64,000 bases of DNA from Neoscytalidium dimidiatum (lineage: Eukaryota; Ascomycota; Dothideomycetes; Botryosphaeriales; Botryosphaeriaceae), in NCBI GenBank assembly GCA_037367355.1, contig CM074702.1, forward strand, positions 1,612,001 through 1,676,000, given 5' to 3'. Under the pieces are notes generated by a model. The model was given only the letters and a program-made list of their open reading frames with translations. It was not told the origin of the DNA and ran no database searches. This document shows, piece by piece, positions 1 to 64,000 of the stretch. Made by a program: the position numbers and the translations under genes. Positions within the stretch are counted from its first letter, which is position 1. The number at the start of each line of letters is the position of its first letter.

Positions 1-299
1 CGGGCCGACCCCTACGACGGTGCGCTGCCCCGAGGCCGCCGTGCCGCCCACTGACCCACTGCGCCACTACGCCAGGGAACTCCCCCGCTCGCTGCAGTCC
101 TGCGAATTCGCTTCGCCTGCCATAAGAGCACGATCGCTCATGCAGAACCGCCCTCTTGGGCCCTGTCTCTCCTCATCCTCCCAGACCTTTTCTTCGCTCT
201 CAAGGTACCCCAGCCGATACTTGCAAAGCCGCACCGCTCATCTGCCCGACCTGCTGTCCTCTGCCCCGCCGTAGTGCCCCGTTTTCCAGCGCTGCAGCC
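1..299. other. 5' flank of the nitrilase gene
   Basis: This stretch is pyrimidine-rich just ahead of the ATG at 300, as is usual for a fungal promoter or leader. Reading frames cross it but none shows recognisable protein features, and I see no gene in it. Confidence 0.5.
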
Positions 300-1457
300 A
301 TGGCGCCGTCTGCAGTTGGGGCTCCCAGGATCAAACTGAAGGCTGCAGCTGTTCATGCCGCCCCGGTTTTCATGGACAAGAAAGCCACCGCTACTAAGGT
401 CGTGCGCATCATCGAGGATGCTGGCAGTCAAGGCATTAAGCTCCTTGCTTTCCCCGAGACCTTCATCCCGGGCTACCCTGTACGTGACATCGCCCGCGAC
501 CCGGATCGCCCTCCGCACTTGATATATGCGCCTCCAGCTCAGATCGACTGCTGACCGGTGCCGGCGCTTGTCAAGTAGTATTTCAGCGAGGCCTACCCTC
601 CACTGCACCAAGTCGGAGCTCTGGCAAAGTATGCCGAGGAGAGTGTTGTGTGCGATGAGAGCGATGAATGCATCCGCAGCATCCAGGCCGCATGCCGCTC
701 CGCCGGCGTGGCCATCAACCTCGGTGTCTCGGAGCGCATGCCCAACGGGTATTCCCTGTTCAACTCCCAGATTGTTATCGACGAGGATGGCTCCATCTTG
801 GGCGTCCACCGCAAGATCCAGCCAACCTATGTCGAGCGCTACGTCTGGGCCCAAGGCAGCGGCTGGAGCCTCAGGGTGTTCAAGCCAAAACTTGGCTATA
901 ACATTGGCGGTCTCTGTTGCTGGGAGAATACCTTCAACGGCGCTCGCCAAGCACTCATCAATCAGAACCAACACGTCCACGTGGGTGCCTGGCCCGCTTT
1001 GTCGACCATGCAGGGATTTCAGCCAGTTGCTGACTCGCAGATCGAAGCTCTGATGAAGACGCACGCTCTGACCGCCCAGGTGTTTGTGTTGAGTGCGGCG
1101 AATTACATCGATAAGCAGTGCCTCGATTGGATGGAGGAGAACCTCGGCAAGCAGGACCTGATCAAGGAGGGCGGAGGCTGGAGCGCCGTCATTCATCCCT
1201 TCTGCTCCTTCTTGGCTGGCCCGCACACCGGCTCCGAGGAAAAGCTTGTGACGGCCGAGCTGGACTTCAATGACCTGGGCCCGGTCAAGGTTTGGATTGA
1301 CGGCAACGGTCACTACAAGCGTCCCGAAATCCTCGACTTCAAGCTTGACACGAAGCCATTGTGGCCCAACGAGGGTGTTGTGCCCAGATTTCCGGAATCG
1401 TCTTTGAACGAAGCACCAAAAGTGGTTGATAAGGACGAGAAAGACCAACGGTCTTGA
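300..1457 (+). CDS. Nitrilase (carbon-nitrogen hydrolase family, aliphatic nitrilase type)
   Basis: Predicted 352-aa enzyme that hydrolyses a nitrile to the acid and ammonia. Exons are 300-479 and 579-1457. The 99-nt intron has a gtacgt donor and a tag acceptor, and joining them restores the GYP-YFSEAY junction in frame. The Glu-Lys-Cys triad of the nitrilase superfamily is visible: E53 in FPETFIPGYP, K139 in HRKIQPTYVER and C174 in GGLCCWEN. Length fits aliphatic nitrilases (about 350 aa). The GLCCWEN motif has Cys where many nitrilases and cyanide hydratases have Asn. A cyanide hydratase is less likely because the motifs around the active site look more nitrilase-like, but substrate cannot be read from sequence. 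The tail from about residue 325 is polar and charged. No signal peptide, so probably cytosolic. Confidence 0.88.
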
Positions 1458-2976
1458 AGAGTATCATGTCGAGATGGATTGACGAACAACTGAATGTGTG
1501 TTACGAAGATGTCTACTCCAGTATAGTTGATTCATACGATCTCCATTTGACGCCACTGTGACCCCGTTGCGAGTTTTGAACGACGCATGATGGCTTAGGA
1601 CCGCATAAGAACGGTGTTGTATACCGAATGAATCCTACGATAATATAATCGGTGCACGAATCTGAGAATCAGGTCGACAAAAAGTACTGCCGATTGATCG
1701 CTGAAGATGTCTTCCGAGAGCTGTGTCATCGGGGAACCGGATTGTGGATTTCTGTGCTTAAGTGGCAAATATACGTCGTATACCTCGAGTTGAGCATCAG
1801 AGCGGTGAGCCTTTCGTAGACCTCCAACAGCAAGTGACAAGAATTCCGAAACCGACCGTTGATAATACGTAGTCATCAGCCAACGGCACGATGGGGCCGG
1901 TGGATCCGCAATAATCGGAATCTTCCAAGGACGGATACGCGTTAGCGCCATACGAACGGGCCTTCTTTACGGAGCGACGATCATATCGAACATATTCGAA
2001 CGCCATGTGACCTGATTCAACGCGCCAAGATACAACGGAACTGGCCAGTTCATGGCCCTGCAAAAGCTTTGAAAGTCTCCACTTCTGCGTTAGGGTTTGT
2101 AGAAAAGCCGATCGCGGGCCAACTTTTCCCGATTACCATGGCCATCCAGTCGTTCCTTCCTCTCGCGCACGGAAGGAGATACGGTGACTGTGTAGCAGCT
2201 GGATGACCGGTTGCCCCTGACATCAACATATAACGCAATATCACTATCAGCCAGTTAAGACACAGGGAGTAGCATCTGTCGTATGTGCTGAACAGAGCGA
2301 AGACCAATTTCCCGTGTCTGCTCAACCGTCGTTTGATGTTTTAGCTCTCGGAGCCTCAGTCTCTCGGATTCGGAATCACGTCAAGAAAAGCTAGAAGACC
2401 AAAAGCCGACTCGCTGATCCGCGCATTGAATCGCCTTGACCTACAGGGACTGCCCACCATGTCAGATAAATAAATGAATACATAAAGCCTTAGCTATACT
2501 CCGGTTGTCATAGTACGGGTGTCAAGCTTAGAGTTGATCAAATTGGCATCTGATGTGTCGGTGTATCTATGGGCCGTGATGAGAAGAAGTATTGTGAGGA
2601 GAGAGGGTGACGAAGGTGACCCGGAGAGGTTCTAAGGCCGAACGTAACCCTTTGTTATGTTTAACCGCGTATCCTCCCATCGATTCTTCCCATGGAACTG
2701 GGCTTGAGCGACACTAGGTTCGATGAGCGGCAGGATGATTTGAGTTTCCCCGAAGCTTATTTTGGGCTATCATGTTGACGGCCTTAAAGCTAGCGACCGT
2801 TCGGGCACGAAGTGCAGTCAGAAAAAGGGCCCGCCATACAAGCGTTATGAAAAAGTGACATGTGCAGATGTATTCATAGCATGTAGTCGTTCATCTCTAT
2901 ACGTGTAATATGTAGAACCAATGACGCCTCGTATCCATGCTTTTTGTTACAACTGGCAAGCTGCCTGTAGGAGCAT
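1458..2976. other. Intergenic, no gene seen
   Basis: This lies between the convergent 3' ends of the nitrilase and the alpha/beta hydrolase. Minus-strand reading frames at about 1600-2325 lack ATG starts at their apparent beginnings, overlap each other in different frames and match no motif. I see no gene, RNA or repeat. Confidence 0.5.
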
Positions 2977-3852
2977 CTATGCAGCAATGAAATCCTCTAT
3001 CTTCTGGGAGAACTGGACAGGATCCTGGACGGGGGCGAAGTGGCTGACGCCGGTCATCATAACGAGCTTGCTGCCGGTGATGACTGAGTTGAGATGCTCG
3101 GGAACAGCAAGGTTGACAGCCTCGTCGTGGTCGGCGCCCGAGATGGTGACCTTAGAACCATCGATCTTGGCCAGGTCGGCGTCACTCCATGTCGGAAGGG
3201 TGGCCTCAAGGGTGCCGACCTTGGTGGCAAAGTCGGTGAAGTTGGCCGAGGGCTGCAACTCGGCGTATTCGGTGGCGCAGCGCGTCACGAACTCGTTGTA
3301 GATGGCCGTGTCCGTGAAGGTTGCGTTGGTATCCTCGAAGCTCTGGAACCCGGCGAAGACGAAGGCCTTGGTGATGCTCGAAGAGATGGTGCTGTCGAGC
3401 AGGCCAGCAAGAGTGGTCGCAGCACCGTCGGACCAGCCAACCCACATGGCCTCGGTCACACCTTCGGCCCTGAGCAGGTCGTACGTGTCTTTGGCGAACA
3501 TCTCGAATGTAAAGACGTCGTTCGCGCCGTAAGTGCTCCTACCGTGGCCGCGGCGGTCAACGGCGATGACGTAATGGTTCTTCATAACGGAGCTGATGAC
3601 ATCGCCGAAATAAGCCGAGTAGCCAAGGCCGCCATGGATGAAGACAACAGGAGTGCCACCAGCGGCCTCGTTGTACTTCTGGAACCACAGATCAACGCTG
3701 TTGATAGCGGCCTTGGTGGTGCTGATAGGAGCAGGGAGATTTGGGGTGGCCGGAAGCGTCTCCCAGGCGTTGCTCTGCCTCACAGCCAAAGGAGAGGACT
3801 GGACGAGGCCGGAGAAGGCGAGAAGAGGAAAGAGGAGAGCCTTGGCTGCCAT
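2977..3852 (-). CDS. Secreted alpha/beta hydrolase
   Basis: Single-exon gene for 291 aa. The first 19 or so residues (MAAKALLFPLLAFSGLVQS) form a signal peptide, so the enzyme is probably secreted. The alpha/beta-hydrolase fold is shown by the oxyanion-hole HGG (residues 73-75), the DRRGHGRS strand-helix turn (99-106) and the nucleophile elbow GWSDG with S141. The acid is probably D241 or D243 in GADHDEAV, and the base is H271 in GVSHFAP. The order and spacing match the esterase/haloperoxidase-like hydrolases. Substrate is unknown. N-glycosylation sequons are present (NATF, NFTD). The ATG at 3852 is the only start that gives the signal peptide. A TTTAAA box lies at 3971-3976, about 120 nt upstream. 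Confidence 0.88.
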   Translation of the reverse strand: MAAKALLFPLLAFSGLVQSSPLAVRQSNAWETLPATPNLPAPISTTKAAINSVDLWFQKYNEAAGGTPVVFIHGGLGYSAYFGDVISSVMKNHYVIAVDRRGHGRSTYGANDVFTFEMFAKDTYDLLRAEGVTEAMWVGWSDGAATTLAGLLDSTISSSITKAFVFAGFQSFEDTNATFTDTAIYNEFVTRCATEYAELQPSANFTDFATKVGTLEATLPTWSDADLAKIDGSKVTISGADHDEAVNLAVPEHLNSVITGSKLVMMTGVSHFAPVQDPVQFSQKIEDFIAA

Positions 3853-4618
3853 TATGTGTGTATTAAGAAAGGAATTGGAAACCTAAGCTACGATAGAGTT
3901 TCCTGTGTGAAGAGAGATGCTTTTGGATTGCGTGCAATGAGCTTCTTCAGCAGCGGGTGCAAGGACGCCTTTTAAACATAGCCTTCGACTCAGTAGTTTC
4001 GAGACGAGCCTGGCCCTGGAAATCATCGGGAGAGCCTGTCAGTGACCAAGAGTAGGGAGTTAGTGCAGAAAGTACTAAGCACAATCTGCTTTAATTTCGC
4101 ACGGTGTTCGTATGGTCGTATTGCATGGAAAGGTGTGGCCGTGCGACGCTGGTCTCCGCAAGCATCCGCCGCAGGCCCTGCAGGGCTGCGGTGGATCACC
4201 CGGCAGGATCCCATCGCTCACGCGGAATGCCGGGCGGCTGTAGGCGCGTCGCTCCGGGCGGCGGCCAAGCTGTCGTTCCGAGCACAAGATTTGGGTGAAA
4301 GCTGATGGAGATGCTCGAGGACAAAGGTGGCAAGTGGATTGTTGCTGCACGAGTCGAGAGAGCGAGCCAGCGGTGCCGAGCAGCGCGACTGACTAGGGTT
4401 CGCGGCGCATCTTGACTCTGCTTCTCATGCCACGCGTTTCCAAACGGCCACTGTCTAGCTAAGCGCATACTCGCCTTAAGCTTCCCAACGGCGCTGTTCA
4501 TGCAATATGTCGCCCCTCTGCTGCCGCCGTTTCTCTAGTCAAATTCAATAGCAGGAACCGCATTGAGTTGTCGCTCGACCACCCGAAAATTGGCCGCTGA
4601 TGAGACCCCACAGCCACT
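3853..4618. other. Intergenic, promoter of the alpha/beta hydrolase
   Basis: Contains a TTTAAA element at 3971-3976 facing the hydrolase. The remainder has short overlapping frames on both strands but nothing gene-like. Confidence 0.4.
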
Positions 4619-5281
4619 TCACAGACTCGCCTTCGGCTCCCTCAGCGCCTTTACGGCTTGCCCAAACTCCGGCATATCGTCCGCCTGCTTCGCCCGCCCG
4701 CCCCATCGAATCACTCCTTCTTTGTCTACAGCCCACGATCCTGCCGTTTGCCAGCGGTTGCCACTTTCCGTCGGCCTGTTCCAGATGCCCTCTTCCTTAC
4801 CAAGCCTGTATACCGAGTACATGCTCCACGGACTGAGGACATGCCAGAGCGAGGATACACCAAGACCCCACTGTGCGAAGAGGTCGCGCTCCGAATCGAC
4901 GAGCAGCTCGACCGCACCTTTGCCGCCTCCGAGTGCCTCAAGCCACCGGTCTGTTGAGCCCCGGTCGCTGTGTGATATCGCGACAAAACGGATGTCAGGA
5001 TTCTTGGATGCCGCCTCGCGTAGGTTCCGGAACGTCTTCTCCGCGACTGTACATATGGTTTGTGTTAGCGCATCTTACGCTGCGTTTGGGCGGAAGGAAC
5101 CGTGCTTGTACGAACATGGGCATCCGCAATGCCGGAGGAAAGTAACCACTACGGACTTGCCGTCTGCGCCTGGGATGGGCAATCGCTCCGACGACGGCGC
5201 TTTCGACCCAACAGCTGGCGGCTCACTGGTTTTCTTGGCGCCCGGAGAGAGCCAGGATGTGAGCTCTTGCTGAAGTGTCAT
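4619..5281 (-). CDS. AhpC/TSA-type thioredoxin-fold (peroxiredoxin-like) protein
   Basis: 197-aa protein in two exons, 5281-5116 and 5046-4619. The 69-nt intron (donor gttcgt, acceptor tacag) was placed because joining CCAT to TCGCGG gives the family signature HCGCPFAEKTF. The protein then reads on through a thioredoxin fold to a GSWAVDKEGVIRWGG strand and the C-terminal helix. The CxC in RHCGCPF replaces the CxxC of thioredoxins, as in the AhpC/TSA antioxidant-like group (PF13911 type) of filamentous fungi. This suggests a cytosolic redox or peroxide-detoxifying role, but activity is not proven for most fungal members. No targeting signal is seen. A second possible donor (gtacaag, 5 nt further into the intron) breaks the conserved motif and was not used. 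Confidence 0.85.
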
Positions 5282-6023
5282 CGTGATTCTGCTGCTCTGG
5301 AAGTCGCTTCGTCGAGTGTCATACGATCTGTTTCCTTCCAGTTATCGAGCTATATGTTGAAGTGGGGAACATCTCGAACGGCCTATGACGAATCCGCATG
5401 ACGTCGGCTCGACTGTGCCTTTTTTGCGGAAACTTGCTGTATCGGGCTAGCCGTCACTGAACACGGACTTTCACTTGCACTTAGAAAACGTCATCAGGAA
5501 CACGTCCGGATGGGACTGAACTTCTCTCATAACCTTGTGAACTTGCTATGTCATGTACCCCGCCACGCCATCAAGATTACAGTCCCTCAGCATGGTAGGC
5601 GGACATTCGGAGCACAATTATGCATTCGATGAACAACTTGAGGGAGATCTCTTCGCATTTCACGCATAGCACCTACGTCCCATCAATAATAACGGCCAGT
5701 ATATTCCTCCAGATTCTGGCACAACAGATAATTACGAGCAACAAGGGCCAGTTTCTACGGTGGAGATGGGACATTACTTCCCAAAATCGTGCAGGTAGCC
5801 ACGAACGGAGAGTAACCCGCTTGGATCAAGAAGCTTGAAGATAATAGAAAGTTCACCGGCGCACTGAGCATTCGAAGGAGGGCAAAAAATGGGAATCCAT
5901 GTTGCATGATCATCACATGCGTGAATAGCCTCCTAAGCAGTCACATAATGTCCGACCATCGAGACGCTAAAACAACACACGGCTAGTAATCGAGCTGAGA
6001 CCTTCACTCGGCAATAGAATAGT
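5282..6023. other. Intergenic, no gene seen
   Basis: This lies between two minus-strand genes. It should hold the promoter of the AhpC-like gene and the 3' UTR of the universal stress protein gene. No further feature is supported. Confidence 0.4.
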
Positions 6024-8195
6024 TTAGTCAATCTTTGCCGAAGCCAGCTTCGATGTCGGATTCGTGAGGACGTTGGATAAACGCAGGTTACCGCGCTTAT
6101 ATTTGCTGTGCTTGCGCAACCGCTTTCGCGCCACCATGACCGGAACTGATGACTTCGTAACAAGGTAGTTACTAAACGAGCCAAGAAGGACGCTGTGAGA
6201 CTCCTAAGTCAGCGTTTTATTCCTTCAAATAATCGACAGCGAGATTCTTTGAAGCGAGCGGCTAAGTGGAAGACGGTCCGCAGGACAAGCATGAAACTGA
6301 ACTCACCCTTTGAGCGCACTACGTCCTCTTGAACCCAGAATGACAAGCGTCGGGTCCAGAAAATCGATCTAACTGCCTTGTCAACAATACTGCATGCAGC
6401 TTCGGGGCGCGAAGAAACCCACCACTTCCGTAATCATGTGCTTCGGACTCTTGCAATGGAACACCTCAATGACGGCCCGGACTTGTAGCTTCGTTTTCCT
6501 GAGCAATGATACGATACGGTCGCTCACTTCCATCGTTGCATGCCAACGTTCACGTTCCGCCTTGTCCATATTCGCCAAATCTGGTTCTTGCTCGTTCGCG
6601 TCGCTTGGACGGAAACTCTGCTGCAAAGGTGATGGTCCCAAACTCTGATGGCGGCTCCGGGACTTTGAGCGTCCATCGTCGATGACCCGTTGGTTGTGTG
6701 ACAGTGTCTTGACCAGAGAAGCGGTGTCACGCATCATCTGAGCGCCCTCACCGATACCAATTGCTCCAGATTCACCCCCTGTGCCGACTTCCTCATCTAC
6801 AGCATACACAGCAAGAAGGGTATCGCCATCTCGCAACACAGTGCCGATAGTCCATTCGAGGGCGTAAGCTGCTTCTTCACTCAAATCAGTTGCAACAAGA
6901 TACATGCGCTGACGACGCAGGCCCCTCTCTGCTTCTCTCTGCATTTCGGCGTAGTCGCCACGAATGATTTGACGAATACATCGATGGGCTGCGGGTGTCG
7001 AATGTATGGGGGACATTGTCATGGCCATACGTTGGGCGCGTTTGATCTCCGAGATGTCTTGTTCTGTGTCAGATGTCATCGGCGTCGACATTCCAGAGCC
7101 ACCGGCGTCAAAGTTCGTGGTCGGATGAACGCCCTTCTTCTTCTGTATCATCTTTTCTCCGTTCGGTCCCGTGATAGTCACCGTAGGCTCTAACAAAGAG
7201 CGAACTCTGTAGTCGCTGGACATTCGCTTTCCTATTCGACTAGTCAGCGATTATATGTGCTGTGCTCAGAGATGCGTCTACTCACGGTCGTCTTCAGCGG
7301 CTGCGAGGAGACTCTTTGGCAGCTTATCTTTGATTTCCGTGTTGTTTGAGGTTCTTCGGCGCCGTCGACCTCTGCTTTCGTCATCTCCCGAGCCAGTATC
7401 GGAATCATCCTCGTCGTCGGTGCTCTCGATCGCATCATCGTCGGCATCTGCGTAGTAGTCCTTCTCCAGACGCACACCACCTCCAGGAGATATAGATTCG
7501 CCTTTCGTAGGGTCTGATCCTTTCCTAGAAGCCAAAGAAGCCAGGCTGCCACCAGAGCGAAGTAAGGCCGCGTCAGATAATCTGCGATATGCACTGTTCA
7601 TGTCGATGGACCTTCCTGATTCCGTCACATACTTTCTCGGATCTGACATGAAGTTGCTATTGCGGTTCAGTCTTCCTCCAGGGGAGTCGGACCGGTTTAT
7701 CCGCGCGGCGGGAGACCTGGACTTGTTGCTTCCCAATATGCCTGTGGAGGAGTTGTGTCGGCCGGAATCCTTGCTACCGCTTCCCCCGAATACAGTTGCC
7801 ATGGCGCGCTTACCTTTTTTCCCGCCTTGTGTCACCCGCTTGGGCACGTGCGAGTCGATTGACGGGAGCATGTCGAACTGGTATGCGCTCTCGGGATCGC
7901 GACTCCCAGTCGCCAACGGGCTCCGGGCTCTTCTGGCCGAGGGCGGCGGCGACGACGCGTCCAGCATGGAACGGCGCTGCTCCTCCCGCTTCTTGCGCTT
8001 CTCTTCCTTCTCCTGGTCGGAGGGTAGGATGAACTTGGCGGTGTGCTTGTCGCCGATGTCCAGCATACTGCGCACGGGGGATTGCGTGCCACCAGGGCTG
8101 CTTGCTCGCGAATTCGCCTGCCGCCCTCGATTGATCCCCTCCAGAATGTCCATCACAGCCCGACGCTCCTCGTCGAGCGCGGATTCGAGCGACAT
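6024..8195 (-). CDS. Universal stress protein (UspA family) with long disordered N-terminal region
   Basis: Four exons (8195-7286, 7231-6423, 6368-6307, 6192-6024) encode 649 aa. The Usp fold occupies roughly residues 413-625, starting at YLVATDLSEEAAYALEW. It ends with the nucleotide-binding pattern G-x2-G-x9-G-S, seen as GSRGRSALKGVLLGS, then SSVPVMVARKRLRKHSKYK. The last two exons are short (62 and 169 nt). They were found by following the family motif past donors gtgggt and gtgagt, since the genomic frame runs into a false stop after exon 2. Residues 1-400 are low-complexity, rich in Ser, Arg and Asp, with RSxSP-like phosphosites and an Asp/Glu cluster near 265-290. Architecture matches the Usp proteins of S. 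pombe and moulds. Probably a cytosolic or nuclear stress-signalling protein; no enzymatic role is assigned. Confidence 0.87.
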
Positions 8196-10336
8196 GGTTG
8201 CGGCCGGGTACGTCAGGTAAGACTCGGGTGGGCAGGTGTTCGTCGGGGTGGCGGAGGATCGCGGTGGGGGAGGATCTCGGTGTGGTTGGAAGGCAGTTGG
8301 GCTGGCGGGGCGGTTGGAGGAGAGGTTTCCAAGCAGGCTCAAGATAGCCGCAAGGATGTGAGCTCTGGCGGCAATAGGCGACGCTGGGGCTGTGTCCACT
8401 CTGTGGCCAGAGTCGCGAGAAAGCGGCCGGGGGTAGGACCGAATGTGGAGGAAAAATAGACCACGGGAGACCTGACGAGGGAAGAAAGTCGTCGGGCGGG
8501 AGTAGAAACGAGGGCTGCAGTCTGGCAATGGATGACGGCGCACGAGGCGCGCAGGCGATCGTCTCCGGGAGTGCTATGCGATGTAGTGGTGGCTGTGGAG
8601 CAGCGCGACGGCTGATGTTAGCTGCTGTCGGCGAACAGCAGGCGGATGCGGGAGTTGACGAAGACCAACATGGAGGAGCGAAAGGCAAAACGGCTGGAGC
8701 ACGGGAGCTGAGCGAAGACAATGGGGAGGCGTTGCTCTTAGCTCTGTTTGAGGGGTTTGGGCGATGATGGCAAGCGTTGCGGGCAGTCTTGGCGGGAAAC
8801 TTTCGGGCGCGTGTTCTTGGACCTTGGGCCCTCTGGTTGCTGACACCGCCAGCCCTGGGCCCCCCACCGCTGTCGAAACCCTCCCCCCGAAGACCCCAGG
8901 ACCCCTTTACGCGACAGGCCATCCGGCCGGCACGACCGGGCGCCGGCTTGCCCGGCCCAAAATGCGCTGCTCAGCTCGCCGGCATCCCCGCTTGGCGCCC
9001 AGCCCTCCGCGAAACCGCTTGCATGCCTCGTCGTGCCTCAGGCGCCTTCACTGGCTCGCTTTGCCCATCACATGCTCGTGTGCATCCGTCAGAGCTCGAC
9101 GCTGCCGATTTTCCTGCCGCTTGCCCGGCTGCTGCCAGCACGAGGTCCGGCGCCGGCCCCTCAAGAAGACTCGCTCTTCATCGTAGCCGTCGCGTGGGGA
9201 CCTAGATCCCAGGCACAACACTGGCATTGACGAATCGAAAAGAGCGGCGGCACCGGTCCTGGCTGGCAGCGGAGCTGGCCCGCGTGGCCGGCTCCCGCCC
9301 GGGTAGCCTGAGGCGTCCATGTGCGGAACGGGCCAGGTCTTAAACGTTTTGCGAGAGCAAGTGTTTCTGCAAGCAATTAAGCATCCAGCCGGCGGGCTTG
9401 TCGCGGCTCTTTCGAAGCTTGGACACCTGCGGGGGCTCATTTTCTCCAAGTGTCGATTGATTGAGAGATTGCAGCAGAGGTCATGACTACCAGACATGGC
9501 GCTGTAGGCAACTTCACCAGCTGCGCGAGCTCGACCATCTTTTCACCTGTCGTGGGGCGAAAGGCGAACAACAAACGGCAAAACCGGCGCTGGTTCTTTC
9601 GACATCTCTCATGATAGTGGGCGTCGAGATTGGTCACCGCCTCCCCGTCCACTCGCAAAAGCCCGAGCATGGCGTGCTCGTCGGGAACAAATGCCTTGCC
9701 TGGCCTGTATGGAGAGCATCCGCTCTGGGGCCCCGAGCCCCCGCACACCACATCAAGCCACCTCCGTAATTCCTCGGCAAAACATCGGGCTGTCAGCAAC
9801 GGAGCTTCTCCCACCATTCCAGCCACGGATGTCTTCCCGGCCTATTCTTGGTACTTTCCGCCATCCGGAGCGCGTTGCGTATTCGTGTTAGGCGTGAGGC
9901 TTCTCATAATCGGGAATTCCGGCGTGACAGCTCCGGCCAGTCAGGAATATATATTCCTACCGATCAACGACCCAGGACTTCGGCCCCAAAACCACCTAGT
10001 CAATTGACGCTCATTTGTTCATCGGCACTTTATGTTGCGAAGCCGGCTCTTTCCCCAATTCCTCACGGCCCCGCGTCCTTGTCACCCCAGCATCGTGCTA
10101 GCGCCATCTGAAATGGAGCCGCCTCTGCTCGCACGATGTAACTGCCCGCCTATGTCTGACTCAATGTGGTAGCAACCGCCGTTCTGACGGCCTTTGCGCT
10201 GGCCGTGGGCGCCGCTCCCGAGGGTTTTAGCCTGTCATCGAATTACGGGAACGCCGCTCTCGCCCATGGGATTCTTGTATTTAAAATCCCTCCAGTAGCC
10301 CGTTTCTTGGGAAGCACGGATTGCAGTAAATCAACC
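8196..10336. other. Divergent promoter region between the Usp and GH1 genes
   Basis: GC-rich and pyrimidine-rich, with many shadow frames. The minus-strand frame at about 9437-9826 lacks a recognisable domain. A TATA-like box is listed separately. I see no gene here. Confidence 0.45.
10278..10286 (+). promoter_or_regulatory. TATA-like box of the GH1 gene
   Basis: TATTTAAAA lies 51 nt upstream of the chosen ATG at 10337 and faces it. This close spacing would give a very short leader and helps reject a longer non-ATG extension upstream. Confidence 0.5.
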
Positions 10337-12261
10337 ATGCTGTCATTTCTACTGCTGGGCTGCGGTGCTGTAGCGCTCGCACAGCAGGTCTACATTCCCG
10401 CTGAAGGGCCAACACCCAGGCCACAGTGCTCGGCGAACCAAACGTACTCCGCCACTTACGCCACCCCCACCTACGCCTTCAGTAATTTCTCATTTACCCA
10501 GACAGAGACTGTCAGGACTGCCACATCGGTCAAGTCTGCGCCACTCACCACATATGCAGCGCCTTATGAGACTCTCAGTTATCTGGTCCCGAACCTCAGC
10601 ACCACGACATGGGGCAACTGGTATCCAAACGCTACCGCAGCAGCCACGGATACCACGGATCCCTACGGTCAATCAGCATGGTCAGCACTTTGGGAGCACG
10701 CCAGCCTGACCAATTTCACATTCAGAGGCCTATATTCGACAACTGTATCTCCCACTCCGGTACCTACAAGCGAGCTTGTCCTCCCGCCTCCAGATTACTT
10801 CGTTGCTCAAGATTGCTATTCCTTTCCGAGCGACTTTATGTTCGGAGTAGTTGGTTCCGCTTCTCAAATTGAAGGAGCCATCGCTGATGAAGGGAGATCG
10901 CCGACTTTGATGGAGATCCTCATCCCCCCTTCGTCTGGCAAACCAGCAGACTACGTCACAAATGAGAATTATTACCTTTACAAGCAAGACATCGAGCGCC
11001 TTGCTGCAATGGGAGTCAAGTACTACTCGTTTTCCATTCCTTGGACTCGCATCCTACCGTTTGTCTTTGAAGGAACCCCGGTGAACAAGCAAGGTCTCGA
11101 CCATTACGACGATCTCATCAATTTCGTTCTATCTCGCGGAATGGTCCCAACGGTTACGCTTTTGCACTTCGATTCTCCGCTTCAGTTCTTCGGCAACAAC
11201 ATTAGCACTGCTGCGGACCCTCCTCTCATCGGTTACACCAACGGAGGATATCAGAACGAGACATTCGAGGACGCGTTTGTGAATTACGGCAAAATTGTCA
11301 TGGCCCATTTTGCAGACCGGGTTCCGGTTTGGTTCACGTTCAACGAGCCATTACTCTACAGCTACAACGGCAAGAGCGTCGACACTGTCGTCAAGTCTCA
11401 TGCCAGACTCTATCATTTCTACCATGACGAGATCAACGGCACCGGCCAGGTGGGGATCAAGTTCAACGACAACTTTGGCGTCCCACTTGATCCGCAGAAT
11501 GCATCAGATGTCGATGCAACTAACCATTTCAATGATTTCCAGCTTGCCACTTTCGCCAACCCCATCTTTCTCGGTGAAGACTATCCAGAAGCATTCAAAA
11601 TCACCATTCCCGATTATGTCCCTCTGACGGAAGAAGACCTTGAGTATATTGGGGGCACATCTGGTGAGAATTTTGCCACTACATATCAGCTGTTTCTCTG
11701 GAGAACTAAATACTGACCGCCCCAGATTTCCTGGGAATTGACCCTTACACAGCAACCGTTGTCACATCTCCCCCGAACGGCATTGCTGCATGCGCATCCA
11801 ATACATCTGATCCGCTTTTCCCGTACTGCGTCGAGCAGTCCACTTTGACAAGCACCGGCTGGAACATTGGCTACCGCTCCCAGTCCTACGTTTATATCAC
11901 CCCGAAGTACCTGCGCACTTACCTATCGTATCTCTGGAATACTTTCCGGCATCCTGTTCTAATCACCGAATTTGGATTCCCAGTCTTCGGTGAGGCGGAC
12001 AAAGAAGACCTGTCGGACCAGCTATTCGATTCACCCCGCAGTAACTACTATCTCTCCTTCATGAGTGAAGTTCTCAAGGCCATCTGGGAGGATCAGGTTC
12101 ACGTTCTAGGGGCCTTTGCATGGAGTTTTGCGGACAATTGGGAGTTCGGAGACTACGACGCCCATTTCGGCATCCAAACAGTCAACCGTACGACGCAAGA
12201 AAGGCGGTACAAGAAGAGCTTCTTCGATTTGGTTGATTTTATTGCAGCGAGATCTGATTAA
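10337..12261 (+). CDS. Secreted glycoside hydrolase family 1 (beta-glucosidase-like)
   Basis: 620-aa protein in two exons, 10337-11663 and 11726-12261, with a 62-nt intron (gtgaga..cccag). A signal peptide (MLSFLLLGCGAVALA) is followed by about 145 residues of Ser/Thr/Tyr-rich, N-glycosylation-rich sequence. The GH1 barrel starts near residue 163 (FPSDFMFGVVGSASQIEGA). The acid/base is E337 in TFNEPLL. The nucleophile is E524 in ITEFGFP, where the usual ITENG has Phe for Asn. The C-terminal SFADNWEFGDYDAHFGI replaces the common SLLDNFEW motif. Likely hydrolyses beta-glucosides outside the cell, although changes in the glycone-site motifs (LLHFDSP for LxHWDLP) suggest a different sugar preference. 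The ATG at 10337 is preferred because the frame upstream begins only at GTG and would bury the signal peptide. Confidence 0.88.
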
Positions 12262-13258
12262 TGAGGAAAGACGCCTGGAGGGGAATAAGACTTTTGATGG
12301 GCAAAAGCTGTGGCAGGACCATAATGCATAATACGTTGAGTAGGAGAGCGCCTCAATGAGGATACTATCTACCGCGGCACGTACGTACCAATTGGTTGCA
12401 AATCAAGTATTTGAAGCATTTCATGAAGTGAGTAGATGTGTCCATCCAGCTATTAAACGGCAGGACGAAGCCCTCCTGACGTGGGAAAACCTCTGCAACT
12501 TTGCACGTTAATAAACCCTTGCCGCCACAGCCCTTGGTTCCTTCTACATTCACCAACCAGGCATTCGCTGAGCGAAAACGGGCAGGCCCGTGCGCCTCCT
12601 GCTGTGGGCCAAAGTCGAAAGCGAATATATAAACCTCGCTTGTTGCAGTGCAAGCTCTTCTTCCCTTCAAATACCAGCGATGATGGATAACACACACAAA
12701 GAACGCAGATGGTTTTGCTCAGCACACAACCAATGAGCGCCTTCGAACAGTTACTTCTGAGCTGGCTGGTTGCACACCAGATCTTCCGCTCCCTCACTAC
12801 CCTGTTTGCGCTTGCTCTGCTCAAGGCAACCCTACATCCTCCTCTCTCACTCACTCTTCATTAGAATGCTCTCCGACGGATGGGCGACCAGCGTAGCAGT
12901 ATCAATTCAAGGTAGAAAAGCAGCTGGATTGAGCACCCTCACTCTCTTACTTGGAAGCGGTTGTGACGTCAATGAAATGTCATTGTAATGCAGTTGGTTT
13001 CTGCAACAAATTTTCACGCGAAGCCGCGTCTGTCGCGTGCTGCAACAGCCACTTGGGGTAGCCATATCGCCGAAGCGCCACGGTCGCCGCACTGCACGGT
13101 CTCCTGGCTGTGAAATCATGGCTGGCATTGCCTCGCAGGAGAACGAGTCGGAGTGTATCACATAGAAGAGTTCAAAGGCCGTCTGGGTGCAACGCAATCG
13201 TTCAAGCTATGGATACGCGGGTCGTCGGGCTAAGAAAGATCCATATTGTTCGCAGCTT
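12262..13258. other. Intergenic between convergent genes, no gene seen
   Basis: It lies between the 3' ends of the GH1 gene and the LovD-like gene. Only short unsupported frames are present. Confidence 0.4.
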
Positions 13259-14677
13259 CTACAGCTTCTGTTGCCGGGCGCTGTATCTCTTGTATATTTC
13301 CCTTGCGAACATCTCCTCCATCTCTATCGTCTTGCCATCAGCCGGCGGAATGAGCTGGCTCGCATACACAATGCACAGCCCCGCCTTGCGATCAACCCAC
13401 CAGCTCAAGTTCGGCAACCCGTGCCACAGCTGTGTCCCCGCGAACGTCCAACCTGGGACATCCGTTGTGACGACCAAGCCGCCAAGCCCCCAATCGATGC
13501 CCGTTTCCTCCGCGAATCCAGCCGCGGGAATAGGCCGCTGGTCGGCCGGGAGCTTCATAAACTTGTTCAGCGAGGCGCGCGCGGCTTCAGGCAGCGAGGG
13601 GCTGAAGAACTGCTCCAGCGTCGCGCGCTTCAGCAGCTTCTCGTCGTCCTCGCACGTTAGCATGGCGTGCACGAATTTGTGCAGCTCCTGGGCAGTGGTG
13701 AAGACTCCCTGGCCGCCGAGGTCATCGAAAACATCCTGGAACAGGAAAGGGGAGCGCATGAATCTTGCTTTGGCACCAGGCTCAGGCCGTCCGCTAAGGT
13801 CGACCAGGCGCGCCGCCAAGTCCGGGCGCGAGCGGAGGTGGAAGGTCATGTCCTTGATGCCGAGTGGGTCCCAGATGTGCTGTCTCATGTAAGCCTCGAG
13901 GTTGGTGTTGGTGACGCGCTCGACCATGCGGCCGGCCCAGTCGATGCCGGCGCCGTACATCCATTGCGTGCCGGGCTCGAATATGAGCGGGTAGGTGAAG
14001 CGTTCCACGAGAGTAGAGCCGCTACCAGGCTTCTTTCCCACGCTTTTCTTCCACTCCGTGAGGGGTGGGTACATCTCGTCGTAAGTGATCCCGGAGGAGT
14101 GTGTGAGAAGCATCCTGGAGGGTGATCAGTCCCTCGCTGACAGACTCATCTTTCAGGACAATAGGTCTCTCCATCCTTTCATAATTGCCGTCTAAGCTGC
14201 GAATGCTATTCCCGATACTCACCTCAGAGTAATTGGCGTAGGATTTTTCCTCAGTTTCGCCTTGCCGTTGTCGTCGAAGCCTTCCAGAATCTCCAGGTCC
14301 CGGAGTTCAGGCAAGATATCGTAGACAGAAGCATCAAGGGAAAGCTGACCGCGCTCGACACATTGCGCAGCGGCGACACTAGTCATCACCTTTGTGCAGG
14401 AGGCAATCCACATCACGTCGTCGAGCTTGACTGGGCTCTGGTCTGCGCCTTCGTCCAACGAGCGCTTGCCGAATGCGCGCTCATACTTGAAGCTTCCTAG
14501 GAAGATACCGTTAGAGTCATTGACAAGAGGGAGCAAACAAGTGCACTATGCAGAGCTACGTTAACAAATGAGGGTGACATTTAGTTACAAACCTGCTTTA
14601 TTAGACGCAATCAAAATGGCCTGCGGGATCTCAAGCGCCGCGCAAGCCTGTTCGAACTTCTCTTCCATGGAAGCCAT
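13259..14677 (-). CDS. LovD-like serine hydrolase/acyltransferase (class C beta-lactamase fold)
   Basis: 404 aa in three exons, 14677-14593, 14496-14223 and 14114-13259. The introns have gtttgt and gtgagt donors. The penicillin-binding-protein-like active site is clear: S61-x-x-K64 in WIASCTKVM and Y173 in WMYGAGIDWAG. A WHGLPNLSWW segment near the C-terminus replaces the KTG/HxG box. This set is typical of fungal esterases and transesterases related to LovD of lovastatin biosynthesis. No signal peptide, so cytosolic. No polyketide synthase or other secondary-metabolism gene lies in the window, so a stand-alone esterase is as likely as an acyltransferase. A Met three codons downstream (14668) is an alternative start. 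Confidence 0.85.
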
Positions 14678-17596
14678 TGAGAGTTGTATTGAGCTGAAGA
14701 GAAAGCCGTGTTCTGGGGCAGCGGGGAATTTAATATCTTGGTGCGACAGATCCCCGCAGAGCCTCGGTACAATAGTTTTGATGGAGTTGGCGGCCCACAT
14801 CCCCACTTTCCTTCCTCATTAGGCAGTCTTTGGTAATCCGGACTACTTCGGCGGACGCCTGCTATTCAGTATTACTTCTGCTGAGAAATCCAAGTGCCGC
14901 TGAGCCGCATCTTATCTCTCCCAGTATGCTGGTTGGAAGATGCATGTTGCAGGATCCGCCACAGCTTAGTCGAGCAGGAACGCAGCCATCAGCAAAGAAT
15001 TCCCCTGGAACATGACGCCACACTAAGATTAATACCGCTTATCTGTTGAGTAATGCTTCCTCCACCGACCTCTTGCCGCGCACGATTCTAAAATTTACAA
15101 GTCACTTGCTTGTCCGGCTAGCTGTGCGCGTACATATCTTGGCATATGGAGCCGCTTCCTGGGCCGCTAACCGCATTAGGTCTTGCGAACCTATCTAGAG
15201 ATGATTGGCATGCGGGGTCCTAGAGACCGAGCCGGGCACAGAGAGTGCGGATGAGCGGCTACAGATGCCTGCGTGAGGATAGAACGGAACCAAAATCAGG
15301 ACGATCAAGCTTAGTCTGGACTGAAGCAGGTAACGCATTACGATCCGCCGCGTCCACTTGCGAGTTCAGGCCCAAGGTATCGTTCTCTAGTTGTTGTTGG
15401 ACCAGAAAAGCTGCTCTGGCGGCATAAGGACTAATTGCAGTGTTTCGAATGTAAATGTGCAACAAGGTGAGCCCGGTGTCGCATGCAAGTGTGCGCGTCC
15501 GTTGCGGAACAATACGTTGCGATAATACACGAGCAAAACCTCGTATCCAATTAAACTTCCCGAAACAGGTAGTACCTTATTTTGTCAATGCGCTTGGACG
15601 AACACGACATGTACTTGAAATCATGTGATTGGGCTGTGAGACAAAAAGGAAGCGTAAAAGAAATTTCTCTCGACGTTTGAAGTTACTAAACCAACCTATC
15701 ACAACATTTACGGCTAGATGATGTGATTGACAGCCCCCTGTGTTCTGCTGATGCTTCCATGCACGAAACAGCGAACAGCTTTCAGGCTTCGTATTCTGCC
15801 GCCGGTCGGCAGCGGTCTGTTGATTTTGGAGCGATAGTGACCTGTCCGCGGGCACTCAAGTCCAGAGTAGCGTTACGGACACGAGATTCTTCTGACAAAA
15901 GAGAGAGCAACCAGCGCGATATACGAGAACCCCTAGCCAGCCCAAATGACCTGCTAAACGGTAAAGTCAGCGAAACAAATATGGCGCCACTGTATCCAAG
16001 CTTGCGCTAAGTCCGTATGCTCTTCAATAGCTCACGGGGAGCCGTTCCTCCCACCGGGCCGGCAGCGGAGGAGGCGTATCCATGATTCAGGCAACTTGAA
16101 ACAAGCCTCATGTACCGAGCATCGCTGGACTCCATCTGCTTTACCGGAACGAATCAGGAGGAGAACCGTTCGGCGCTCCTACTCCACTCCCGCTCCGCTC
16201 CCGCTCCGTTCACGCCGCTAACTCCCTGCGCGCATCGCGGGAGCGAGCCAACGGCGCCGTGGCCCTGGAAATGAGAGCAAGGCATTTGATCTGGCAGAGG
16301 CAGATATCGAAATATCCGACCCGGACCCATAGTGCGATGTCCCACGATGCCGGAACACATTCTACTGAGCGCAGAATCAACCTGGTGCGCAACCATACTA
16401 AAAATACCTGGCCGCGCTGCTCTTTTGATCTTTTCCTCATGTTGCCCTGCAGGCTCACAGGAATATTCTGCGGGTCCTCTAATACGCGAAGCGCGTGCCG
16501 AGTTCCGTCGGCATCATGTCTGTGCGGAACGTGGAGGCGAACGGGAGTCACTCTCACAACTACCTTTGAAGATTCGGTTGGTAGAGCAAGCTTTCATCCC
16601 ACCATTCACTATTCCGTTTCTGCACATGTCATACAGTGCAACCGGCGAGACGGACGGTTCGGCAGAGGTCACCCGGGCTGTCGGCATGAATGCAGGTGAT
16701 GGCGCCACATTTATGCGCAATATCGTTCGCCGGCTAAGTCGGCACCCGGCCGGCCGGCTGGACGGCACACCCAGAAGCGCCAGGTGGCATCGCAACGCGA
16801 ACTCGACGCAAAGGCAACTTAAGCTTAAATAAACCCGCCGGAGAAAAGAAGCAGTAAAGCATCCGATGTGGAGGTGGCTGCAGAAATGATTTGCGAGTGG
16901 TACACGGACCATAACCTTATGCTGACGTTTTGACGTACGTCGTGGTGACGATCATGATTGTGTGGTGTTGAGGGGGCGCTCAGAACCCTTATATACGTCC
17001 TCGGGCCCTGACTCAGCTTCGACTTGGCAACTGCCCAACGCAAGCTTTCCTAAGACCACAGCTGACTCAACGAGCTACGTTGCCTGGTCCCTGAGGTGAT
17101 CGTCTTGCCCCATGTCAAATTCATATTTTCGATCTTAGGGCACCTTGGCTCCAGAAATACTCTCTTAAACTTTAAGCGCCACAAACGTATGTTTCTCCCG
17201 TCCGCGAATGCCTGGATCAGCTTGGTCTCATTGCGCTGGACATTAAAATGCTCTGAGGCTTGAACGTCCGTTTGCCCCCAGACGACTGCACAAACCCTCA
17301 TGCTCTCAATATCAGCCTGTTGCAAAATTCCTTTTCCATTCAATTTACGTCATTGGTTTGCATGCCTCTTGCTGTGTCTAGCGCATGGCTTTATCTGGAA
17401 TCATATCACAGGTCAAAGCATTACAATACCAAAATTGTACAAAAGTAGGTACAGTCCTATTTTTGGAGACAAGTTTATATGATACAACGAAGTCCTAAAT
17501 CCACTCCCGCCCTCCAAGAGAATTGAAACGCCTTCCGATCTCCATGGCCTCCCGCCAAAACACTCCTCTTGTAGTAGTTGCCCGAGATTGAAGAAT
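14678..17596. other. Long intergenic region, no gene seen
   Basis: 2.9 kb between two minus-strand genes. At about 16170-16210 there is a short imperfect CGCTCC-type repeat. Other frames are short, overlapping and without motifs. No RNA gene found. Confidence 0.4.
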
Positions 17597-18414
17597 CTAG
17601 CACTCAGGGAGGGGGTCAGTGTAGATGCAGGCGTCAGAGACCCCGGAGCTGATCTCCTCAGGCTCATCCCCAGTATCATTGCCTTCATATTCAGTGCAGA
17701 TGTCGGACACGTCAGTCGCGCAGGTATCGGAGATGGTAGCAGCTGGGATACGGCGTTAGTAAGATACCCTATATTAGGGACGTTCAAGGGTGATGACTCA
17801 CTGTCGCCGTAGTTGGAGTTGATGCCAACAAGCTTCTTGCCGGAAGTGGCGCTGACGTTCTTAACGACAACCTTGCGCTCTCCCATCTCATCGCAGTTGC
17901 CGCAAGAGCGGTACAGCTTGCCAAAGTCGACGACAGTGAATCCGTCGATGGTGACGGAGCCAACGCCGTTGTGCTGGATGACCTTGTCCTCGGCACCGGT
18001 GGCACCGCCACCAGTGACGGTGGCGTCACCGTCACCCTTCAGGGACAGGGCGTCCTCGCAGACGGCCTCCCACCAGACGTTTTCAATGGTGCAGGAGCCC
18101 TCGCAGTGGACGCCCTCGATCTGGTCGGAGCCGATGATGGCATTCTTGAGGGTAGCACCGTCCGCCAGGATGAAAACCGCATCACTGTCACCACCCTCCT
18201 CCTGACCCGTGCAGGAGACACCACGGCCGTAAGTCTTGTAGCCACCGTCATACTCTCCAGAGACCTCCTCGGCGGCGTCAAAGGTGACACTGCCCTGGGA
18301 ATCGGGGATGGGGAAGTCCGCACGGCGGACGAGATTCTTGCCGAAGGTCTGGGTCTTAGCGGCAGAGACGATGCCAGAGGCGGCGAGGAGGGGAAGGAGA
18401 GTCTTGGTCAACAT
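17597..18414 (-). CDS. Secreted pectate lyase, polysaccharide lyase family 3
   Basis: 252 aa in two exons, 18414-17802 and 17742-17597, with a 59-nt intron (gtgagt..cccag). A signal peptide ([18 protein letters not shown]) is followed by a possible pro-region ending at KNLVRR. The PL3 right-handed beta-helix then shows [44 protein letters not shown] and YRSCGNCDE. The second exon supplies the Cys-rich C-terminus with [14 protein letters not shown] and DACIYTD, where the frame would otherwise run into intron sequence. Calcium-dependent cleavage of polygalacturonate by beta-elimination is the family activity. Supports a plant-associated or plant-litter lifestyle. Length is normal for PL3 (about 220-260 aa). 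Confidence 0.92.
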
Positions 18415-18570
18415 TTTGAAAGTGTTTGGCGGAGTTAAAGTGAACGATCACAGATCTGTTCGGTGGATTGTCGACAAAAGAGTGGAAGATTGCGAAAGAA
18501 TGAAAGCGCTAGAGAGTGGGAGGATGCTTGCCTGGACAGAAAAGTCGGTCGAAGGGCGGCTTTCAACCAT

Positions 18571-18577
18571 CTTTATA
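18571..18577 (-). promoter_or_regulatory. TATA box of the pectate lyase
   Basis: TATAAAG on the minus strand about 160 nt upstream of the pectate lyase ATG. Position and sequence fit a core promoter; no initiation site can be seen directly. Confidence 0.45.
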
Positions 18578-20279
18578 CATGTATCACCGGCAGTGCAGGC
18601 TCGACCCAGGACGACCTCCTGGCTCTCATGATGCCGGGCGGCTCGACGGTCCTCCAGGCTGGGATGACGCGGTCGACCAAACAGACCGAGCCTGCGAAAC
18701 CAGAAGGAGAAACAAATATGCCTTTCGGACAGCTCAATCTATTCGACTTGGCAATGTGGAGAATAGATGAAACTTCGCAACAGCGAGTTCCGGCGGGGCG
18801 AACAGACTGGAACAGGAGCCGGAAACAGCAGTATGGCACCTCCTCCAGGTCGGCTAACGGGCGGGAGTATTGTACAGGGAGACGATTACCGAGCACAATC
18901 GAAAGGCTCTGGACGAATGGGAGCTCACTTCCAGTGTGGACCAAAGAGTGTGATCTGCAGCGGATTTGCTACAGACAACAGTCACTCGAGCTGCAAGCAC
19001 CGGGAACCGTTCCCGCTGCTGCTGCAGGTGGACCAGGACCAGAGACAGCGGCTCTCCGGCGTAGGCGACCGACTCTTTGCTGCATGAGCCGCATACATTT
19101 TACACGTAGAGAGCCATACGGACAGGTGCGTGGACATGAGGACAGGATGTCACACAGACTGCGGAGAGCAGATGACGTCCGAGCGTCCATTGCGCGTCCT
19201 CGGGGGGCGCGATTCGGGGTTGGGAGCTGTGGCGGCGCGGACAGACGTTGGTGGAAATTTCCCAAGGCACGATGGAGAGCTTGAAACGGCGGCCAAGAGT
19301 CTTGTCCCGCTACAAGGATCTTGGCGGGCGTTGACTTGAAACGAGAGCGACGTGGCCGGCCCTGGTCCGATGCCGGGTCGACCTGTTACCTGTCCGGCTA
19401 CGGCTCTTTGCGCTGGGAGCCGGCGCTCAACCGTCCCGCCGCGCCCTCCCCTGTTTCAACTGCCGCAAAACCATCTGCGGAATGCCAAGAATACTGTCGG
19501 CGTTGCTTGATACCGCGGTCAAGCAAGAGACGTACGCCAAGCAGGCAACGCGCGCTCACGCCAGAAGTTTGTCTCTCGTGCTCCGCCGCCTCGCCTCGAG
19601 CCCGGTCGTTGTCCGCAGGCGCCCTGTGCTGAGCCCGACTGCCGGGGGATTCGAGGATCTCCAGCCTCCCTCGCCGTTCTGGGGCTGCTATACCGGTAGA
19701 AGTCTTGGGCGTTGCGCAATTTGACGCCTCCGCCGACCGACGAGCCTCCGGAGATAACCGTAAGTCTGCCAACCTCCCTCTCGAATGCCTGATCAAACGC
19801 TCAGGAGAGATCAACACCTCGATATTCTCCTTGAGCATAGGCCGCTCCAACCACGTGTGGCTCACTTAGGCCCCCAGACGATGCTCTTTCTTCGCCTGCT
19901 TGATCCCTCAGGCCGCCTGTTGATATGCAGCGTAACGCTGGCTCGCTCCGAGTTACTCTTTTAGTCTTTCTCCCTCTTCCATGACCTCCCTATAATGCTG
20001 TTCAAATTGCTAGCTCCAGGTTAGCATCGCGGCTGTTTTTCCACCAAGCGTCTAGAAGGCTGCGTCACCGAAAGCCCACGGGCCTTTAAGCAATTATTCC
20101 GCCGTTCTGCAGTTTTCTCGGCGTCGGCTGCTTCGCCTTCCGTCCTTTCGCACTAGATCGCTGAAGATCGACATTCGAGATGCCTGATGAGACTTTGCTC
20201 GATTATTCGAACCGAGCTGTGGCGGTCATTGCCATTCCTGTACTTTTGATTGCTGTCACCTCGTCCTGCTCCGAGGGTG

Positions 20280-20300
20280 TTTTTTTTTTTTTTTTTTTTT
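20280..20300. repeat. T21 homopolymer beside B-box-like motifs
   Basis: Twenty-one T on the plus strand, that is a poly(A) tail read on the minus strand. Directly before it in the minus direction, at 20301-20312, is GGTTCGAATACC. A second GGTTCGAAT-like motif lies at about 20203-20212. Both resemble the RNA polymerase III B box of tRNAs but deviate at the closing base pairs. A SINE-like or retroposed tRNA relic is possible but unproven. Confidence 0.35.
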
Positions 20301-21390
20301 GGTATTCGAACCGCAAATCCGAGCGCCAAGTACTCGGACATACTGGTGGGTCTGTACTCCTGTCTTGTGCAGTAACAGCTCATCCATTCAATCGCCCCAA
20401 CTGTGTTGTACTCTCCAATTACCGAGCTCCTTGACATTAACGGCTCTTACATAGCCTCACCAACCAGCACGAGATGATGATATTTTTTGAGTAAAAGACA
20501 CAAAGATGCTGTTGGCGTCCTATCCGCCATCGTGGATTAAAGAAGCCCCACCATGGCCACGATGAAGGCTGACCAATGCCGCACAGTATGGTTTAAATGC
20601 GACCCACGATTTGCCCGAAGCACAATCCGCGCATCTGATGTAGGCCAACCATTCCGCATCTCTCATCTGTCCAAGACTTTGTACGGTCCGCAAACCCGAA
20701 CACGTCGTGCAATATAAGTATTACTGGCACGAGCTCACGCCGTCGTAGGTCCTTTTGGTGCAACAGCTTCCTGGCCTCTCCGTTGTTACATTTGGCTGGT
20801 TTCAGTCCTCGGTAGTTGAAAGGCACGTTAGTCAAATGGCCAAGGAATGCTATGATGCGTCGCCGCTACTTGCGAAAATTTTGAAAGATATCAGGGATTG
20901 CCGAAAGTAAGGACAGGCATACCATGGCAGGGAGTAACGTCCGCCAACTCCAAAAGGCTTTCAAGACCCTGTCACATACCGGAGTGGTGCCCTATAGATT
21001 CAACTTGTTACGTTTCACCGTAGATGAAATGTTGTTGTGAGCTGGGCGACCCGGTATGTGGGACATGTGGATCCCGGCATTCGGTGTTTACTTGTATAAT
21101 CTCTCCGCCAATAGCCTGGCCAGGAGCTTCAGCTATCTCATACCGCGGGAAAGGAAGCTAAGACAAGCCTCCGACCTTAATGCACACAGTACCTAAGCTC
21201 GCCAATCACTGAAAACGCTTACTCAGAATACCTGTGTGTCCATCAGAGCTGTTTCCCAACCCAATCGACAATGCTGGGCGTCCAAAGAGGAGGGCGAAGA
21301 CGGCTTTCGGTGTCATGATCTGCCTGACTAAACAACTCTTTGGGATATAGTGTTAAACAAGAAAACAGTGTTTCGCGTGACAAGACAACC

Positions 21391-21408
21391 AAAAAAAAAA
21401 AAAAAAAA
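21391..21408. repeat. A18 homopolymer
   Basis: A run of eighteen A on the plus strand, 1.1 kb from the T21 tract and in the opposite sense. No flanking target-site duplication was recognised by eye. Confidence 0.5.
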
Positions 21409-21580
21409 GAACGCAAAGAGGGGGAGAGACGTGAAGGGTATCTTTTCCCATCTACGAGACCAAGCTCTTTCTCATCTATGGTGCGGACCATCATCTAGAA
21501 ATCTTCAAACCTTCTTATGAGAACCAAGTGGATGCCCAAAACCGGGCGCTCATAGAAATTCCCGTCAACCGACAACCTCA

Positions 21581-22327
21581 TCAACTCCTCCTGTTCCTCT
21601 TCCTCCACATTTCCACACCCCTATCAATTTCATCTCTCGTAACTCCATCTCTAACAAGGCACATCACCACGCCAAGCGTCTCCACGTTCCTATTCCTCGC
21701 CTCATCGTCGAAGAAGAGCATGTCCTCGTATTCAATCCCGCTCGCCTCGTGTATCTTCGCGAAATGAGTCGTCTTGCTGCCTGGGAAGATCTGGAGGTAA
21801 TCGAAAAACGAGATGGCCTTCTCGCCGCCACCCGCGCTCGTAGCGTCGCCGCCATGCGTGGGTATGCGCAGCAGCGACAGCATCTCGCGCCCCAGCTCCG
21901 GCGCGTGGGTACGCGACGCCGCTGCGACCTTCAAGCCCTTGTCGCGTGCCTTTTTGTTGCAAATGCCTCGCGTCAGCCCCGTTGCTCCTGGGTTCCTGGC
22001 CTGCCTTACTCGTCTCCTCCCCGACCATGTTCTCCGACCAGGACTCTCGAGACTCACCGCCGCAAGCACGCCGCCTACATCTCGGTAGAAACCGTAGGGC
22101 TCGCCGTACCGATCCTTGACCTTCAGACCGCCCGCCTCGGCTTTCAGCGGGGGCGTGACGTGCGTGTCGACCCAGAAAGGCCAGAGGGTATAGTCGAGAT
22201 CGAAAACGAGGATTTTAGGGAGGGGCAGTCCATCGGTAAAGGTGCGTGGCCACGGCACGGTTGACGCAGGCACGGCGGTCGTCGGCGTCGCATTGGAGTA
22301 TGACGTGCTGGAGCTGGAGCGGGGCAT
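21581..22327 (-). CDS. HAD-superfamily phosphatase, MDP1 (magnesium-dependent phosphatase-1) type
   Basis: 212 aa in two exons, 22327-22058 and 21949-21581. The HAD motif I is VFDLDYTLWPFWVDTHV with D43 and D45. Motif II is AAASRTHAPE and the late acidic motif is FFDDEARNRN. These match eukaryotic magnesium-dependent phosphatase-1, thought to act on protein tyrosine or protein-bound fructosamine phosphates. The 108-nt intron is 36 codons long without a stop, so the genomic frame reads straight through it. It was removed because the flanks DVGGVLAA and ARDKGLKVAAASRTHAP join as in the family, and because the donor gtgagt and acceptor aaaag are good. The frame upstream of 22327 begins with TTG, so the ATG at 22327 (context gccaagATG) is chosen. 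Confidence 0.87.
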   Translation of the reverse strand: MPRSSSSTSYSNATPTTAVPASTVPWPRTFTDGLPLPKILVFDLDYTLWPFWVDTHVTPPLKAEAGGLKVKDRYGEPYGFYRDVGGVLAAVSLESPGRRTWSGRRRVRQARNPGATGLTRGICNKKARDKGLKVAAASRTHAPELGREMLSLLRIPTHGGDATSAGGGEKAISFFDYLQIFPGSKTTHFAKIHEASGIEYEDMLFFDDEARNRNVETLGVVMCLVRDGVTRDEIDRGVEMWRKRNRRS

Positions 22328-22817
22328 CTTGGCGACCGTAGAGACCGGGGGTGCTTGCGCGGCGTAGGAAGGCGTCGAAAGCGAAGAAGATAGTGACAAG
22401 GCCGAAAGTTGCCCAGAGACGAATTGAATGTAGATTGGTTCCGAGGACCAGCAGATCGGCTATGTTTGTAAGGCTGAGCGAGTACGTCATTTTCAGGGCC
22501 CAAACAGCCTGTTCCGCACGACTGCAGTGTGGAAGACCGCCGCCCACTTCAATGCAGCGCGCAGATCCTCCCCACACCTATTAGTCGCAACGCCTCTAGG
22601 CCGCCACACATTTTTAATATGTTTTGATGACTACCAGGCTCGTAGTGACTCGATTTGCTATGGATGTCGGCCCTATACTCGGAATACCAGTAAGGCCGGA
22701 ACCCTTTTATCCCGCCGCCCCGACTCCATGTGTCTAACGCTCACGTCACTGAATGTCCTACCGCTTAGCAAAGACGCGCTCACATGATCGTGTCCGAACA
22801 GAAAATGTGGGCGATGT
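22328..22817. other. Intergenic, no gene seen
   Basis: Promoter of the MDP1-type gene and 3' flank of the LRR gene. A minus-strand frame here (to 22577) is a shadow without a motif. Confidence 0.4.
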
Positions 22818-24763
22818 TTACTCCTTCATCTCGTATTCCAAACAATCCATGCGCTTAAGGATAAACCAGAGCTTGAACGGCTCCGGCTTGCCCAATTCGC
22901 TCCTTTCCAAGGGGTCCACCCTGTCGCGAGCATAACGAATGATCTTATCCTGCTTCACCGTCGACAGAATTCCTTCTCCCCCAACAGCCTGGACGAGAAT
23001 GTCCTTCCATAGAACTTCTGAAATGTGGCCGGGTACGTCTGAATCATACTTGCTACCGTCTTCTTCCTTGATGACCGCAGAAATGCATGTCCTTCGCGGC
23101 GCGGATTCACCAGAGGTGCTGGGAAGGGGAGGCCAAGACGTCACATCTAGATCCACCGGCTTGGAATTGACCCCTGTTATTGCAAGAACAGGCTCACCGG
23201 AAATCCGGGGAGTAATTACCACACGGGAAGCATAGAGTTGAGTCTCCATCATTTGGACAATCGGATCCGCCCTGTCGAGAATGGGCAGTGGAGAATCATC
23301 CGCTTGTTCGTGTCCCAGCATGACAACTTTGGCATAGGTGAGCATTCTGATGGCACAGCGCCAAAGGTCAACGCTATCGTAGCCCAGATCTGCTAGCATA
23401 TTCCTCTGGATCTTGTTTCGGTAGTTATCAAGGTCAAGAGCAACAGCGTGCTTCTTGCTTGGCTCAACAGCGACATCCGAGCGTCGCCTGAGGGACGAAG
23501 CATTGGAATTCCTCCTTCAAGCAGTTAGCTTCATCATGAATCCGCCAGAATTTGGCGACTTTGGTCATGTGTTCGCCGAGTATTGTTCAGTATGTACGTA
23601 CCTAAGTCCTGCGTTTGCCTGTTTCGCGCCGACTACCACGAATGACCCGACAGAATCAGACAGGTCGAAATCCACTTCTATTCCTGTGAACTCAGAGCGA
23701 GAGTCCTCTGCCTTCTCCAACAGCCGGCGGCCAGTGTCAGTGAGTCCGTCGTTTGGGAGATAGACCAAGCCCCAGCAGTGGTTCTTATGTCTGTACTCAT
23801 CCAGCTGAGTGGCCTGCGGGCCTGGCCTCAATGGACACATAAGCTGCTGAGGATAGTAGTGCTTCTGCAGGATATACGAAAAGTGGAGAGCACCGGCGTC
23901 AGTCATCCCAGTGTCGTTGAGGATGATGTATGGTACCGCACGGAGGCCTTCCCGACGCTTGAGCACGGTACCGGCGGACATTGACTCGTAGTTCATGATT
24001 GGATCGTCCGCCTGCGACGTGATACTCATGTTGCGAGCGCGGTTCGTCAACTCGACTAGGTCGCTAGTGGACTCCGCGCCAGACTCGTGGTCGGTGCTGG
24101 ATGCGCTTATGTCTCTGAGCTGCGTGGGGTCTACAGACGACTGCTGGCAATAGACCCTCTCCAAGATCTCGAAAGCGCGCGGTCCATCGAGAAAATTGCG
24201 ACTAAGGTCGATGCGCCTCAATACACGGCATCCACAGAAAGCCTTCAAGAAGGTCTCCCAATCATGAGCCTCCGCATCGGTCTTGACGCTGATGGCATTA
24301 TCGGAGAGATCAAGGTCGATGATTTCGAAACGAGCGAGTTCAAGGACTGGAGCGAGAGCGCGAAGAGAAACCGTGGTCAGCTTGTTGCCGTTGAGATGCA
24401 GCTCCTCAAGTTTGTTGGCCGCCGTTCCGTCGCGCATCTTCAGCGTGTCTTCTAGACCTTCTATCATAGCCAAACAACCTTCGTCCGTGAGGGATTTTCC
24501 GCCTAACTCCAGCATGAGAGGCGAAGGCTCTGGGCGGGGGTCGGTTTTGGCAAAGCAGTGCTTGGTCTGCTTGCGCTAAAGTGTGACAAAGGTCAGCTGC
24601 GGTAACTTGACACAGCAGACATGTGCAGACTCACCAGATCTTTGGCAACAATGTGACCTAATTTCGGCCCATCCGACTTCCGCTGCAGCAGCTTCGAGGT
24701 TAGCAGAAGCGATGCACAAGTGAACTGGAGATGAGCACCTACGTTCTTGTAATTGAGCTTCAT
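22818..24763 (-). CDS. Leucine-rich-repeat protein, function unknown
   Basis: 579 aa in four exons, 24763-24743, 24682-24635, 24575-23602 and 23514-22818. Exons 1 and 2 are only 21 and 48 nt and encode MKLNYKN and RKSDGPKLGHIVAKDL, each bounded by clear gtaggt or gtgagt donors and cag or tag acceptors. LRR units of the RNI type are visible near residues 60-170: LEELHLNGNKLTTVSLRAL, IDLDLSDNAISV and LRRIDLSRNFLDGPRAFEIL. A later one is IILNDTGMTDAGALHF. The C-terminal 240 residues have no motif I recognise. No signal peptide or membrane segment, so likely intracellular scaffolding. I cannot assign a process. Confidence 0.8.
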
Positions 24764-25438
24764 GTTGCAAGCTATGCGGCAGCAGGAGATTGCGTTGGGG
24801 CAGTCTGACTGGAAGGAGCGGGCGAGGTGCTGTGGGTTGCAGAGCGCGTAGTGTCGCGTTGTGCTGGTGTTAACGGTGCAGAGTTGGAGGAGGAAGGAAG
24901 AAGGCGCAGTACATGTGAAGAAGTAGCCCACAACACTGAGCAGTGAATGAACGCAGGCATAATAGAAAAGACTAACGGCAGCATATTCAAGGGTGCGGCT
25001 CCGGCTCAACCAGAAGAAGCCCGAGCTCTTTGCCATTCACATATTACATTCGGCTACTGCTGCTTCCTGCCACCACCCACGGAAAAGTCGCCGTCTGTAT
25101 AACTCATCCAACTTTGCACTCAGTCAGTATGTTTCGAAGCAAGAAGAATGCTCGTGGCGCCAGACGTCCAATTTCTCTCGCAGAAACTTTACCAGCACCT
25201 AACAACTGGGTCGAAAATACCGAGTCTCGGCATTAAAAGAAGGCAAGTCCGATTCTTTTCTCCCTCCGCCGGTCGCCTGTGATCTTCTGAATGCTTGTAG
25301 GTACACAGTCTAACCGTGTCGCATCTGACAATAGGTGTGCATCGAGCTTAATGGCACTGTACCAACCTAAGCCTCGCTCTTGAACATTTCCGAACTTCGC
25401 CTGGGACATATCGGATTTCCCAAATTTCAATAACCTGT
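24764..25438. other. Intergenic, no gene seen
   Basis: Promoter of the LRR gene and 3' flank of NCS6. The frame extending upstream from the LRR start is open, but no further supported exon was found. Confidence 0.4.
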
Positions 25439-26884
25439 TCATTCCGCCGCGATCGAAATACGTTCCACGGCTTCTTGAAGACTCTCCGCTCTGTTCGTTT
25501 CCGTTCCGTTCATCCCAATGACTGTCTTTGGCCTGTTCTTGTTCAAACCTTCCAGAAGCGTACAAGCCTTGCACACTGTCTGGCTGGATATGTAGCCACA
25601 TTTAGCACACTTGCCCATCGTCTGCTTCGGCATTCTCTTGGACCCTTGCTTATCCCCCGGCAGTGATTTCTCGTTTCTGGTAGATTCCTTCTGGCTTTTT
25701 GACCTGTCGGAGACAGAGTCTAGTGTAATCTCCGTTTCCAAGCCGGTAGTTGCTGCCATATTATTTTGTGCAAGTGTGCGTTCCATACGAACCATATCTC
25801 CTCCAGAGCCGCGGCTCTGCGCACCTCCGCACCCGCCATCATCTTCATCCGGCATTACTTGTGAGGCAGAGCCACAACCTACCCCACCACAAGCCTTATC
25901 CCCGCCCATTCCTGGGACGAGTCTCGCCATGTCTTCTCCACTTCTTACAACGTCGAGGATGGCGCTTGGCCGAACACGTTCAAGATTCTTGATGAGAGCT
26001 CTAGCGCTACCGCGAAAAGCCTCAGGGGAGTAAATGCATTCGGTGCTGAAGTAGTCGAGGTTCTTGTGATGCGCGTATAGCACAATCTCCTTCTCGTAAG
26101 CATATTTTAAAGGCTTGCTACGCTTTATATTCGTATGATCGATCGAGGAAGTGGCATCGGAGCCTGGCGAAGGCGACACGCCGGAGGGTGTTGAGGTTAC
26201 GATTGAGGTTGTACGAGAGAGGCGCGGAAGATCGCCACGAAGTACTACAGAGCACCATCAGCGCCGGAATGAATGATGAGACCACAGAAAGATATAAAGG
26301 CACGCTTCTGCCGGGGGATATCTGCTATTCATTGATATCTTACAATTCATGAGGACCGTTTCCGCAACATCATCTGCATTGTGACCTGTGACCACATGCC
26401 GCACTCCGAGCCGCGCAGCACCCCGATCTAGCGCCTGACGCCTGAAGACGCCACAGTACGTGCAGTTCCCTTTTTTCCCGACCTGATCTACGACCTGATC
26501 CATTGTCCACCCATACAGCTCGTCATATCCAACTATAGTCAAGGGCATATCGTACTGCACGGCATTCCGCTTGACGGTCTCCAGGCTATCGTCGCGATAG
26601 CCCTTGATACCCTCATCTATACTCAGAAGGACAAGGTCGACGCCATAATCATATCGTTCATTTAGAGTCTTCAGCACACTGGCAAGGACGGTGCTGTCTT
26701 TGCCGCCAGATGCGCCGATCGCAATCTTTTCGCCGCGTTGGAAGAGGTTCGTGGAGGTAATGGTGTGGTGGATCTCGGTCTCGAAAACCTCGAGAAAGCA
26801 AAGCTTGCATAGTTTCTGGTGGTTTTTGGGTCGTAGTATGAGCGCGCGATTGCGTTGGCACAGAGCGCATAATGAGGGCGGCAT
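25439..26884 (-). CDS. NCS6: Cytoplasmic tRNA 2-thiolation protein 1 (NCS6/CTU1)
   Basis: 448 aa in two exons, 26884-26344 and 26244-25439. Catalyses the thiolation step of mcm5s2U at wobble position 34 of tRNA Lys, Glu and Gln, with NCS2 as partner and URM1 as sulfur carrier. Visible features are the N-terminal zinc site C6-x2-C9 and C26-x2-C29, the PP-loop SGGKDST (59-65), the catalytic C141-x2-C144 and [17 protein letters not shown] second zinc-ribbon-like pair [16 protein letters not shown] lies near the C-terminus. The intron (gtaaga..gtag, 99 nt) splits MN and [11 protein letters not shown]. Compared with the usual 350-380 aa there is an acidic, Gly/Cys-rich insertion around residues 280-310 and a C-terminal tail of about 35 residues. 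It is divergent from the four-TM gene. Confidence 0.95.
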
Positions 26885-27494
26885 GGCGGTCGTGAGGTTC
26901 GCGACTTGAGTCAGCGGAGAGGCAGAACAGGAGTGTAGAAACCAAGCTCATGACATTTTGCATGGCGCCAATTGGGTCGGCCACAACTTTTGCCTTGCAA
27001 CACGATTACGGACCTGTAAGCGCAAATCGGGCAAGCCATGGGCATGTCGTCAGAGCTTTGCATCCTTCACGCCCGCGTGGAATTAGGTAATGTTTCAAAT
27101 CAAGGTGTGTCCTATTTAAGACAATTAAAGCACCAGAGTCGAGCTTTCGCGACTGATTCTTATTCAATGGTGCCAGTGTTCATGGCATCTCTTCGTTCAA
27201 AAAAGTTGAACATTTTGTCAAAAAGAACAATGATTCCTTAGTCAATATCGCTATGCAGAGGCATTTCGAGTAATTCTTTCCGTTTCTTGTCACGTGCGAA
27301 TTCCGTTTCAAAAAGAGGAAGCTACTGCCGGACCGTGTGCTTTGAGAAGACTCATCTCTATCCCCGACCTATCTTAAACGCCGCCTTCTCTTACCCATTT
27401 GCTAGAAGCGCAAAGTCTCATTGGAGCAGCCACAGCCGAATAATCTTACAACAACCATTCTTTAACCCTTTCATCTGACCTTCTGACCTCTGCC
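26885..27494. other. Divergent promoter between NCS6 and the four-TM gene
   Basis: 610 bp, with no coding features and no clear TATA element. The plus-strand end is pyrimidine-rich just ahead of the ATG at 27495. Confidence 0.45.
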
Positions 27495-28555
27495 ATGAAT
27501 CACATTTCTGATTTTGGCCCACCGTCTCACTCTGCTCGCCAACCTTCGTCCGTCACCCCCACGCCCGCAATTGACCGAACAGTTCGTGTCACAGTAAAGG
27601 AAACCACACCGCACGCCAAAACTTCCTCATCTGGGCTACATGACGTGGCGGGTTCACCAACGCCTACAACTCCCTTTGAACGAACACTTCATTTCTCGCC
27701 GACAGTACAGGTCATTCCGAATCGCACAGCCACACAAGCAAAGCCACCGTCTAAGCCGCTGTTACGCCGTCAGACAGGCTACTTACTCTTCCAGTTGTTG
27801 TCTCTTATTCCTGCAATAGTCGGAATGGCTTTCCTTGCATGCGCGCTCTCGGATCTTCCCCGAGTCTACAAACGGACCTGGTGGTTTCACAAGGTAGATC
27901 AAGGGAAATGGGGTTCGATTGTCCTGACTGATCCACGGATTGGTAACCTCCCTCTTTATTACTCCCTCGTCGTGGTAAGCTTGCACCTGTACCTGTATGT
28001 TCCAAGCCACTAATCCTTATTCATAGCTCTTGATACTGCTTATTGTAAGCTTCGCTTGGAATCTGTTTGACGTAACCACTCGTTGCACCAGCCATCGCCG
28101 AAGCGGGTCCCATCCAGGAGTGCAGATTGCCGCAAACCTGATCTTCTTATTCCTCTTCTTGCCGATTGCGATTTTCGGAATCACGAATGCCAACTCAGAC
28201 ATGAACCCCGACAATGAGCATTCGGACTTCTGGCTGAGCAATGTCCAAAGAATCCAGTACGCAGGGCCTCGTCTTCATGATGGCCGCCCTCTCTCTGCTG
28301 CCAGTGGAGCGCTGCCGATGAGTTGGAGGTGGCAAGGCGATCCGCCACTTTCGCGGAGAAAATCAAGGCTGCAACTGGTGCGGGTGGGGTGCATTTTTGC
28401 CTTCATTTTGACGTACGTATTGCTGCCCTTGCTAAATTGCCTAGCATGTATACTAAAGTAGCACAGTGCTCTTCACCTACTACTATTTCTTGCTGCAAGT
28501 CGCGGACTTAATCTTCGCCGCAAAGAGCACAGGCAAGAAGTTTATGATCGCATAG
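27495..28555 (+). CDS. Four-transmembrane protein, function unknown
   Basis: 319 aa in three exons, 27495-27974, 28027-28412 and 28462-28555. About 95 polar, Ser/Thr/Pro-rich N-terminal residues precede TM1 (GYLLFQLLSLIPAIVGMAFL). TM2 spans the first intron (LYYSLVV joined to LLILLIVSFAW). TM3 is AANLIFLFLFLPIAIFGIT. TM4 spans the second intron (VGCIFAFILT joined to TVLFTYYYFLLQVADLIFAA). The last exon was found because splicing gtacgt to taaagtag restores a membrane helix and ends at FMIA-stop; without it the frame ends in intron sequence. The loop between TM3 and TM4 is long and basic. An in-frame 48-nt intron at 28257-28304 is possible but weak. I do not recognise the family; it resembles fungal plasma-membrane proteins with two pairs of helices. 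Confidence 0.7.
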
Positions 28556-29591
28556 CCGGAAAGGGGGATGACGTGCAGGACACGAACGCACCAACGAGAT
28601 GATACATCTCCACCTCAGGTGCCACATGGGCATGCGTCTTGAGGTCATACTTCGCCTTTGGTTCACGGGCAAGCGGGCCACAGTGAGCACCCACCTCCAC
28701 AAGGGTATGCGTCTCTTGAGCGTGTGCGGACCCACGAAAAATGCATCGCGGCGGGAGGATCAACATCGAACGTAGCTCTTATTACCCACGGAGACATATG
28801 GGCAACCGTCATCATCTTCGCGCCGCCACGAACTCAGCAATCGAGAGGTACTACGGCAACAAAGGCGGAAACGGACATCCTATATTAGCGGCAAGGCGGC
28901 AAGGAGTGAGAGCGGCACTCGGAGAGCCGTTTTGGCGATGCGGCGTCAATAGCTTTTCTCTCTGCATCCTCTACCCTACCCTAAGTACTTGCCCAATTGA
29001 TATTATTCACTATCGCACGACGCAGTGGATTCAAAGCGCGTCACAGGAAGAGTAGAAGGCGAGGAGCTGGGCTGGTGGTGTGCGGTCGCTAGTTAGGGGC
29101 CTCAGAGCGGCACAGTGATTGGCGGAGCGGCATGCGTTGTCAAGCCGGCGTCAGCAGAGAGACGGAGCGTAGTTCGAGTAAATGAGAAGGTGACGATGGC
29201 GGGTAGGTGCGCTGTTGTCGTGGGGTGGACGGGCCAGGGCAAGGTACAGACAAGGACGTCAGCGATGCGGTGCGGTGAGGGCGATCGCTTGGCTGGGGTG
29301 CCGATCCATCGCCTTGACAACCGGCACCGCAACAAGGTAAACAACGACGCATGGACGCCCAGCCCAGTCCAGCCCGCACGAGCATTGCGGAGCTCCCTCT
29401 TGCGTGCACCCGCCAACGAAGACATGGGCGCCCGTTAACCTCCACCGCGTCCGATTTTCTCCTTCTGCTGCCACCCGTCTCTGGTCCCCGTCCTCGCGCC
29501 GGCACCCTTCTTCGGTGCACACCGTCTCCCGAGTAAGTCCTCCCCTCTGCCTCGCCGCTGATTCACCCTCACCGATGTTCCACGCAGCACC
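28556..29591. other. Intergenic, promoter of the RID1-like gene
   Basis: GC-rich in its second half, with open frames on both strands and none with motifs. It ends in a pyrimidine-rich leader just before the ATG at 29592. Confidence 0.4.
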
Positions 29592-32478
29592 ATGAGCGCT
29601 ATCGGCAGCCAGAGGTTGGCCACCGCGCCAGACCGCCCGAGTCACAGGCGCAACAGATCTGCGACCACCATCAAGTCCATCCTGACCGGCCTCAACCATA
29701 AGCGTTCGCCCTCGGACGGCACTGCGCTCGCTGTCCCCGCTCCTAAAGATACTGGCAGGCCCAGGAGCTCCCAGGCCGCCATGGGCTCGATGCCTATGCT
29801 GCCGCCGGACCATCCCCATTCCCAGCGTGTCCTGGGCGAGATCCACAACCAGCCCAGCGCTCCTGCCACACCCAGGAAGTCCAAAGATGGTCGCGACGGC
29901 AAGATGAGAGGGCTGCACAAGAAGACCCTCAGCACGGTCTCTCTCAGGTCTCTCGCCAAGGAGAAAGATAGGCCAAAGGATGAAAGTAAGGACGAGCAGA
30001 GGGATCAGTCACGTCTGCGGAACGAAGACAAGATGAAGAAGACCAAGTCCTCCACGAGCCTTTCTGCCGTGTTCTCGAAGGCGAAATCCCCCAGGAAAAG
30101 CGGCAGTAGCCCAAGTAAGGACAAGGAGAATACCACGCCTCCCCACTCTGCCACCTCTGCTACCTCTGGGAACCATACTCCGATCTGGGCCGAGTTCACC
30201 GCTCAGAAGCCCAATGAAGACTACCGCGAAACTACTACTTCCACGACCATCCCCATCGCCATTCAGCGCGATCTCGAGCATGAAATTGCCTTGTATACTC
30301 CAGCCGATTACTCGCCGTCCAAGCAGCGAAACTTCTTCGACTTCGAGAAGCCTAGTCTGCAACAGCGACAGCCATCAGGTGGATCATCGCGTGCCGGTTC
30401 TCGCCCAAATTCGTGGTACCTGCCGAAGAGTACTTCAACGCATTCTTTCATGGAGACTCTCTCGAAGAAGATAAGCGAAGACAAGAAGCAGACACTAGGT
30501 AGCAAGGCGCAGACTTTTGTGGACAACTGGAAGACGAAGGGCGAATCCAGACGACCCTCTGCGGAGGAATCAACACTACGCCGTAACAACTCTCAGAGAC
30601 ACAAGGCTGAAGACGAAAAGAGGCAGATGGAGTCCGCCCTTGCATCAAAGCGAGGATCAAGAGTCATGGCAGCAGTCGCGGCCATCAACGGTCGCGTCAA
30701 GGAGCCGGAACCAGAAGCTCCACTGGATCAGGATAAGATTGATGCCGAGTTTGAGGCCGTTTTGGTAAGGATACCATCTTTTGTCTTTTCTCCGCAGCTA
30801 ACAGCATGTTAGGATTCCAGAAACATTCCCGAGAACTTGCGTTCAAAAATGCGCAGCCTTAACGCGCGTGTCAAGGCCGACTTCATCAGTAAAAACAAGA
30901 TCGAAGAGCCTAAATCGGCAGTGGAGCCACCCCAAAGGACATCGATCTGGGGTAGACCCGCGGTCGGACGGAGAACCACTTCTGACCAAAGCAGTGACCG
31001 AGTGATTACTGACGCGGAGGACCCTGCAAAGAGCCCAAGACCGCGCAGTAAGACCTTCACGTTCAGCAGGGGCGACAAAGGAGAAAAGCAGAAGCCGGAT
31101 ATGCCTCCGCCAGATAGGTCTTCAAAGAGTTGTGATGTGCAGAAGTCCGCCGCGCCCAAGTCACTTTCCGCCGCGACTAGTTCGTCATTCTTCAGCCGTA
31201 CGCCCAAAACAGCTGTTCCGGAGGAATTTGTCTCCTACCTCAGGAAAGTCCAAAAGCCTGAGCAGGTTGAGGTTGGTAAGCTACACAAATTAAGACTGCT
31301 GTTGAGAAACGAGACCGTTGCCTGGGTGGACGAGTTTATCCGTCAAGGAGGCATGATGGAAATCGTTGGCCTACTGGAGCGCATTATGAAAATCGAGTGG
31401 CGGTAAGTGTTGTGAACCTAAGTAAGTAATGATCAAGTGACGTAAACTAATTTGACTCTCAGGGAGGAGCACGAGGATACCCTTCTTCACGAGTCCCTGC
31501 TTTGTCTCAAAGGATTGTGCACGACAAAGATTGCCCTCCAAAAGCTGCGCGAGATTGAATCTACTTTGTTCCCCGCCCTTCTGGCCATGCTCTTCGATGA
31601 GGAGCACAAGGGACCTAGCGAGTTCACTACTCGCGGCCTCATCATGAGCCTGCTTTGTACGTCTTACATTATCGCAGTAATTCAAAAGCACAAACTAACG
31701 ATTCGTAGTCGCTCACCTATCTTCTGCTCTTGAGTCACCAGAAGATCTTCCCAGCCGTGCTCGCACCATCCTGGGATATCTGCAAGGGCCGCAGAAACCT
31801 GAGGACGCTCGACCAGTTCCCTTTATTTTGGAGATGCATCAACCGCGCCCGTACCGCATCTGGTCTCAAGAAGTTGTCAATGTGACGAAAGAAGTCTTTT
31901 GGATATTTTTGCATCACCTGAACGTAATCCCTTTCGGCCCGGAAACTGCTGAGAACGACGAAAAGGCATCACCTGCAGAGGATCGGAGCTATGCTCAGAA
32001 GCATTTCCCTCAGCCTCGTCCTCCCGTCCCTGCGGCACCTTACGTTGGCGGTGTTGAGTGGGATGCGACGAACTACATCTCAACTCACCTAGATCTCATG
32101 AACGGTCTTCTAGCTTCTCTTCCCACGGTCGAGGAACGCAACAAACTCCGCCAGGAGCTACGGTCTTCAGGTTTCGAGAAAGTAATGGGCGGGCAACTGC
32201 GTACTTGCAAGGAAAAGTTTTACGGGTCCGTTCACGACGGCCTCAAAACTTGGGTCAAGGCGGCAGTTGCGGATGGCTGGGAAGTCAAAGACGTGCGTAT
32301 GGGTCCGCGTGAAGAAAAGGTGATGTCTCCCAAAAAGACAGGGCCCAGGAAGAAGAAGGAAGCGCCGCCTCAAATTCAGACGCCCAAGGTCGAGATTCCC
32401 AGTTTGGGTTTCGGTGGTGAATTGGAGAAAAAGCTAAGTCCCGAGAAGAAGGATGAACCTGGCGACTTCTGGCTGTGA
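29592..32478 (+). CDS. rid1: RID1-like Rho-GTPase-binding protein (formin-type GBD/FH3 domain, no FH2)
   Basis: 908 aa in four exons, 29592-30764, 30813-31402, 31463-31656 and 31709-32478. Residues 1-520 are disordered, Ser/Lys-rich and basic, with many possible phosphosites. The armadillo-like GBD/FH3 region runs from about 530 to 830. It includes PEEFVSYLRKVQ, LHKLRLLLRNETVAWVDEF, GGMMEIVGLLERI, HESLLCLKGLCTTKIALQKL and TRGLIMSLLFAHLSSA. The helical ending VFWIFLHHLNVIPFG and the YVGGVEWDATNYISTHLDLMNGLLASLP segment are typical of the diaphanous-related formin regulatory half. There is no proline-rich FH1 and no FH2, which separates it from Bni1/SepA. The best fit is N. crassa RID-1, an effector of Rho GTPases. 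All splice junctions preserve conserved helices. It probably works in polarity or septation; that role is inference. Confidence 0.85.
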
Positions 32479-33684
32479 CATGACTGCGAGCGAAGCAGGC
32501 TGGCTTGGTTCTACCCAAGGGTTGCTAGAAACACCAGTCCTTTCTCTTTGCATGAGTAGCGGTGTTTGACTGCTAAGAAAACCAGAAACGGCTTTGGCAC
32601 TTGCTTATTTACTTTCGACTGTTTCGCGGTCGCGGCTATTTTCTTGGGCGCATGTCGGGTAGGTGGGAGTTAATTGGTTGGGGCTCTGATTTCTTATCTT
32701 CTCCTCTTTTTGGTTCTGGCTTTTTCTGTCTTTGCTTCATTCAACAACCCAGCGTTATCCACGAAGCTCACGAATGTTACGACAACAACAGCACGCTACG
32801 ACTCACGGCCAAAGATGGCACAATGCACAGTTTTAGATATGGGACGATTGGTTGTGGAGTGTGGGCGTAGGTGTTGTTGGCGAGGCATTGGAGAGCAGAC
32901 GAAGAGGCGGGGAACCACACAGACATCATCCACAACACCAACTTCTTGTGCGCGGGTAGGCTTTTTGTACTTTTACGCGTTCACTCTTGCCGGTAGGAGG
33001 AACAGGGATTGGGTTATTCCTTGCTGCTGGGTTCATTGACCGGACAGGTACTGGTGGTTCTTTCGGAGTGGAGGCATTTTGAAGGATCGGAGTAATTGGG
33101 GTAGCGTATATATTCATGTCCGGCACGATTGCTCTTTAATATCCGAGCCGGAGGCAAGACGCCGGGGGATTGCGTGCTCAGTCACAGGCCGAGGAGCTCT
33201 CTCAACTCTGGCTCTTGACGCGTCAGTTTCTCGCGGCTGTGCGTTTGCAGAAACAGCGGCAGTGACGTCACGCGCCGCTAAGCGCATCGCTTTATTTTCA
33301 GTGTAAACGCTCTTTGCTCCGCTGGCGAACAGCCGCCGCCGCTCCTTGTCTCTTGCGGCCAGTCGATATTTGTGCAGTCATAGATTGCGCTGAGCCCTTG
33401 GCACTCGCAGCATGTCGCATCAAAAGCAGCCTGTCAAGAGCTCTCCGCGGTCGACAGCTAGCTCCGGCCTCATTGCTTCGGCGCTCACCTGCCGCTTGAG
33501 AGACTCACTCATCCCCAAACATGGCCCATCTATCAGCCGTCTCATCCTCTTCCCTCCACCTCAGCTGGCATGCTACATTACCACTTGATCACTCTCTCGT
33601 GTTAGCCTCTGACTGTCTTGCGTGCATGGCAGCAGCCTCGCCCCATGCTTGACCCTTGGCAATACCAATGGGATCGGTCTCGGC
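32479..33684. other. Intergenic, no gene seen
   Basis: 3' flank of the RID1-like gene and a region with TATATATTC near 33108. No supported gene. Confidence 0.4.
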
Positions 33685-35474
33685 ATGATGCCGACAGGGG
33701 CCTTCTTCTATGACTCCAATCCAACGAACCTGGATTTGTCTGGACATCAACCGCAATTGCAACGGCCTATGCGCCGCCCGCATTCTTTCCTACAATACGC
33801 TCATGATTGCAATCTCCGGATCCAGCATCAGAACCAACTCTACCACCAGGGAAACAACGTACAACAGCAGCCCAAAGCGTCTGCTCAGTCATACCAGCCT
33901 GGAACCTCCAGTATCCCTCAGAGCTACCTTCTTGATTCCAGGTCGGCTGCTCAGAGTGTACGCGGGCATGTCGAGATCCCAGATACTAGCAAGTGTCCCA
34001 ACCCCTCAAATCCTTATGCAAATAAAGTGAGTCTTCCTAGTGATACATGCGTAAGAGAGATGTCGTCAACATGTTGAAAGGATAATCAACGAGCAGGCAC
34101 AAACTCCACCGTCGAGTGAGAGGCCGAATTGAAAACGCCTCCGCGGTACGCTTATCGTCAGCTCTACCAGTTCGCAACACCAACGATCCGCGGTTGGTGA
34201 TAGAATCGACAAGAAGACAGGCCAAGATTGTGCAAAAGTCAAATATAGAGACTTACCCGCCCACACGCAATGACATCGACCAACTGATTAGTGAAGAGAT
34301 GAAGAAAGTCCTGCCAGGGAGGACCCGCGATTAATCCTGTGGCACTGGCCAGATATCCACAGAGTCAACCTGGTCCACGAATCAGAACTTACATCCTTCA
34401 AACCCTCCAACGGCGCGCGTTTGCGTACCTTCGTTCACTATGATCGGGTTTTCCAGCAAGTCAAACTTGGGTGCTATTGCTTTGTCGACTTCTCATACTT
34501 CGCAAAATAGCATTAAGTCCTTGCACGTACGCCACTCTCCCGACGGTAAGAGCACCACTGGTTCTCGTCATGAAAATTCGAAGATTTTGCATTCTTCGCG
34601 CGACGTAGCCACCAAGTCACTGAATATACAAGCTTCTGCAAAGTTGCTTCAGCTTTCCCGTCACCCGAAACAGGCAAACTCCATGCATTTACAGAAATCA
34701 AATCCGACGGCAAATCTGAATTCCATACAGAAGCAACTTAAAGACGCAGAAAAGGCTGCTCGCCAACGTCAAGCTTCGATTGCCCCGCAATGGCAGGGCA
34801 TGGGTCCGCCTTCTAGGCTATCGTCAAGAATTAGTGTGACTCCCGCAGATAACACCTCGACGTCTTACACAAAGGCAAACGGAATAGTCACGCAATGAGA
34901 TCACATAGATGCTGATGATTACAAGCTCATCGCTGAGTGGCTTGAAGCTACCGGGTTCTACGACTCGCCGCACAGGAACAAGAAGTTAGATTTGTACTGT
35001 GCAAGGCAAGCTATTGCTAATCTGGAGAATGAACTTGACGATTCTCGCATCGGGGCTTCCACCAAACTCACTGCCGTGGCACCTCTGATCCACGAAAGCA
35101 GAGGTCCATCTAGCAAGAAGAGAAACTTCCGGTGCAACAATTTCCCGCCCCTTTTTTGCGCATGTTTCCCAGAAGAAGAAATTACAGAGACATGCCAACC
35201 GTTGACAGTCTCTGAGTTCCAGGAACTCCGGTGAGCCCGCGGCAGATGCGATTCACACTTATACCATATGGAAACATTTCGACGCAACTCGATTGCAGGT
35301 CCGTCTACTAGGTGCCATCACACGTCCGATTATGTTGGCGGGGATCGACCAAGAGAGAGCTGGTCTTCCAGAAACAATGGTCGTAATTCTTCTGTAGTTC
35401 CTGACACTCGGCTTCACCAATCCCTCCCCTCGCTCAGGTTCACGCAGTCCGGGAAGCTCGTATCATGGATCTAG
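33685..35474 (+). pseudogene. Decayed gene for a disordered fungal protein with a WLEATGFYD motif
   Basis: The segment from 33685 to 34026 encodes a Gln/Ser-rich stretch beginning MMPTGAFFYDSNPTNLDL. It ends at a good donor (gtgagt, 34027), but no acceptor restores the downstream frame. From about 34095 to 35474 one reading frame continues through TAA (34332), TGA (34896) and TGA (35232) to TAG (35472). Protein-like content is kept on both sides of each stop: VTQ-stop-DHIDADDYKLIAEWLEATGFYD, then a helix YCARQAIANLENEL and a Ser/Arg-rich tail. The WLEATGFYD box followed by a basic helix recalls, from memory, a conserved segment in several fungal proteins. The stops could derive from CpA-to-TpA changes (CAG to TAG, TGG to TGA). 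The TGA at 35232 sits in a donor-like CG/gtgagc, but the best acceptor leads to another stop. An unusual multi-intron gene is the main alternative. Confidence 0.45.
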
Positions 35475-35809
35475 TCGTGGTCTCACGGGCTATGGTGTCC
35501 ATGAGAAGCCTTACGCCTGAAATAATGACCGTTGCAGCCCCCAAAACAATGGTAATGACAAGAACGCTGATAATTTCGATCATGCTCCTTTTGGTTTATG
35601 CAAGGTGTTGCCTTGCAGAATCACAGGGAAGCCAAGGAGCTAGGAACACACCTATGGGCTCTGGTAAAGGTAGATGCATAACTATCAAATGGCTTAGTCA
35701 TGTGCGTGTTAATAATGATAAACGCATTTTGGCCATATGAATGGATTGATCAACCCTCACCAGCGTCGAACCAAGCGAAGGCTTCCTTCTCTGCCACTCC
35801 ACCCTTCGT
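35475..35809. other. Short intergenic stretch between convergent units
   Basis: Contains further traces that may be the tail of the decayed gene (HAPFG-like stretch near 35580) broken by stops. Nothing else. Confidence 0.35.
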
Positions 35810-36786
35810 CTAAGCTGCCGTGTCCTTACCATTAAGCCACATACGGGAGTAATCAACACCACTGTACTCCCAGCCCAACTCCTCAAACAGCTCCACAGCC
35901 TCAGGATTCTCTCCCCACACCTCAGCAATCAGCGTCTTGCCTTGAGATGCTGGTTCCGTGGCCTTAATCTTCTTCATGACGTTGAGCAGGAGCGCTTTAG
36001 CACCGTCTTTCCTGGCCGCATACAGCGGGCCAATGCGGTAGCCATGCTCGCAGGACCTGACAAGAACGAATCCCTTAATTTCCCCGCCCTCGCCTTCGAT
36101 CGCCGCGCCCCAAGCGTCGGGCCGGGATGCCAACAGCTCTTCAGTCCACAGATGCACCCGCTTCAATCCGCTGACTCTCTCATCCGCCGCCACAAGCGCC
36201 GCCGGTTTGACGTCGGTCAGCGGTTTCAAGCGCGTCGGCTCCTCGACTCTCTCCGCCACCTCCTCCGCGGGCACGGCTAACTCTTCGATCGCCCTGGTCA
36301 CCATCAGCTTCACGCGCCCCTTCTCGACGAAGCCGCGCCGCCCGTACGTCGGGACCTGCTGCAGCACGCCGTCGAGGCCGACGTGCTCGACGCCGCGCTG
36401 CTTGAAGACGTCGAGAGCGGCTTGGAAGAGGAGGCGGCCGCCGCCGGTGCCACGGTAGGCCTCCTCGACGACGAAGAAGCCGACCCAGCCGGTCCTGTTG
36501 GGGTAGATGATGGGAAGGATGAGGCCGACCGGTCTCGGCTCGCTTTCGGCGTGGGAAGAGGTGGGCTGGTGGGTGAGGACGAGGTAGTTGCCTTGGGAGG
36601 AGTGCCAGTGCGTGGAGTGGTCTTTGTCGGAGCGGTTCTGTCCGGCCGGTTTTGAGATATTGTTAGGAATGAGGAGGATTGGAGGTGCCTTACCCAACCC
36701 AGTGATTGCATGTGTGGCCACCAGAGCGCGTAGACCTCGTCGGAGCCTTTTGGCGGTCGTACGCTGAAGCCACTTCGGCCTGCCAT
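35810..36786 (-). CDS. GNAT-family N-acetyltransferase with a second GNAT-like half
   Basis: 306 aa in two exons, 36786-36694 and 36637-35810, with a 56-nt intron (gtaagg..gacag). Exon 1 encodes 31 residues ending PHMQSLGW and joins in frame to NRSDKDHSTHWHSSQGNYLVLT. The first GNAT domain (about 1-150) has the acetyl-CoA loop in VEEAYRGTGGGRLLFQAALD and the late strand GRRGFVEKGRVKLM. The second half (about 190-305) has GFVLVRSCEHGYRIGPLYAARKDGAKALL and ends in a WGENPEAVELFEELGWEYS element. That matches the YitH/acetyltransferase-18-like two-domain layout. Transfers acetyl from acetyl-CoA to an unknown amine. No targeting signal. The distance from the first ATG to the domain is normal. Confidence 0.83.
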
Positions 36787-38873
36787 GTTTGGTGATGAAT
36801 GGGAGGAAAATGTGGAGAAGATACTGGGGGGATGCTTTGGCTGTGAAGAAGTGTCAGCGCGGTCCGGAAGCAGCCTTCAATACGTTCATGAACAATCCTA
36901 GAGTAACCAAAGTAGTGTTCAGAGAGTGCCGAAAAGTCTCGACCAGATGATGGTGCTATTGGTGGACACGGCCTTGTACGAATGCTTGGAAGCCTCTGCG
37001 ATGATTGACGATAGACCGTGTCCAAAGGCATTCATAGTGAGATGACGTAGCCGCCCGAACGCAAATGTTCAAAGATAACGAGGTCTGGAGGACGGCGTTG
37101 ACTGCCCAAAACAGTCCTCATTGCAACACTGTGCAATCGACCTCGGAGAAATGATTCTTATGGAGCAGGCATCACGCTCTAGGCTAAAGGATTTGCAAAG
37201 CCGGTGTATCGGCTTGAACGCATCACGCTTACCTTTAGAAGGTTGCGTACTCACGACGCGCCGTCCAGATGCATTCGCTGAACGTTGTGGCGGCCAACTC
37301 GCCGGAGTCGCTAGAAGCTTAGTATCGCAGCGCAGCTCGATCTTATCAAAGGTCCGGCGAGGGGGATATGAGCGGTTGCGCGTACTTCGCAAATGTTGTT
37401 GCGAGATGTCAAGTGCGGGGCAGGGTTGCGTGCTCTTCCGGAGAAGCGGCGCGACTCCGAACTACGCAAGGGCTTGTGTCGAACTGGTCTGCTGACACAA
37501 GGGGGTAATCAATAGCATGCTTACTCCTGTCGATTGCCATGACTGCTTCAACTGCTTATATACGACGCTGCTGTGTCCGGAAGAGTTGTTTCATTTTGTC
37601 TTGGAGGAAGCGCAAAGTCGTTGCCGGCCCCGCCTTCCTCTTTCGATGATGGTCTGGGAACTCCCGGATATCTCCCGGATAAGATATCGCGGTGTGACTT
37701 CGTTGCCTGAGGCAAAGAATCGAAGCCAGCGCGAGGCTTGCACAGCCTCCGCTCTAAGATCCTTTCGAATCCTTCCCCACCGACTGGATGTACATATACC
37801 GTCGATGCCAAAGCCAACTGTACGTGATTTCCACTATCAGCTCCACATGCGCTCGGTCCTACGAGCCAGCGCGGCGCCGGACAGCGCCAACACACAAACA
37901 CTTGGTCATCATACCACCCAACACCAACCGGAGGAGACGAGATCGTCAGGCGAGCTCTCACATCTTGAGCCGCGAGGTGCGCGCCAGTCAGCATGAACCT
38001 CGGCTTCTGCCATCGTTGCAGCATCATCACCGTCATCTCCCTGATCGCAGCTGATGGTTGCAGCTGATAGCAAAGCGGAGGATCGGAAGGAACCAGTGGA
38101 GTTGTTCACCCTCAAATCTAGCACACAGTCATATCAAAGAACTTGAATGTCCCGGAAGGATTCCCGCGGCAAGCCTGCTGCAGCCACGCACTGGCAACAA
38201 CGGATGCAGAGACGAGCACCAGCTATAACGAGAAATCGCAGCTAGAGATGCCGCCGTTTGGGCCGCCACAGCGGCTGCCACCAACTTGACCGCCTTTTGC
38301 CATTCGACCACCAGCGGCCGCCGTCCACAATGCACGTGAACACTCTACATGCATGCGTGCATGCCTGCCTGACTGTGAACCAACCCGCAGAAATCCCCCC
38401 ATCGCCAGAGTCCCCGAGCCCCGTGCGCACGCATGCCGTTCAGCAGCAACACGAAAGACACCACGTACCCCCAACGTTGAGCTGTGGCTCCACTCTTTCC
38501 GCAAACGGCCGTTGCTGACAACCGAGAGCGACAGCGCAAGGCTTGATTTAGGCTTGTCTCACTCACTCTCCCCTCCCCCGTCTCCACTGTGGCTTGAATC
38601 CTCGTCGTGCAAGCCTTTGTGCCTTCCCTTCCGCTCATTATTGGCGATGCCCTGTCCCTTTTGCAGGTCTCGGTTTGGTTCCTCCTTTCCCGCTTAAACG
38701 AACGGATACGGACCAGATCCTTGGATGACACTCCCGACGCAAGGCTGGACCCTACTGATTAGCCCGTAGCATCCTTGTCTTAAATTCTGCCTAGTTGTGG
38801 AAGGTGATTACGGGGTAAAGCGAGACGGAAATAAAGGAGAGTTGGATAGGTGGTTACACTACATGGTAGGAAG

Positions 38874-38897
<24 letters not shown>
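38874..38897. repeat. (GT)12 microsatellite
   Basis: Perfect dinucleotide tract of twelve GT units, followed by a purine-rich GAGAGGGAGG stretch. Confidence 0.95.
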
Positions 38898-38906
<9 letters not shown>

Positions 38907-39107
38907 GGAGGTGCTACTGCTATGCTACTGTGCGCGTGCAAGGATGGACCGTGGTAGTGTGCTGGGGGCGTCGCATGAAAAATGGTGCTGACCGGTAGGT
39001 TTCCCGGGGAGGGGGCCGCCACGCCGATCGCTATGCCCTGGCTGAGGGGCTTGGTAGGCTGTGGATAAGGAGCTATCGGCCGGGATCTGGTACAGTTGGT
39101 GGGTAGC

Positions 39108-39126
39108 AGAGAGAGAGAGAGAGAGA
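39108..39126. repeat. (AG)9 microsatellite
   Basis: Perfect AG tract of about nine and a half units, ending at AAAGAAG. Confidence 0.9.
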
Positions 39127-40124
39127 AAGAAGCTAATACAACCCCCAGACGGAGAAACGGAGCGGAGTGGCTGTGTTGCGGAAAAGTTTTGCTCAGCTTC
39201 CCGCGCCTGCAGGACGCAAAGTAACAATGGCGATCATCGTCCGCCCAGCGAAAGGAAGGGGAATGCCTTGGGCGAGGCAAAGCCTTGTGAGGGCGCTAAT
39301 TTTCAGAGCGGGCCAACGAGTGGCTCTTAGACCGTCGTGCTGTTGCAAGGTCAGTAAGCCACATGAGAAACGTCTCCAGCAAGAGCGGCCAACTGGTCGC
39401 TCTTCAGGGATACGTGCCTAGGCTATCAGACCTGACCCCTTTCCGCAAGTTTTTCATATGCTAGCAAAAAGCTCGTGACCATGCTCTGGACAATACGATG
39501 TCGAATTTGCGCTTTGAGAGGATCTCAATTGATTTTGTTTTATCTGTTCCAGCATGATCCAGGACCAATGCCGTCGACAACAGCTGGCTGAAGCTGCGGC
39601 CACGAAAACCTAGTATATCCCGCGGATTCCGCCTTCCATGCCATTCCATGCTATGCCATGCCATACCGTGCATCTCTTTACTCGCCTCTAAATGATGCAA
39701 GAGAAAATGAAAATTAGATCCTGAAGCCCCGCAAAAACACCAATGCCACCATGACCATGATCGACCATGGTATGTAAACGCCGTCCCAATGCAAGTGCTG
39801 AATGAAAATGAAAAGCACGACCATCCAGTGGCTTCGTGCGACAGGAGGGGATGCGTAAGTCGAAGGAGAAACCCGCCAGTAGACTCAGTCCAAGTCGTGT
39901 CGCTGTCATCCACATCGTTTCGTTCCTTCATTCTTCGTCGTTCGTCTCTTTCAGACCCCGGTCGTCGCTCATACGAATGATAGTGCTCAGACGCTCCGCT
40001 CATGCTCGCTCGAAGAACAGCAGTAGAACCAAGTGAAAGGAAATGCGATGGATGATCCAATAGACCCGACAGAGTTAGCCAAAAACGATGTCTTCAGCCT
40101 TGCAGATCTTTTGGCGTTCTCTGC

Positions 40125-41279
40125 TTAAACGCGGCCACTAGCGGTGCCCAGGATGCGAGCAAAGAAGCCTCCACTCGTCTTGGGCTTTTTCGCCGGCTTC
40201 TCGCAATCCGCGAGCTGTTGGTCCATCGGAAGGGGGAGGTTGGTGTGGTACATGGCCTTGTACGCTTTAGGAGGCGCCTGTGGCATGTGCACTACTGCAG
40301 CACCTGTGGCGCTGTCATAGCGTTGGACCGACGGCATTTCCGACTGATAGATGGAGCTAGGTGTCGATTCGGTGCTGCTTGATAGATCTGAGTGCGACGA
40401 GGCAGCCGAGCCAGAACGTTGTGGTGGCGAGAGCGACGGCACCCGCGATGACGACCGCGAAGTACTGCTGGTGGACGGGCGGCTCGTGTCGAGACGATAC
40501 CTCGAGTAGAGGTTCATGCTGTGCTCGGTGGGTGGAGTAATGTTGCCATTCTTAATCTGATGGGCGCAGTACTCGAAAGTAACAGAGTGGCCATGTTCGT
40601 GATAGTAGGTTTGTAGCTCACGGATCTGCTTGATCTTCTTGAGATGCTGAGCCTTCTCGGCTTGGCGGACCTGGTAGTCGCGGATGGGGGCGAGGAAGGG
40701 CTCCAAATGGAAGTAGAGGTCATCCTGGTTGATGCGGAGATCCCAGTCCAGAAGGAAGAGGAGCTGCTTCTCCATCAGGTTGACCTCGGTAAGCGAGAAG
40801 CCGAAATGCTCGAAGCCGCGGACGGTGCTGTAGCGCGCCCAGTGCTTGTTCTTCGGTGAGGAGTCGTTCAGGTTCTTCGCTGCCAAAATGAGAGAGGCGA
40901 GGAAGATGCGGTGAACGGTGCAGCGCATGCCCTTGGCAACCGGGGGGAGGCGTGCCTTGAGCCTGGCCAAGTAGACGAGAGAGCTCATTAGAGTGGCAAC
41001 ACCAACGTGGGATTTGTCAACGAGGGAGGTAATGAAGGCTTCTACCGAAGGCAGTGCGGGCTCACGACCAAAGCCCTGGGCGTGGCCCTGGGGAGGAGTG
41101 GCAGGAGGCGTGGGCGGAAGGTTCTTGTTGACGTTGGCCTGTTGCTGGGTAGACTCGCAGCGAATGACTTCTGATGCCTTCCGTGCCAGGTAGGCAATCA
41201 TCTCCTTGGATACAGGGAGCTGGATGAAGTAGTCGAGGGCAGCAGCATTCTGCTCGGGGGTGGCGGAGTAGGAAACCAT
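40125..41279 (-). CDS. Pcl/PHO80-type cyclin (G1/S-specific cyclin)
   Basis: Single-exon gene for 384 aa. The cyclin box covers about residues 78-188: LPSVEAFITSLVDKSHVGV, TLMSSLVYLARLK, GMRCTVHRIFLASLILAAKNLNDSS, HWARYS, FSLTEVNLMEKQLLFLLDWDLRI. This is the PHO80-like form that pairs with a Pho85/PHOA-type kinase; it is closest to Pcl1/PclA cyclins. Residues 280-330 are Ser/Pro-rich (SRPSTSSTSRSSSRVPSLSPP) and look like a PEST-type destabilising tail, fitting a periodically degraded G1 cyclin. The ATG at 41279 is used because the longer frame above it starts at TTG. A very long GC-rich upstream region (next gene 4 kb away) suggests a long leader or complex promoter. Confidence 0.9.
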   Translation of the reverse strand: MVSYSATPEQNAAALDYFIQLPVSKEMIAYLARKASEVIRCESTQQQANVNKNLPPTPPATPPQGHAQGFGREPALPSVEAFITSLVDKSHVGVATLMSSLVYLARLKARLPPVAKGMRCTVHRIFLASLILAAKNLNDSSPKNKHWARYSTVRGFEHFGFSLTEVNLMEKQLLFLLDWDLRINQDDLYFHLEPFLAPIRDYQVRQAEKAQHLKKIKQIRELQTYYHEHGHSVTFEYCAHQIKNGNITPPTEHSMNLYSRYRLDTSRPSTSSTSRSSSRVPSLSPPQRSGSAASSHSDLSSSTESTPSSIYQSEMPSVQRYDSATGAAVVHMPQAPPKAYKAMYHTNLPLPMDQQLADCEKPAKKPKTSGGFFARILGTASGRV

Positions 41280-44200
41280 ATTGAAAGAATGTGTCGTGCT
41301 CGGAAGAAGGCCGTTCAAGCTGGAGGTCGAGTGGTGCTTGGTAGAGCTGGAGCCCGAGGAGCGTCGGTGTTGATATCCGAAGCGGCACAATAGGTTATTG
41401 TCCCAGTGCGTCGGCACACAATAGGTATTGTGTGAGAGAGGTAATTGGTGGGATAGGCCTATTGTTCTCTTGTCTGGAGTGATCACCGGGCAGGCGCGGA
41501 GCAATGGCAGGACGGCGGCGATATTAGATTAAGGCCTCTTGTCAGGTGAAGAAGAAAGGCCAACGACGGAATAGATGCAATTAGATTCGCAAGGCTCCCC
41601 GACCGGCAGAAAGCGCTTCGTATGATTAGCTGTAGATGGAAGGGAGACCCGAAGCGGAAAGGCGCAGCCGTCTTGGTGGGCGGAGGGGCAGACTGCAGGG
41701 TTGAATTTCGCCGAGGGCTGAGGCTGTGGAAAAGAAGGAAGGATGATGCGGCGGGGCGGAGCTCCAACAACCAGGCGGAGTCTGCGGCGGAAGAGAGGGA
41801 AAACAAACGGAAAAGAGGGAGGATGAGGCGGTTGGTGAGGTTGGAGTGATGGCCGCAGCTCACACGGCGCACTCGAGTACTTATGTTCTGTGTGGTCGCG
41901 CGCGTCGCTGGCGAGAGCAGGGCCTCGCTGGAGTCCTGGGGTGGGGGTCGGGCGCGGGCGACGATTGGCTGTGGAGAGTCTACACGCGCAGCAGCCCTGG
42001 GCGGCGCCAAAGAGCAGCGGGCGGCAGATCGGACAAAGTGACAGGCTGTCGAGCTGTTTCAGGCTGTGCGCTTGAGCCCGTGTTTCAAGCTTCCTGGGCG
42101 CGCAGCCAGTCCTCGTCGTCCGTTTGCAGCGCCCTCGACCGAGTCTGCCGTGCTGTTTCGCGAGCGCGCCCACTCAGCGCATGCAAGGTCGCTGCGAGCT
42201 GCCGGGCGGACAAAGGGCCGTCCAAGCCAGGAGGTGTGTCGGATGATGGTCGCTGTCGGCCTGTCACTCGGCTGCAGAGCGGCGCGGCTGACTGAGTGAG
42301 GCTTGGCTGGTGCTGCACGGCGTGGCGCTAGCTATGTATGTTCGTCGACAGACGGCGGTATGCCGGGCCAGGTGGTGTTGAAGTCGGCTGGGTGCCTGTA
42401 CCTGGGGCGATGGTACACTGGGTGAGTGGGTGAGGGCGGCGGTGGTGACGGTGGTGCCTGACAGTGCGGGCTGACGGCAGCGAGGCATACACGTGCGAGC
42501 GAGCGACGAGTGGTGGCCTCGAAAGTTGTGAGGAGGCAGGAAGCTACGGCAGGTGAAGGTGAAGGCCGGCCCGCACGCGACCGCTGGGTGTATTTGAGCA
42601 GCGTGCTGGAGGCGCGGCGCGGGCGGAGGGCTGGGCCCTTGGGTCGCCATCGCCTGCTCCCCTTGGTTACGACGCTGTATAGCGTGGTGGTGGGGGCGTC
42701 CGCGCAGCGATTTCCCAGCCTCCCCTCTGATCGGCCGAAGAACACGACGGGCTCGACGATAGACACGTACAGGGTCGAGTGGCGGAGTGGCTGAGAGAGG
42801 GTCGCCAAGGCCAACTGGCAGGCGTCTGGTTGGTGGAGCGCGGGCCGACAGCTGTTCTGCCAGCCTGGGCCCGGCCACATCCTCCACCACGCGAGCATTC
42901 TCCGCCAGCCCGCCCGTGGCTCGACAATCTGGATCCCCCCCCTACAGCACTCCTCTCCTTCCGCATGCGACCGCCTCTGTCCTGAGTCCATTGTTCTAGG
43001 AGGACGTAGCAGCTGCTCAAGCCCGCGTCCTTGCCTTGCTGTCGAGCCCGCGCCGGCTGCTGGCGGGTCGCGGTGCGCCGCCTGTCCGCTGCGTGGCAGT
43101 GCCCGAGACATCATAGACCACACGGCGACTTGTTGCTGATCATCTCCCCCGTTGATCGCGCGCCCAGCTCACAAGGGCCCCTCGGCCCCAGCACGCCAGC
43201 CCTTCCCCATGCCGCTGTGCCTGCGCCTGCTCGACTCGCCTGACCTGCCGCAGCCGGACGCGAGCAGCATGCAGCACCCCGGCCAGGACTTTTGGCTTGC
43301 GCCGCCCGACGGTGCAGCCAGACGTTACAGAACGCGCTGCACAGCCTGCACATCCCCTCGCCTGCTTGTCGATAATATACAATAGCAGCGTAAGCCGCAA
43401 CCCTACCCGTCGCAGCCGTCGTCGCCGGCATCTCGCACGTAAGGCCGTCAGGCGTTCGTGCTGCGGCGCGAGACACGAGCCGTGCGAGTCGTCGACCAGT
43501 TGCCACGCCCGAATCCAGCATGTCGACCGACCAACCCAACCAACTACATCATCGCTGAGAGGCTCATCCATAGCAGCAGCTCTGCAACCCCATCATCATT
43601 TCCAGCTGCAAGCCACCCTGCAGCCGAACCAGCCTCCGCGCACGCAATCGGCCGCGTCGCAGCCCACGCCGCCCACGCCGCCCCCTTCGTCTGCCTGCAC
43701 CGTCGCCGTAGATTGCTCCAGTCGAGCAGCCTTGTCCCCACCAATCTTGGCTTCTCCAGATCCCGGATCTGCTGCGCCCGTCCGACCACGGCTCAGCGGC
43801 AAACGCACGCATTGACGGCCATGATGAGCCGCTTCCCAGAATATCACGGCGATATGCCCGTCGCCTGGACCGGCCGCGGGGAGGCCTGGAATTGCGTGCA
43901 GACGGCTGGTCCCACGAAAGATAGCCGCCCGCTCAAAGGCAGGGTCTGGTGCGCCCGGCGCTTGCTCACACAGCCATCCCAGGCCCCTCATTTGCTGACC
44001 ATGGCCTCTAACAAGGACGAATCCAGGCACAGCTCCGCCGGGCGGCTCTGTAAATTGACGGCTCCCTAGTATTTCCCATTTCAGACCCTTCCTTCGACCA
44101 CGAGTTTCTAGAAGCTCATGTTGAAACGCACCCGTTTCTGGCAAAGCCGCCCTGAGGCGAGAAACAAAGGTTTGTTTGAAACGAGAGTCCTTCGCCTCAG

Positions 44201-45257
44201 CGGCTACTGCATTGGTCGTCTTACAGCGAGTCCCGCATCCATGTGCATGCTGAGTAGCAGGCAATGCAGAACTTCGCAACGGATGCAGCATCCCCCGCAT
44301 GCGAAATGCGCGACTCAGCATCACTAAGCGCCCGCTCCACCTCTCGCACCGACTTTTGGCCTGTCTTTTAAGCAACCGGCAGCGGCACGCATTGACGGTC
44401 CTGCTGTCCATGCAAGCTGTAATATGCAACCGTACAGCAGCCTCTTTGTGCCGGCGTACAGCAACTTTCATCCGTTGGCGACCGAGTATTTTTGGAGTTG
44501 CTGTTCCACCCACTTTGGCGCCTGGGTAATTTGCTTCTTTCTTCTTCAGATGCTCTATACGATCCTCGGGCGGATTCTTTCAACTCTTTCAACGGTGCCC
44601 ACATCAACACGATGGCAATCCGCACGTCCTTCATCAGACCATGCTCATCATGCTCCGCCATCCACGTGTTTTCTCCTTTCACCGCAATGGGACGCCGTGC
44701 CACTCACACCGCAACTCTTCCAGCGCATCGACACGCGCATCAGCGGATCAACTGCTATACCATATGTGCACAAACCAGTCTTTTATTGATAAACCCAGAC
44801 CTTCCCAACCTCTCTATGCGACAACTATCCACCTTTCTTGCAGAGCCCTACTCGTGCCAATGACGAAGATTTAGGTCGCGTCGAGCACCCCCGGCGTATG
44901 AACTTTGCCGACGAGAATGAAGAATGGAACCAGAATATGGAGAGATCGCTCAATCGCGCGGGGTATTTTGTGGTGAGAAGAGACGCCCTAGAACCGCTGA
45001 GATACCAGACCATAGAGCGCCAGGGAAAAGAATAGATAAGTCAGAAAGGAAAAGAAAATAATACAGTAAGTCCCGAAAATGACGCCTGTCCATAATGCCA
45101 CCCACTTCCAACTCCAACGAATCCAATTCGAAAACTCCGATACAGGAAAAAGACGTTTAGGAATGCCCGCGCGGTTCGAGCGACGACGATGCATGGCGAT
45201 AAGACTGGTGGTCCGCCAATGACTACGCATAGTATCCCCCGCTCTTGAGTGACGCCT
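41280..45257. other. 4-kb GC-rich upstream region of the cyclin gene
   Basis: No gene is supported. Long frames on both strands at 42300-44500 arise from the GC-rich, Arg/Ala/Pro-coding composition, and they overlap one another antisense. A 13-nt motif CACGCATTGACGG occurs twice (near 43805 and 44384). Probably promoter and 5' leader of the cyclin gene. Confidence 0.4.
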
Positions 45258-47330
45258 TCAATTTCTACCCCTTTTGCTCTTGAACCTCTGCAAAAAGCCT
45301 CTGACACTCATCCTCTTTTTCATCTTTATCTCTTTTTCATCCTCAAACGCCTCGGGAACCTCCACCGGTAACACGGATCCATTCGCATATCCGGTTCCAT
45401 TCCCATAATACCTCGATTCTGTTGCTAGGGAGACAGAATGGCGCGGTTTCGACCTTTCTCGCGTGCTCTTGCTCCTCGAGGGTGGTAGGCTCCTCCTAGC
45501 GGGTGCCTCAACGGCACCGTCACTCTGCCCAGAGGCCGAGTTCGGCTGCAGGTAGGTGGATTGAACTTGCAAGCTGACCCGCTCTTGTTTTTCTGGATCT
45601 CTCCTTGGCAATGCTCGCGGGGTCGGCTCCTCGTCGTGGCTTGATGCTAATGATGATGCGTATTCGCCGGAATTCTTCGGAGTGCGATCCTCGATCATCG
45701 GAAGCATGATATGAGCGGCTTCGCTGAGAGTAAAACGATGTGGGTGTTCGGACTCGTCCTCTTCCGTATTGATTCTGTACATGGCCTTCCCGGGAGACTC
45801 GGGTACCGCCTTCGAACCGCTACTGTGTCGCTTTGGATTCCTTTTGCTAGACGCCCGCTTTATAAAGGCAGTCCCAGTGGAATTGGCGCGACGCGAACGA
45901 GTCTCACTCGAAGTCTTGGCAGTAGACGGAGGTGTGGATTCCACAGAACCACATTCACCGTTCAAGGCAGCTAACGCGCTGTTACGGTGGAGCAACATTC
46001 TTGAAACGCTTCTTAGACTGTGGTGTTTCTCGCTTTGGTTATCTGGAATGCCGGGGGAGCTAGATCGGGACATGCTGCCATTCATGCTGGCCATGCTGAC
46101 AGTTCTTATCGGGGCACAGGGCATGATCGGTGACCCGCATAGAGGCGACGCGGGTAAGTTTTCGCGATCACGACCAGGCCGCTCATACCGGAAGGCGGTT
46201 GACCATTTTTCTCGAAAGGCTACCCAAATTCCGCTCACGAGGATGAATTTCCTCAACGTCTCGTTTGTAGTGAGCATGGGTCTGGGCTCGGAGATGTCGG
46301 TCAGGATCTGGGACGCTCCCGCATCGCTGAACGTTGGCGAGGCAAGAGGGGTAGTGGCATTGGTTTGATAGGGTATGGAGTATTGATCCCAAACGTCAAT
46401 GCCGGCGCGCGTCATTGTGGCAATGACCGGATGCCGTCTGCGGTCCGGACTAATTGTGCTGAAGGTAAATTTGCGATCTTCGGCAACGTTCCCCGAACTA
46501 GTATCCGAATGAGAGTAGTTGGCAGATTTACGCCGATTGCCTTGAGGTTTGGGTACCCATCGCGCCTTGGATTGTAGACCATGCTCGTCGGTGGTGACAA
46601 ATTCATAGCCACCATTCTGCATAAAGGTCGCCGCCCATACTGTGTCATCATCCATACAGATCTCCGTCCGCTCGTCCCTAATGTTGAAACACACGACCCC
46701 AATCACCTCGCGAGACTCAACGTCCTCATCCGAATCGCTATGGTCGTCCGCACCACCGTAGTCCCCAGCCCTTACAATGACGACATCATCGGGACCCAGC
46801 CTGTCCCTGTGCTTGAAAACCCTATGGAACTTACGCTTGAGTCTTGGTGCAAAGGTGGTCGAAGGGATTGCTTCGTAGGCAGGTTTTGGCCTGGAGTTCG
46901 CAGAGGACTGGTGCAATTGCAGTAGGACCTTGGGACGGAGGTGCAGCGGACCCACGCGGGGAGGCGGGTGGGCGAGGGCATAGTTGGTCTTCGGTCTCGA
47001 AGGTCGCTTCCGTGATCGATCGTCGGTCGAGGTGGTCGTGGTACTATGAATAGACGGCGGGCGCGACGAGGAGGCATTGCTCTCAGGCGGCAGGGCAAAC
47101 ATGATTGACTTCCTGGACGAGGCATGCGAGGGCCTTCCTTCAGCGCTGACGCTCTTCCTGGCGGGCAGCGGGGTGGGCTGGGGTCTCTGCTGGCGGACGG
47201 TAGAGGAGAGAACGTTCAGCGGAGAGCGAGGGGCAGGAGAGGCGCGATGAAGAGGAGAGGGCGTGCGCGGGGCGGAGAACTCGTGGCCATGCTGCGCGGC
47301 CGCATCCGCGGTTAGCATGGACAGGAACAT
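45258..47330 (-). CDS. Conserved fungal protein of unknown function, largely disordered
   Basis: Single-exon gene for 690 aa. The N-terminal 150 residues are Ser/Pro/Arg-rich. A compact region at about 165-270 (KRKFHRVFKHRDRLGPDDVVIVRAGDYGG, then EVIGVVCFNI, DDTVWAATFMQNGGYEFVTTDEHG) may be a small beta-rich domain. A second short ordered stretch, LRKFILVSGIWVAFREKWS, lies near 375. The rest is Ser/Arg-rich, with many basophilic kinase-type sites, and ends in the basic KKRMSVRGFLQRFKSKRGRN. No signal peptide or clear membrane helix. I know this type only as an uncharacterised family of filamentous ascomycetes. The ATG at 47330 gives the longest frame; a second Met follows four codons later. 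Confidence 0.82.
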   Translation of the reverse strand: MFLSMLTADAAAQHGHEFSAPRTPSPLHRASPAPRSPLNVLSSTVRQQRPQPTPLPARKSVSAEGRPSHASSRKSIMFALPPESNASSSRPPSIHSTTTTSTDDRSRKRPSRPKTNYALAHPPPRVGPLHLRPKVLLQLHQSSANSRPKPAYEAIPSTTFAPRLKRKFHRVFKHRDRLGPDDVVIVRAGDYGGADDHSDSDEDVESREVIGVVCFNIRDERTEICMDDDTVWAATFMQNGGYEFVTTDEHGLQSKARWVPKPQGNRRKSANYSHSDTSSGNVAEDRKFTFSTISPDRRRHPVIATMTRAGIDVWDQYSIPYQTNATTPLASPTFSDAGASQILTDISEPRPMLTTNETLRKFILVSGIWVAFREKWSTAFRYERPGRDRENLPASPLCGSPIMPCAPIRTVSMASMNGSMSRSSSPGIPDNQSEKHHSLRSVSRMLLHRNSALAALNGECGSVESTPPSTAKTSSETRSRRANSTGTAFIKRASSKRNPKRHSSGSKAVPESPGKAMYRINTEEDESEHPHRFTLSEAAHIMLPMIEDRTPKNSGEYASSLASSHDEEPTPRALPRRDPEKQERVSLQVQSTYLQPNSASGQSDGAVEAPARRSLPPSRSKSTRERSKPRHSVSLATESRYYGNGTGYANGSVLPVEVPEAFEDEKEIKMKKRMSVRGFLQRFKSKRGRN

Positions 47331-47757
47331 GTTGCTCAGCCAGGCAGCGGGAGAGGAGTGGTCGCGGGGGGAGTCATCTCCCAGGGTGGCGCGTCCGGTA
47401 GTGGAGAGCGAAATTGTGGAGTTGGCGTACCAGGCAGGTCGAGGTTGGGTGTGCAGGAACGCCTCTGCGCGCGCCGCGGCCTTCTAGGGGAGGCTATGCC
47501 ACTGGCAGGCAGCTCGTGCTGGCACTCGTTTCGTCGCGGTCAAGACGGGCGGGGAGCAGCAGTCGACAGCTGCGGCAGGACTGCAATGACGGGTCGCGCA
47601 GATCATGCACGAAGAGCGCAGGGGTCCCGGTCCTTTGGAAGGCGTGGGCGCAGGGGTCGCAGTGTCGGCTGAGCCACCCTACATGCGTGCGTGGCTCGGC
47701 GGGTGGAGAGGTGAGGGTCGCGGGCAGGCAGCAGGATTGGGACTGGAGCTGAGGGAA

Positions 47758-47782
47758 GCGAGCGAGCGAGCGAGCGAGCGAA
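47758..47782. repeat. (GCGA)6 tetranucleotide repeat
   Basis: Six near-perfect GCGA units, ending at GAACGGGCGG. Confidence 0.85.
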
Positions 47783-48210
47783 CGGGCGGACAGGGCGGGC
47801 GTAAGCAGGCGGTGGAGAGGGACGGACAAGCAGGCAAGCAGGTGGCTGCAGGAGCGGGAGCAGGCTTTGTGCAGCGACGCCTTTGTACGCGGAGCGCGGC
47901 GGAAGGGCGTGAAGGGTCTTTCATTGCAGCACTGATACTGGCAGTCGGGGCTGGAGTGGTTCCGGCGGCCGCCTCCATCAGCGCGAGGAGGACCGGACGT
48001 CAGCCCAGGGCGAACGATGCGCCGCCGTGGCTTCGTGCGCCTGCTCGTCCATTCCGTTCGGCCATTCGGAGCCGGAGCTTGCGCCTCCCGCGCGCCCACG
48101 AGGCCTGCCCTGGCGCCCTATGAAACCTGGCCCACGTTGCCCATCGCGAGCTTGTTGTCGGCCGACACGGACACGGACAACGACGGCGTCCGCTGGAGCT
48201 CGCCCTGCTG

Positions 48211-48235
48211 CACGCATGCACGCACGCACGCACGC
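48211..48235. repeat. CACG-type tetranucleotide repeat
   Basis: CACG/CATG units repeated about six times, one of them altered to GCATGC. Confidence 0.75.
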
Positions 48236-48900
48236 CCGGCCGCCCGGCGGTGAGCGCGCCAGGCGCCAGCTGCCAGCGTGAATTTTTCTTCCCGACGACG
48301 ACCTGCGGGCCAGGCCGTCGTCGCCGCGGCCGGGTGGAGCAGCGAGCCTGCCGCTGCCTGGCGTTGTGCCGGAGCGCTTGAGCATGTGCATGGACGGATG
48401 GATCTGACAGCGCACTGGCAGCGCACGATCGAGCGACGGAAACACGGCACCTGGCGCTTGGCGCCTGGCATCTGGCTGGCATCGTCACGGCCGCTCATTG
48501 CGCAGCGCACGGAGCGCCGCACCCAAAATACCCACGCCCGTCAACCTTCGCTTGCCAGGATCCATCACGTGGGCCGCCGCACCCCTTGTTCGAGCTTCTG
48601 CAGCCACAGAGCTTCCCCCAGTGGAACCGCCGACCCGGGCCCGCCAAGTGCCGGCCACTTCGCAGTAGGTGTGCCATCGTGCTGCGATCCGTACTGTGTA
48701 CCTCGCATCACACCAGACGGCTCACCTCGTCCTGTCCGCGCTGCTCGCTGCCTCGATCCCGCGCCGTCCCGTTGCTCGAGGCTCCGTCCACTCTTTCCCC
48801 CCCTTCTATGACAGCATACCCGTGATCCTGTCTCGCTCTGCGGTGCCACCCCTCTCCGCCAGACCCGCTCCCCGATCCCCGTTCCCCCCTCGTCCGGAAT

Positions 48901-50564
48901 ATGCCTCGCATCGGCGTTCATCGTCGTGTGCTTGCGCATCCACACACCGCGCTCGTAATCGCCTTCGCGACTTGGAAGACGCTGCTGTTGCTGGTTGCTT
49001 TTGCGAGTCCTGGCCCTGGCTATGACACGTCGACGACCCTGCTGCTGGGCCAGGATGCTGCTGCCTCCACGCTGGTGACCGCCTCTGTACCCTGGACCGC
49101 CACTCTCGGCGAATACCTCGCCAGCAAGCTTACGCGCTGGGACGCCATCTACTTCACCTCAGCTGCCGAACGCGGCTATCAGTATGAGCAGGAATGGGCT
49201 TTCAGCTGGGCCTTCTCTCGTTCCATTGCCCATCTTGTCAAATGTACGTCTGCGAACCCACCCGCTCATTGCGCGATACGTCATTCGGCCGGCTGACTTA
49301 CTCGTAGTCTTTCCCTTTGCGAACCGTTCCTTGGCCGCGCATGTCTGGGCTGGTGTCATCGTCTCCAACCTCTCCCACCTACTCTCGATTCTAGTGCTTT
49401 ACCGCCTAGTCGTCCTCATATTCCCCGGCCCAGCTCGGAGCAAGACCGCCTTCTTGACTGCTGCTACTCATCTACTCTCTCCTGCTGGGATGTTCCTCGT
49501 TGCGCCCTACGCAGAGGCCCCGTTTTCGCTTCTGAATTTCTTGGGCATGCTCTACTATGCCTATGCTTGCTCCGATGGTGCTCCCTTGAGACTCACCAAA
49601 ATTGACAGGGAGCGGAAGTTCCCCCCCTATCCGCTCTGCTTGCTCCTTTCTGGTATTTGCTTTGGGCTCGCCACAGCCATGCGCAGCAATGGTATTCTTA
49701 GTGGTCTAATCTTCCTATATGATGTGCTTCGGTCTCTCCCTGGTCTACGTGGCTCGCAATCAGAACAGCTCTACTCCTTCATGAGGATCCTCAGCACATC
49801 CATGGCTGGCATACTAGTCGCAGCCGGCTTCGTCATTCCTCAATGGGTCGCGTATCAACAATATTGCGTCGAAGTAAGCATGTCGCAAGGTCGGCTCGGC
49901 GCTCTCAGCTTACGCAGATCAGGAGACTGCTAGACCATGGTGCTCGAACACACTGCCGAGTATCTATAGCTGGGTTCAGCAACACTACTGGTAGGTTCGG
50001 ACTCCTCCGCATATCGTCTTTCTAATAACCTTTTCCGAAGGAGTGTGGGATTTTTGCGCTACTGGACGCTGTCAAATGTCCCGCTATTCTTGTTGGCAAC
50101 GCCTATGCTGTCGATCATGATAACTTCTGCATTGCGAGTCATTCGCCGGTACGTTGGTGAATTAGGGTGCTCGCGTTCGGACATTGATTTGTGATCGGAT
50201 ATTGACCGTAAAGCAATGCAGATGCTCTGGCCTGTTCCTCTCGGATCCCGGACCGGCCGAGCAGCTCTCGACCGAAGGGTCTTCGTCTAAGGCTGAAACG
50301 CCTCATCTTTTGGTGGCGTTTGGCCTGCCCCAGTTCGCGCTTGCGGCACTTGCCGCGACTAACTTCCATGTCCAGATCGCAAACAGAATCTCTTCTGGTT
50401 ACCCTTTATGGTACCTTACGATCGCCTTTGGACTTGAGAATACGGAAAAACAGCAGATGATTGCTATAGCATCTAAGGACGCATCCAAGTCAATTTTTCG
50501 CCTAATTGTCATGTACGCTCTAGTTCAGGGAGCTCTGTTCGCAAGCTTCTTGCCGCCAGCCTAA
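48901..50564 (+). CDS. GPI18: GPI mannosyltransferase 2 (PIG-V/GPI18)
   Basis: 475 aa in five exons, 48901-49243, 49308-49873, 49923-49990, 50041-50148 and 50222-50564. An ER multispanning enzyme that adds the second mannose to the GPI anchor precursor from dolichol-phosphate mannose. Family marks are KLTRWDAIYFTSAAERGYQYEQEWAFSW in the first lumenal loop, FFPFANRSLAAHVW, LSPAGMFLVAPYAEAPFSLLNFLGM and ATAMRSNGILSGL. Later come RPWCSNTLPSIYSWVQQHYW and the GVGFLRYWTLSNVPLFLLA helix. The third exon is only 68 nt; the acceptor at 49921-49922 (not the one five bases earlier) keeps the frame into ETARPWC. The C-terminus is helical and ends at LFASFLPPA. All joins agree with the family order. Confidence 0.92.
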
Positions 50565-52070
50565 CTTCCAAAGACACTCTTTGCGTCACAGCTCCGGACC
50601 GCCCGGATGTTTTCCGCCAAACTCCGGCAACAAGCGGCTTCGCTTCAAATGCTAGGCAACTCTGGAGATTTTTTCATCCGTGGCGTCCGAGGCACTGAAT
50701 AATTGGATGTGCCTGTGCGCCTGACAGTCATCACAGTACGATGAAGCCAACCAGAGCGATAAACTATGGCTTTTCCGCCAGGCTTGAGCATCTCCACGCT
50801 CTCGGTCCTATTCGATGATTTTTTCCCTCCCAGTAAGAGAAGCTGCAGCTGAGATTCCAAATGAGACCGGCGTATTTTGCACCTGACACAAGCTTGCCAG
50901 CCATCCCGCCACTCCGAGATTTTTTTTCCCCCTTGGCTAATCAAGGCCTGGCCTGTGGATGATGCGCGGATTGGCTGTGTTGGTGCTGGTATCAGGACCT
51001 GCATATGACTGCAAGGCACGCGTGTCACAACACCTCAAACTTGGGCTTGTAGCACATAGTCGTCACTACTGATGAGTCGCAGTCGTCCAGATCGATCACC
51101 AGCAACGACCTACTATCATAGCTTACAATGGCACACTTCGCTATGACTGTAACAGAGGCGTCCAATTTGATATTCTTTCAGCCGAACGTCTCTGAAATTT
51201 ATATCGATATCCCCGGCTGAAAGAGAACTGAAAGGGACCTCGAGTATCTAGTGCTCCGCCAAGGTACGCCGTTTCAGGTCGTTGAGAGTGACACGACAAA
51301 TGTGAGTTGCGCAAGGGCTTGCTGCACTTGACGGTTTGCATGATCTGCCGATCCCACCGCTCCAGGTAAATGACGCTTTGATCTTGAAGCTCTTCACGTA
51401 TACTCGAATACAAGCCTTCAACCTACATCCCAAAGGCCGCTTTAATTGACTTCCTTGCCTGGCGGCTCCTTGCTATGTTAGACAAATCATTTTGGACTCT
51501 TGTCCCAAATTTTCGGCAGGAAAAATGTTTCGAAGTCTGCGCAGTTGCATTCGTGATGGAAGGGACACTAGTTGTGCTTTAAGTGTAATACTAGGGAATC
51601 CACTGTTGTCGCTCTTCCGTGTGCCGTTGCGGGAGAATCACTGTACCTCCACCACTCTAATACGGATGAAGCACTCCTTTGGCTCACCAGGATACTGTGT
51701 GGCGCAACTACTTTGATTTCTCCTCCTTTCACAAGAGTGTCGCGCTCAACATCCATTCTCGGAATCGAAAAGATACTTCTGCAAGGCACGTCTCATCTTC
51801 TCAAGCTGCATAGGTTTCGGGTGTGAGCAAAGCGAGGTCGACATGGTGTACCAATGTTTCCTGCATGGACACACATGCATGTCCAAGATCTATCGCTCGA
51901 AATACGAGCCTGATTTCTCGTTCCAATGAACGTCAGATGGCAACCTCAGATGCCATATAATAGATGCGGTGTGCTACTGCAGTTTCTCTGCATCCGATCA
52001 TTCTCTCGGCCTGATATCTCTGGTCACCGTCTTTACTGTATAGTTGCCGTACTGAACTCCAAACGCAACA
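50565..52070. other. Intergenic, no gene seen
   Basis: Short unsupported frames only. It ends just before the ATG of the secreted Cys-rich protein. Confidence 0.4.
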
Positions 52071-53452
52071 ATGTTACTTCTTTTCTTCTTTTACTGCCTC
52101 ATGAGCTCTGCTTTTGGCGCACTTCATACGAGACCGAATCGGAAGGCTCGCTGCGATGATTCTGACGCGTGCGGACGCGCCATTACTGGCACTCGCGTCT
52201 ACTTCTACCCTTCGAATAAACCACTCTCAGATTGTGCAAGCTTCATGACTGACACTGTCACCAAAGCTTCAAGGTGAGTTAGCTGCGAGACTGCTGTCGA
52301 GCGCGCGAATAATGATGGATCAGCTTGGAGGCCGTCACTCTAACGAAAACCACCTGGCTTTCCTCGAACATCGATCTCCCTCTTGGAAAGAGAATTCCGG
52401 AGCCCTCAGGGAAGTCAGTACCGTGGTATGCGTGGCCATGCGATGTTGATCGCTACGCGCAAGTATGCTCGTGTGCTGGATTCCCACCAGATATAGTCAC
52501 CACAACGCTAGAGGTGAAGATGCCGCCTGAAAAGTGACTATCCAGTATACGGAATTGATATTATGTGTAGGCAAGCACAAAAACGGTTACTACGACGGTT
52601 ACCCTAGCCAGCCACACCTTCTCATCACATATAACCAGCAACACTATCGTTTCTTTCTTCGGCACTGGTGTGAGCCCTTCGTCTCTTGACCGGATTAACG
52701 CTACATCAGCGCCGCGCTCGGCTTTAAAACAGAGCAGCGTGGTCTCCAGAAACCAGGCGGTTTCGTCAACTTCACTGTCAAACTTCACCGTGGCGTTGTC
52801 GTGGGGACACTCTGTAACATCTTCATCGCTCAAGACTGGAGGTGTCTTAGCTACATCCACTAGGAATGCGACGACCACGACGGCGACTGTCACGTGCACT
52901 GCAATCGAAGGAGGCACAGTCTGCCCGATAGCCATCTCTCCATCGCAGTCCTGTGCGCCCCCAGCGGCCAATTACTGCCCTGGGAGTGAGATGGGTTGTG
53001 TGGACCTCTTGGCCGATGCGAGAAACTGCGGAAAGTGCGGGCGCAAGGTAAGTTCAGTCGATCGACCTCCTTCAAATGAAAGAATCTCATAGGTGTAGTG
53101 TTCCAGCGGCACTTGCCAGAATGGAGTATGCAGCACAGACAGCTGCTCGCGCTCATCATGCGGCAAGTTCAGCTCTTGCAATGGGGAGAGCTCGTGCATA
53201 TGCGCCAGCACGCTAGAAGGGACGGGATTCTGTCTCGATGGCAACATTGCCTGCGAAGGGCTAGCCAGCTGCTCGTTCAACGCTGACTGCAAGGCGGGAG
53301 AGATCTGCGCGACAGACACTTGTTGCGACCGGAACGTTTGCATTATGAGCGACTCTTGCGACAACTCGCGCAGGTCGCCCAAAAATATATTTATGTCGCG
53401 ACTGACTCCAAAACAAGCAACTGTCGGAGGGAATTTCATGGAGCACTTGTAG
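52071..53452 (+). CDS. Secreted cysteine-rich protein with Ser/Thr-rich linker and NCGxCGxxC (Stig1-like) motif
   Basis: 407 aa in four exons, 52071-52273, 52324-52513, 52571-53047 and 53099-53452. It opens with a signal peptide (MLLLFFFYCLMSSAFGA). An N-terminal Cys-containing domain reaches to about residue 130. A roughly 130-residue Ser/Thr-rich linker follows, likely O-glycosylated. The third junction then joins ARNCGKCGRK to CSSGTCQNGVC. This gives the CxDLxxDxxNCGxCGxxCxxGxCxxGxC pattern seen in Stig1-like and related fungal secreted proteins. The last exon carries some twenty cysteines, with spacings such as CKAGEICATDTCCDRNVC. All introns have GT..AG borders (gtgagt, gtgaag, gtaagt). 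No GPI-like tail, so probably released. Function unknown; a wall-associated or effector-like role is possible. The opposite-strand frame here lacks any such structure. Confidence 0.78.
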
Positions 53453-53843
53453 CGAATAGACCGTGGACGACTGATACGGGAGCACATGAGCCAGGCATGT
53501 GCTCCTTTTGTTTTACCTTGCCATACAGCATTGCTTCGTACGAACGAACCTCTAATAAAATTTGTGTTTGATACAAAGCGAGTTTTGAACGCTGCGGGAC
53601 AGACAGGGTCATGGATCGCAGGTCAAAGGCCATGGGTGGCCACTTGTCGTAGTCTTGGCATACGCACTTGGCCGAAGCTCGGAGAAAGGCGTTGCCGCAG
53701 CCATCATCTGTCTTGCCCGCGCCACCAGAGCGCCCTGCTTCCAACGGAAGAACTACAACTTTGTCGCTGCAACTTCCCGCTCAAAAGCACCACTTTGCGC
53801 TGATAATGCTTGATCGCGAATACGATACATCCAGTCCGGCCTA
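53453..53843. other. Intergenic, promoter of ETP1
   Basis: Short spacer with no supported feature. Confidence 0.4.
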
Positions 53844-56071
53844 ATGCCGCCGTCCTACTTCTACCACCTGGTCTTCGAACTCTACGCCCATCCACCTAAA
53901 CTCAGCGCTGCGGACTACTCTACTCCCGCTGTTGTTGAACCCCCCTTCTCACCGCCGTCTGGGACCGACATATTCACTAGCAACCTTCCTGTACACCGTG
54001 TCTCCTCCTGGGCCTCCCCGCCGCGCTCTCGCAAGAACGTCCGCCGAAGCAAAACAGCATACAGTGTTGACCTTACCAACAACCGGCCGCCCATATCGCA
54101 ACGTCCCTCTTACAGCGAGCGTAGAAACAGCAACCTCGACAGCGCACCTGTCGGTCAAATACTGAAGCCTCGGCAAAAGGCCACTGCGAGCGCAACGGGG
54201 ACAAAGGACTGGCGCTTCGACCGCGTCTCGATACAAAGCATAGACATGGAGCCGCACGCGGCTGCTCAAGGAAAGTCCGCGAATAATGCTGCGCGCGCAA
54301 ATTCAGGTTTGGCCACTAAGGGCAAGTTCACTCCGGCTGACCCCAAAAACACCGAGGTTGGGTGGGGTGTCGTGCACTTGTATCGTGACGTTCAAGAGAC
54401 GCCTGGCCTATATGACGACACGGCGTCCAGCACGGGATCGGACGGTGGAGCGGCGACTGTTGGTGGAGAAAAGCAGGCGTTCAACGAGGAAGACTGTACA
54501 ACACTCTGCATCCTAGCAGTGCCGTCTTATATGACACCATCCGACCTGTTGGGTTATGTCGGGGAGCAGACCAGGGAGGATGTCAGTCATTTCCGGCTAA
54601 TAAGGACGAGCCGTGCCAACAAGTATATGGTCCTCATGAAATTCAGGGAAGCGAAGAAGGCCAGACAGTGGCGGAAGGAATGGAACGGAAAGCTTTTCAA
54701 TAGCATGGAGGTGCGGATCATTCGGCCTGACCCTGGCCTTTTCCCTTCGGACTAACGTGCAGCACACAGCCCGAAAATTGCCATGTTGTCTTCGTCAAGT
54801 CAATCGAGTTCCAAACTTCCGATGCGGACAACGACCCATCCAGTTTCCCCAATATGAACAATGACCCCTTCACGCCTTCCGCCCGCCCGACACCCTCGGC
54901 CCCTCTTCCAGCCGGAGCTTCTTCTGCTGCTGACTCTGGCTCACTAGCATCGCTTAGCACGAAGCCTCTGCCGCCACCGACGTCGTCTTTAGTAGAGCTA
55001 CCCACATGCCCCGTGTGTTTGGAACGCATGGACGAGACCACTGGTCTCCTGACGATCCTCTGTCAACATGTCTTCCACTGTGCTTGTCTGGAAAAATGGC
55101 GCGGCAGCGGCTGCCCCGTCTGTCGGTATACGCAGAATGACTCCCTGACCTCCCGGGGCTATGCTTCTGATGCCGATACCCCTGAGAATGAGTGTTCTGT
55201 TTGTGGTACCTCGTCGAATCTATGGATTTGCCTGATCTGCGGAAACATCGGCTGTGGTCGCTACGACTCGGCGCATGCGTTCCAGCACTACGAGGCCACA
55301 AGCCACAGCTATGCGATGGACATTGCAACCCAGCACGTTTGGGATTACGCAGGCGATGGTTATGTGCATCGTCTCATCCAGAATAAGGCGGATGGGAAAC
55401 TGGTTGATCTGCCAGCTGCCCACGCAAATTCGCAGCATCCAAACAACAGCATGACTGGCATGAGCGCAGACACTGTCCCACGCGAAAAGCTCGATAATAT
55501 GGGAATGGAGTACGCTTACTTGCTGACGAGTCAGCTTGACAGCCAGCGCTTATATTTCGAAGAGCAGGTAGAGCGTGCAGTCGACAAAGCATCCAAAGCA
55601 TCCGCAGCCGCCGAAGAAGCCGCTGCGTCCGCAACTGCGCTTGCGCAGCAGCTCCGTGAACTGCAAGTGCAACATGAAGATGCCAAGGCGACAATCGCGT
55701 CCCTAGAAAAGGATGTGCAGCGCCTGACCACTCGTGCAACAAAGTCTGACGAACTAGCTCGTTCAATGGCGAAGCAATTTCAAGAGGAGAAGAGCGTCAG
55801 TGGCGCATTGATGCAGAGGATCAAACATCTCGACACAAAGCTCAGGGAGGTGGAGGAGAAGAACAAAGCCCTTGAGGCGGAGAAGAAGGATTTGGAGGAG
55901 CAGAATCGGGATTTAAGCTTCTTCATCTCGGGGCAGGAAAAGCTGAAAGAGCTGGGCGAAGATGGAGCGGAAGGCAGGTTGGACGAGGCCGAAGTCAGAG
56001 AGGGCAAGATTGAGGTAGGTGCGGCGCCTGAAGAAAAGGGCAAGCGGAGGAAGGGGAAAGGGAAGAGGTAG
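53844..56071 (+). CDS. ETP1: BRAP2/ETP1-type RING finger and UBP zinc-finger protein
   Basis: 722 aa in two exons, 53844-54710 and 54770-56071. A 59-nt intron (gtgcgg..cacag) joins NSME to PENCHVVFVKSIEF, the conserved BRAP2 junction. The domains run in the family order. An N-terminal RRM-like BRAP2 domain at about 215-300 includes TTLCILAVPSYMTPSDLLGYVG and YMVLMKFREAKKARQW. A RING-H2 at 369-407 runs from CPVC to CPVC with CQHVFHCACLEKW inside. A ZnF-UBP at about 431-490 has CSVCGTSSNLWICLICGNIGCGRY, then HAFQHYEATSHSYAMDI. A coiled coil follows at about 540-690. The tail is basic (KGKRRKGKGKR). Yeast ETP1 acts in ethanol response and nutrient-linked turnover; human BRAP2 is an E3 ligase in Ras signalling. 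The same E3 role is likely here. Confidence 0.94.
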
Positions 56072-56701
56072 CTGTGTCATTTTCTGGCGTGATGGTAGTG
56101 GGCGGTACGGTACCACAGGGCGGCCTTATACCCCGTTGGTATGCTCTTGGCGTCTGGTAGGATCAGAGAGCATTTCCTGGCGTCTTTTGATTGTGTTCAT
56201 GGCTGTTGATTTTGAGACGTGGTCGGGTTGCCATCTACTCGTGCCCGATTGGTGGTGGAGCCAAGGCGGTTGGCAGCTCTTGAGTCTACTTAGATACGTA
56301 TTAGCAAGCAGACAGGCCCTGGCTTGGCTCGGGGCTCGGCATAACCATCAATAGACTCGCAAAGCCATTGGCAAGAAGACGCCGGTATGGCATGACAGTG
56401 TTCCAACAAAACCTTGGCGGCGTGATTGGTGTTGTTTGTTCGCAAGTGTAACGTGCTCGTATTTGAGCGTGACGTCACTCAGGACCTTCCTCTTTCAACC
56501 TAGTCCAGCCCGGGCGCTGGCCGCAGCGGTAAACTTAGCTGCCTGCCACACACCTCTCCCCACACCTCACTTTGGCCCTCACCCAGCCACTCTGCGTGAA
56601 ATATATCGAGACTCGAGACTCGAGACCTCTTCCTCCCAAAGTCAGCTTGCTCAACATCAGCACTCAAACTGACATTCTACCCTCCTGGACTCGCAGCAAT
56701 C
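56072..56701. other. Intergenic, no gene seen
   Basis: 3' flank of ETP1 and leader of the Ser/Thr-rich gene, with a small GAGACTC triplication near 56610. No upstream exon with a signal peptide was found. Confidence 0.45.
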
Positions 56702-57559
56702 ATGGATCAACAGCCAGCGCAGTTATCGCAGTCACTCCAAACCTCCGCCCTGCCGCCACCCGACTGCGGCGCTAACCCAGCTCTCCATGAACCCCTTCCA
56801 TGGCCACCCAGCGGCTTCGATTCCAGCTCATTCACCTGCATTACCCCCCCTTATGGCGTTCGTGCTGCTCCAAACTTCGCACAGTGCTGCGACAGTCCGG
56901 TTGTTAACTTTACCACCGTCCACCTCACCTCTGAGGGTCCGTCATCCTGCGCTGCGTACTGCAGCGTTCAGGCAGATCGTCTCCTAGTCAATGACTACCG
57001 CTCCAGCGACTTCCACACGTGCCTCTTTGGTGGATCAGATGCGGATAAGGATGTGCAGGTGGAGTGTTGGGACCGCGACGGTTTTGTGGGAGACTCCGAC
57101 TGGCAAGACCGCTTCTTGCAGAAGAGAAACGCGCAGGAGAACACCGACGTGCCCGAATCAACTACTACCTACGATCCTGCATTCTGGAGCAGTTTGATAT
57201 CGGCTGCAAGTGCTAGTGATGTGTCCATCACTCTGCCCACTGAGCCAATGACTCCGGTGTTCTCCACAACCGCCGGCAATGCCACTGCTGCTTCGACTTC
57301 GGATGCGAGCCTTGCCACGGGGACCTTTGTATCCATTTCTGAGATATCAGGGACAATAACAACGGGCGTGTCTACCAGTGGCCCAACTGAGACATCTGCT
57401 TCGATCACCTCGACCGCCGGTTCAGGGAGCTTCTCCACATCGGGCTCGAGCGCTGCGGCGACTTCGTCGACCTCTGGTGCCGGTGATGTTCTCGAGCTTG
57501 GATACGGTAAATGGCTCTGTGCTGCTCTCCTCGTCAGTGGTGTTCTCGCTGCTATCTGA
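56702..57559 (+). CDS. Ser/Thr-rich protein with C-terminal hydrophobic anchor, function unknown
   Basis: Single-exon gene for 285 aa. The first 140 residues contain about ten Cys and resemble an extracellular domain (SSFTCITPPYGV, FAQCCDSPVVNFTTVHL, SSCAAYCSVQADRLL, FHTCLFGG). Residues 145-265 are a Ser/Thr/Ala stretch, then KWLCAALLVSGVLAAI forms a hydrophobic C-terminus typical of a GPI-anchor signal. The puzzle is the N-terminus: MDQQPAQLSQ is not a signal peptide and no upstream exon supplying one was found. Either the start exon is missed, or secretion is unconventional, or the tail is a plain membrane anchor. Fungal GPI proteins with similar Cys-rich heads exist, but I cannot name the family. 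Confidence 0.7.
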   Translation: MDQQPAQLSQSLQTSALPPPDCGANPALHEPLPWPPSGFDSSSFTCITPPYGVRAAPNFAQCCDSPVVNFTTVHLTSEGPSSCAAYCSVQADRLLVNDYRSSDFHTCLFGGSDADKDVQVECWDRDGFVGDSDWQDRFLQKRNAQENTDVPESTTTYDPAFWSSLISAASASDVSITLPTEPMTPVFSTTAGNATAASTSDASLATGTFVSISEISGTITTGVSTSGPTETSASITSTAGSGSFSTSGSSAAATSSTSGAGDVLELGYGKWLCAALLVSGVLAAI

Positions 57560-57752
57560 TGACTGGTTTTATACCATTTTCCTTTCAACGAGTTGGATGA
57601 GACATGAATAATACGATACCCGTCCATAACACTATAATACTACTTCAGCTCTAAGACCGGTGCGAACTCTTTTAGACGTTTGAGAATAACTTGCAATAAT
57701 GTCAATAATTAGCGCTCTCTCAAGAAGTATAGCGAGCCCTATGGATGCTGAA

Positions 57753-59546
57753 TCATATCCAATCTTGCCCTCTTGCTTTACGACCGACTGCGGAGCTTCG
57801 GTACACACCCCTCTTTGCTGTTCTCCCGCCCATCCTCACGATTCCAGACAGATGCTGCACGCCGGCTAGCACGCCATCAATTACCTGCACATCATCGCCG
57901 ACGGCCTCTTCCACAGCCGCCTTCAGCGGTGTCATACCAGCACAGCCCAAAGTCAATACATCAGCACCTTGGGCTACCAGCTTCCTCCCAACATCGCACA
58001 TAATGGCCATGACCTCATCCTGGCTTTTCTCGTGGAGATCAAGGACGCCAAGGTTGCAGCTCCCAACGCCTGCACAGAACCCGTGAAAACCGTAGTGCCT
58101 GATCGCGTCCTCATGCATGACTCTGGACCGCTCACTTGTAGCAATCAGGCCGAATCGGCCACCGAGTGTCCTAGCAGCGAACAAAGACGCTTCCATTATA
58201 CCTATGACAGGTTGCCGCGGTAGCTCCTCACGCAGCATGCGTATCAAGGCATGATCTGAGTAACAAGCAACCAGAACTGCGTCGTGCGTTGCTGCAAGTG
58301 GAATGACAGCACGCGCAGCAGACGCCGCGGACATGATGTTATCGAAGTTGCCTTCTACGGCGGAAGGAGCAGGGCGCGGTGCAGTAAATCCGGTCAGCAC
58401 AACATCTGGAGGTAACTGGGTCTGGCACATTGCCACGCATGCATCGGTCATAGACTTGGTGCTGTTCGGGTTGACGAGGAGGACGCGGATTTTCTTGGTC
58501 GACGAAGGAGTGGCTTTCGAGCCTGTGCCGTTCGGCTCACCGGAGAGCTTTGGTGGCTCAATGACCCCCGTCTGCTCAGTGATGCGGCCGTAATGCTCAG
58601 TCCGCCGATGGCGCCCGAAATCGAAGGTCCTCTCTTTTCCTGGACGGCAGGCATCAAGGTCGCAGTCGGCAACCACGAGTTCGTCTTCCAGCGTGGAAGA
58701 CTCGGCCAGCAACTCGCCCTCCGGGCCGGTAATGCAGCTACCGCCTATCAAATCGTACTTGCCGTCGTCCAAGCCGCACCGTGCGGCACTGACGCTGAAG
58801 CACGCGTTTGTGTAGCTGTGGGCTTGCATGACGAGCTTGTGGTGGAACAAGGCCTTGTTTCTCGCCTCGTCAGGGTCCATGTTCTTGTCCGAGCCCCATA
58901 GATGCGGAGCAAACCCAGCGGTGTTGTAGCCGCAGTAGACTACCTCGACGCCTTGCAGGCCCAGCACTCGCCAGCTCTCCGCCCATCTCCTGTCGTTGCA
59001 AATCATCATGCCGAAGATGGGATCGCCACGCTCAGGAGGGGACTCGACCAGGTCGGGCACACGGAAAGCGTTGAACCCCAGGTCTCCGGGCTTGAAGTAG
59101 CGCTTCTCCAGCTGGTTCGTGGCCTCCGGGTCGGCAAAGGGCTCGAAGTCGCCGGGCAGATGGACCTTGCGATACTTGGACAAGATGGAGCCTGATTTGG
59201 CGTGGTAGTACACGCAGGCGTTGAAAGTCTCTCCCTCGTCGGTCTTCTCCGCGAACCCCACAGCAATGTCGATGCCAAGCTCCTTTGCCCGGTCAAACAG
59301 CGGTTTGGTCTGTTCCTGGGTGGTAATGTCGCCATGCTCGAAGAAGGAATCCAATTCGGCCGGGTCGTTGATCAAGTGGCGCGGGAAGAAGGTGGTAAAT
59401 GCGGTCTCGGGGAACAAGAGAGACTGCACTTTCTTGGACGCTGCAGACTCCAACAGTGCGAGCATGCGTCCGAGTGTCTTTGGCCGGGGATCGGCGTAAT
59501 GGGTTGCGCCCATCTGGGCTGCGCCGAGGCGGAGTACACGAGGCAT
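57753..59546 (-). CDS. N-carbamoyl-D-amino acid hydrolase fused to Asp/Glu/hydantoin racemase
   Basis: Single-exon gene for 597 aa with two catalytic domains. Residues 1-325 are a nitrilase-superfamily D-carbamoylase: E47 in FPETAFTTFFPR, K127 in KYRKVHLPG and C183 in MICNDRRWAESWRVLG. LEKRYFKPGDLGF and CGYNT also match bacterial DCase. It cleaves N-carbamoyl-D-amino acids to D-amino acid, CO2 and ammonia. After a linker (331-351), residues 352-597 are a DCG1/hydantoin-racemase domain. This starts at IRVLLVNPNSTKSMTDA and has the two catalytic cysteines, C428 in LVACYSDHAL and C535 in LTLGCAGMTPL. It would interconvert D and L forms of 5-substituted hydantoins. Bacteria keep these as separate proteins, as far as I know. 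The ATG at 59546 gives a domain start like bacterial DCase; the longer frame begins at TTG. No targeting signal. Divergent from the hydantoinase at 60075. Confidence 0.92.
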   Translation of the reverse strand: MPRVLRLGAAQMGATHYADPRPKTLGRMLALLESAASKKVQSLLFPETAFTTFFPRHLINDPAELDSFFEHGDITTQEQTKPLFDRAKELGIDIAVGFAEKTDEGETFNACVYYHAKSGSILSKYRKVHLPGDFEPFADPEATNQLEKRYFKPGDLGFNAFRVPDLVESPPERGDPIFGMMICNDRRWAESWRVLGLQGVEVVYCGYNTAGFAPHLWGSDKNMDPDEARNKALFHHKLVMQAHSYTNACFSVSAARCGLDDGKYDLIGGSCITGPEGELLAESSTLEDELVVADCDLDACRPGKERTFDFGRHRRTEHYGRITEQTGVIEPPKLSGEPNGTGSKATPSSTKKIRVLLVNPNSTKSMTDACVAMCQTQLPPDVVLTGFTAPRPAPSAVEGNFDNIMSAASAARAVIPLAATHDAVLVACYSDHALIRMLREELPRQPVIGIMEASLFAARTLGGRFGLIATSERSRVMHEDAIRHYGFHGFCAGVGSCNLGVLDLHEKSQDEVMAIMCDVGRKLVAQGADVLTLGCAGMTPLKAAVEEAVGDDVQVIDGVLAGVQHLSGIVRMGGRTAKRGVYRSSAVGRKARGQDWI

Positions 59547-60074
59547 GAGGGACGGCTGGTGTTGGCTGTGCAGGCCGAGGGAGATGACGCGGATGGCCAA
59601 TGTCAAGACATATACTTGAAGCTGTGTCTGACGCGATCACCCAATCGCTGTGCTACGGTCCGCGGAAGAGGGTGACCCGGTCGAAGACGAGGTTTGCGAT
59701 AGGCAGCGGTTCGGCGTCTTGGATGAAGCTATCGCGGCAATCCCGCCGGGCAGCGTCGATCGCAGGGTCTTCGTCCCGCGTCCAGCCAGATTCAACCCAG
59801 GAGCCCGGTCCATGATGGTCGATAAGGCGCGGGTGAAGGTCGCGGTTGGTAATGCCGGGAGCTTTCGGGCAACGCTACCCAAGGCCGAGAGATAGCGGCG
59901 CCTATCTGCCTTATCGCGACTCAGCTGCCCACTACTCTCTGCTGCCGCGACCACCATCATGACACACTCTGCAGCTTCTTGACTCCTTGGCTGGTGCTTC
60001 TCCGGCCCTCTTCCTGCCTATACTAACCATGGGCCCCCGCTTCCGCTCTGGGACGCCTCGCCCACCCGCCGAAA
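59547..60074. promoter_or_regulatory. Shared divergent promoter of the hydantoin genes with six GATA sites
   Basis: 528 bp between the two ATGs. Six HGATAR hexamers were found by eye: CGATAG at 59697-59702 (+), CGATAG at 59729-59734 (-), CGATAA at 59820-59825 (+), AGATAG at 59890-59895 (+), AGATAG at 59902-59907 (-) and CGATAA at 59911-59916 (-). HGATAR is the AreA/NIT2 (GATA factor) consensus. With equal base frequencies about 0.6 would be expected in a 220-bp stretch counting both strands, and six are present, four of them inside 100 bp. CCAAT occurs at 59597-59601 and 59641-59645. Binding is inferred. Confidence 0.6.
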
Positions 60075-61750
60075 ATGATCGCAAAGGTTGATGTTGACCT
60101 GATTGTCCAAAATGCCACTGTGGTGAGCCTTGCTGAATTCACTCTGCCGTATGAACCGAGATCCTGACGCCCCAGCAGGTCACTGCTTCAGATGTTCTGC
60201 CAAAACAGGACATCGCCGTTCGTGACTCCAAGATCCTGTTTCTCGGCCAAAACCTGACCTCTCTGTTCTCCGCTGCCCAAGTCATCGACGCCCAGGGTGC
60301 TTTCGTGACCCCAGGAGGTGTTGATTCGCATGTCCATCTTCATCAGGACAATTCTCCCACAGGCGACAACTTCGAGACCGGGACTCGGTCAGCCATTGCC
60401 GGCGGCACCACCACCATCTTGGCCTTCGCCTCGCAAACCCGCAAGGATGACTCCCTCTACCCCGTTGTCGAAGAGTACCACAACAGATCACGTGGCCAAT
60501 CATATTGCGACTACGGCTTCCACTTGATTCTAACCAAGCCCACTAAGCAGATTGTTGATGAAGAGCTTCCTGTCCTCGTCGGCGATGGCATCACCTCGGT
60601 CAAAATCTACATGACCTATGAGCCTTTGAAGCTCAGGGATCTGGAAATCCTCGATATCATGATGAGAACCAGAGCTCTCGGCATGACGACTATGGTTCAT
60701 GCCGAGAACAGTGATATGATCACCTGGATCACCGACAGACTCGCGGAGCAAAAGCTCACTGCCCCTTATTACCACGCCATTAGTCGTCCGTCTATTGCCG
60801 AGGACGAGGCCACCTACCGTGTCATTGCCCTATCTGAACTCATCGACATTCCTATCCTGTTAGTCCACGTGTCTAGCTTGAAGGCTGCGTCTCACATCCG
60901 CGCAGCGCAAACGAGACTCCTTCCAGTCCACGGCGAAACGTGCCCGCATTACCTCTACCTCACATCCGACGCCCTGAAGTCGCACGACGACGATCCTTTC
61001 TCCGGTGCGAAGCACATCTGTAGCCCGCCCCTTCGCGCGGACCGCATGGACCTGGACGCCATGTGGGCTGGCCTGGTCAATGGCACCTTTACCACCTTCT
61101 CCTCGGATCACGCCCCCTCTAAATACGACCACCCCTGTGGCAAGAAGCTCGGTCTCTCCGCCGACGGCTCCATGCACTACGCCAAAGTTCCTAACGGCCT
61201 CCCCGGCCTCGAGACCCGCATGCCGACCCTCTTCGAAGGTGGCGTGCTGACCGGCCGCATCACGCCGCAGAAGTTCGTCGAGCTGACGGCTTCCAACCCG
61301 GCCAAGCTGTACGGCATGGGCGACACGAAAGGCACCATCGCTCCCGGCTTCGACGCCGATCTGGTCATCTGGTACCCCACCCCGTCTCAAATCCCGGCAG
61401 GCTCGGCGGCTGGCGGCGCGGGCGCCGTCGAAGGCAGCGCCAACCCCGCCGCCGCGACGCCCATGCAGCCATTTGCCCTGAAGAACGAGATGCTGCACCA
61501 CGACATCGACTACACCCCGTTCGAGGGCATGACGTTCAACAACTGGCCGCGCTACACGATCCTGCGCGGCAAGGTCGTCTGGGACCGCGACAACGGCGGC
61601 GTCGTCGGCGAGATGGGATACGGCCAGTTCTTGAAGCGCGGCAAGAGCACGCTGAGCAAGCCGCGGGACAAGTGGGTGAACGAGTTCAGACCCGGTGGGA
61701 AGGTAAGGACGGCCATGGAGGGAGTACGGACGGCGCCGGCATTGGACTAG
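60075..61750 (+). CDS. Hydantoinase/dihydropyrimidinase
   Basis: 539 aa in two exons, 60075-60122 (MIAKVDVDLIVQNATV) and 60179-61750, with a 56-nt intron (gtgagc..gcag). Opens cyclic ureides (5-substituted hydantoins or dihydropyrimidines) to N-carbamoyl acids. The binuclear metal site of the amidohydrolase fold is complete: H67 and H69 in DSHVHLH, carbamylated K158 in ITSVKIYMTY, H190 in MVHAEN, H246 in VHVSS and D326 in SSDHAPS. Product stereochemistry cannot be read, but the neighbouring D-carbamoylase makes a D-hydantoinase role likely. A fungal insertion of about 35 Ala/Gly residues (near 400-430) separates the last barrel strand from the MLHHDIDYTPFEGM segment; bacterial enzymes run straight through. 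No targeting signal. Pyrimidine catabolism alone is the alternative role. Confidence 0.92.
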
Positions 61751-63132
61751 ATTGTCTTTCGATAGCTCTTTGCTCTCCGCTTATCTCAGCCTCCAACCCC
61801 CCCCCCCCTTTTTTTTTGTAAAGAGATGAGATGAAGAAAAGAGTTTCGGCAAAATACTGAAGATCCAGATTTGCTTTCTTTCTTTCTTTCTGTTGATCAG
61901 AAGATTACGCGTGAGGAGTGTTGGCGGGTTCTCCGAGGTTGTAGCAAACTGTAACGGAGACGTTGGCAGCTGAAAGCGGTTTGCCTGACATGAATATGCA
62001 TGAATACTTAGATCTACTCACGAACGACTACCTCCGCTTCATAATCATACCTTTACGACCTGAGCCAGCGGACTGAGGCTAATCTCATAGCTAGTAGAGA
62101 TTCAGGGCTAAACTTTCTAGTCGCCTGTGTGGAAGAAACTTGTCAGTCACCTTTCCCAACATGGAAATGAAGAGGTGAAGCGACCATCGGTATGTATGTA
62201 GCACACACGTATTCCTGCCAGGTCCATCTATTGACTAAAGGAGTGCACCCGTGAAATCGGCAGAATTAATACTCAGGATTTCGTATTCCAGGTAAGCCTT
62301 ATTTCTTCGATGTGTCTAGGTGCTTTTACACTTTGTAGACGCTGCTTCAACACTAACTTAGTGGTGAATTTAGTATATTTCATTTCTACCGCGACCTTCT
62401 CGTCTACATTACGTATGCAAATTATGATTCTTATCTCTCTGTCATCGTCATGTCCATCATAAGAGTCTTCTTTCATCTTAATTACAGCGCAAAAAAAAAT
62501 TAAAAAAATTTGAACGGTGGTCGGGAGAGCACCCCTTAGTCATGTTAAACAGTGTCCGTGGTGAAAAACAATGATGTGTCGATCAACAATGCGAGAAAGT
62601 ATGTCCGGATGTGCACCAATGATGTCGAATATGCAAATTTTCCCGCTGGAAGAGTTGCTCTGCCCGCTGTCGATCAAACTCAAGGATGGGTCAGGTAGAA
62701 AAACACAGTAGAGAACAGCAGACATTTCCAGTACATTGCAGCACAGCTGATGTTGCAATGAAAATGCAGTCACAAAAAGACGCTTGTACGCAGAAAGGCC
62801 AGAGTGGAGACACTGGAGAGAAACTGAAAATCGGCAAATCTCAGGATGCAAAAAGCCTGCATCAACCGGGAGTCTTTGCTGTATCTCTCAGTCTGTGAGT
62901 TCAAAGAAAAAGAGAGAAAAGGTCGCGTTTCCTGGCCGACAGGCCAAATTAAGAAGGACATCCTGACGAAGACCGAGATAGGTGCAGACCCCCAGTGCAA
63001 TCGCCAAGCGTGTCTGGCTCTGCTACCGATGAAGACTTCACGTCGTGTTCTCCATAACGAGGCAACCTAAGGCACAAAATCCTCGTAACCATAACGCCAG
63101 ATCAACATGAGGAAAGCCCGCCATTCCTCTTT
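61751..63132. other. Intergenic, AT-richer, with homopolymer runs
   Basis: Holds C12-T9 at 61797-61817 and a TTTC tetranucleotide run near 61872-61891, plus a poly(A)-rich stretch at about 62490-62510. No gene is supported. Confidence 0.45.
61797..61817. repeat. C12-T9 homopolymer pair
   Basis: A run of twelve C directly followed by nine T, just downstream of the hydantoinase stop codon. Such tracts are prone to sequencing and length errors. Confidence 0.85.
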
Positions 63133-64000
63133 TTATTTTTCGCCGTTCCTTATTTTTTCCCTTCTCTTCTCAACCAGCCTCTTCAGCTCGGCAAACTTGA
63201 CTGGCTTCGGCAAGTAGTTGTCGATTCCACTTCCCATAGCTTCCTCTTGTGCTTGCGCGGATGCCAATCCAGTCAAAGCCACAATCTTAGCCGGCATGAC
63301 GCCCCTCTCACGCTCATATCGTCTGATCTCTCGGGTGCTCGCAAGCCCATCCATGACAGGCATTGAAATGTCCATCAAAACAAAATCGAAGCTCTTGCGG
63401 CTGCTGGAACTTTGTTGCGCGCTAGAATGGAATGTGGTCGTCGCCTCCTTGTAGCGCTCTAATGCTTCGAGTCCGTTCGTGGCCTCGGTATAAGCAAACT
63501 TGTGCTTCTTCATGAACATGACCAAAAGCTGAAGGTTGATGGGATTATCATCCACGACCAGGATCCTCAGCCGAGGGTTCTCGAAAGAGCTAGGCCTTTG
63601 ATTGAGCGCGTTCTCCGACGGACTGGGAGCTATGGCTGTGGCAGCATTGGCCGCGGAAGATTTCAGAGCGTCGTGCAAAAGTGACCTCTCGGGTACCTCT
63701 AAGCCGGAATTCTCCTCACTGCCGCTCATGCTTCGCACTGGCACGGTTCGGTGGGGCAAAGGTGGCACTGCTTCAGCGTTATGGTCAACTTCATGTTCAT
63801 GAAGAACTGCCGGAGCGGAGACCGCCCGGCCAACTGAAGGTTTACCGCTCGATTCCTCAAGGTGCTTGAGACAGTTCGAGACTATCCTTGCTAACTTGCG
63901 TGGGCCGCATCTGAAAATCGAGTTAGCTCAAATTCGACAACGAACAAATGCGTGAAAATTTCGTTTTAAGCTGGCGGCACGGATACTTACGGTTGTGAAA
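63133..64000 (-). CDS. Hybrid sensor histidine kinase, C-terminal part with receiver domain (gene runs off the window)
   Basis: The last exon, 63910-63133, joins a preceding exon that ends at 63991 (donor gtaagt, 80-nt intron) and continues beyond 64000. The junction reads SQP-CGPRKLARIVSNCLKHLEE, the stretch that follows the kinase core in fungal hybrid kinases. The receiver domain shows LRILVVDDNPINLQLLVMFM, then the phosphoacceptor Asp in FVLMDISMPVMDG, then ALTGLASAQAQEEA and the conserved Lys in YLPKPVKF. The phosphorelay passes from kinase His to this Asp and on to an HPt protein such as YPD1. Which class of hybrid kinase this is cannot be told without the N-terminus. It ends in a basic tail. 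Confidence 0.9.

Follow-up and report, generated by a model that had tools for sequence, protein, structure and literature searches.

Bacterial hydantoin-utilisation clusters consist of genes for a hydantoin racemase, a D-hydantoinase and a D-carbamoylase, and the conversion of hydantoins to D-amino acids by these three bacterial enzymes is an industrial route. For example, in the bacterial loci L028, L030 and L045 (carbamoylases 42–49% identical to the fungal one) each of the three enzymes has its own gene a short distance from the others, with the hydantoinase gene on the same strand in L028 and L030 and convergent in L045. The same three enzyme types are encoded in a window of 64,000 nucleotides (the whole stretch of DNA that was analysed) from the fungus Neoscytalidium dimidiatum, but here the hydantoinase gene is divergent and the other two activities belong to one fused gene. 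The features of this locus are as follows.

57753..59546, minus strand: CDS of a fused D-carbamoylase-like / Asp-Glu-hydantoin racemase protein; a single open frame with both Pfam domains
58641..59522, minus strand: CN_hydrolase domain of the N-carbamoyl-D-amino-acid hydrolase type, with E47-K127-C183
58485..58640, minus strand: interdomain linker of the fusion, of varying length among fungi in the alignment
57852..58484, minus strand: Asp/Glu/hydantoin racemase domain, with C428 and C535
59547..60074, no strand: shared divergent promoter, 528 bp between the start codons, with six candidate HGATAR sites
60075..60122, plus strand: hydantoinase exon 1, 16 codons from the ATG at 60075, placed by splice inspection; in-frame stop upstream at 60024
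60123..60178, plus strand: predicted 56-bp hydantoinase intron (GTGAGC...CAG, with a CTGAC branch-like motif)
60179..61750, plus strand: hydantoinase/dihydropyrimidinase exon 2, stop at 61750; TIGR02033 match and active-site residues

The sequence-only reading had recognised three enzymes in these two divergent genes, and the profile scores confirm them. The fusion product (597 aa, with no intron seen in its single frame and a start, MPR, that agrees with its homologues in the alignment) scores 142 bits with CN_hydrolase and 183.6 bits with Asp_Glu_race, both far over the cut-off. The hydantoinase exceeds the cut-off of the D-hydantoinase/dihydropyrimidinase model TIGR02033 (400.5 versus 393.25 bits) and stays below that of the PRK13404 dihydropyrimidinase subfamily (513.8 versus 647 bits); these hydantoinase profile scores were taken on the 481-aa frame 60305–61750. 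The full spliced protein has 539 aa, and its alignments with the four best listed relatives cover 100% of it. The catalytic residues are intact as that reading had numbered them: E47, K127, C183, C428 and C535 (M = 1) are invariant in 14 out of 14 aligned fungal fusions, and the binuclear metal ligands and carboxylated lysine of the 539-aa hydantoinase (H67, H69, K158, H190, H246 and D326) are all present. The structure model of the fusion, built from 14 sequences, is only moderate (mean pLDDT 67.8, pTM 0.51), with pLDDT under 50 for linker residues 303–350.

As in a hydantoin-utilisation locus, racemase, hydantoinase and carbamoylase are encoded together here, and are kept so in relatives. 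Judging from sequence, we give a probability of roughly 0.6 to the reading that this is a fungal hydantoin-utilisation module, scavenging nitrogen from 5-substituted hydantoins with D-amino acids as products; its substrate, stereochemistry and regulation are what we infer. A 5-monosubstituted hydantoin would be racemised by the racemase domain, its D form would be opened by the hydantoinase to the N-carbamoyl-D-amino acid, and the carbamoylase domain would convert the latter to the D-amino acid, ammonia and CO2; ordinary D-amino-acid oxidation would follow. One point against this reading is that the nearest frames scanned beside the gene pair include neither a transporter nor a D-amino-acid oxidase. 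Such a module would show that fungi have dedicated means to use hydantoins or make D-amino acids, and a widely distributed family of fungal genes, now often labelled just 'carbon-nitrogen hydrolase', would gain a function. For biocatalysis, a natural fusion of two of the three enzymes that fungi have conserved would be a new design, and it would become directly testable which natural hydantoins are encountered by fungi.

The shared promoter contains HGATAR motifs, of the GATA-factor type, at 59697, 59729, 59820, 59890, 59902 and 59911. The mean in 1000 dinucleotide shuffles is 0.93 sites, and six were reached in none of them; the promoter holds the only such motif cluster, and the densest, within the window.

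The gene pair recurs in other fungi. There are 904 homologues of the fusion at E <= 0.001, and both domains are found in 120 out of 120 among the matches listed, so the fusion match is not due to chance; at least 163 distinct proteins among the matches listed have both domains, and many fungal genera have kept the fusion. A search for divergent neighbours had been proposed along with the sequence-only reading: fusion and hydantoinase are on one contig or have consecutive locus tags in 22 out of 22 comparable named fungi, where the count is of species with a hydantoinase of the close clade and includes both Ascomycota and Basidiomycota. Where the best listed hydantoinase is more distant, the two genes are unlinked (three out of three such species). 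Zymoseptoria tritici, Aspergillus niger, A. wentii, Friedmanniomyces endolithicus and further Meristemomyces strains were set aside, as the strains differ between the lists. Both genes are also present on two further contigs (12,564 and 4,579 bases); picked out by matching lengths, these come without a denominator and are outside the 22. Chance neighbourhood was rejected: 0.66 cases are expected, assuming 35-Mb genomes, versus 21 named species with a shared contig. Rejected as well was a pair unique to the N. dimidiatum assembly, which would have counted against the earlier reading. That reading also knew of no described eukaryotic locus of this layout. No paper on a fungal carbamoylase–racemase fusion or on the divergent locus stood out among the listed open-licence papers (in the main text of PMC5169069 'fusion' occurs once, meaning cells, and 'fused' never), but the layout itself is common in deposited fungal genomes.

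The carbamoylase domain shares its fold, the Glu-Lys-Cys triad and the NDRR and YNT motifs with the D-carbamoylases 1fo6, 1erz and 6lei, and differs from them in Gln145, which stands for His144, and in the attached racemase domain. The catalytic triad Glu47-Lys127-Cys172 of D-carbamoylase corresponds to E47, K127 and C183 in 19 out of 19 fungal rows, and bacterial Asn173, Arg175, Arg176 and Asn197 correspond to N184, R186, R187 and N208, again in all 19. The substrate-recognition residues that an excerpt of PMC3546935 lists for D-carbamoylase are His129, His144, Arg175, Arg176 and His215. H129, R186 and R187 (equivalent to His129, Arg175 and Arg176) are present in all 19 fungal rows and H235 (equivalent to His215) in 17, the N. 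dimidiatum fusion among them, but His144 is replaced by Gln in all 19. Outside the nearest group, 36 of the 40 bacterial rows have His at this position. Eight of the 11 nearest bacterial rows (L028–L035) were found by the pattern QLEKRYF, which itself requires Gln, so Gln in these rows proves nothing; free of this filter, Gln is found in L020 and L064, plus L046 and L047 (genes already represented by L029 and L031, fetched again by whole-protein search), and the fungal rows were selected independently of the pattern. Because of the replacement in all fungal rows, we file the domain as D-carbamoylase-like and not as a proven member. The sequence-only reading expected an active system from its intact catalytic residues, which overstates the case: since His144 is Gln in every aligned fungal relative, these residues do not settle specificity, and the change counts against the hydantoin reading.

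Instead of a broad route for racemic hydantoins, the two genes might be dedicated to the breakdown of a single natural hydantoin, and the racemase may then epimerise the open-chain intermediate or the product. We consider this distinctly unlikely: the sequence names no substrate, and D-carbamoylases are usually broad in substrate. One unusual pocket residue common to 19 out of 19 fungal carbamoylase rows, together with retention of the fusion in many genera, nevertheless suggests a shared natural substrate. A further point in favour of this reading comes from PMC5169069, whose authors caution about sampling: plant pathogens figure in 13 out of 15 published transfers of the racemase family into fungi.

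The racemase domain has the family fold and the two catalytic cysteines of allantoin/hydantoin racemases, and its best solved relatives are allantoin racemases, which counts against the hydantoin reading. Like KpAllR, for which an excerpt of PMC12661438 gives a pocket fingerprint of Asn12, Met17, Thr/Ser118 and Thr119, it conserves the first two positions (invariant Asn361 and Met366, by a hand-derived numbering offset); by the same offset, positions 118 and 119 are Ala469 and Thr470 in N. dimidiatum, and both vary among relatives. It differs from KpAllR in having Ala469 for Thr118, in its sequence (27–29% identity) and in being fused behind a carbamoylase. A fungal enzyme of the same Pfam family belongs to secondary metabolism, where its substrate is a tricyclic peptide derivative; its hydrophobic pocket residues differ from those seen here. 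The locus might also be a ureide branch: the racemase would act on allantoin, the amidohydrolase would open allantoin or a similar ring, and decarbamoylation of ureidoglycolate or another carbamoyl acid would fall to the nitrilase-fold domain. This is unlikely: the hydantoinase frame scores 186.4 bits with the allantoinase model versus 400.5 with the D-hydantoinase model, the carbamoylase retains the remaining residues listed for D-carbamoylases, and an allantoinase-like gene and an allantoicase are present elsewhere in the same genome.

The best solved relative of the hydantoinase is the yeast dihydropyrimidinase 2fty (Lachancea kluyveri PYD2), also a cyclic amidohydrolase on the same fungal side of the tree; the N. 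dimidiatum protein differs in having SDHA for SDHC at the catalytic Asp, and its gene is linked to the fusion gene and not to a beta-alanine synthase. The linked fungal hydantoinases form one clade (SH-aLRT 96–98), which groups with fungal dihydropyrimidinases, L. kluyveri PYD2 included, in three trees (SH-aLRT 88, 100 and 99; 41 bacterial rows, 33 of them distinct, for the value of 100, and 28, two of them solved D-hydantoinases, for 99). Rows L029, L050, L064, L065 and L074 were removed for the first tree and L022, L041 and L068 for the other two, and twelve near-duplicates and some fetched loci were also dropped for the third. Two uracil-type rows are long-branched, and the grouping is not beyond doubt. 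These affinities, and the activity of relatives on both ring types, dihydropyrimidines included, which is described as frequent in an excerpt of PMC3546935, speak for a pyrimidine or substituted-dihydropyrimidine route, where the hydantoinase would be mainly a dihydropyrimidinase, the carbamoylase would act on N-carbamoyl-beta-amino acids and the racemase would be a side reaction. Such a route is very unlikely: uracil breakdown has no place for a racemase, and by its matches the carbamoylase domain falls with the D-carbamoylases (1fo6, E 7e-71), at a great distance from the beta-ureidopropionase 2vhh (E 2e-5). Elsewhere in the genome a second dihydropyrimidinase, 45–49% identical over its main pieces, adjoins an M20 amidase for which the L. 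kluyveri beta-alanine synthase is the closest match (the C37/C25 pair); this PYD2/PYD3-type pairing is absent at the fusion locus. Because uracil- and allantoin-type genes are separate, the fusion locus is not the obvious uracil or allantoin route.

The ancestry of the proposed hydantoin module appears mixed. In the carbamoylase tree a branch with SH-aLRT 100 sets off the fungal domains, whose neighbours are proteobacterial, and this domain looks bacterial in origin; the racemase domain presumably is too. A single bacterial operon may have supplied both domains. In the racemase trees (rows L022, L037, L038 and L042 removed), though, the fungi are apart from carbamoylase-adjacent racemases, a placement that is unsure, as long branches meet. 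A single fusion event in fungi would explain the data, given the separate neighbouring genes of some bacteria. Transfer of the whole three-enzyme locus from bacteria as one piece is not favoured, as the hydantoinases stay with fungal dihydropyrimidinases. We see about an even chance that fungi of at least two phyla have a conserved, nitrogen-regulated two-gene pathway from both enantiomers of 5-substituted hydantoins to D-amino acids, with the fusion made from bacterial genes, the hydantoinase from a fungal dihydropyrimidinase duplicate and a natural hydantoin substrate reflected in the His-to-Gln change. If true, a bacterial-type pathway has been re-assembled from genes of mixed ancestry, undescribed as far as searched.

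No match was found in the viral contigs searched, and no fused bacterial carbamoylase–racemase in 907 sampled genomes (274 + 337 + 296, from two classes and one phylum; the best three or four candidates scored per genome, among matches listed to about E 6.5e-8 in one set and at E <= 1e-40 and E <= 1e-30 in the others). In 51 out of 51 fetched bacterial carbamoylase loci the frame stops 0–33 codons past the match (within 13 codons in 50). Also against the hydantoin reading, some bacterial relatives are near genes annotated as PuuE or polysaccharide deacetylase. Carbamoylase and racemase genes are side by side in some of the sampled genomes: in two from the class of Gluconobacter (G505 and G474), the racemase comes after the carbamoylase in the same reading frame, separated from it by one stop codon.

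The fusion gene (59546..57753, minus strand; 597 a.a.), which joins a D-carbamoylase-like CN_hydrolase domain to an Asp/Glu/hydantoin racemase domain, has a domain layout that is conserved among fungi. Among 5.8 billion proteins searched, 904 are homologous to it (E ≤ 0.001); all 120 matches listed of these 904 contain both domains, and all named organisms among the 120 are fungi. A second search, with an Aspergillus fusion as query, again found both domains in 120 out of the 120 matches listed (of 764). Across both lists (120 listed each, of 904 and 764) there are 163 distinct two-domain proteins, with labels such as 'carbon-nitrogen hydrolase', 'N-carbamoyl-D-amino acid hydrolase' and 'hypothetical protein'. 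Among the named carriers are Dothideomycetes, Sordariomycetes and Eurotiomycetes, as well as two Basidiomycota (Gloeophyllum trabeum and Neolentinus lepideus, among the matches listed).

The hydantoinase gene (60075..61750, plus strand; 539 a.a.) diverges from the fusion gene. Its search gave 7819 matches, the best 120 of which were compared with the fusion lists. Two genes of one species were considered linked if found on contigs of equal size (taken as shared) or if their locus tags were consecutive; the sample comprised named species in both kinds of list, with a hydantoinase at least 63% identical to that of the window and strains not visibly different. Among the matches listed, the genes are linked in all 22 comparable species, so the gene pair described by the sequence-only reading recurs and is not confined to one assembly. 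Linkage is by locus tags in one species (Diplodia seriata, 008934/008935) and by a shared contig in 21, where adjacency is proven only for small contigs and tag pairs; chance alone would give 0.66 shared contigs in these 21 species (assuming a genome size of 35 Mb). Three of the 21 also have consecutive tags:

Locus tags of the two genes in species that also have a shared contig
Colletotrichum jinshuiense: 001426/001427
Aspergillus terreus: 010636/010637
A. nanangensis: 005703/005704

Both genes are also found on two further contigs of 12,564 and 4,579 bases, identified via the match itself. They are on different contigs in Meristemomyces (LTR85), Saxophila and Delphinella (0 out of 3 linked), whose best listed hydantoinases are only 57–58% identical to the window's. 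Of the 24 linked cases (22 species and the two further contigs), 18 were placed in hydantoinase trees, where they form one clade with the window copy (SH-aLRT 96–98; a further tree has fewer rows); the clade excludes the copies of the three unlinked genera and includes ten rows outside the linkage comparison. In Phyllosticta citricarpa (P0002/P0142), identity to the window copy is 87% for the fusion and only 67% for the hydantoinase on the equal-size contig, which has a longer branch; in this species the two genes seem to evolve at different rates.

Trees of each domain against bacterial and fungal homologues, as the earlier reading had proposed, suggest different origins. A branch with SH-aLRT 100 sets the fungal carbamoylase domains apart, with proteobacterial ones as neighbours; the fungal racemase domains are also split off by one branch (98/99), with an unsure attachment point. 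In three trees (SH-aLRT 88, 100 and 99; two rows have long branches) the hydantoinases fall together with fungal dihydropyrimidinases, among them yeast PYD2 and this genome's second copy, and therefore the hydantoinase seems to be a fungal paralogue rather than to have arrived in one transfer with the fused domains. Bacteria-to-fungi transfer of Asp/Glu/hydantoin racemases has been published, with fungal acceptors in 15 of 17 events (PMC5169069).

No carbamoylase–racemase fusion was seen among the best candidates of 907 bacterial genomes (274 + 337 + 296), and in all 51 bacterial loci fetched the carbamoylase frame stops within 33 codons after the match. In two genomes (G505 and G474) the racemase continues the carbamoylase frame after just one stop codon, and in two others (G100 and G221) the genes are adjacent. 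A hydantoinase converges on the carbamoylase–racemase tandem at L045/L110 (G505) and L111 (G402), and all three genes lie inside 5 kb in Bordetella (L028) and Achromobacter (L030). The kind of pathway is known from bacteria, and this is a new variant through its fused enzyme, mixed ancestry and fungal setting; we found no description of the fungal locus in the open-licence literature searched, which is not proof of absence.

A nitrogen-scavenging hydantoin pathway yielding a D-amino acid would best explain these genes (probability about 0.6). D-carbamoylases recognize their substrate through His129, His144, Arg175, Arg176 and His215 (PMC3546935). The earlier claim of an active system from hydantoin to D-amino acid held in part: the window fusion keeps all these positions except His144, which is replaced by Gln145; 19 out of 19 fungal rows have Gln at this position (the 40 bacterial rows beyond the nearest group: His 36, Asn 2, Gln 1, gap 1), a result that counts against a simple reading. 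Gln is found in all 11 nearest bacterial rows, a biased sample in which eight were retrieved by a pattern demanding it; it also occurs in L020, L064, L046 and L047, which were obtained independently of this pattern. The Gln forms of L028 and L030 adjoin hydantoinase and racemase genes, so the change by itself is no argument against hydantoins. It does hint at a particular substrate, and a dedicated natural hydantoin is an improbable alternative to general scavenging. Gln-type carbamoylase-like proteins also form a subgroup in Proteobacteria (L028–L035, L020, L064; mostly found by a Gln-containing pattern), some adjoining hydantoinase and racemase genes. Of the four pocket residues in the allantoin-hydantoin racemase fingerprint (PMC12661438), two never vary in the aligned racemase domains and the window copy also retains a third.

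A pyrimidine-type route, which the kinship with dihydropyrimidinases might recall, is the least likely alternative. Around the catalytic aspartate the window hydantoinase reads SDHA, a motif shared by 12 of the 13 carbamoylase-adjoining bacterial hydantoinases checked, whereas the two uracil-type copies have SDHC. Ureide metabolism is unlikely, if less so. Among the closest plasmid-borne bacterial hydantoinases is one of Klebsiella michiganensis (L113, 46843–54249), whose neighbours are annotated as allantoinase PuuE, ureidoglycolate lyase and cytosine permease, which suggests that this subfamily may work in ureide clusters too. Related genes lie elsewhere in the Neoscytalidium genome:

C37:27007-36164 and C25:13000-22180, opposite orientation, 9.2 kb each: dihydropyrimidinase/beta-alanine synthase stretch
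C11:1606475-1607879: allantoinase-like gene, with a 203-a.a. piece that fits TIGR03178 best (183 bits, under the whole-protein cut-off of 358)
C11:2241866-2242819: allantoicase

The second dihydropyrimidinase (45–49% identity to the window copy across its main pieces) adjoins a 451-a.a. M20 amidase that, among solved structures, comes closest to Lachancea kluyveri beta-alanine synthase (1r3n/1r43, E about 1e-92); they are the expected uracil pair. C37 and C25 are 99.3% identical across 9.2 kb and may be duplicate or unpolished contigs, as their frame breaks differ. With these separate genes, there is no obvious need for the window pair in uracil or allantoin use, and substrate overlap is possible.

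Nitrogen scavenging also fits the shared promoter. Nitrogen GATA factors of the AreA/NIT2 type bind the consensus HGATAR, and six such sites, on both strands, are found in the 528 bp between the start codons (mean 0.93, and none with six, in 1000 dinucleotide-preserving shuffles; the motif was picked after the gene content was known). At least six occur in 26 of 5290 positions of a sliding 528-bp frame across the 64-kb window, all from this single cluster.

Outside the fusion, no place with both domains was found in the genome (the candidate lists are lower bounds). A CN_hydrolase (PF00795) gene unrelated to the fusion lies at the opposite window end (339-1457, plus strand), with in-frame stops that may mark introns, and at C6:409194-410091 there is a stand-alone Asp/Glu/hydantoin racemase gene with this one domain, probably interrupted by an intron, which shares about 35% identity with the racemase domain of the fusion.
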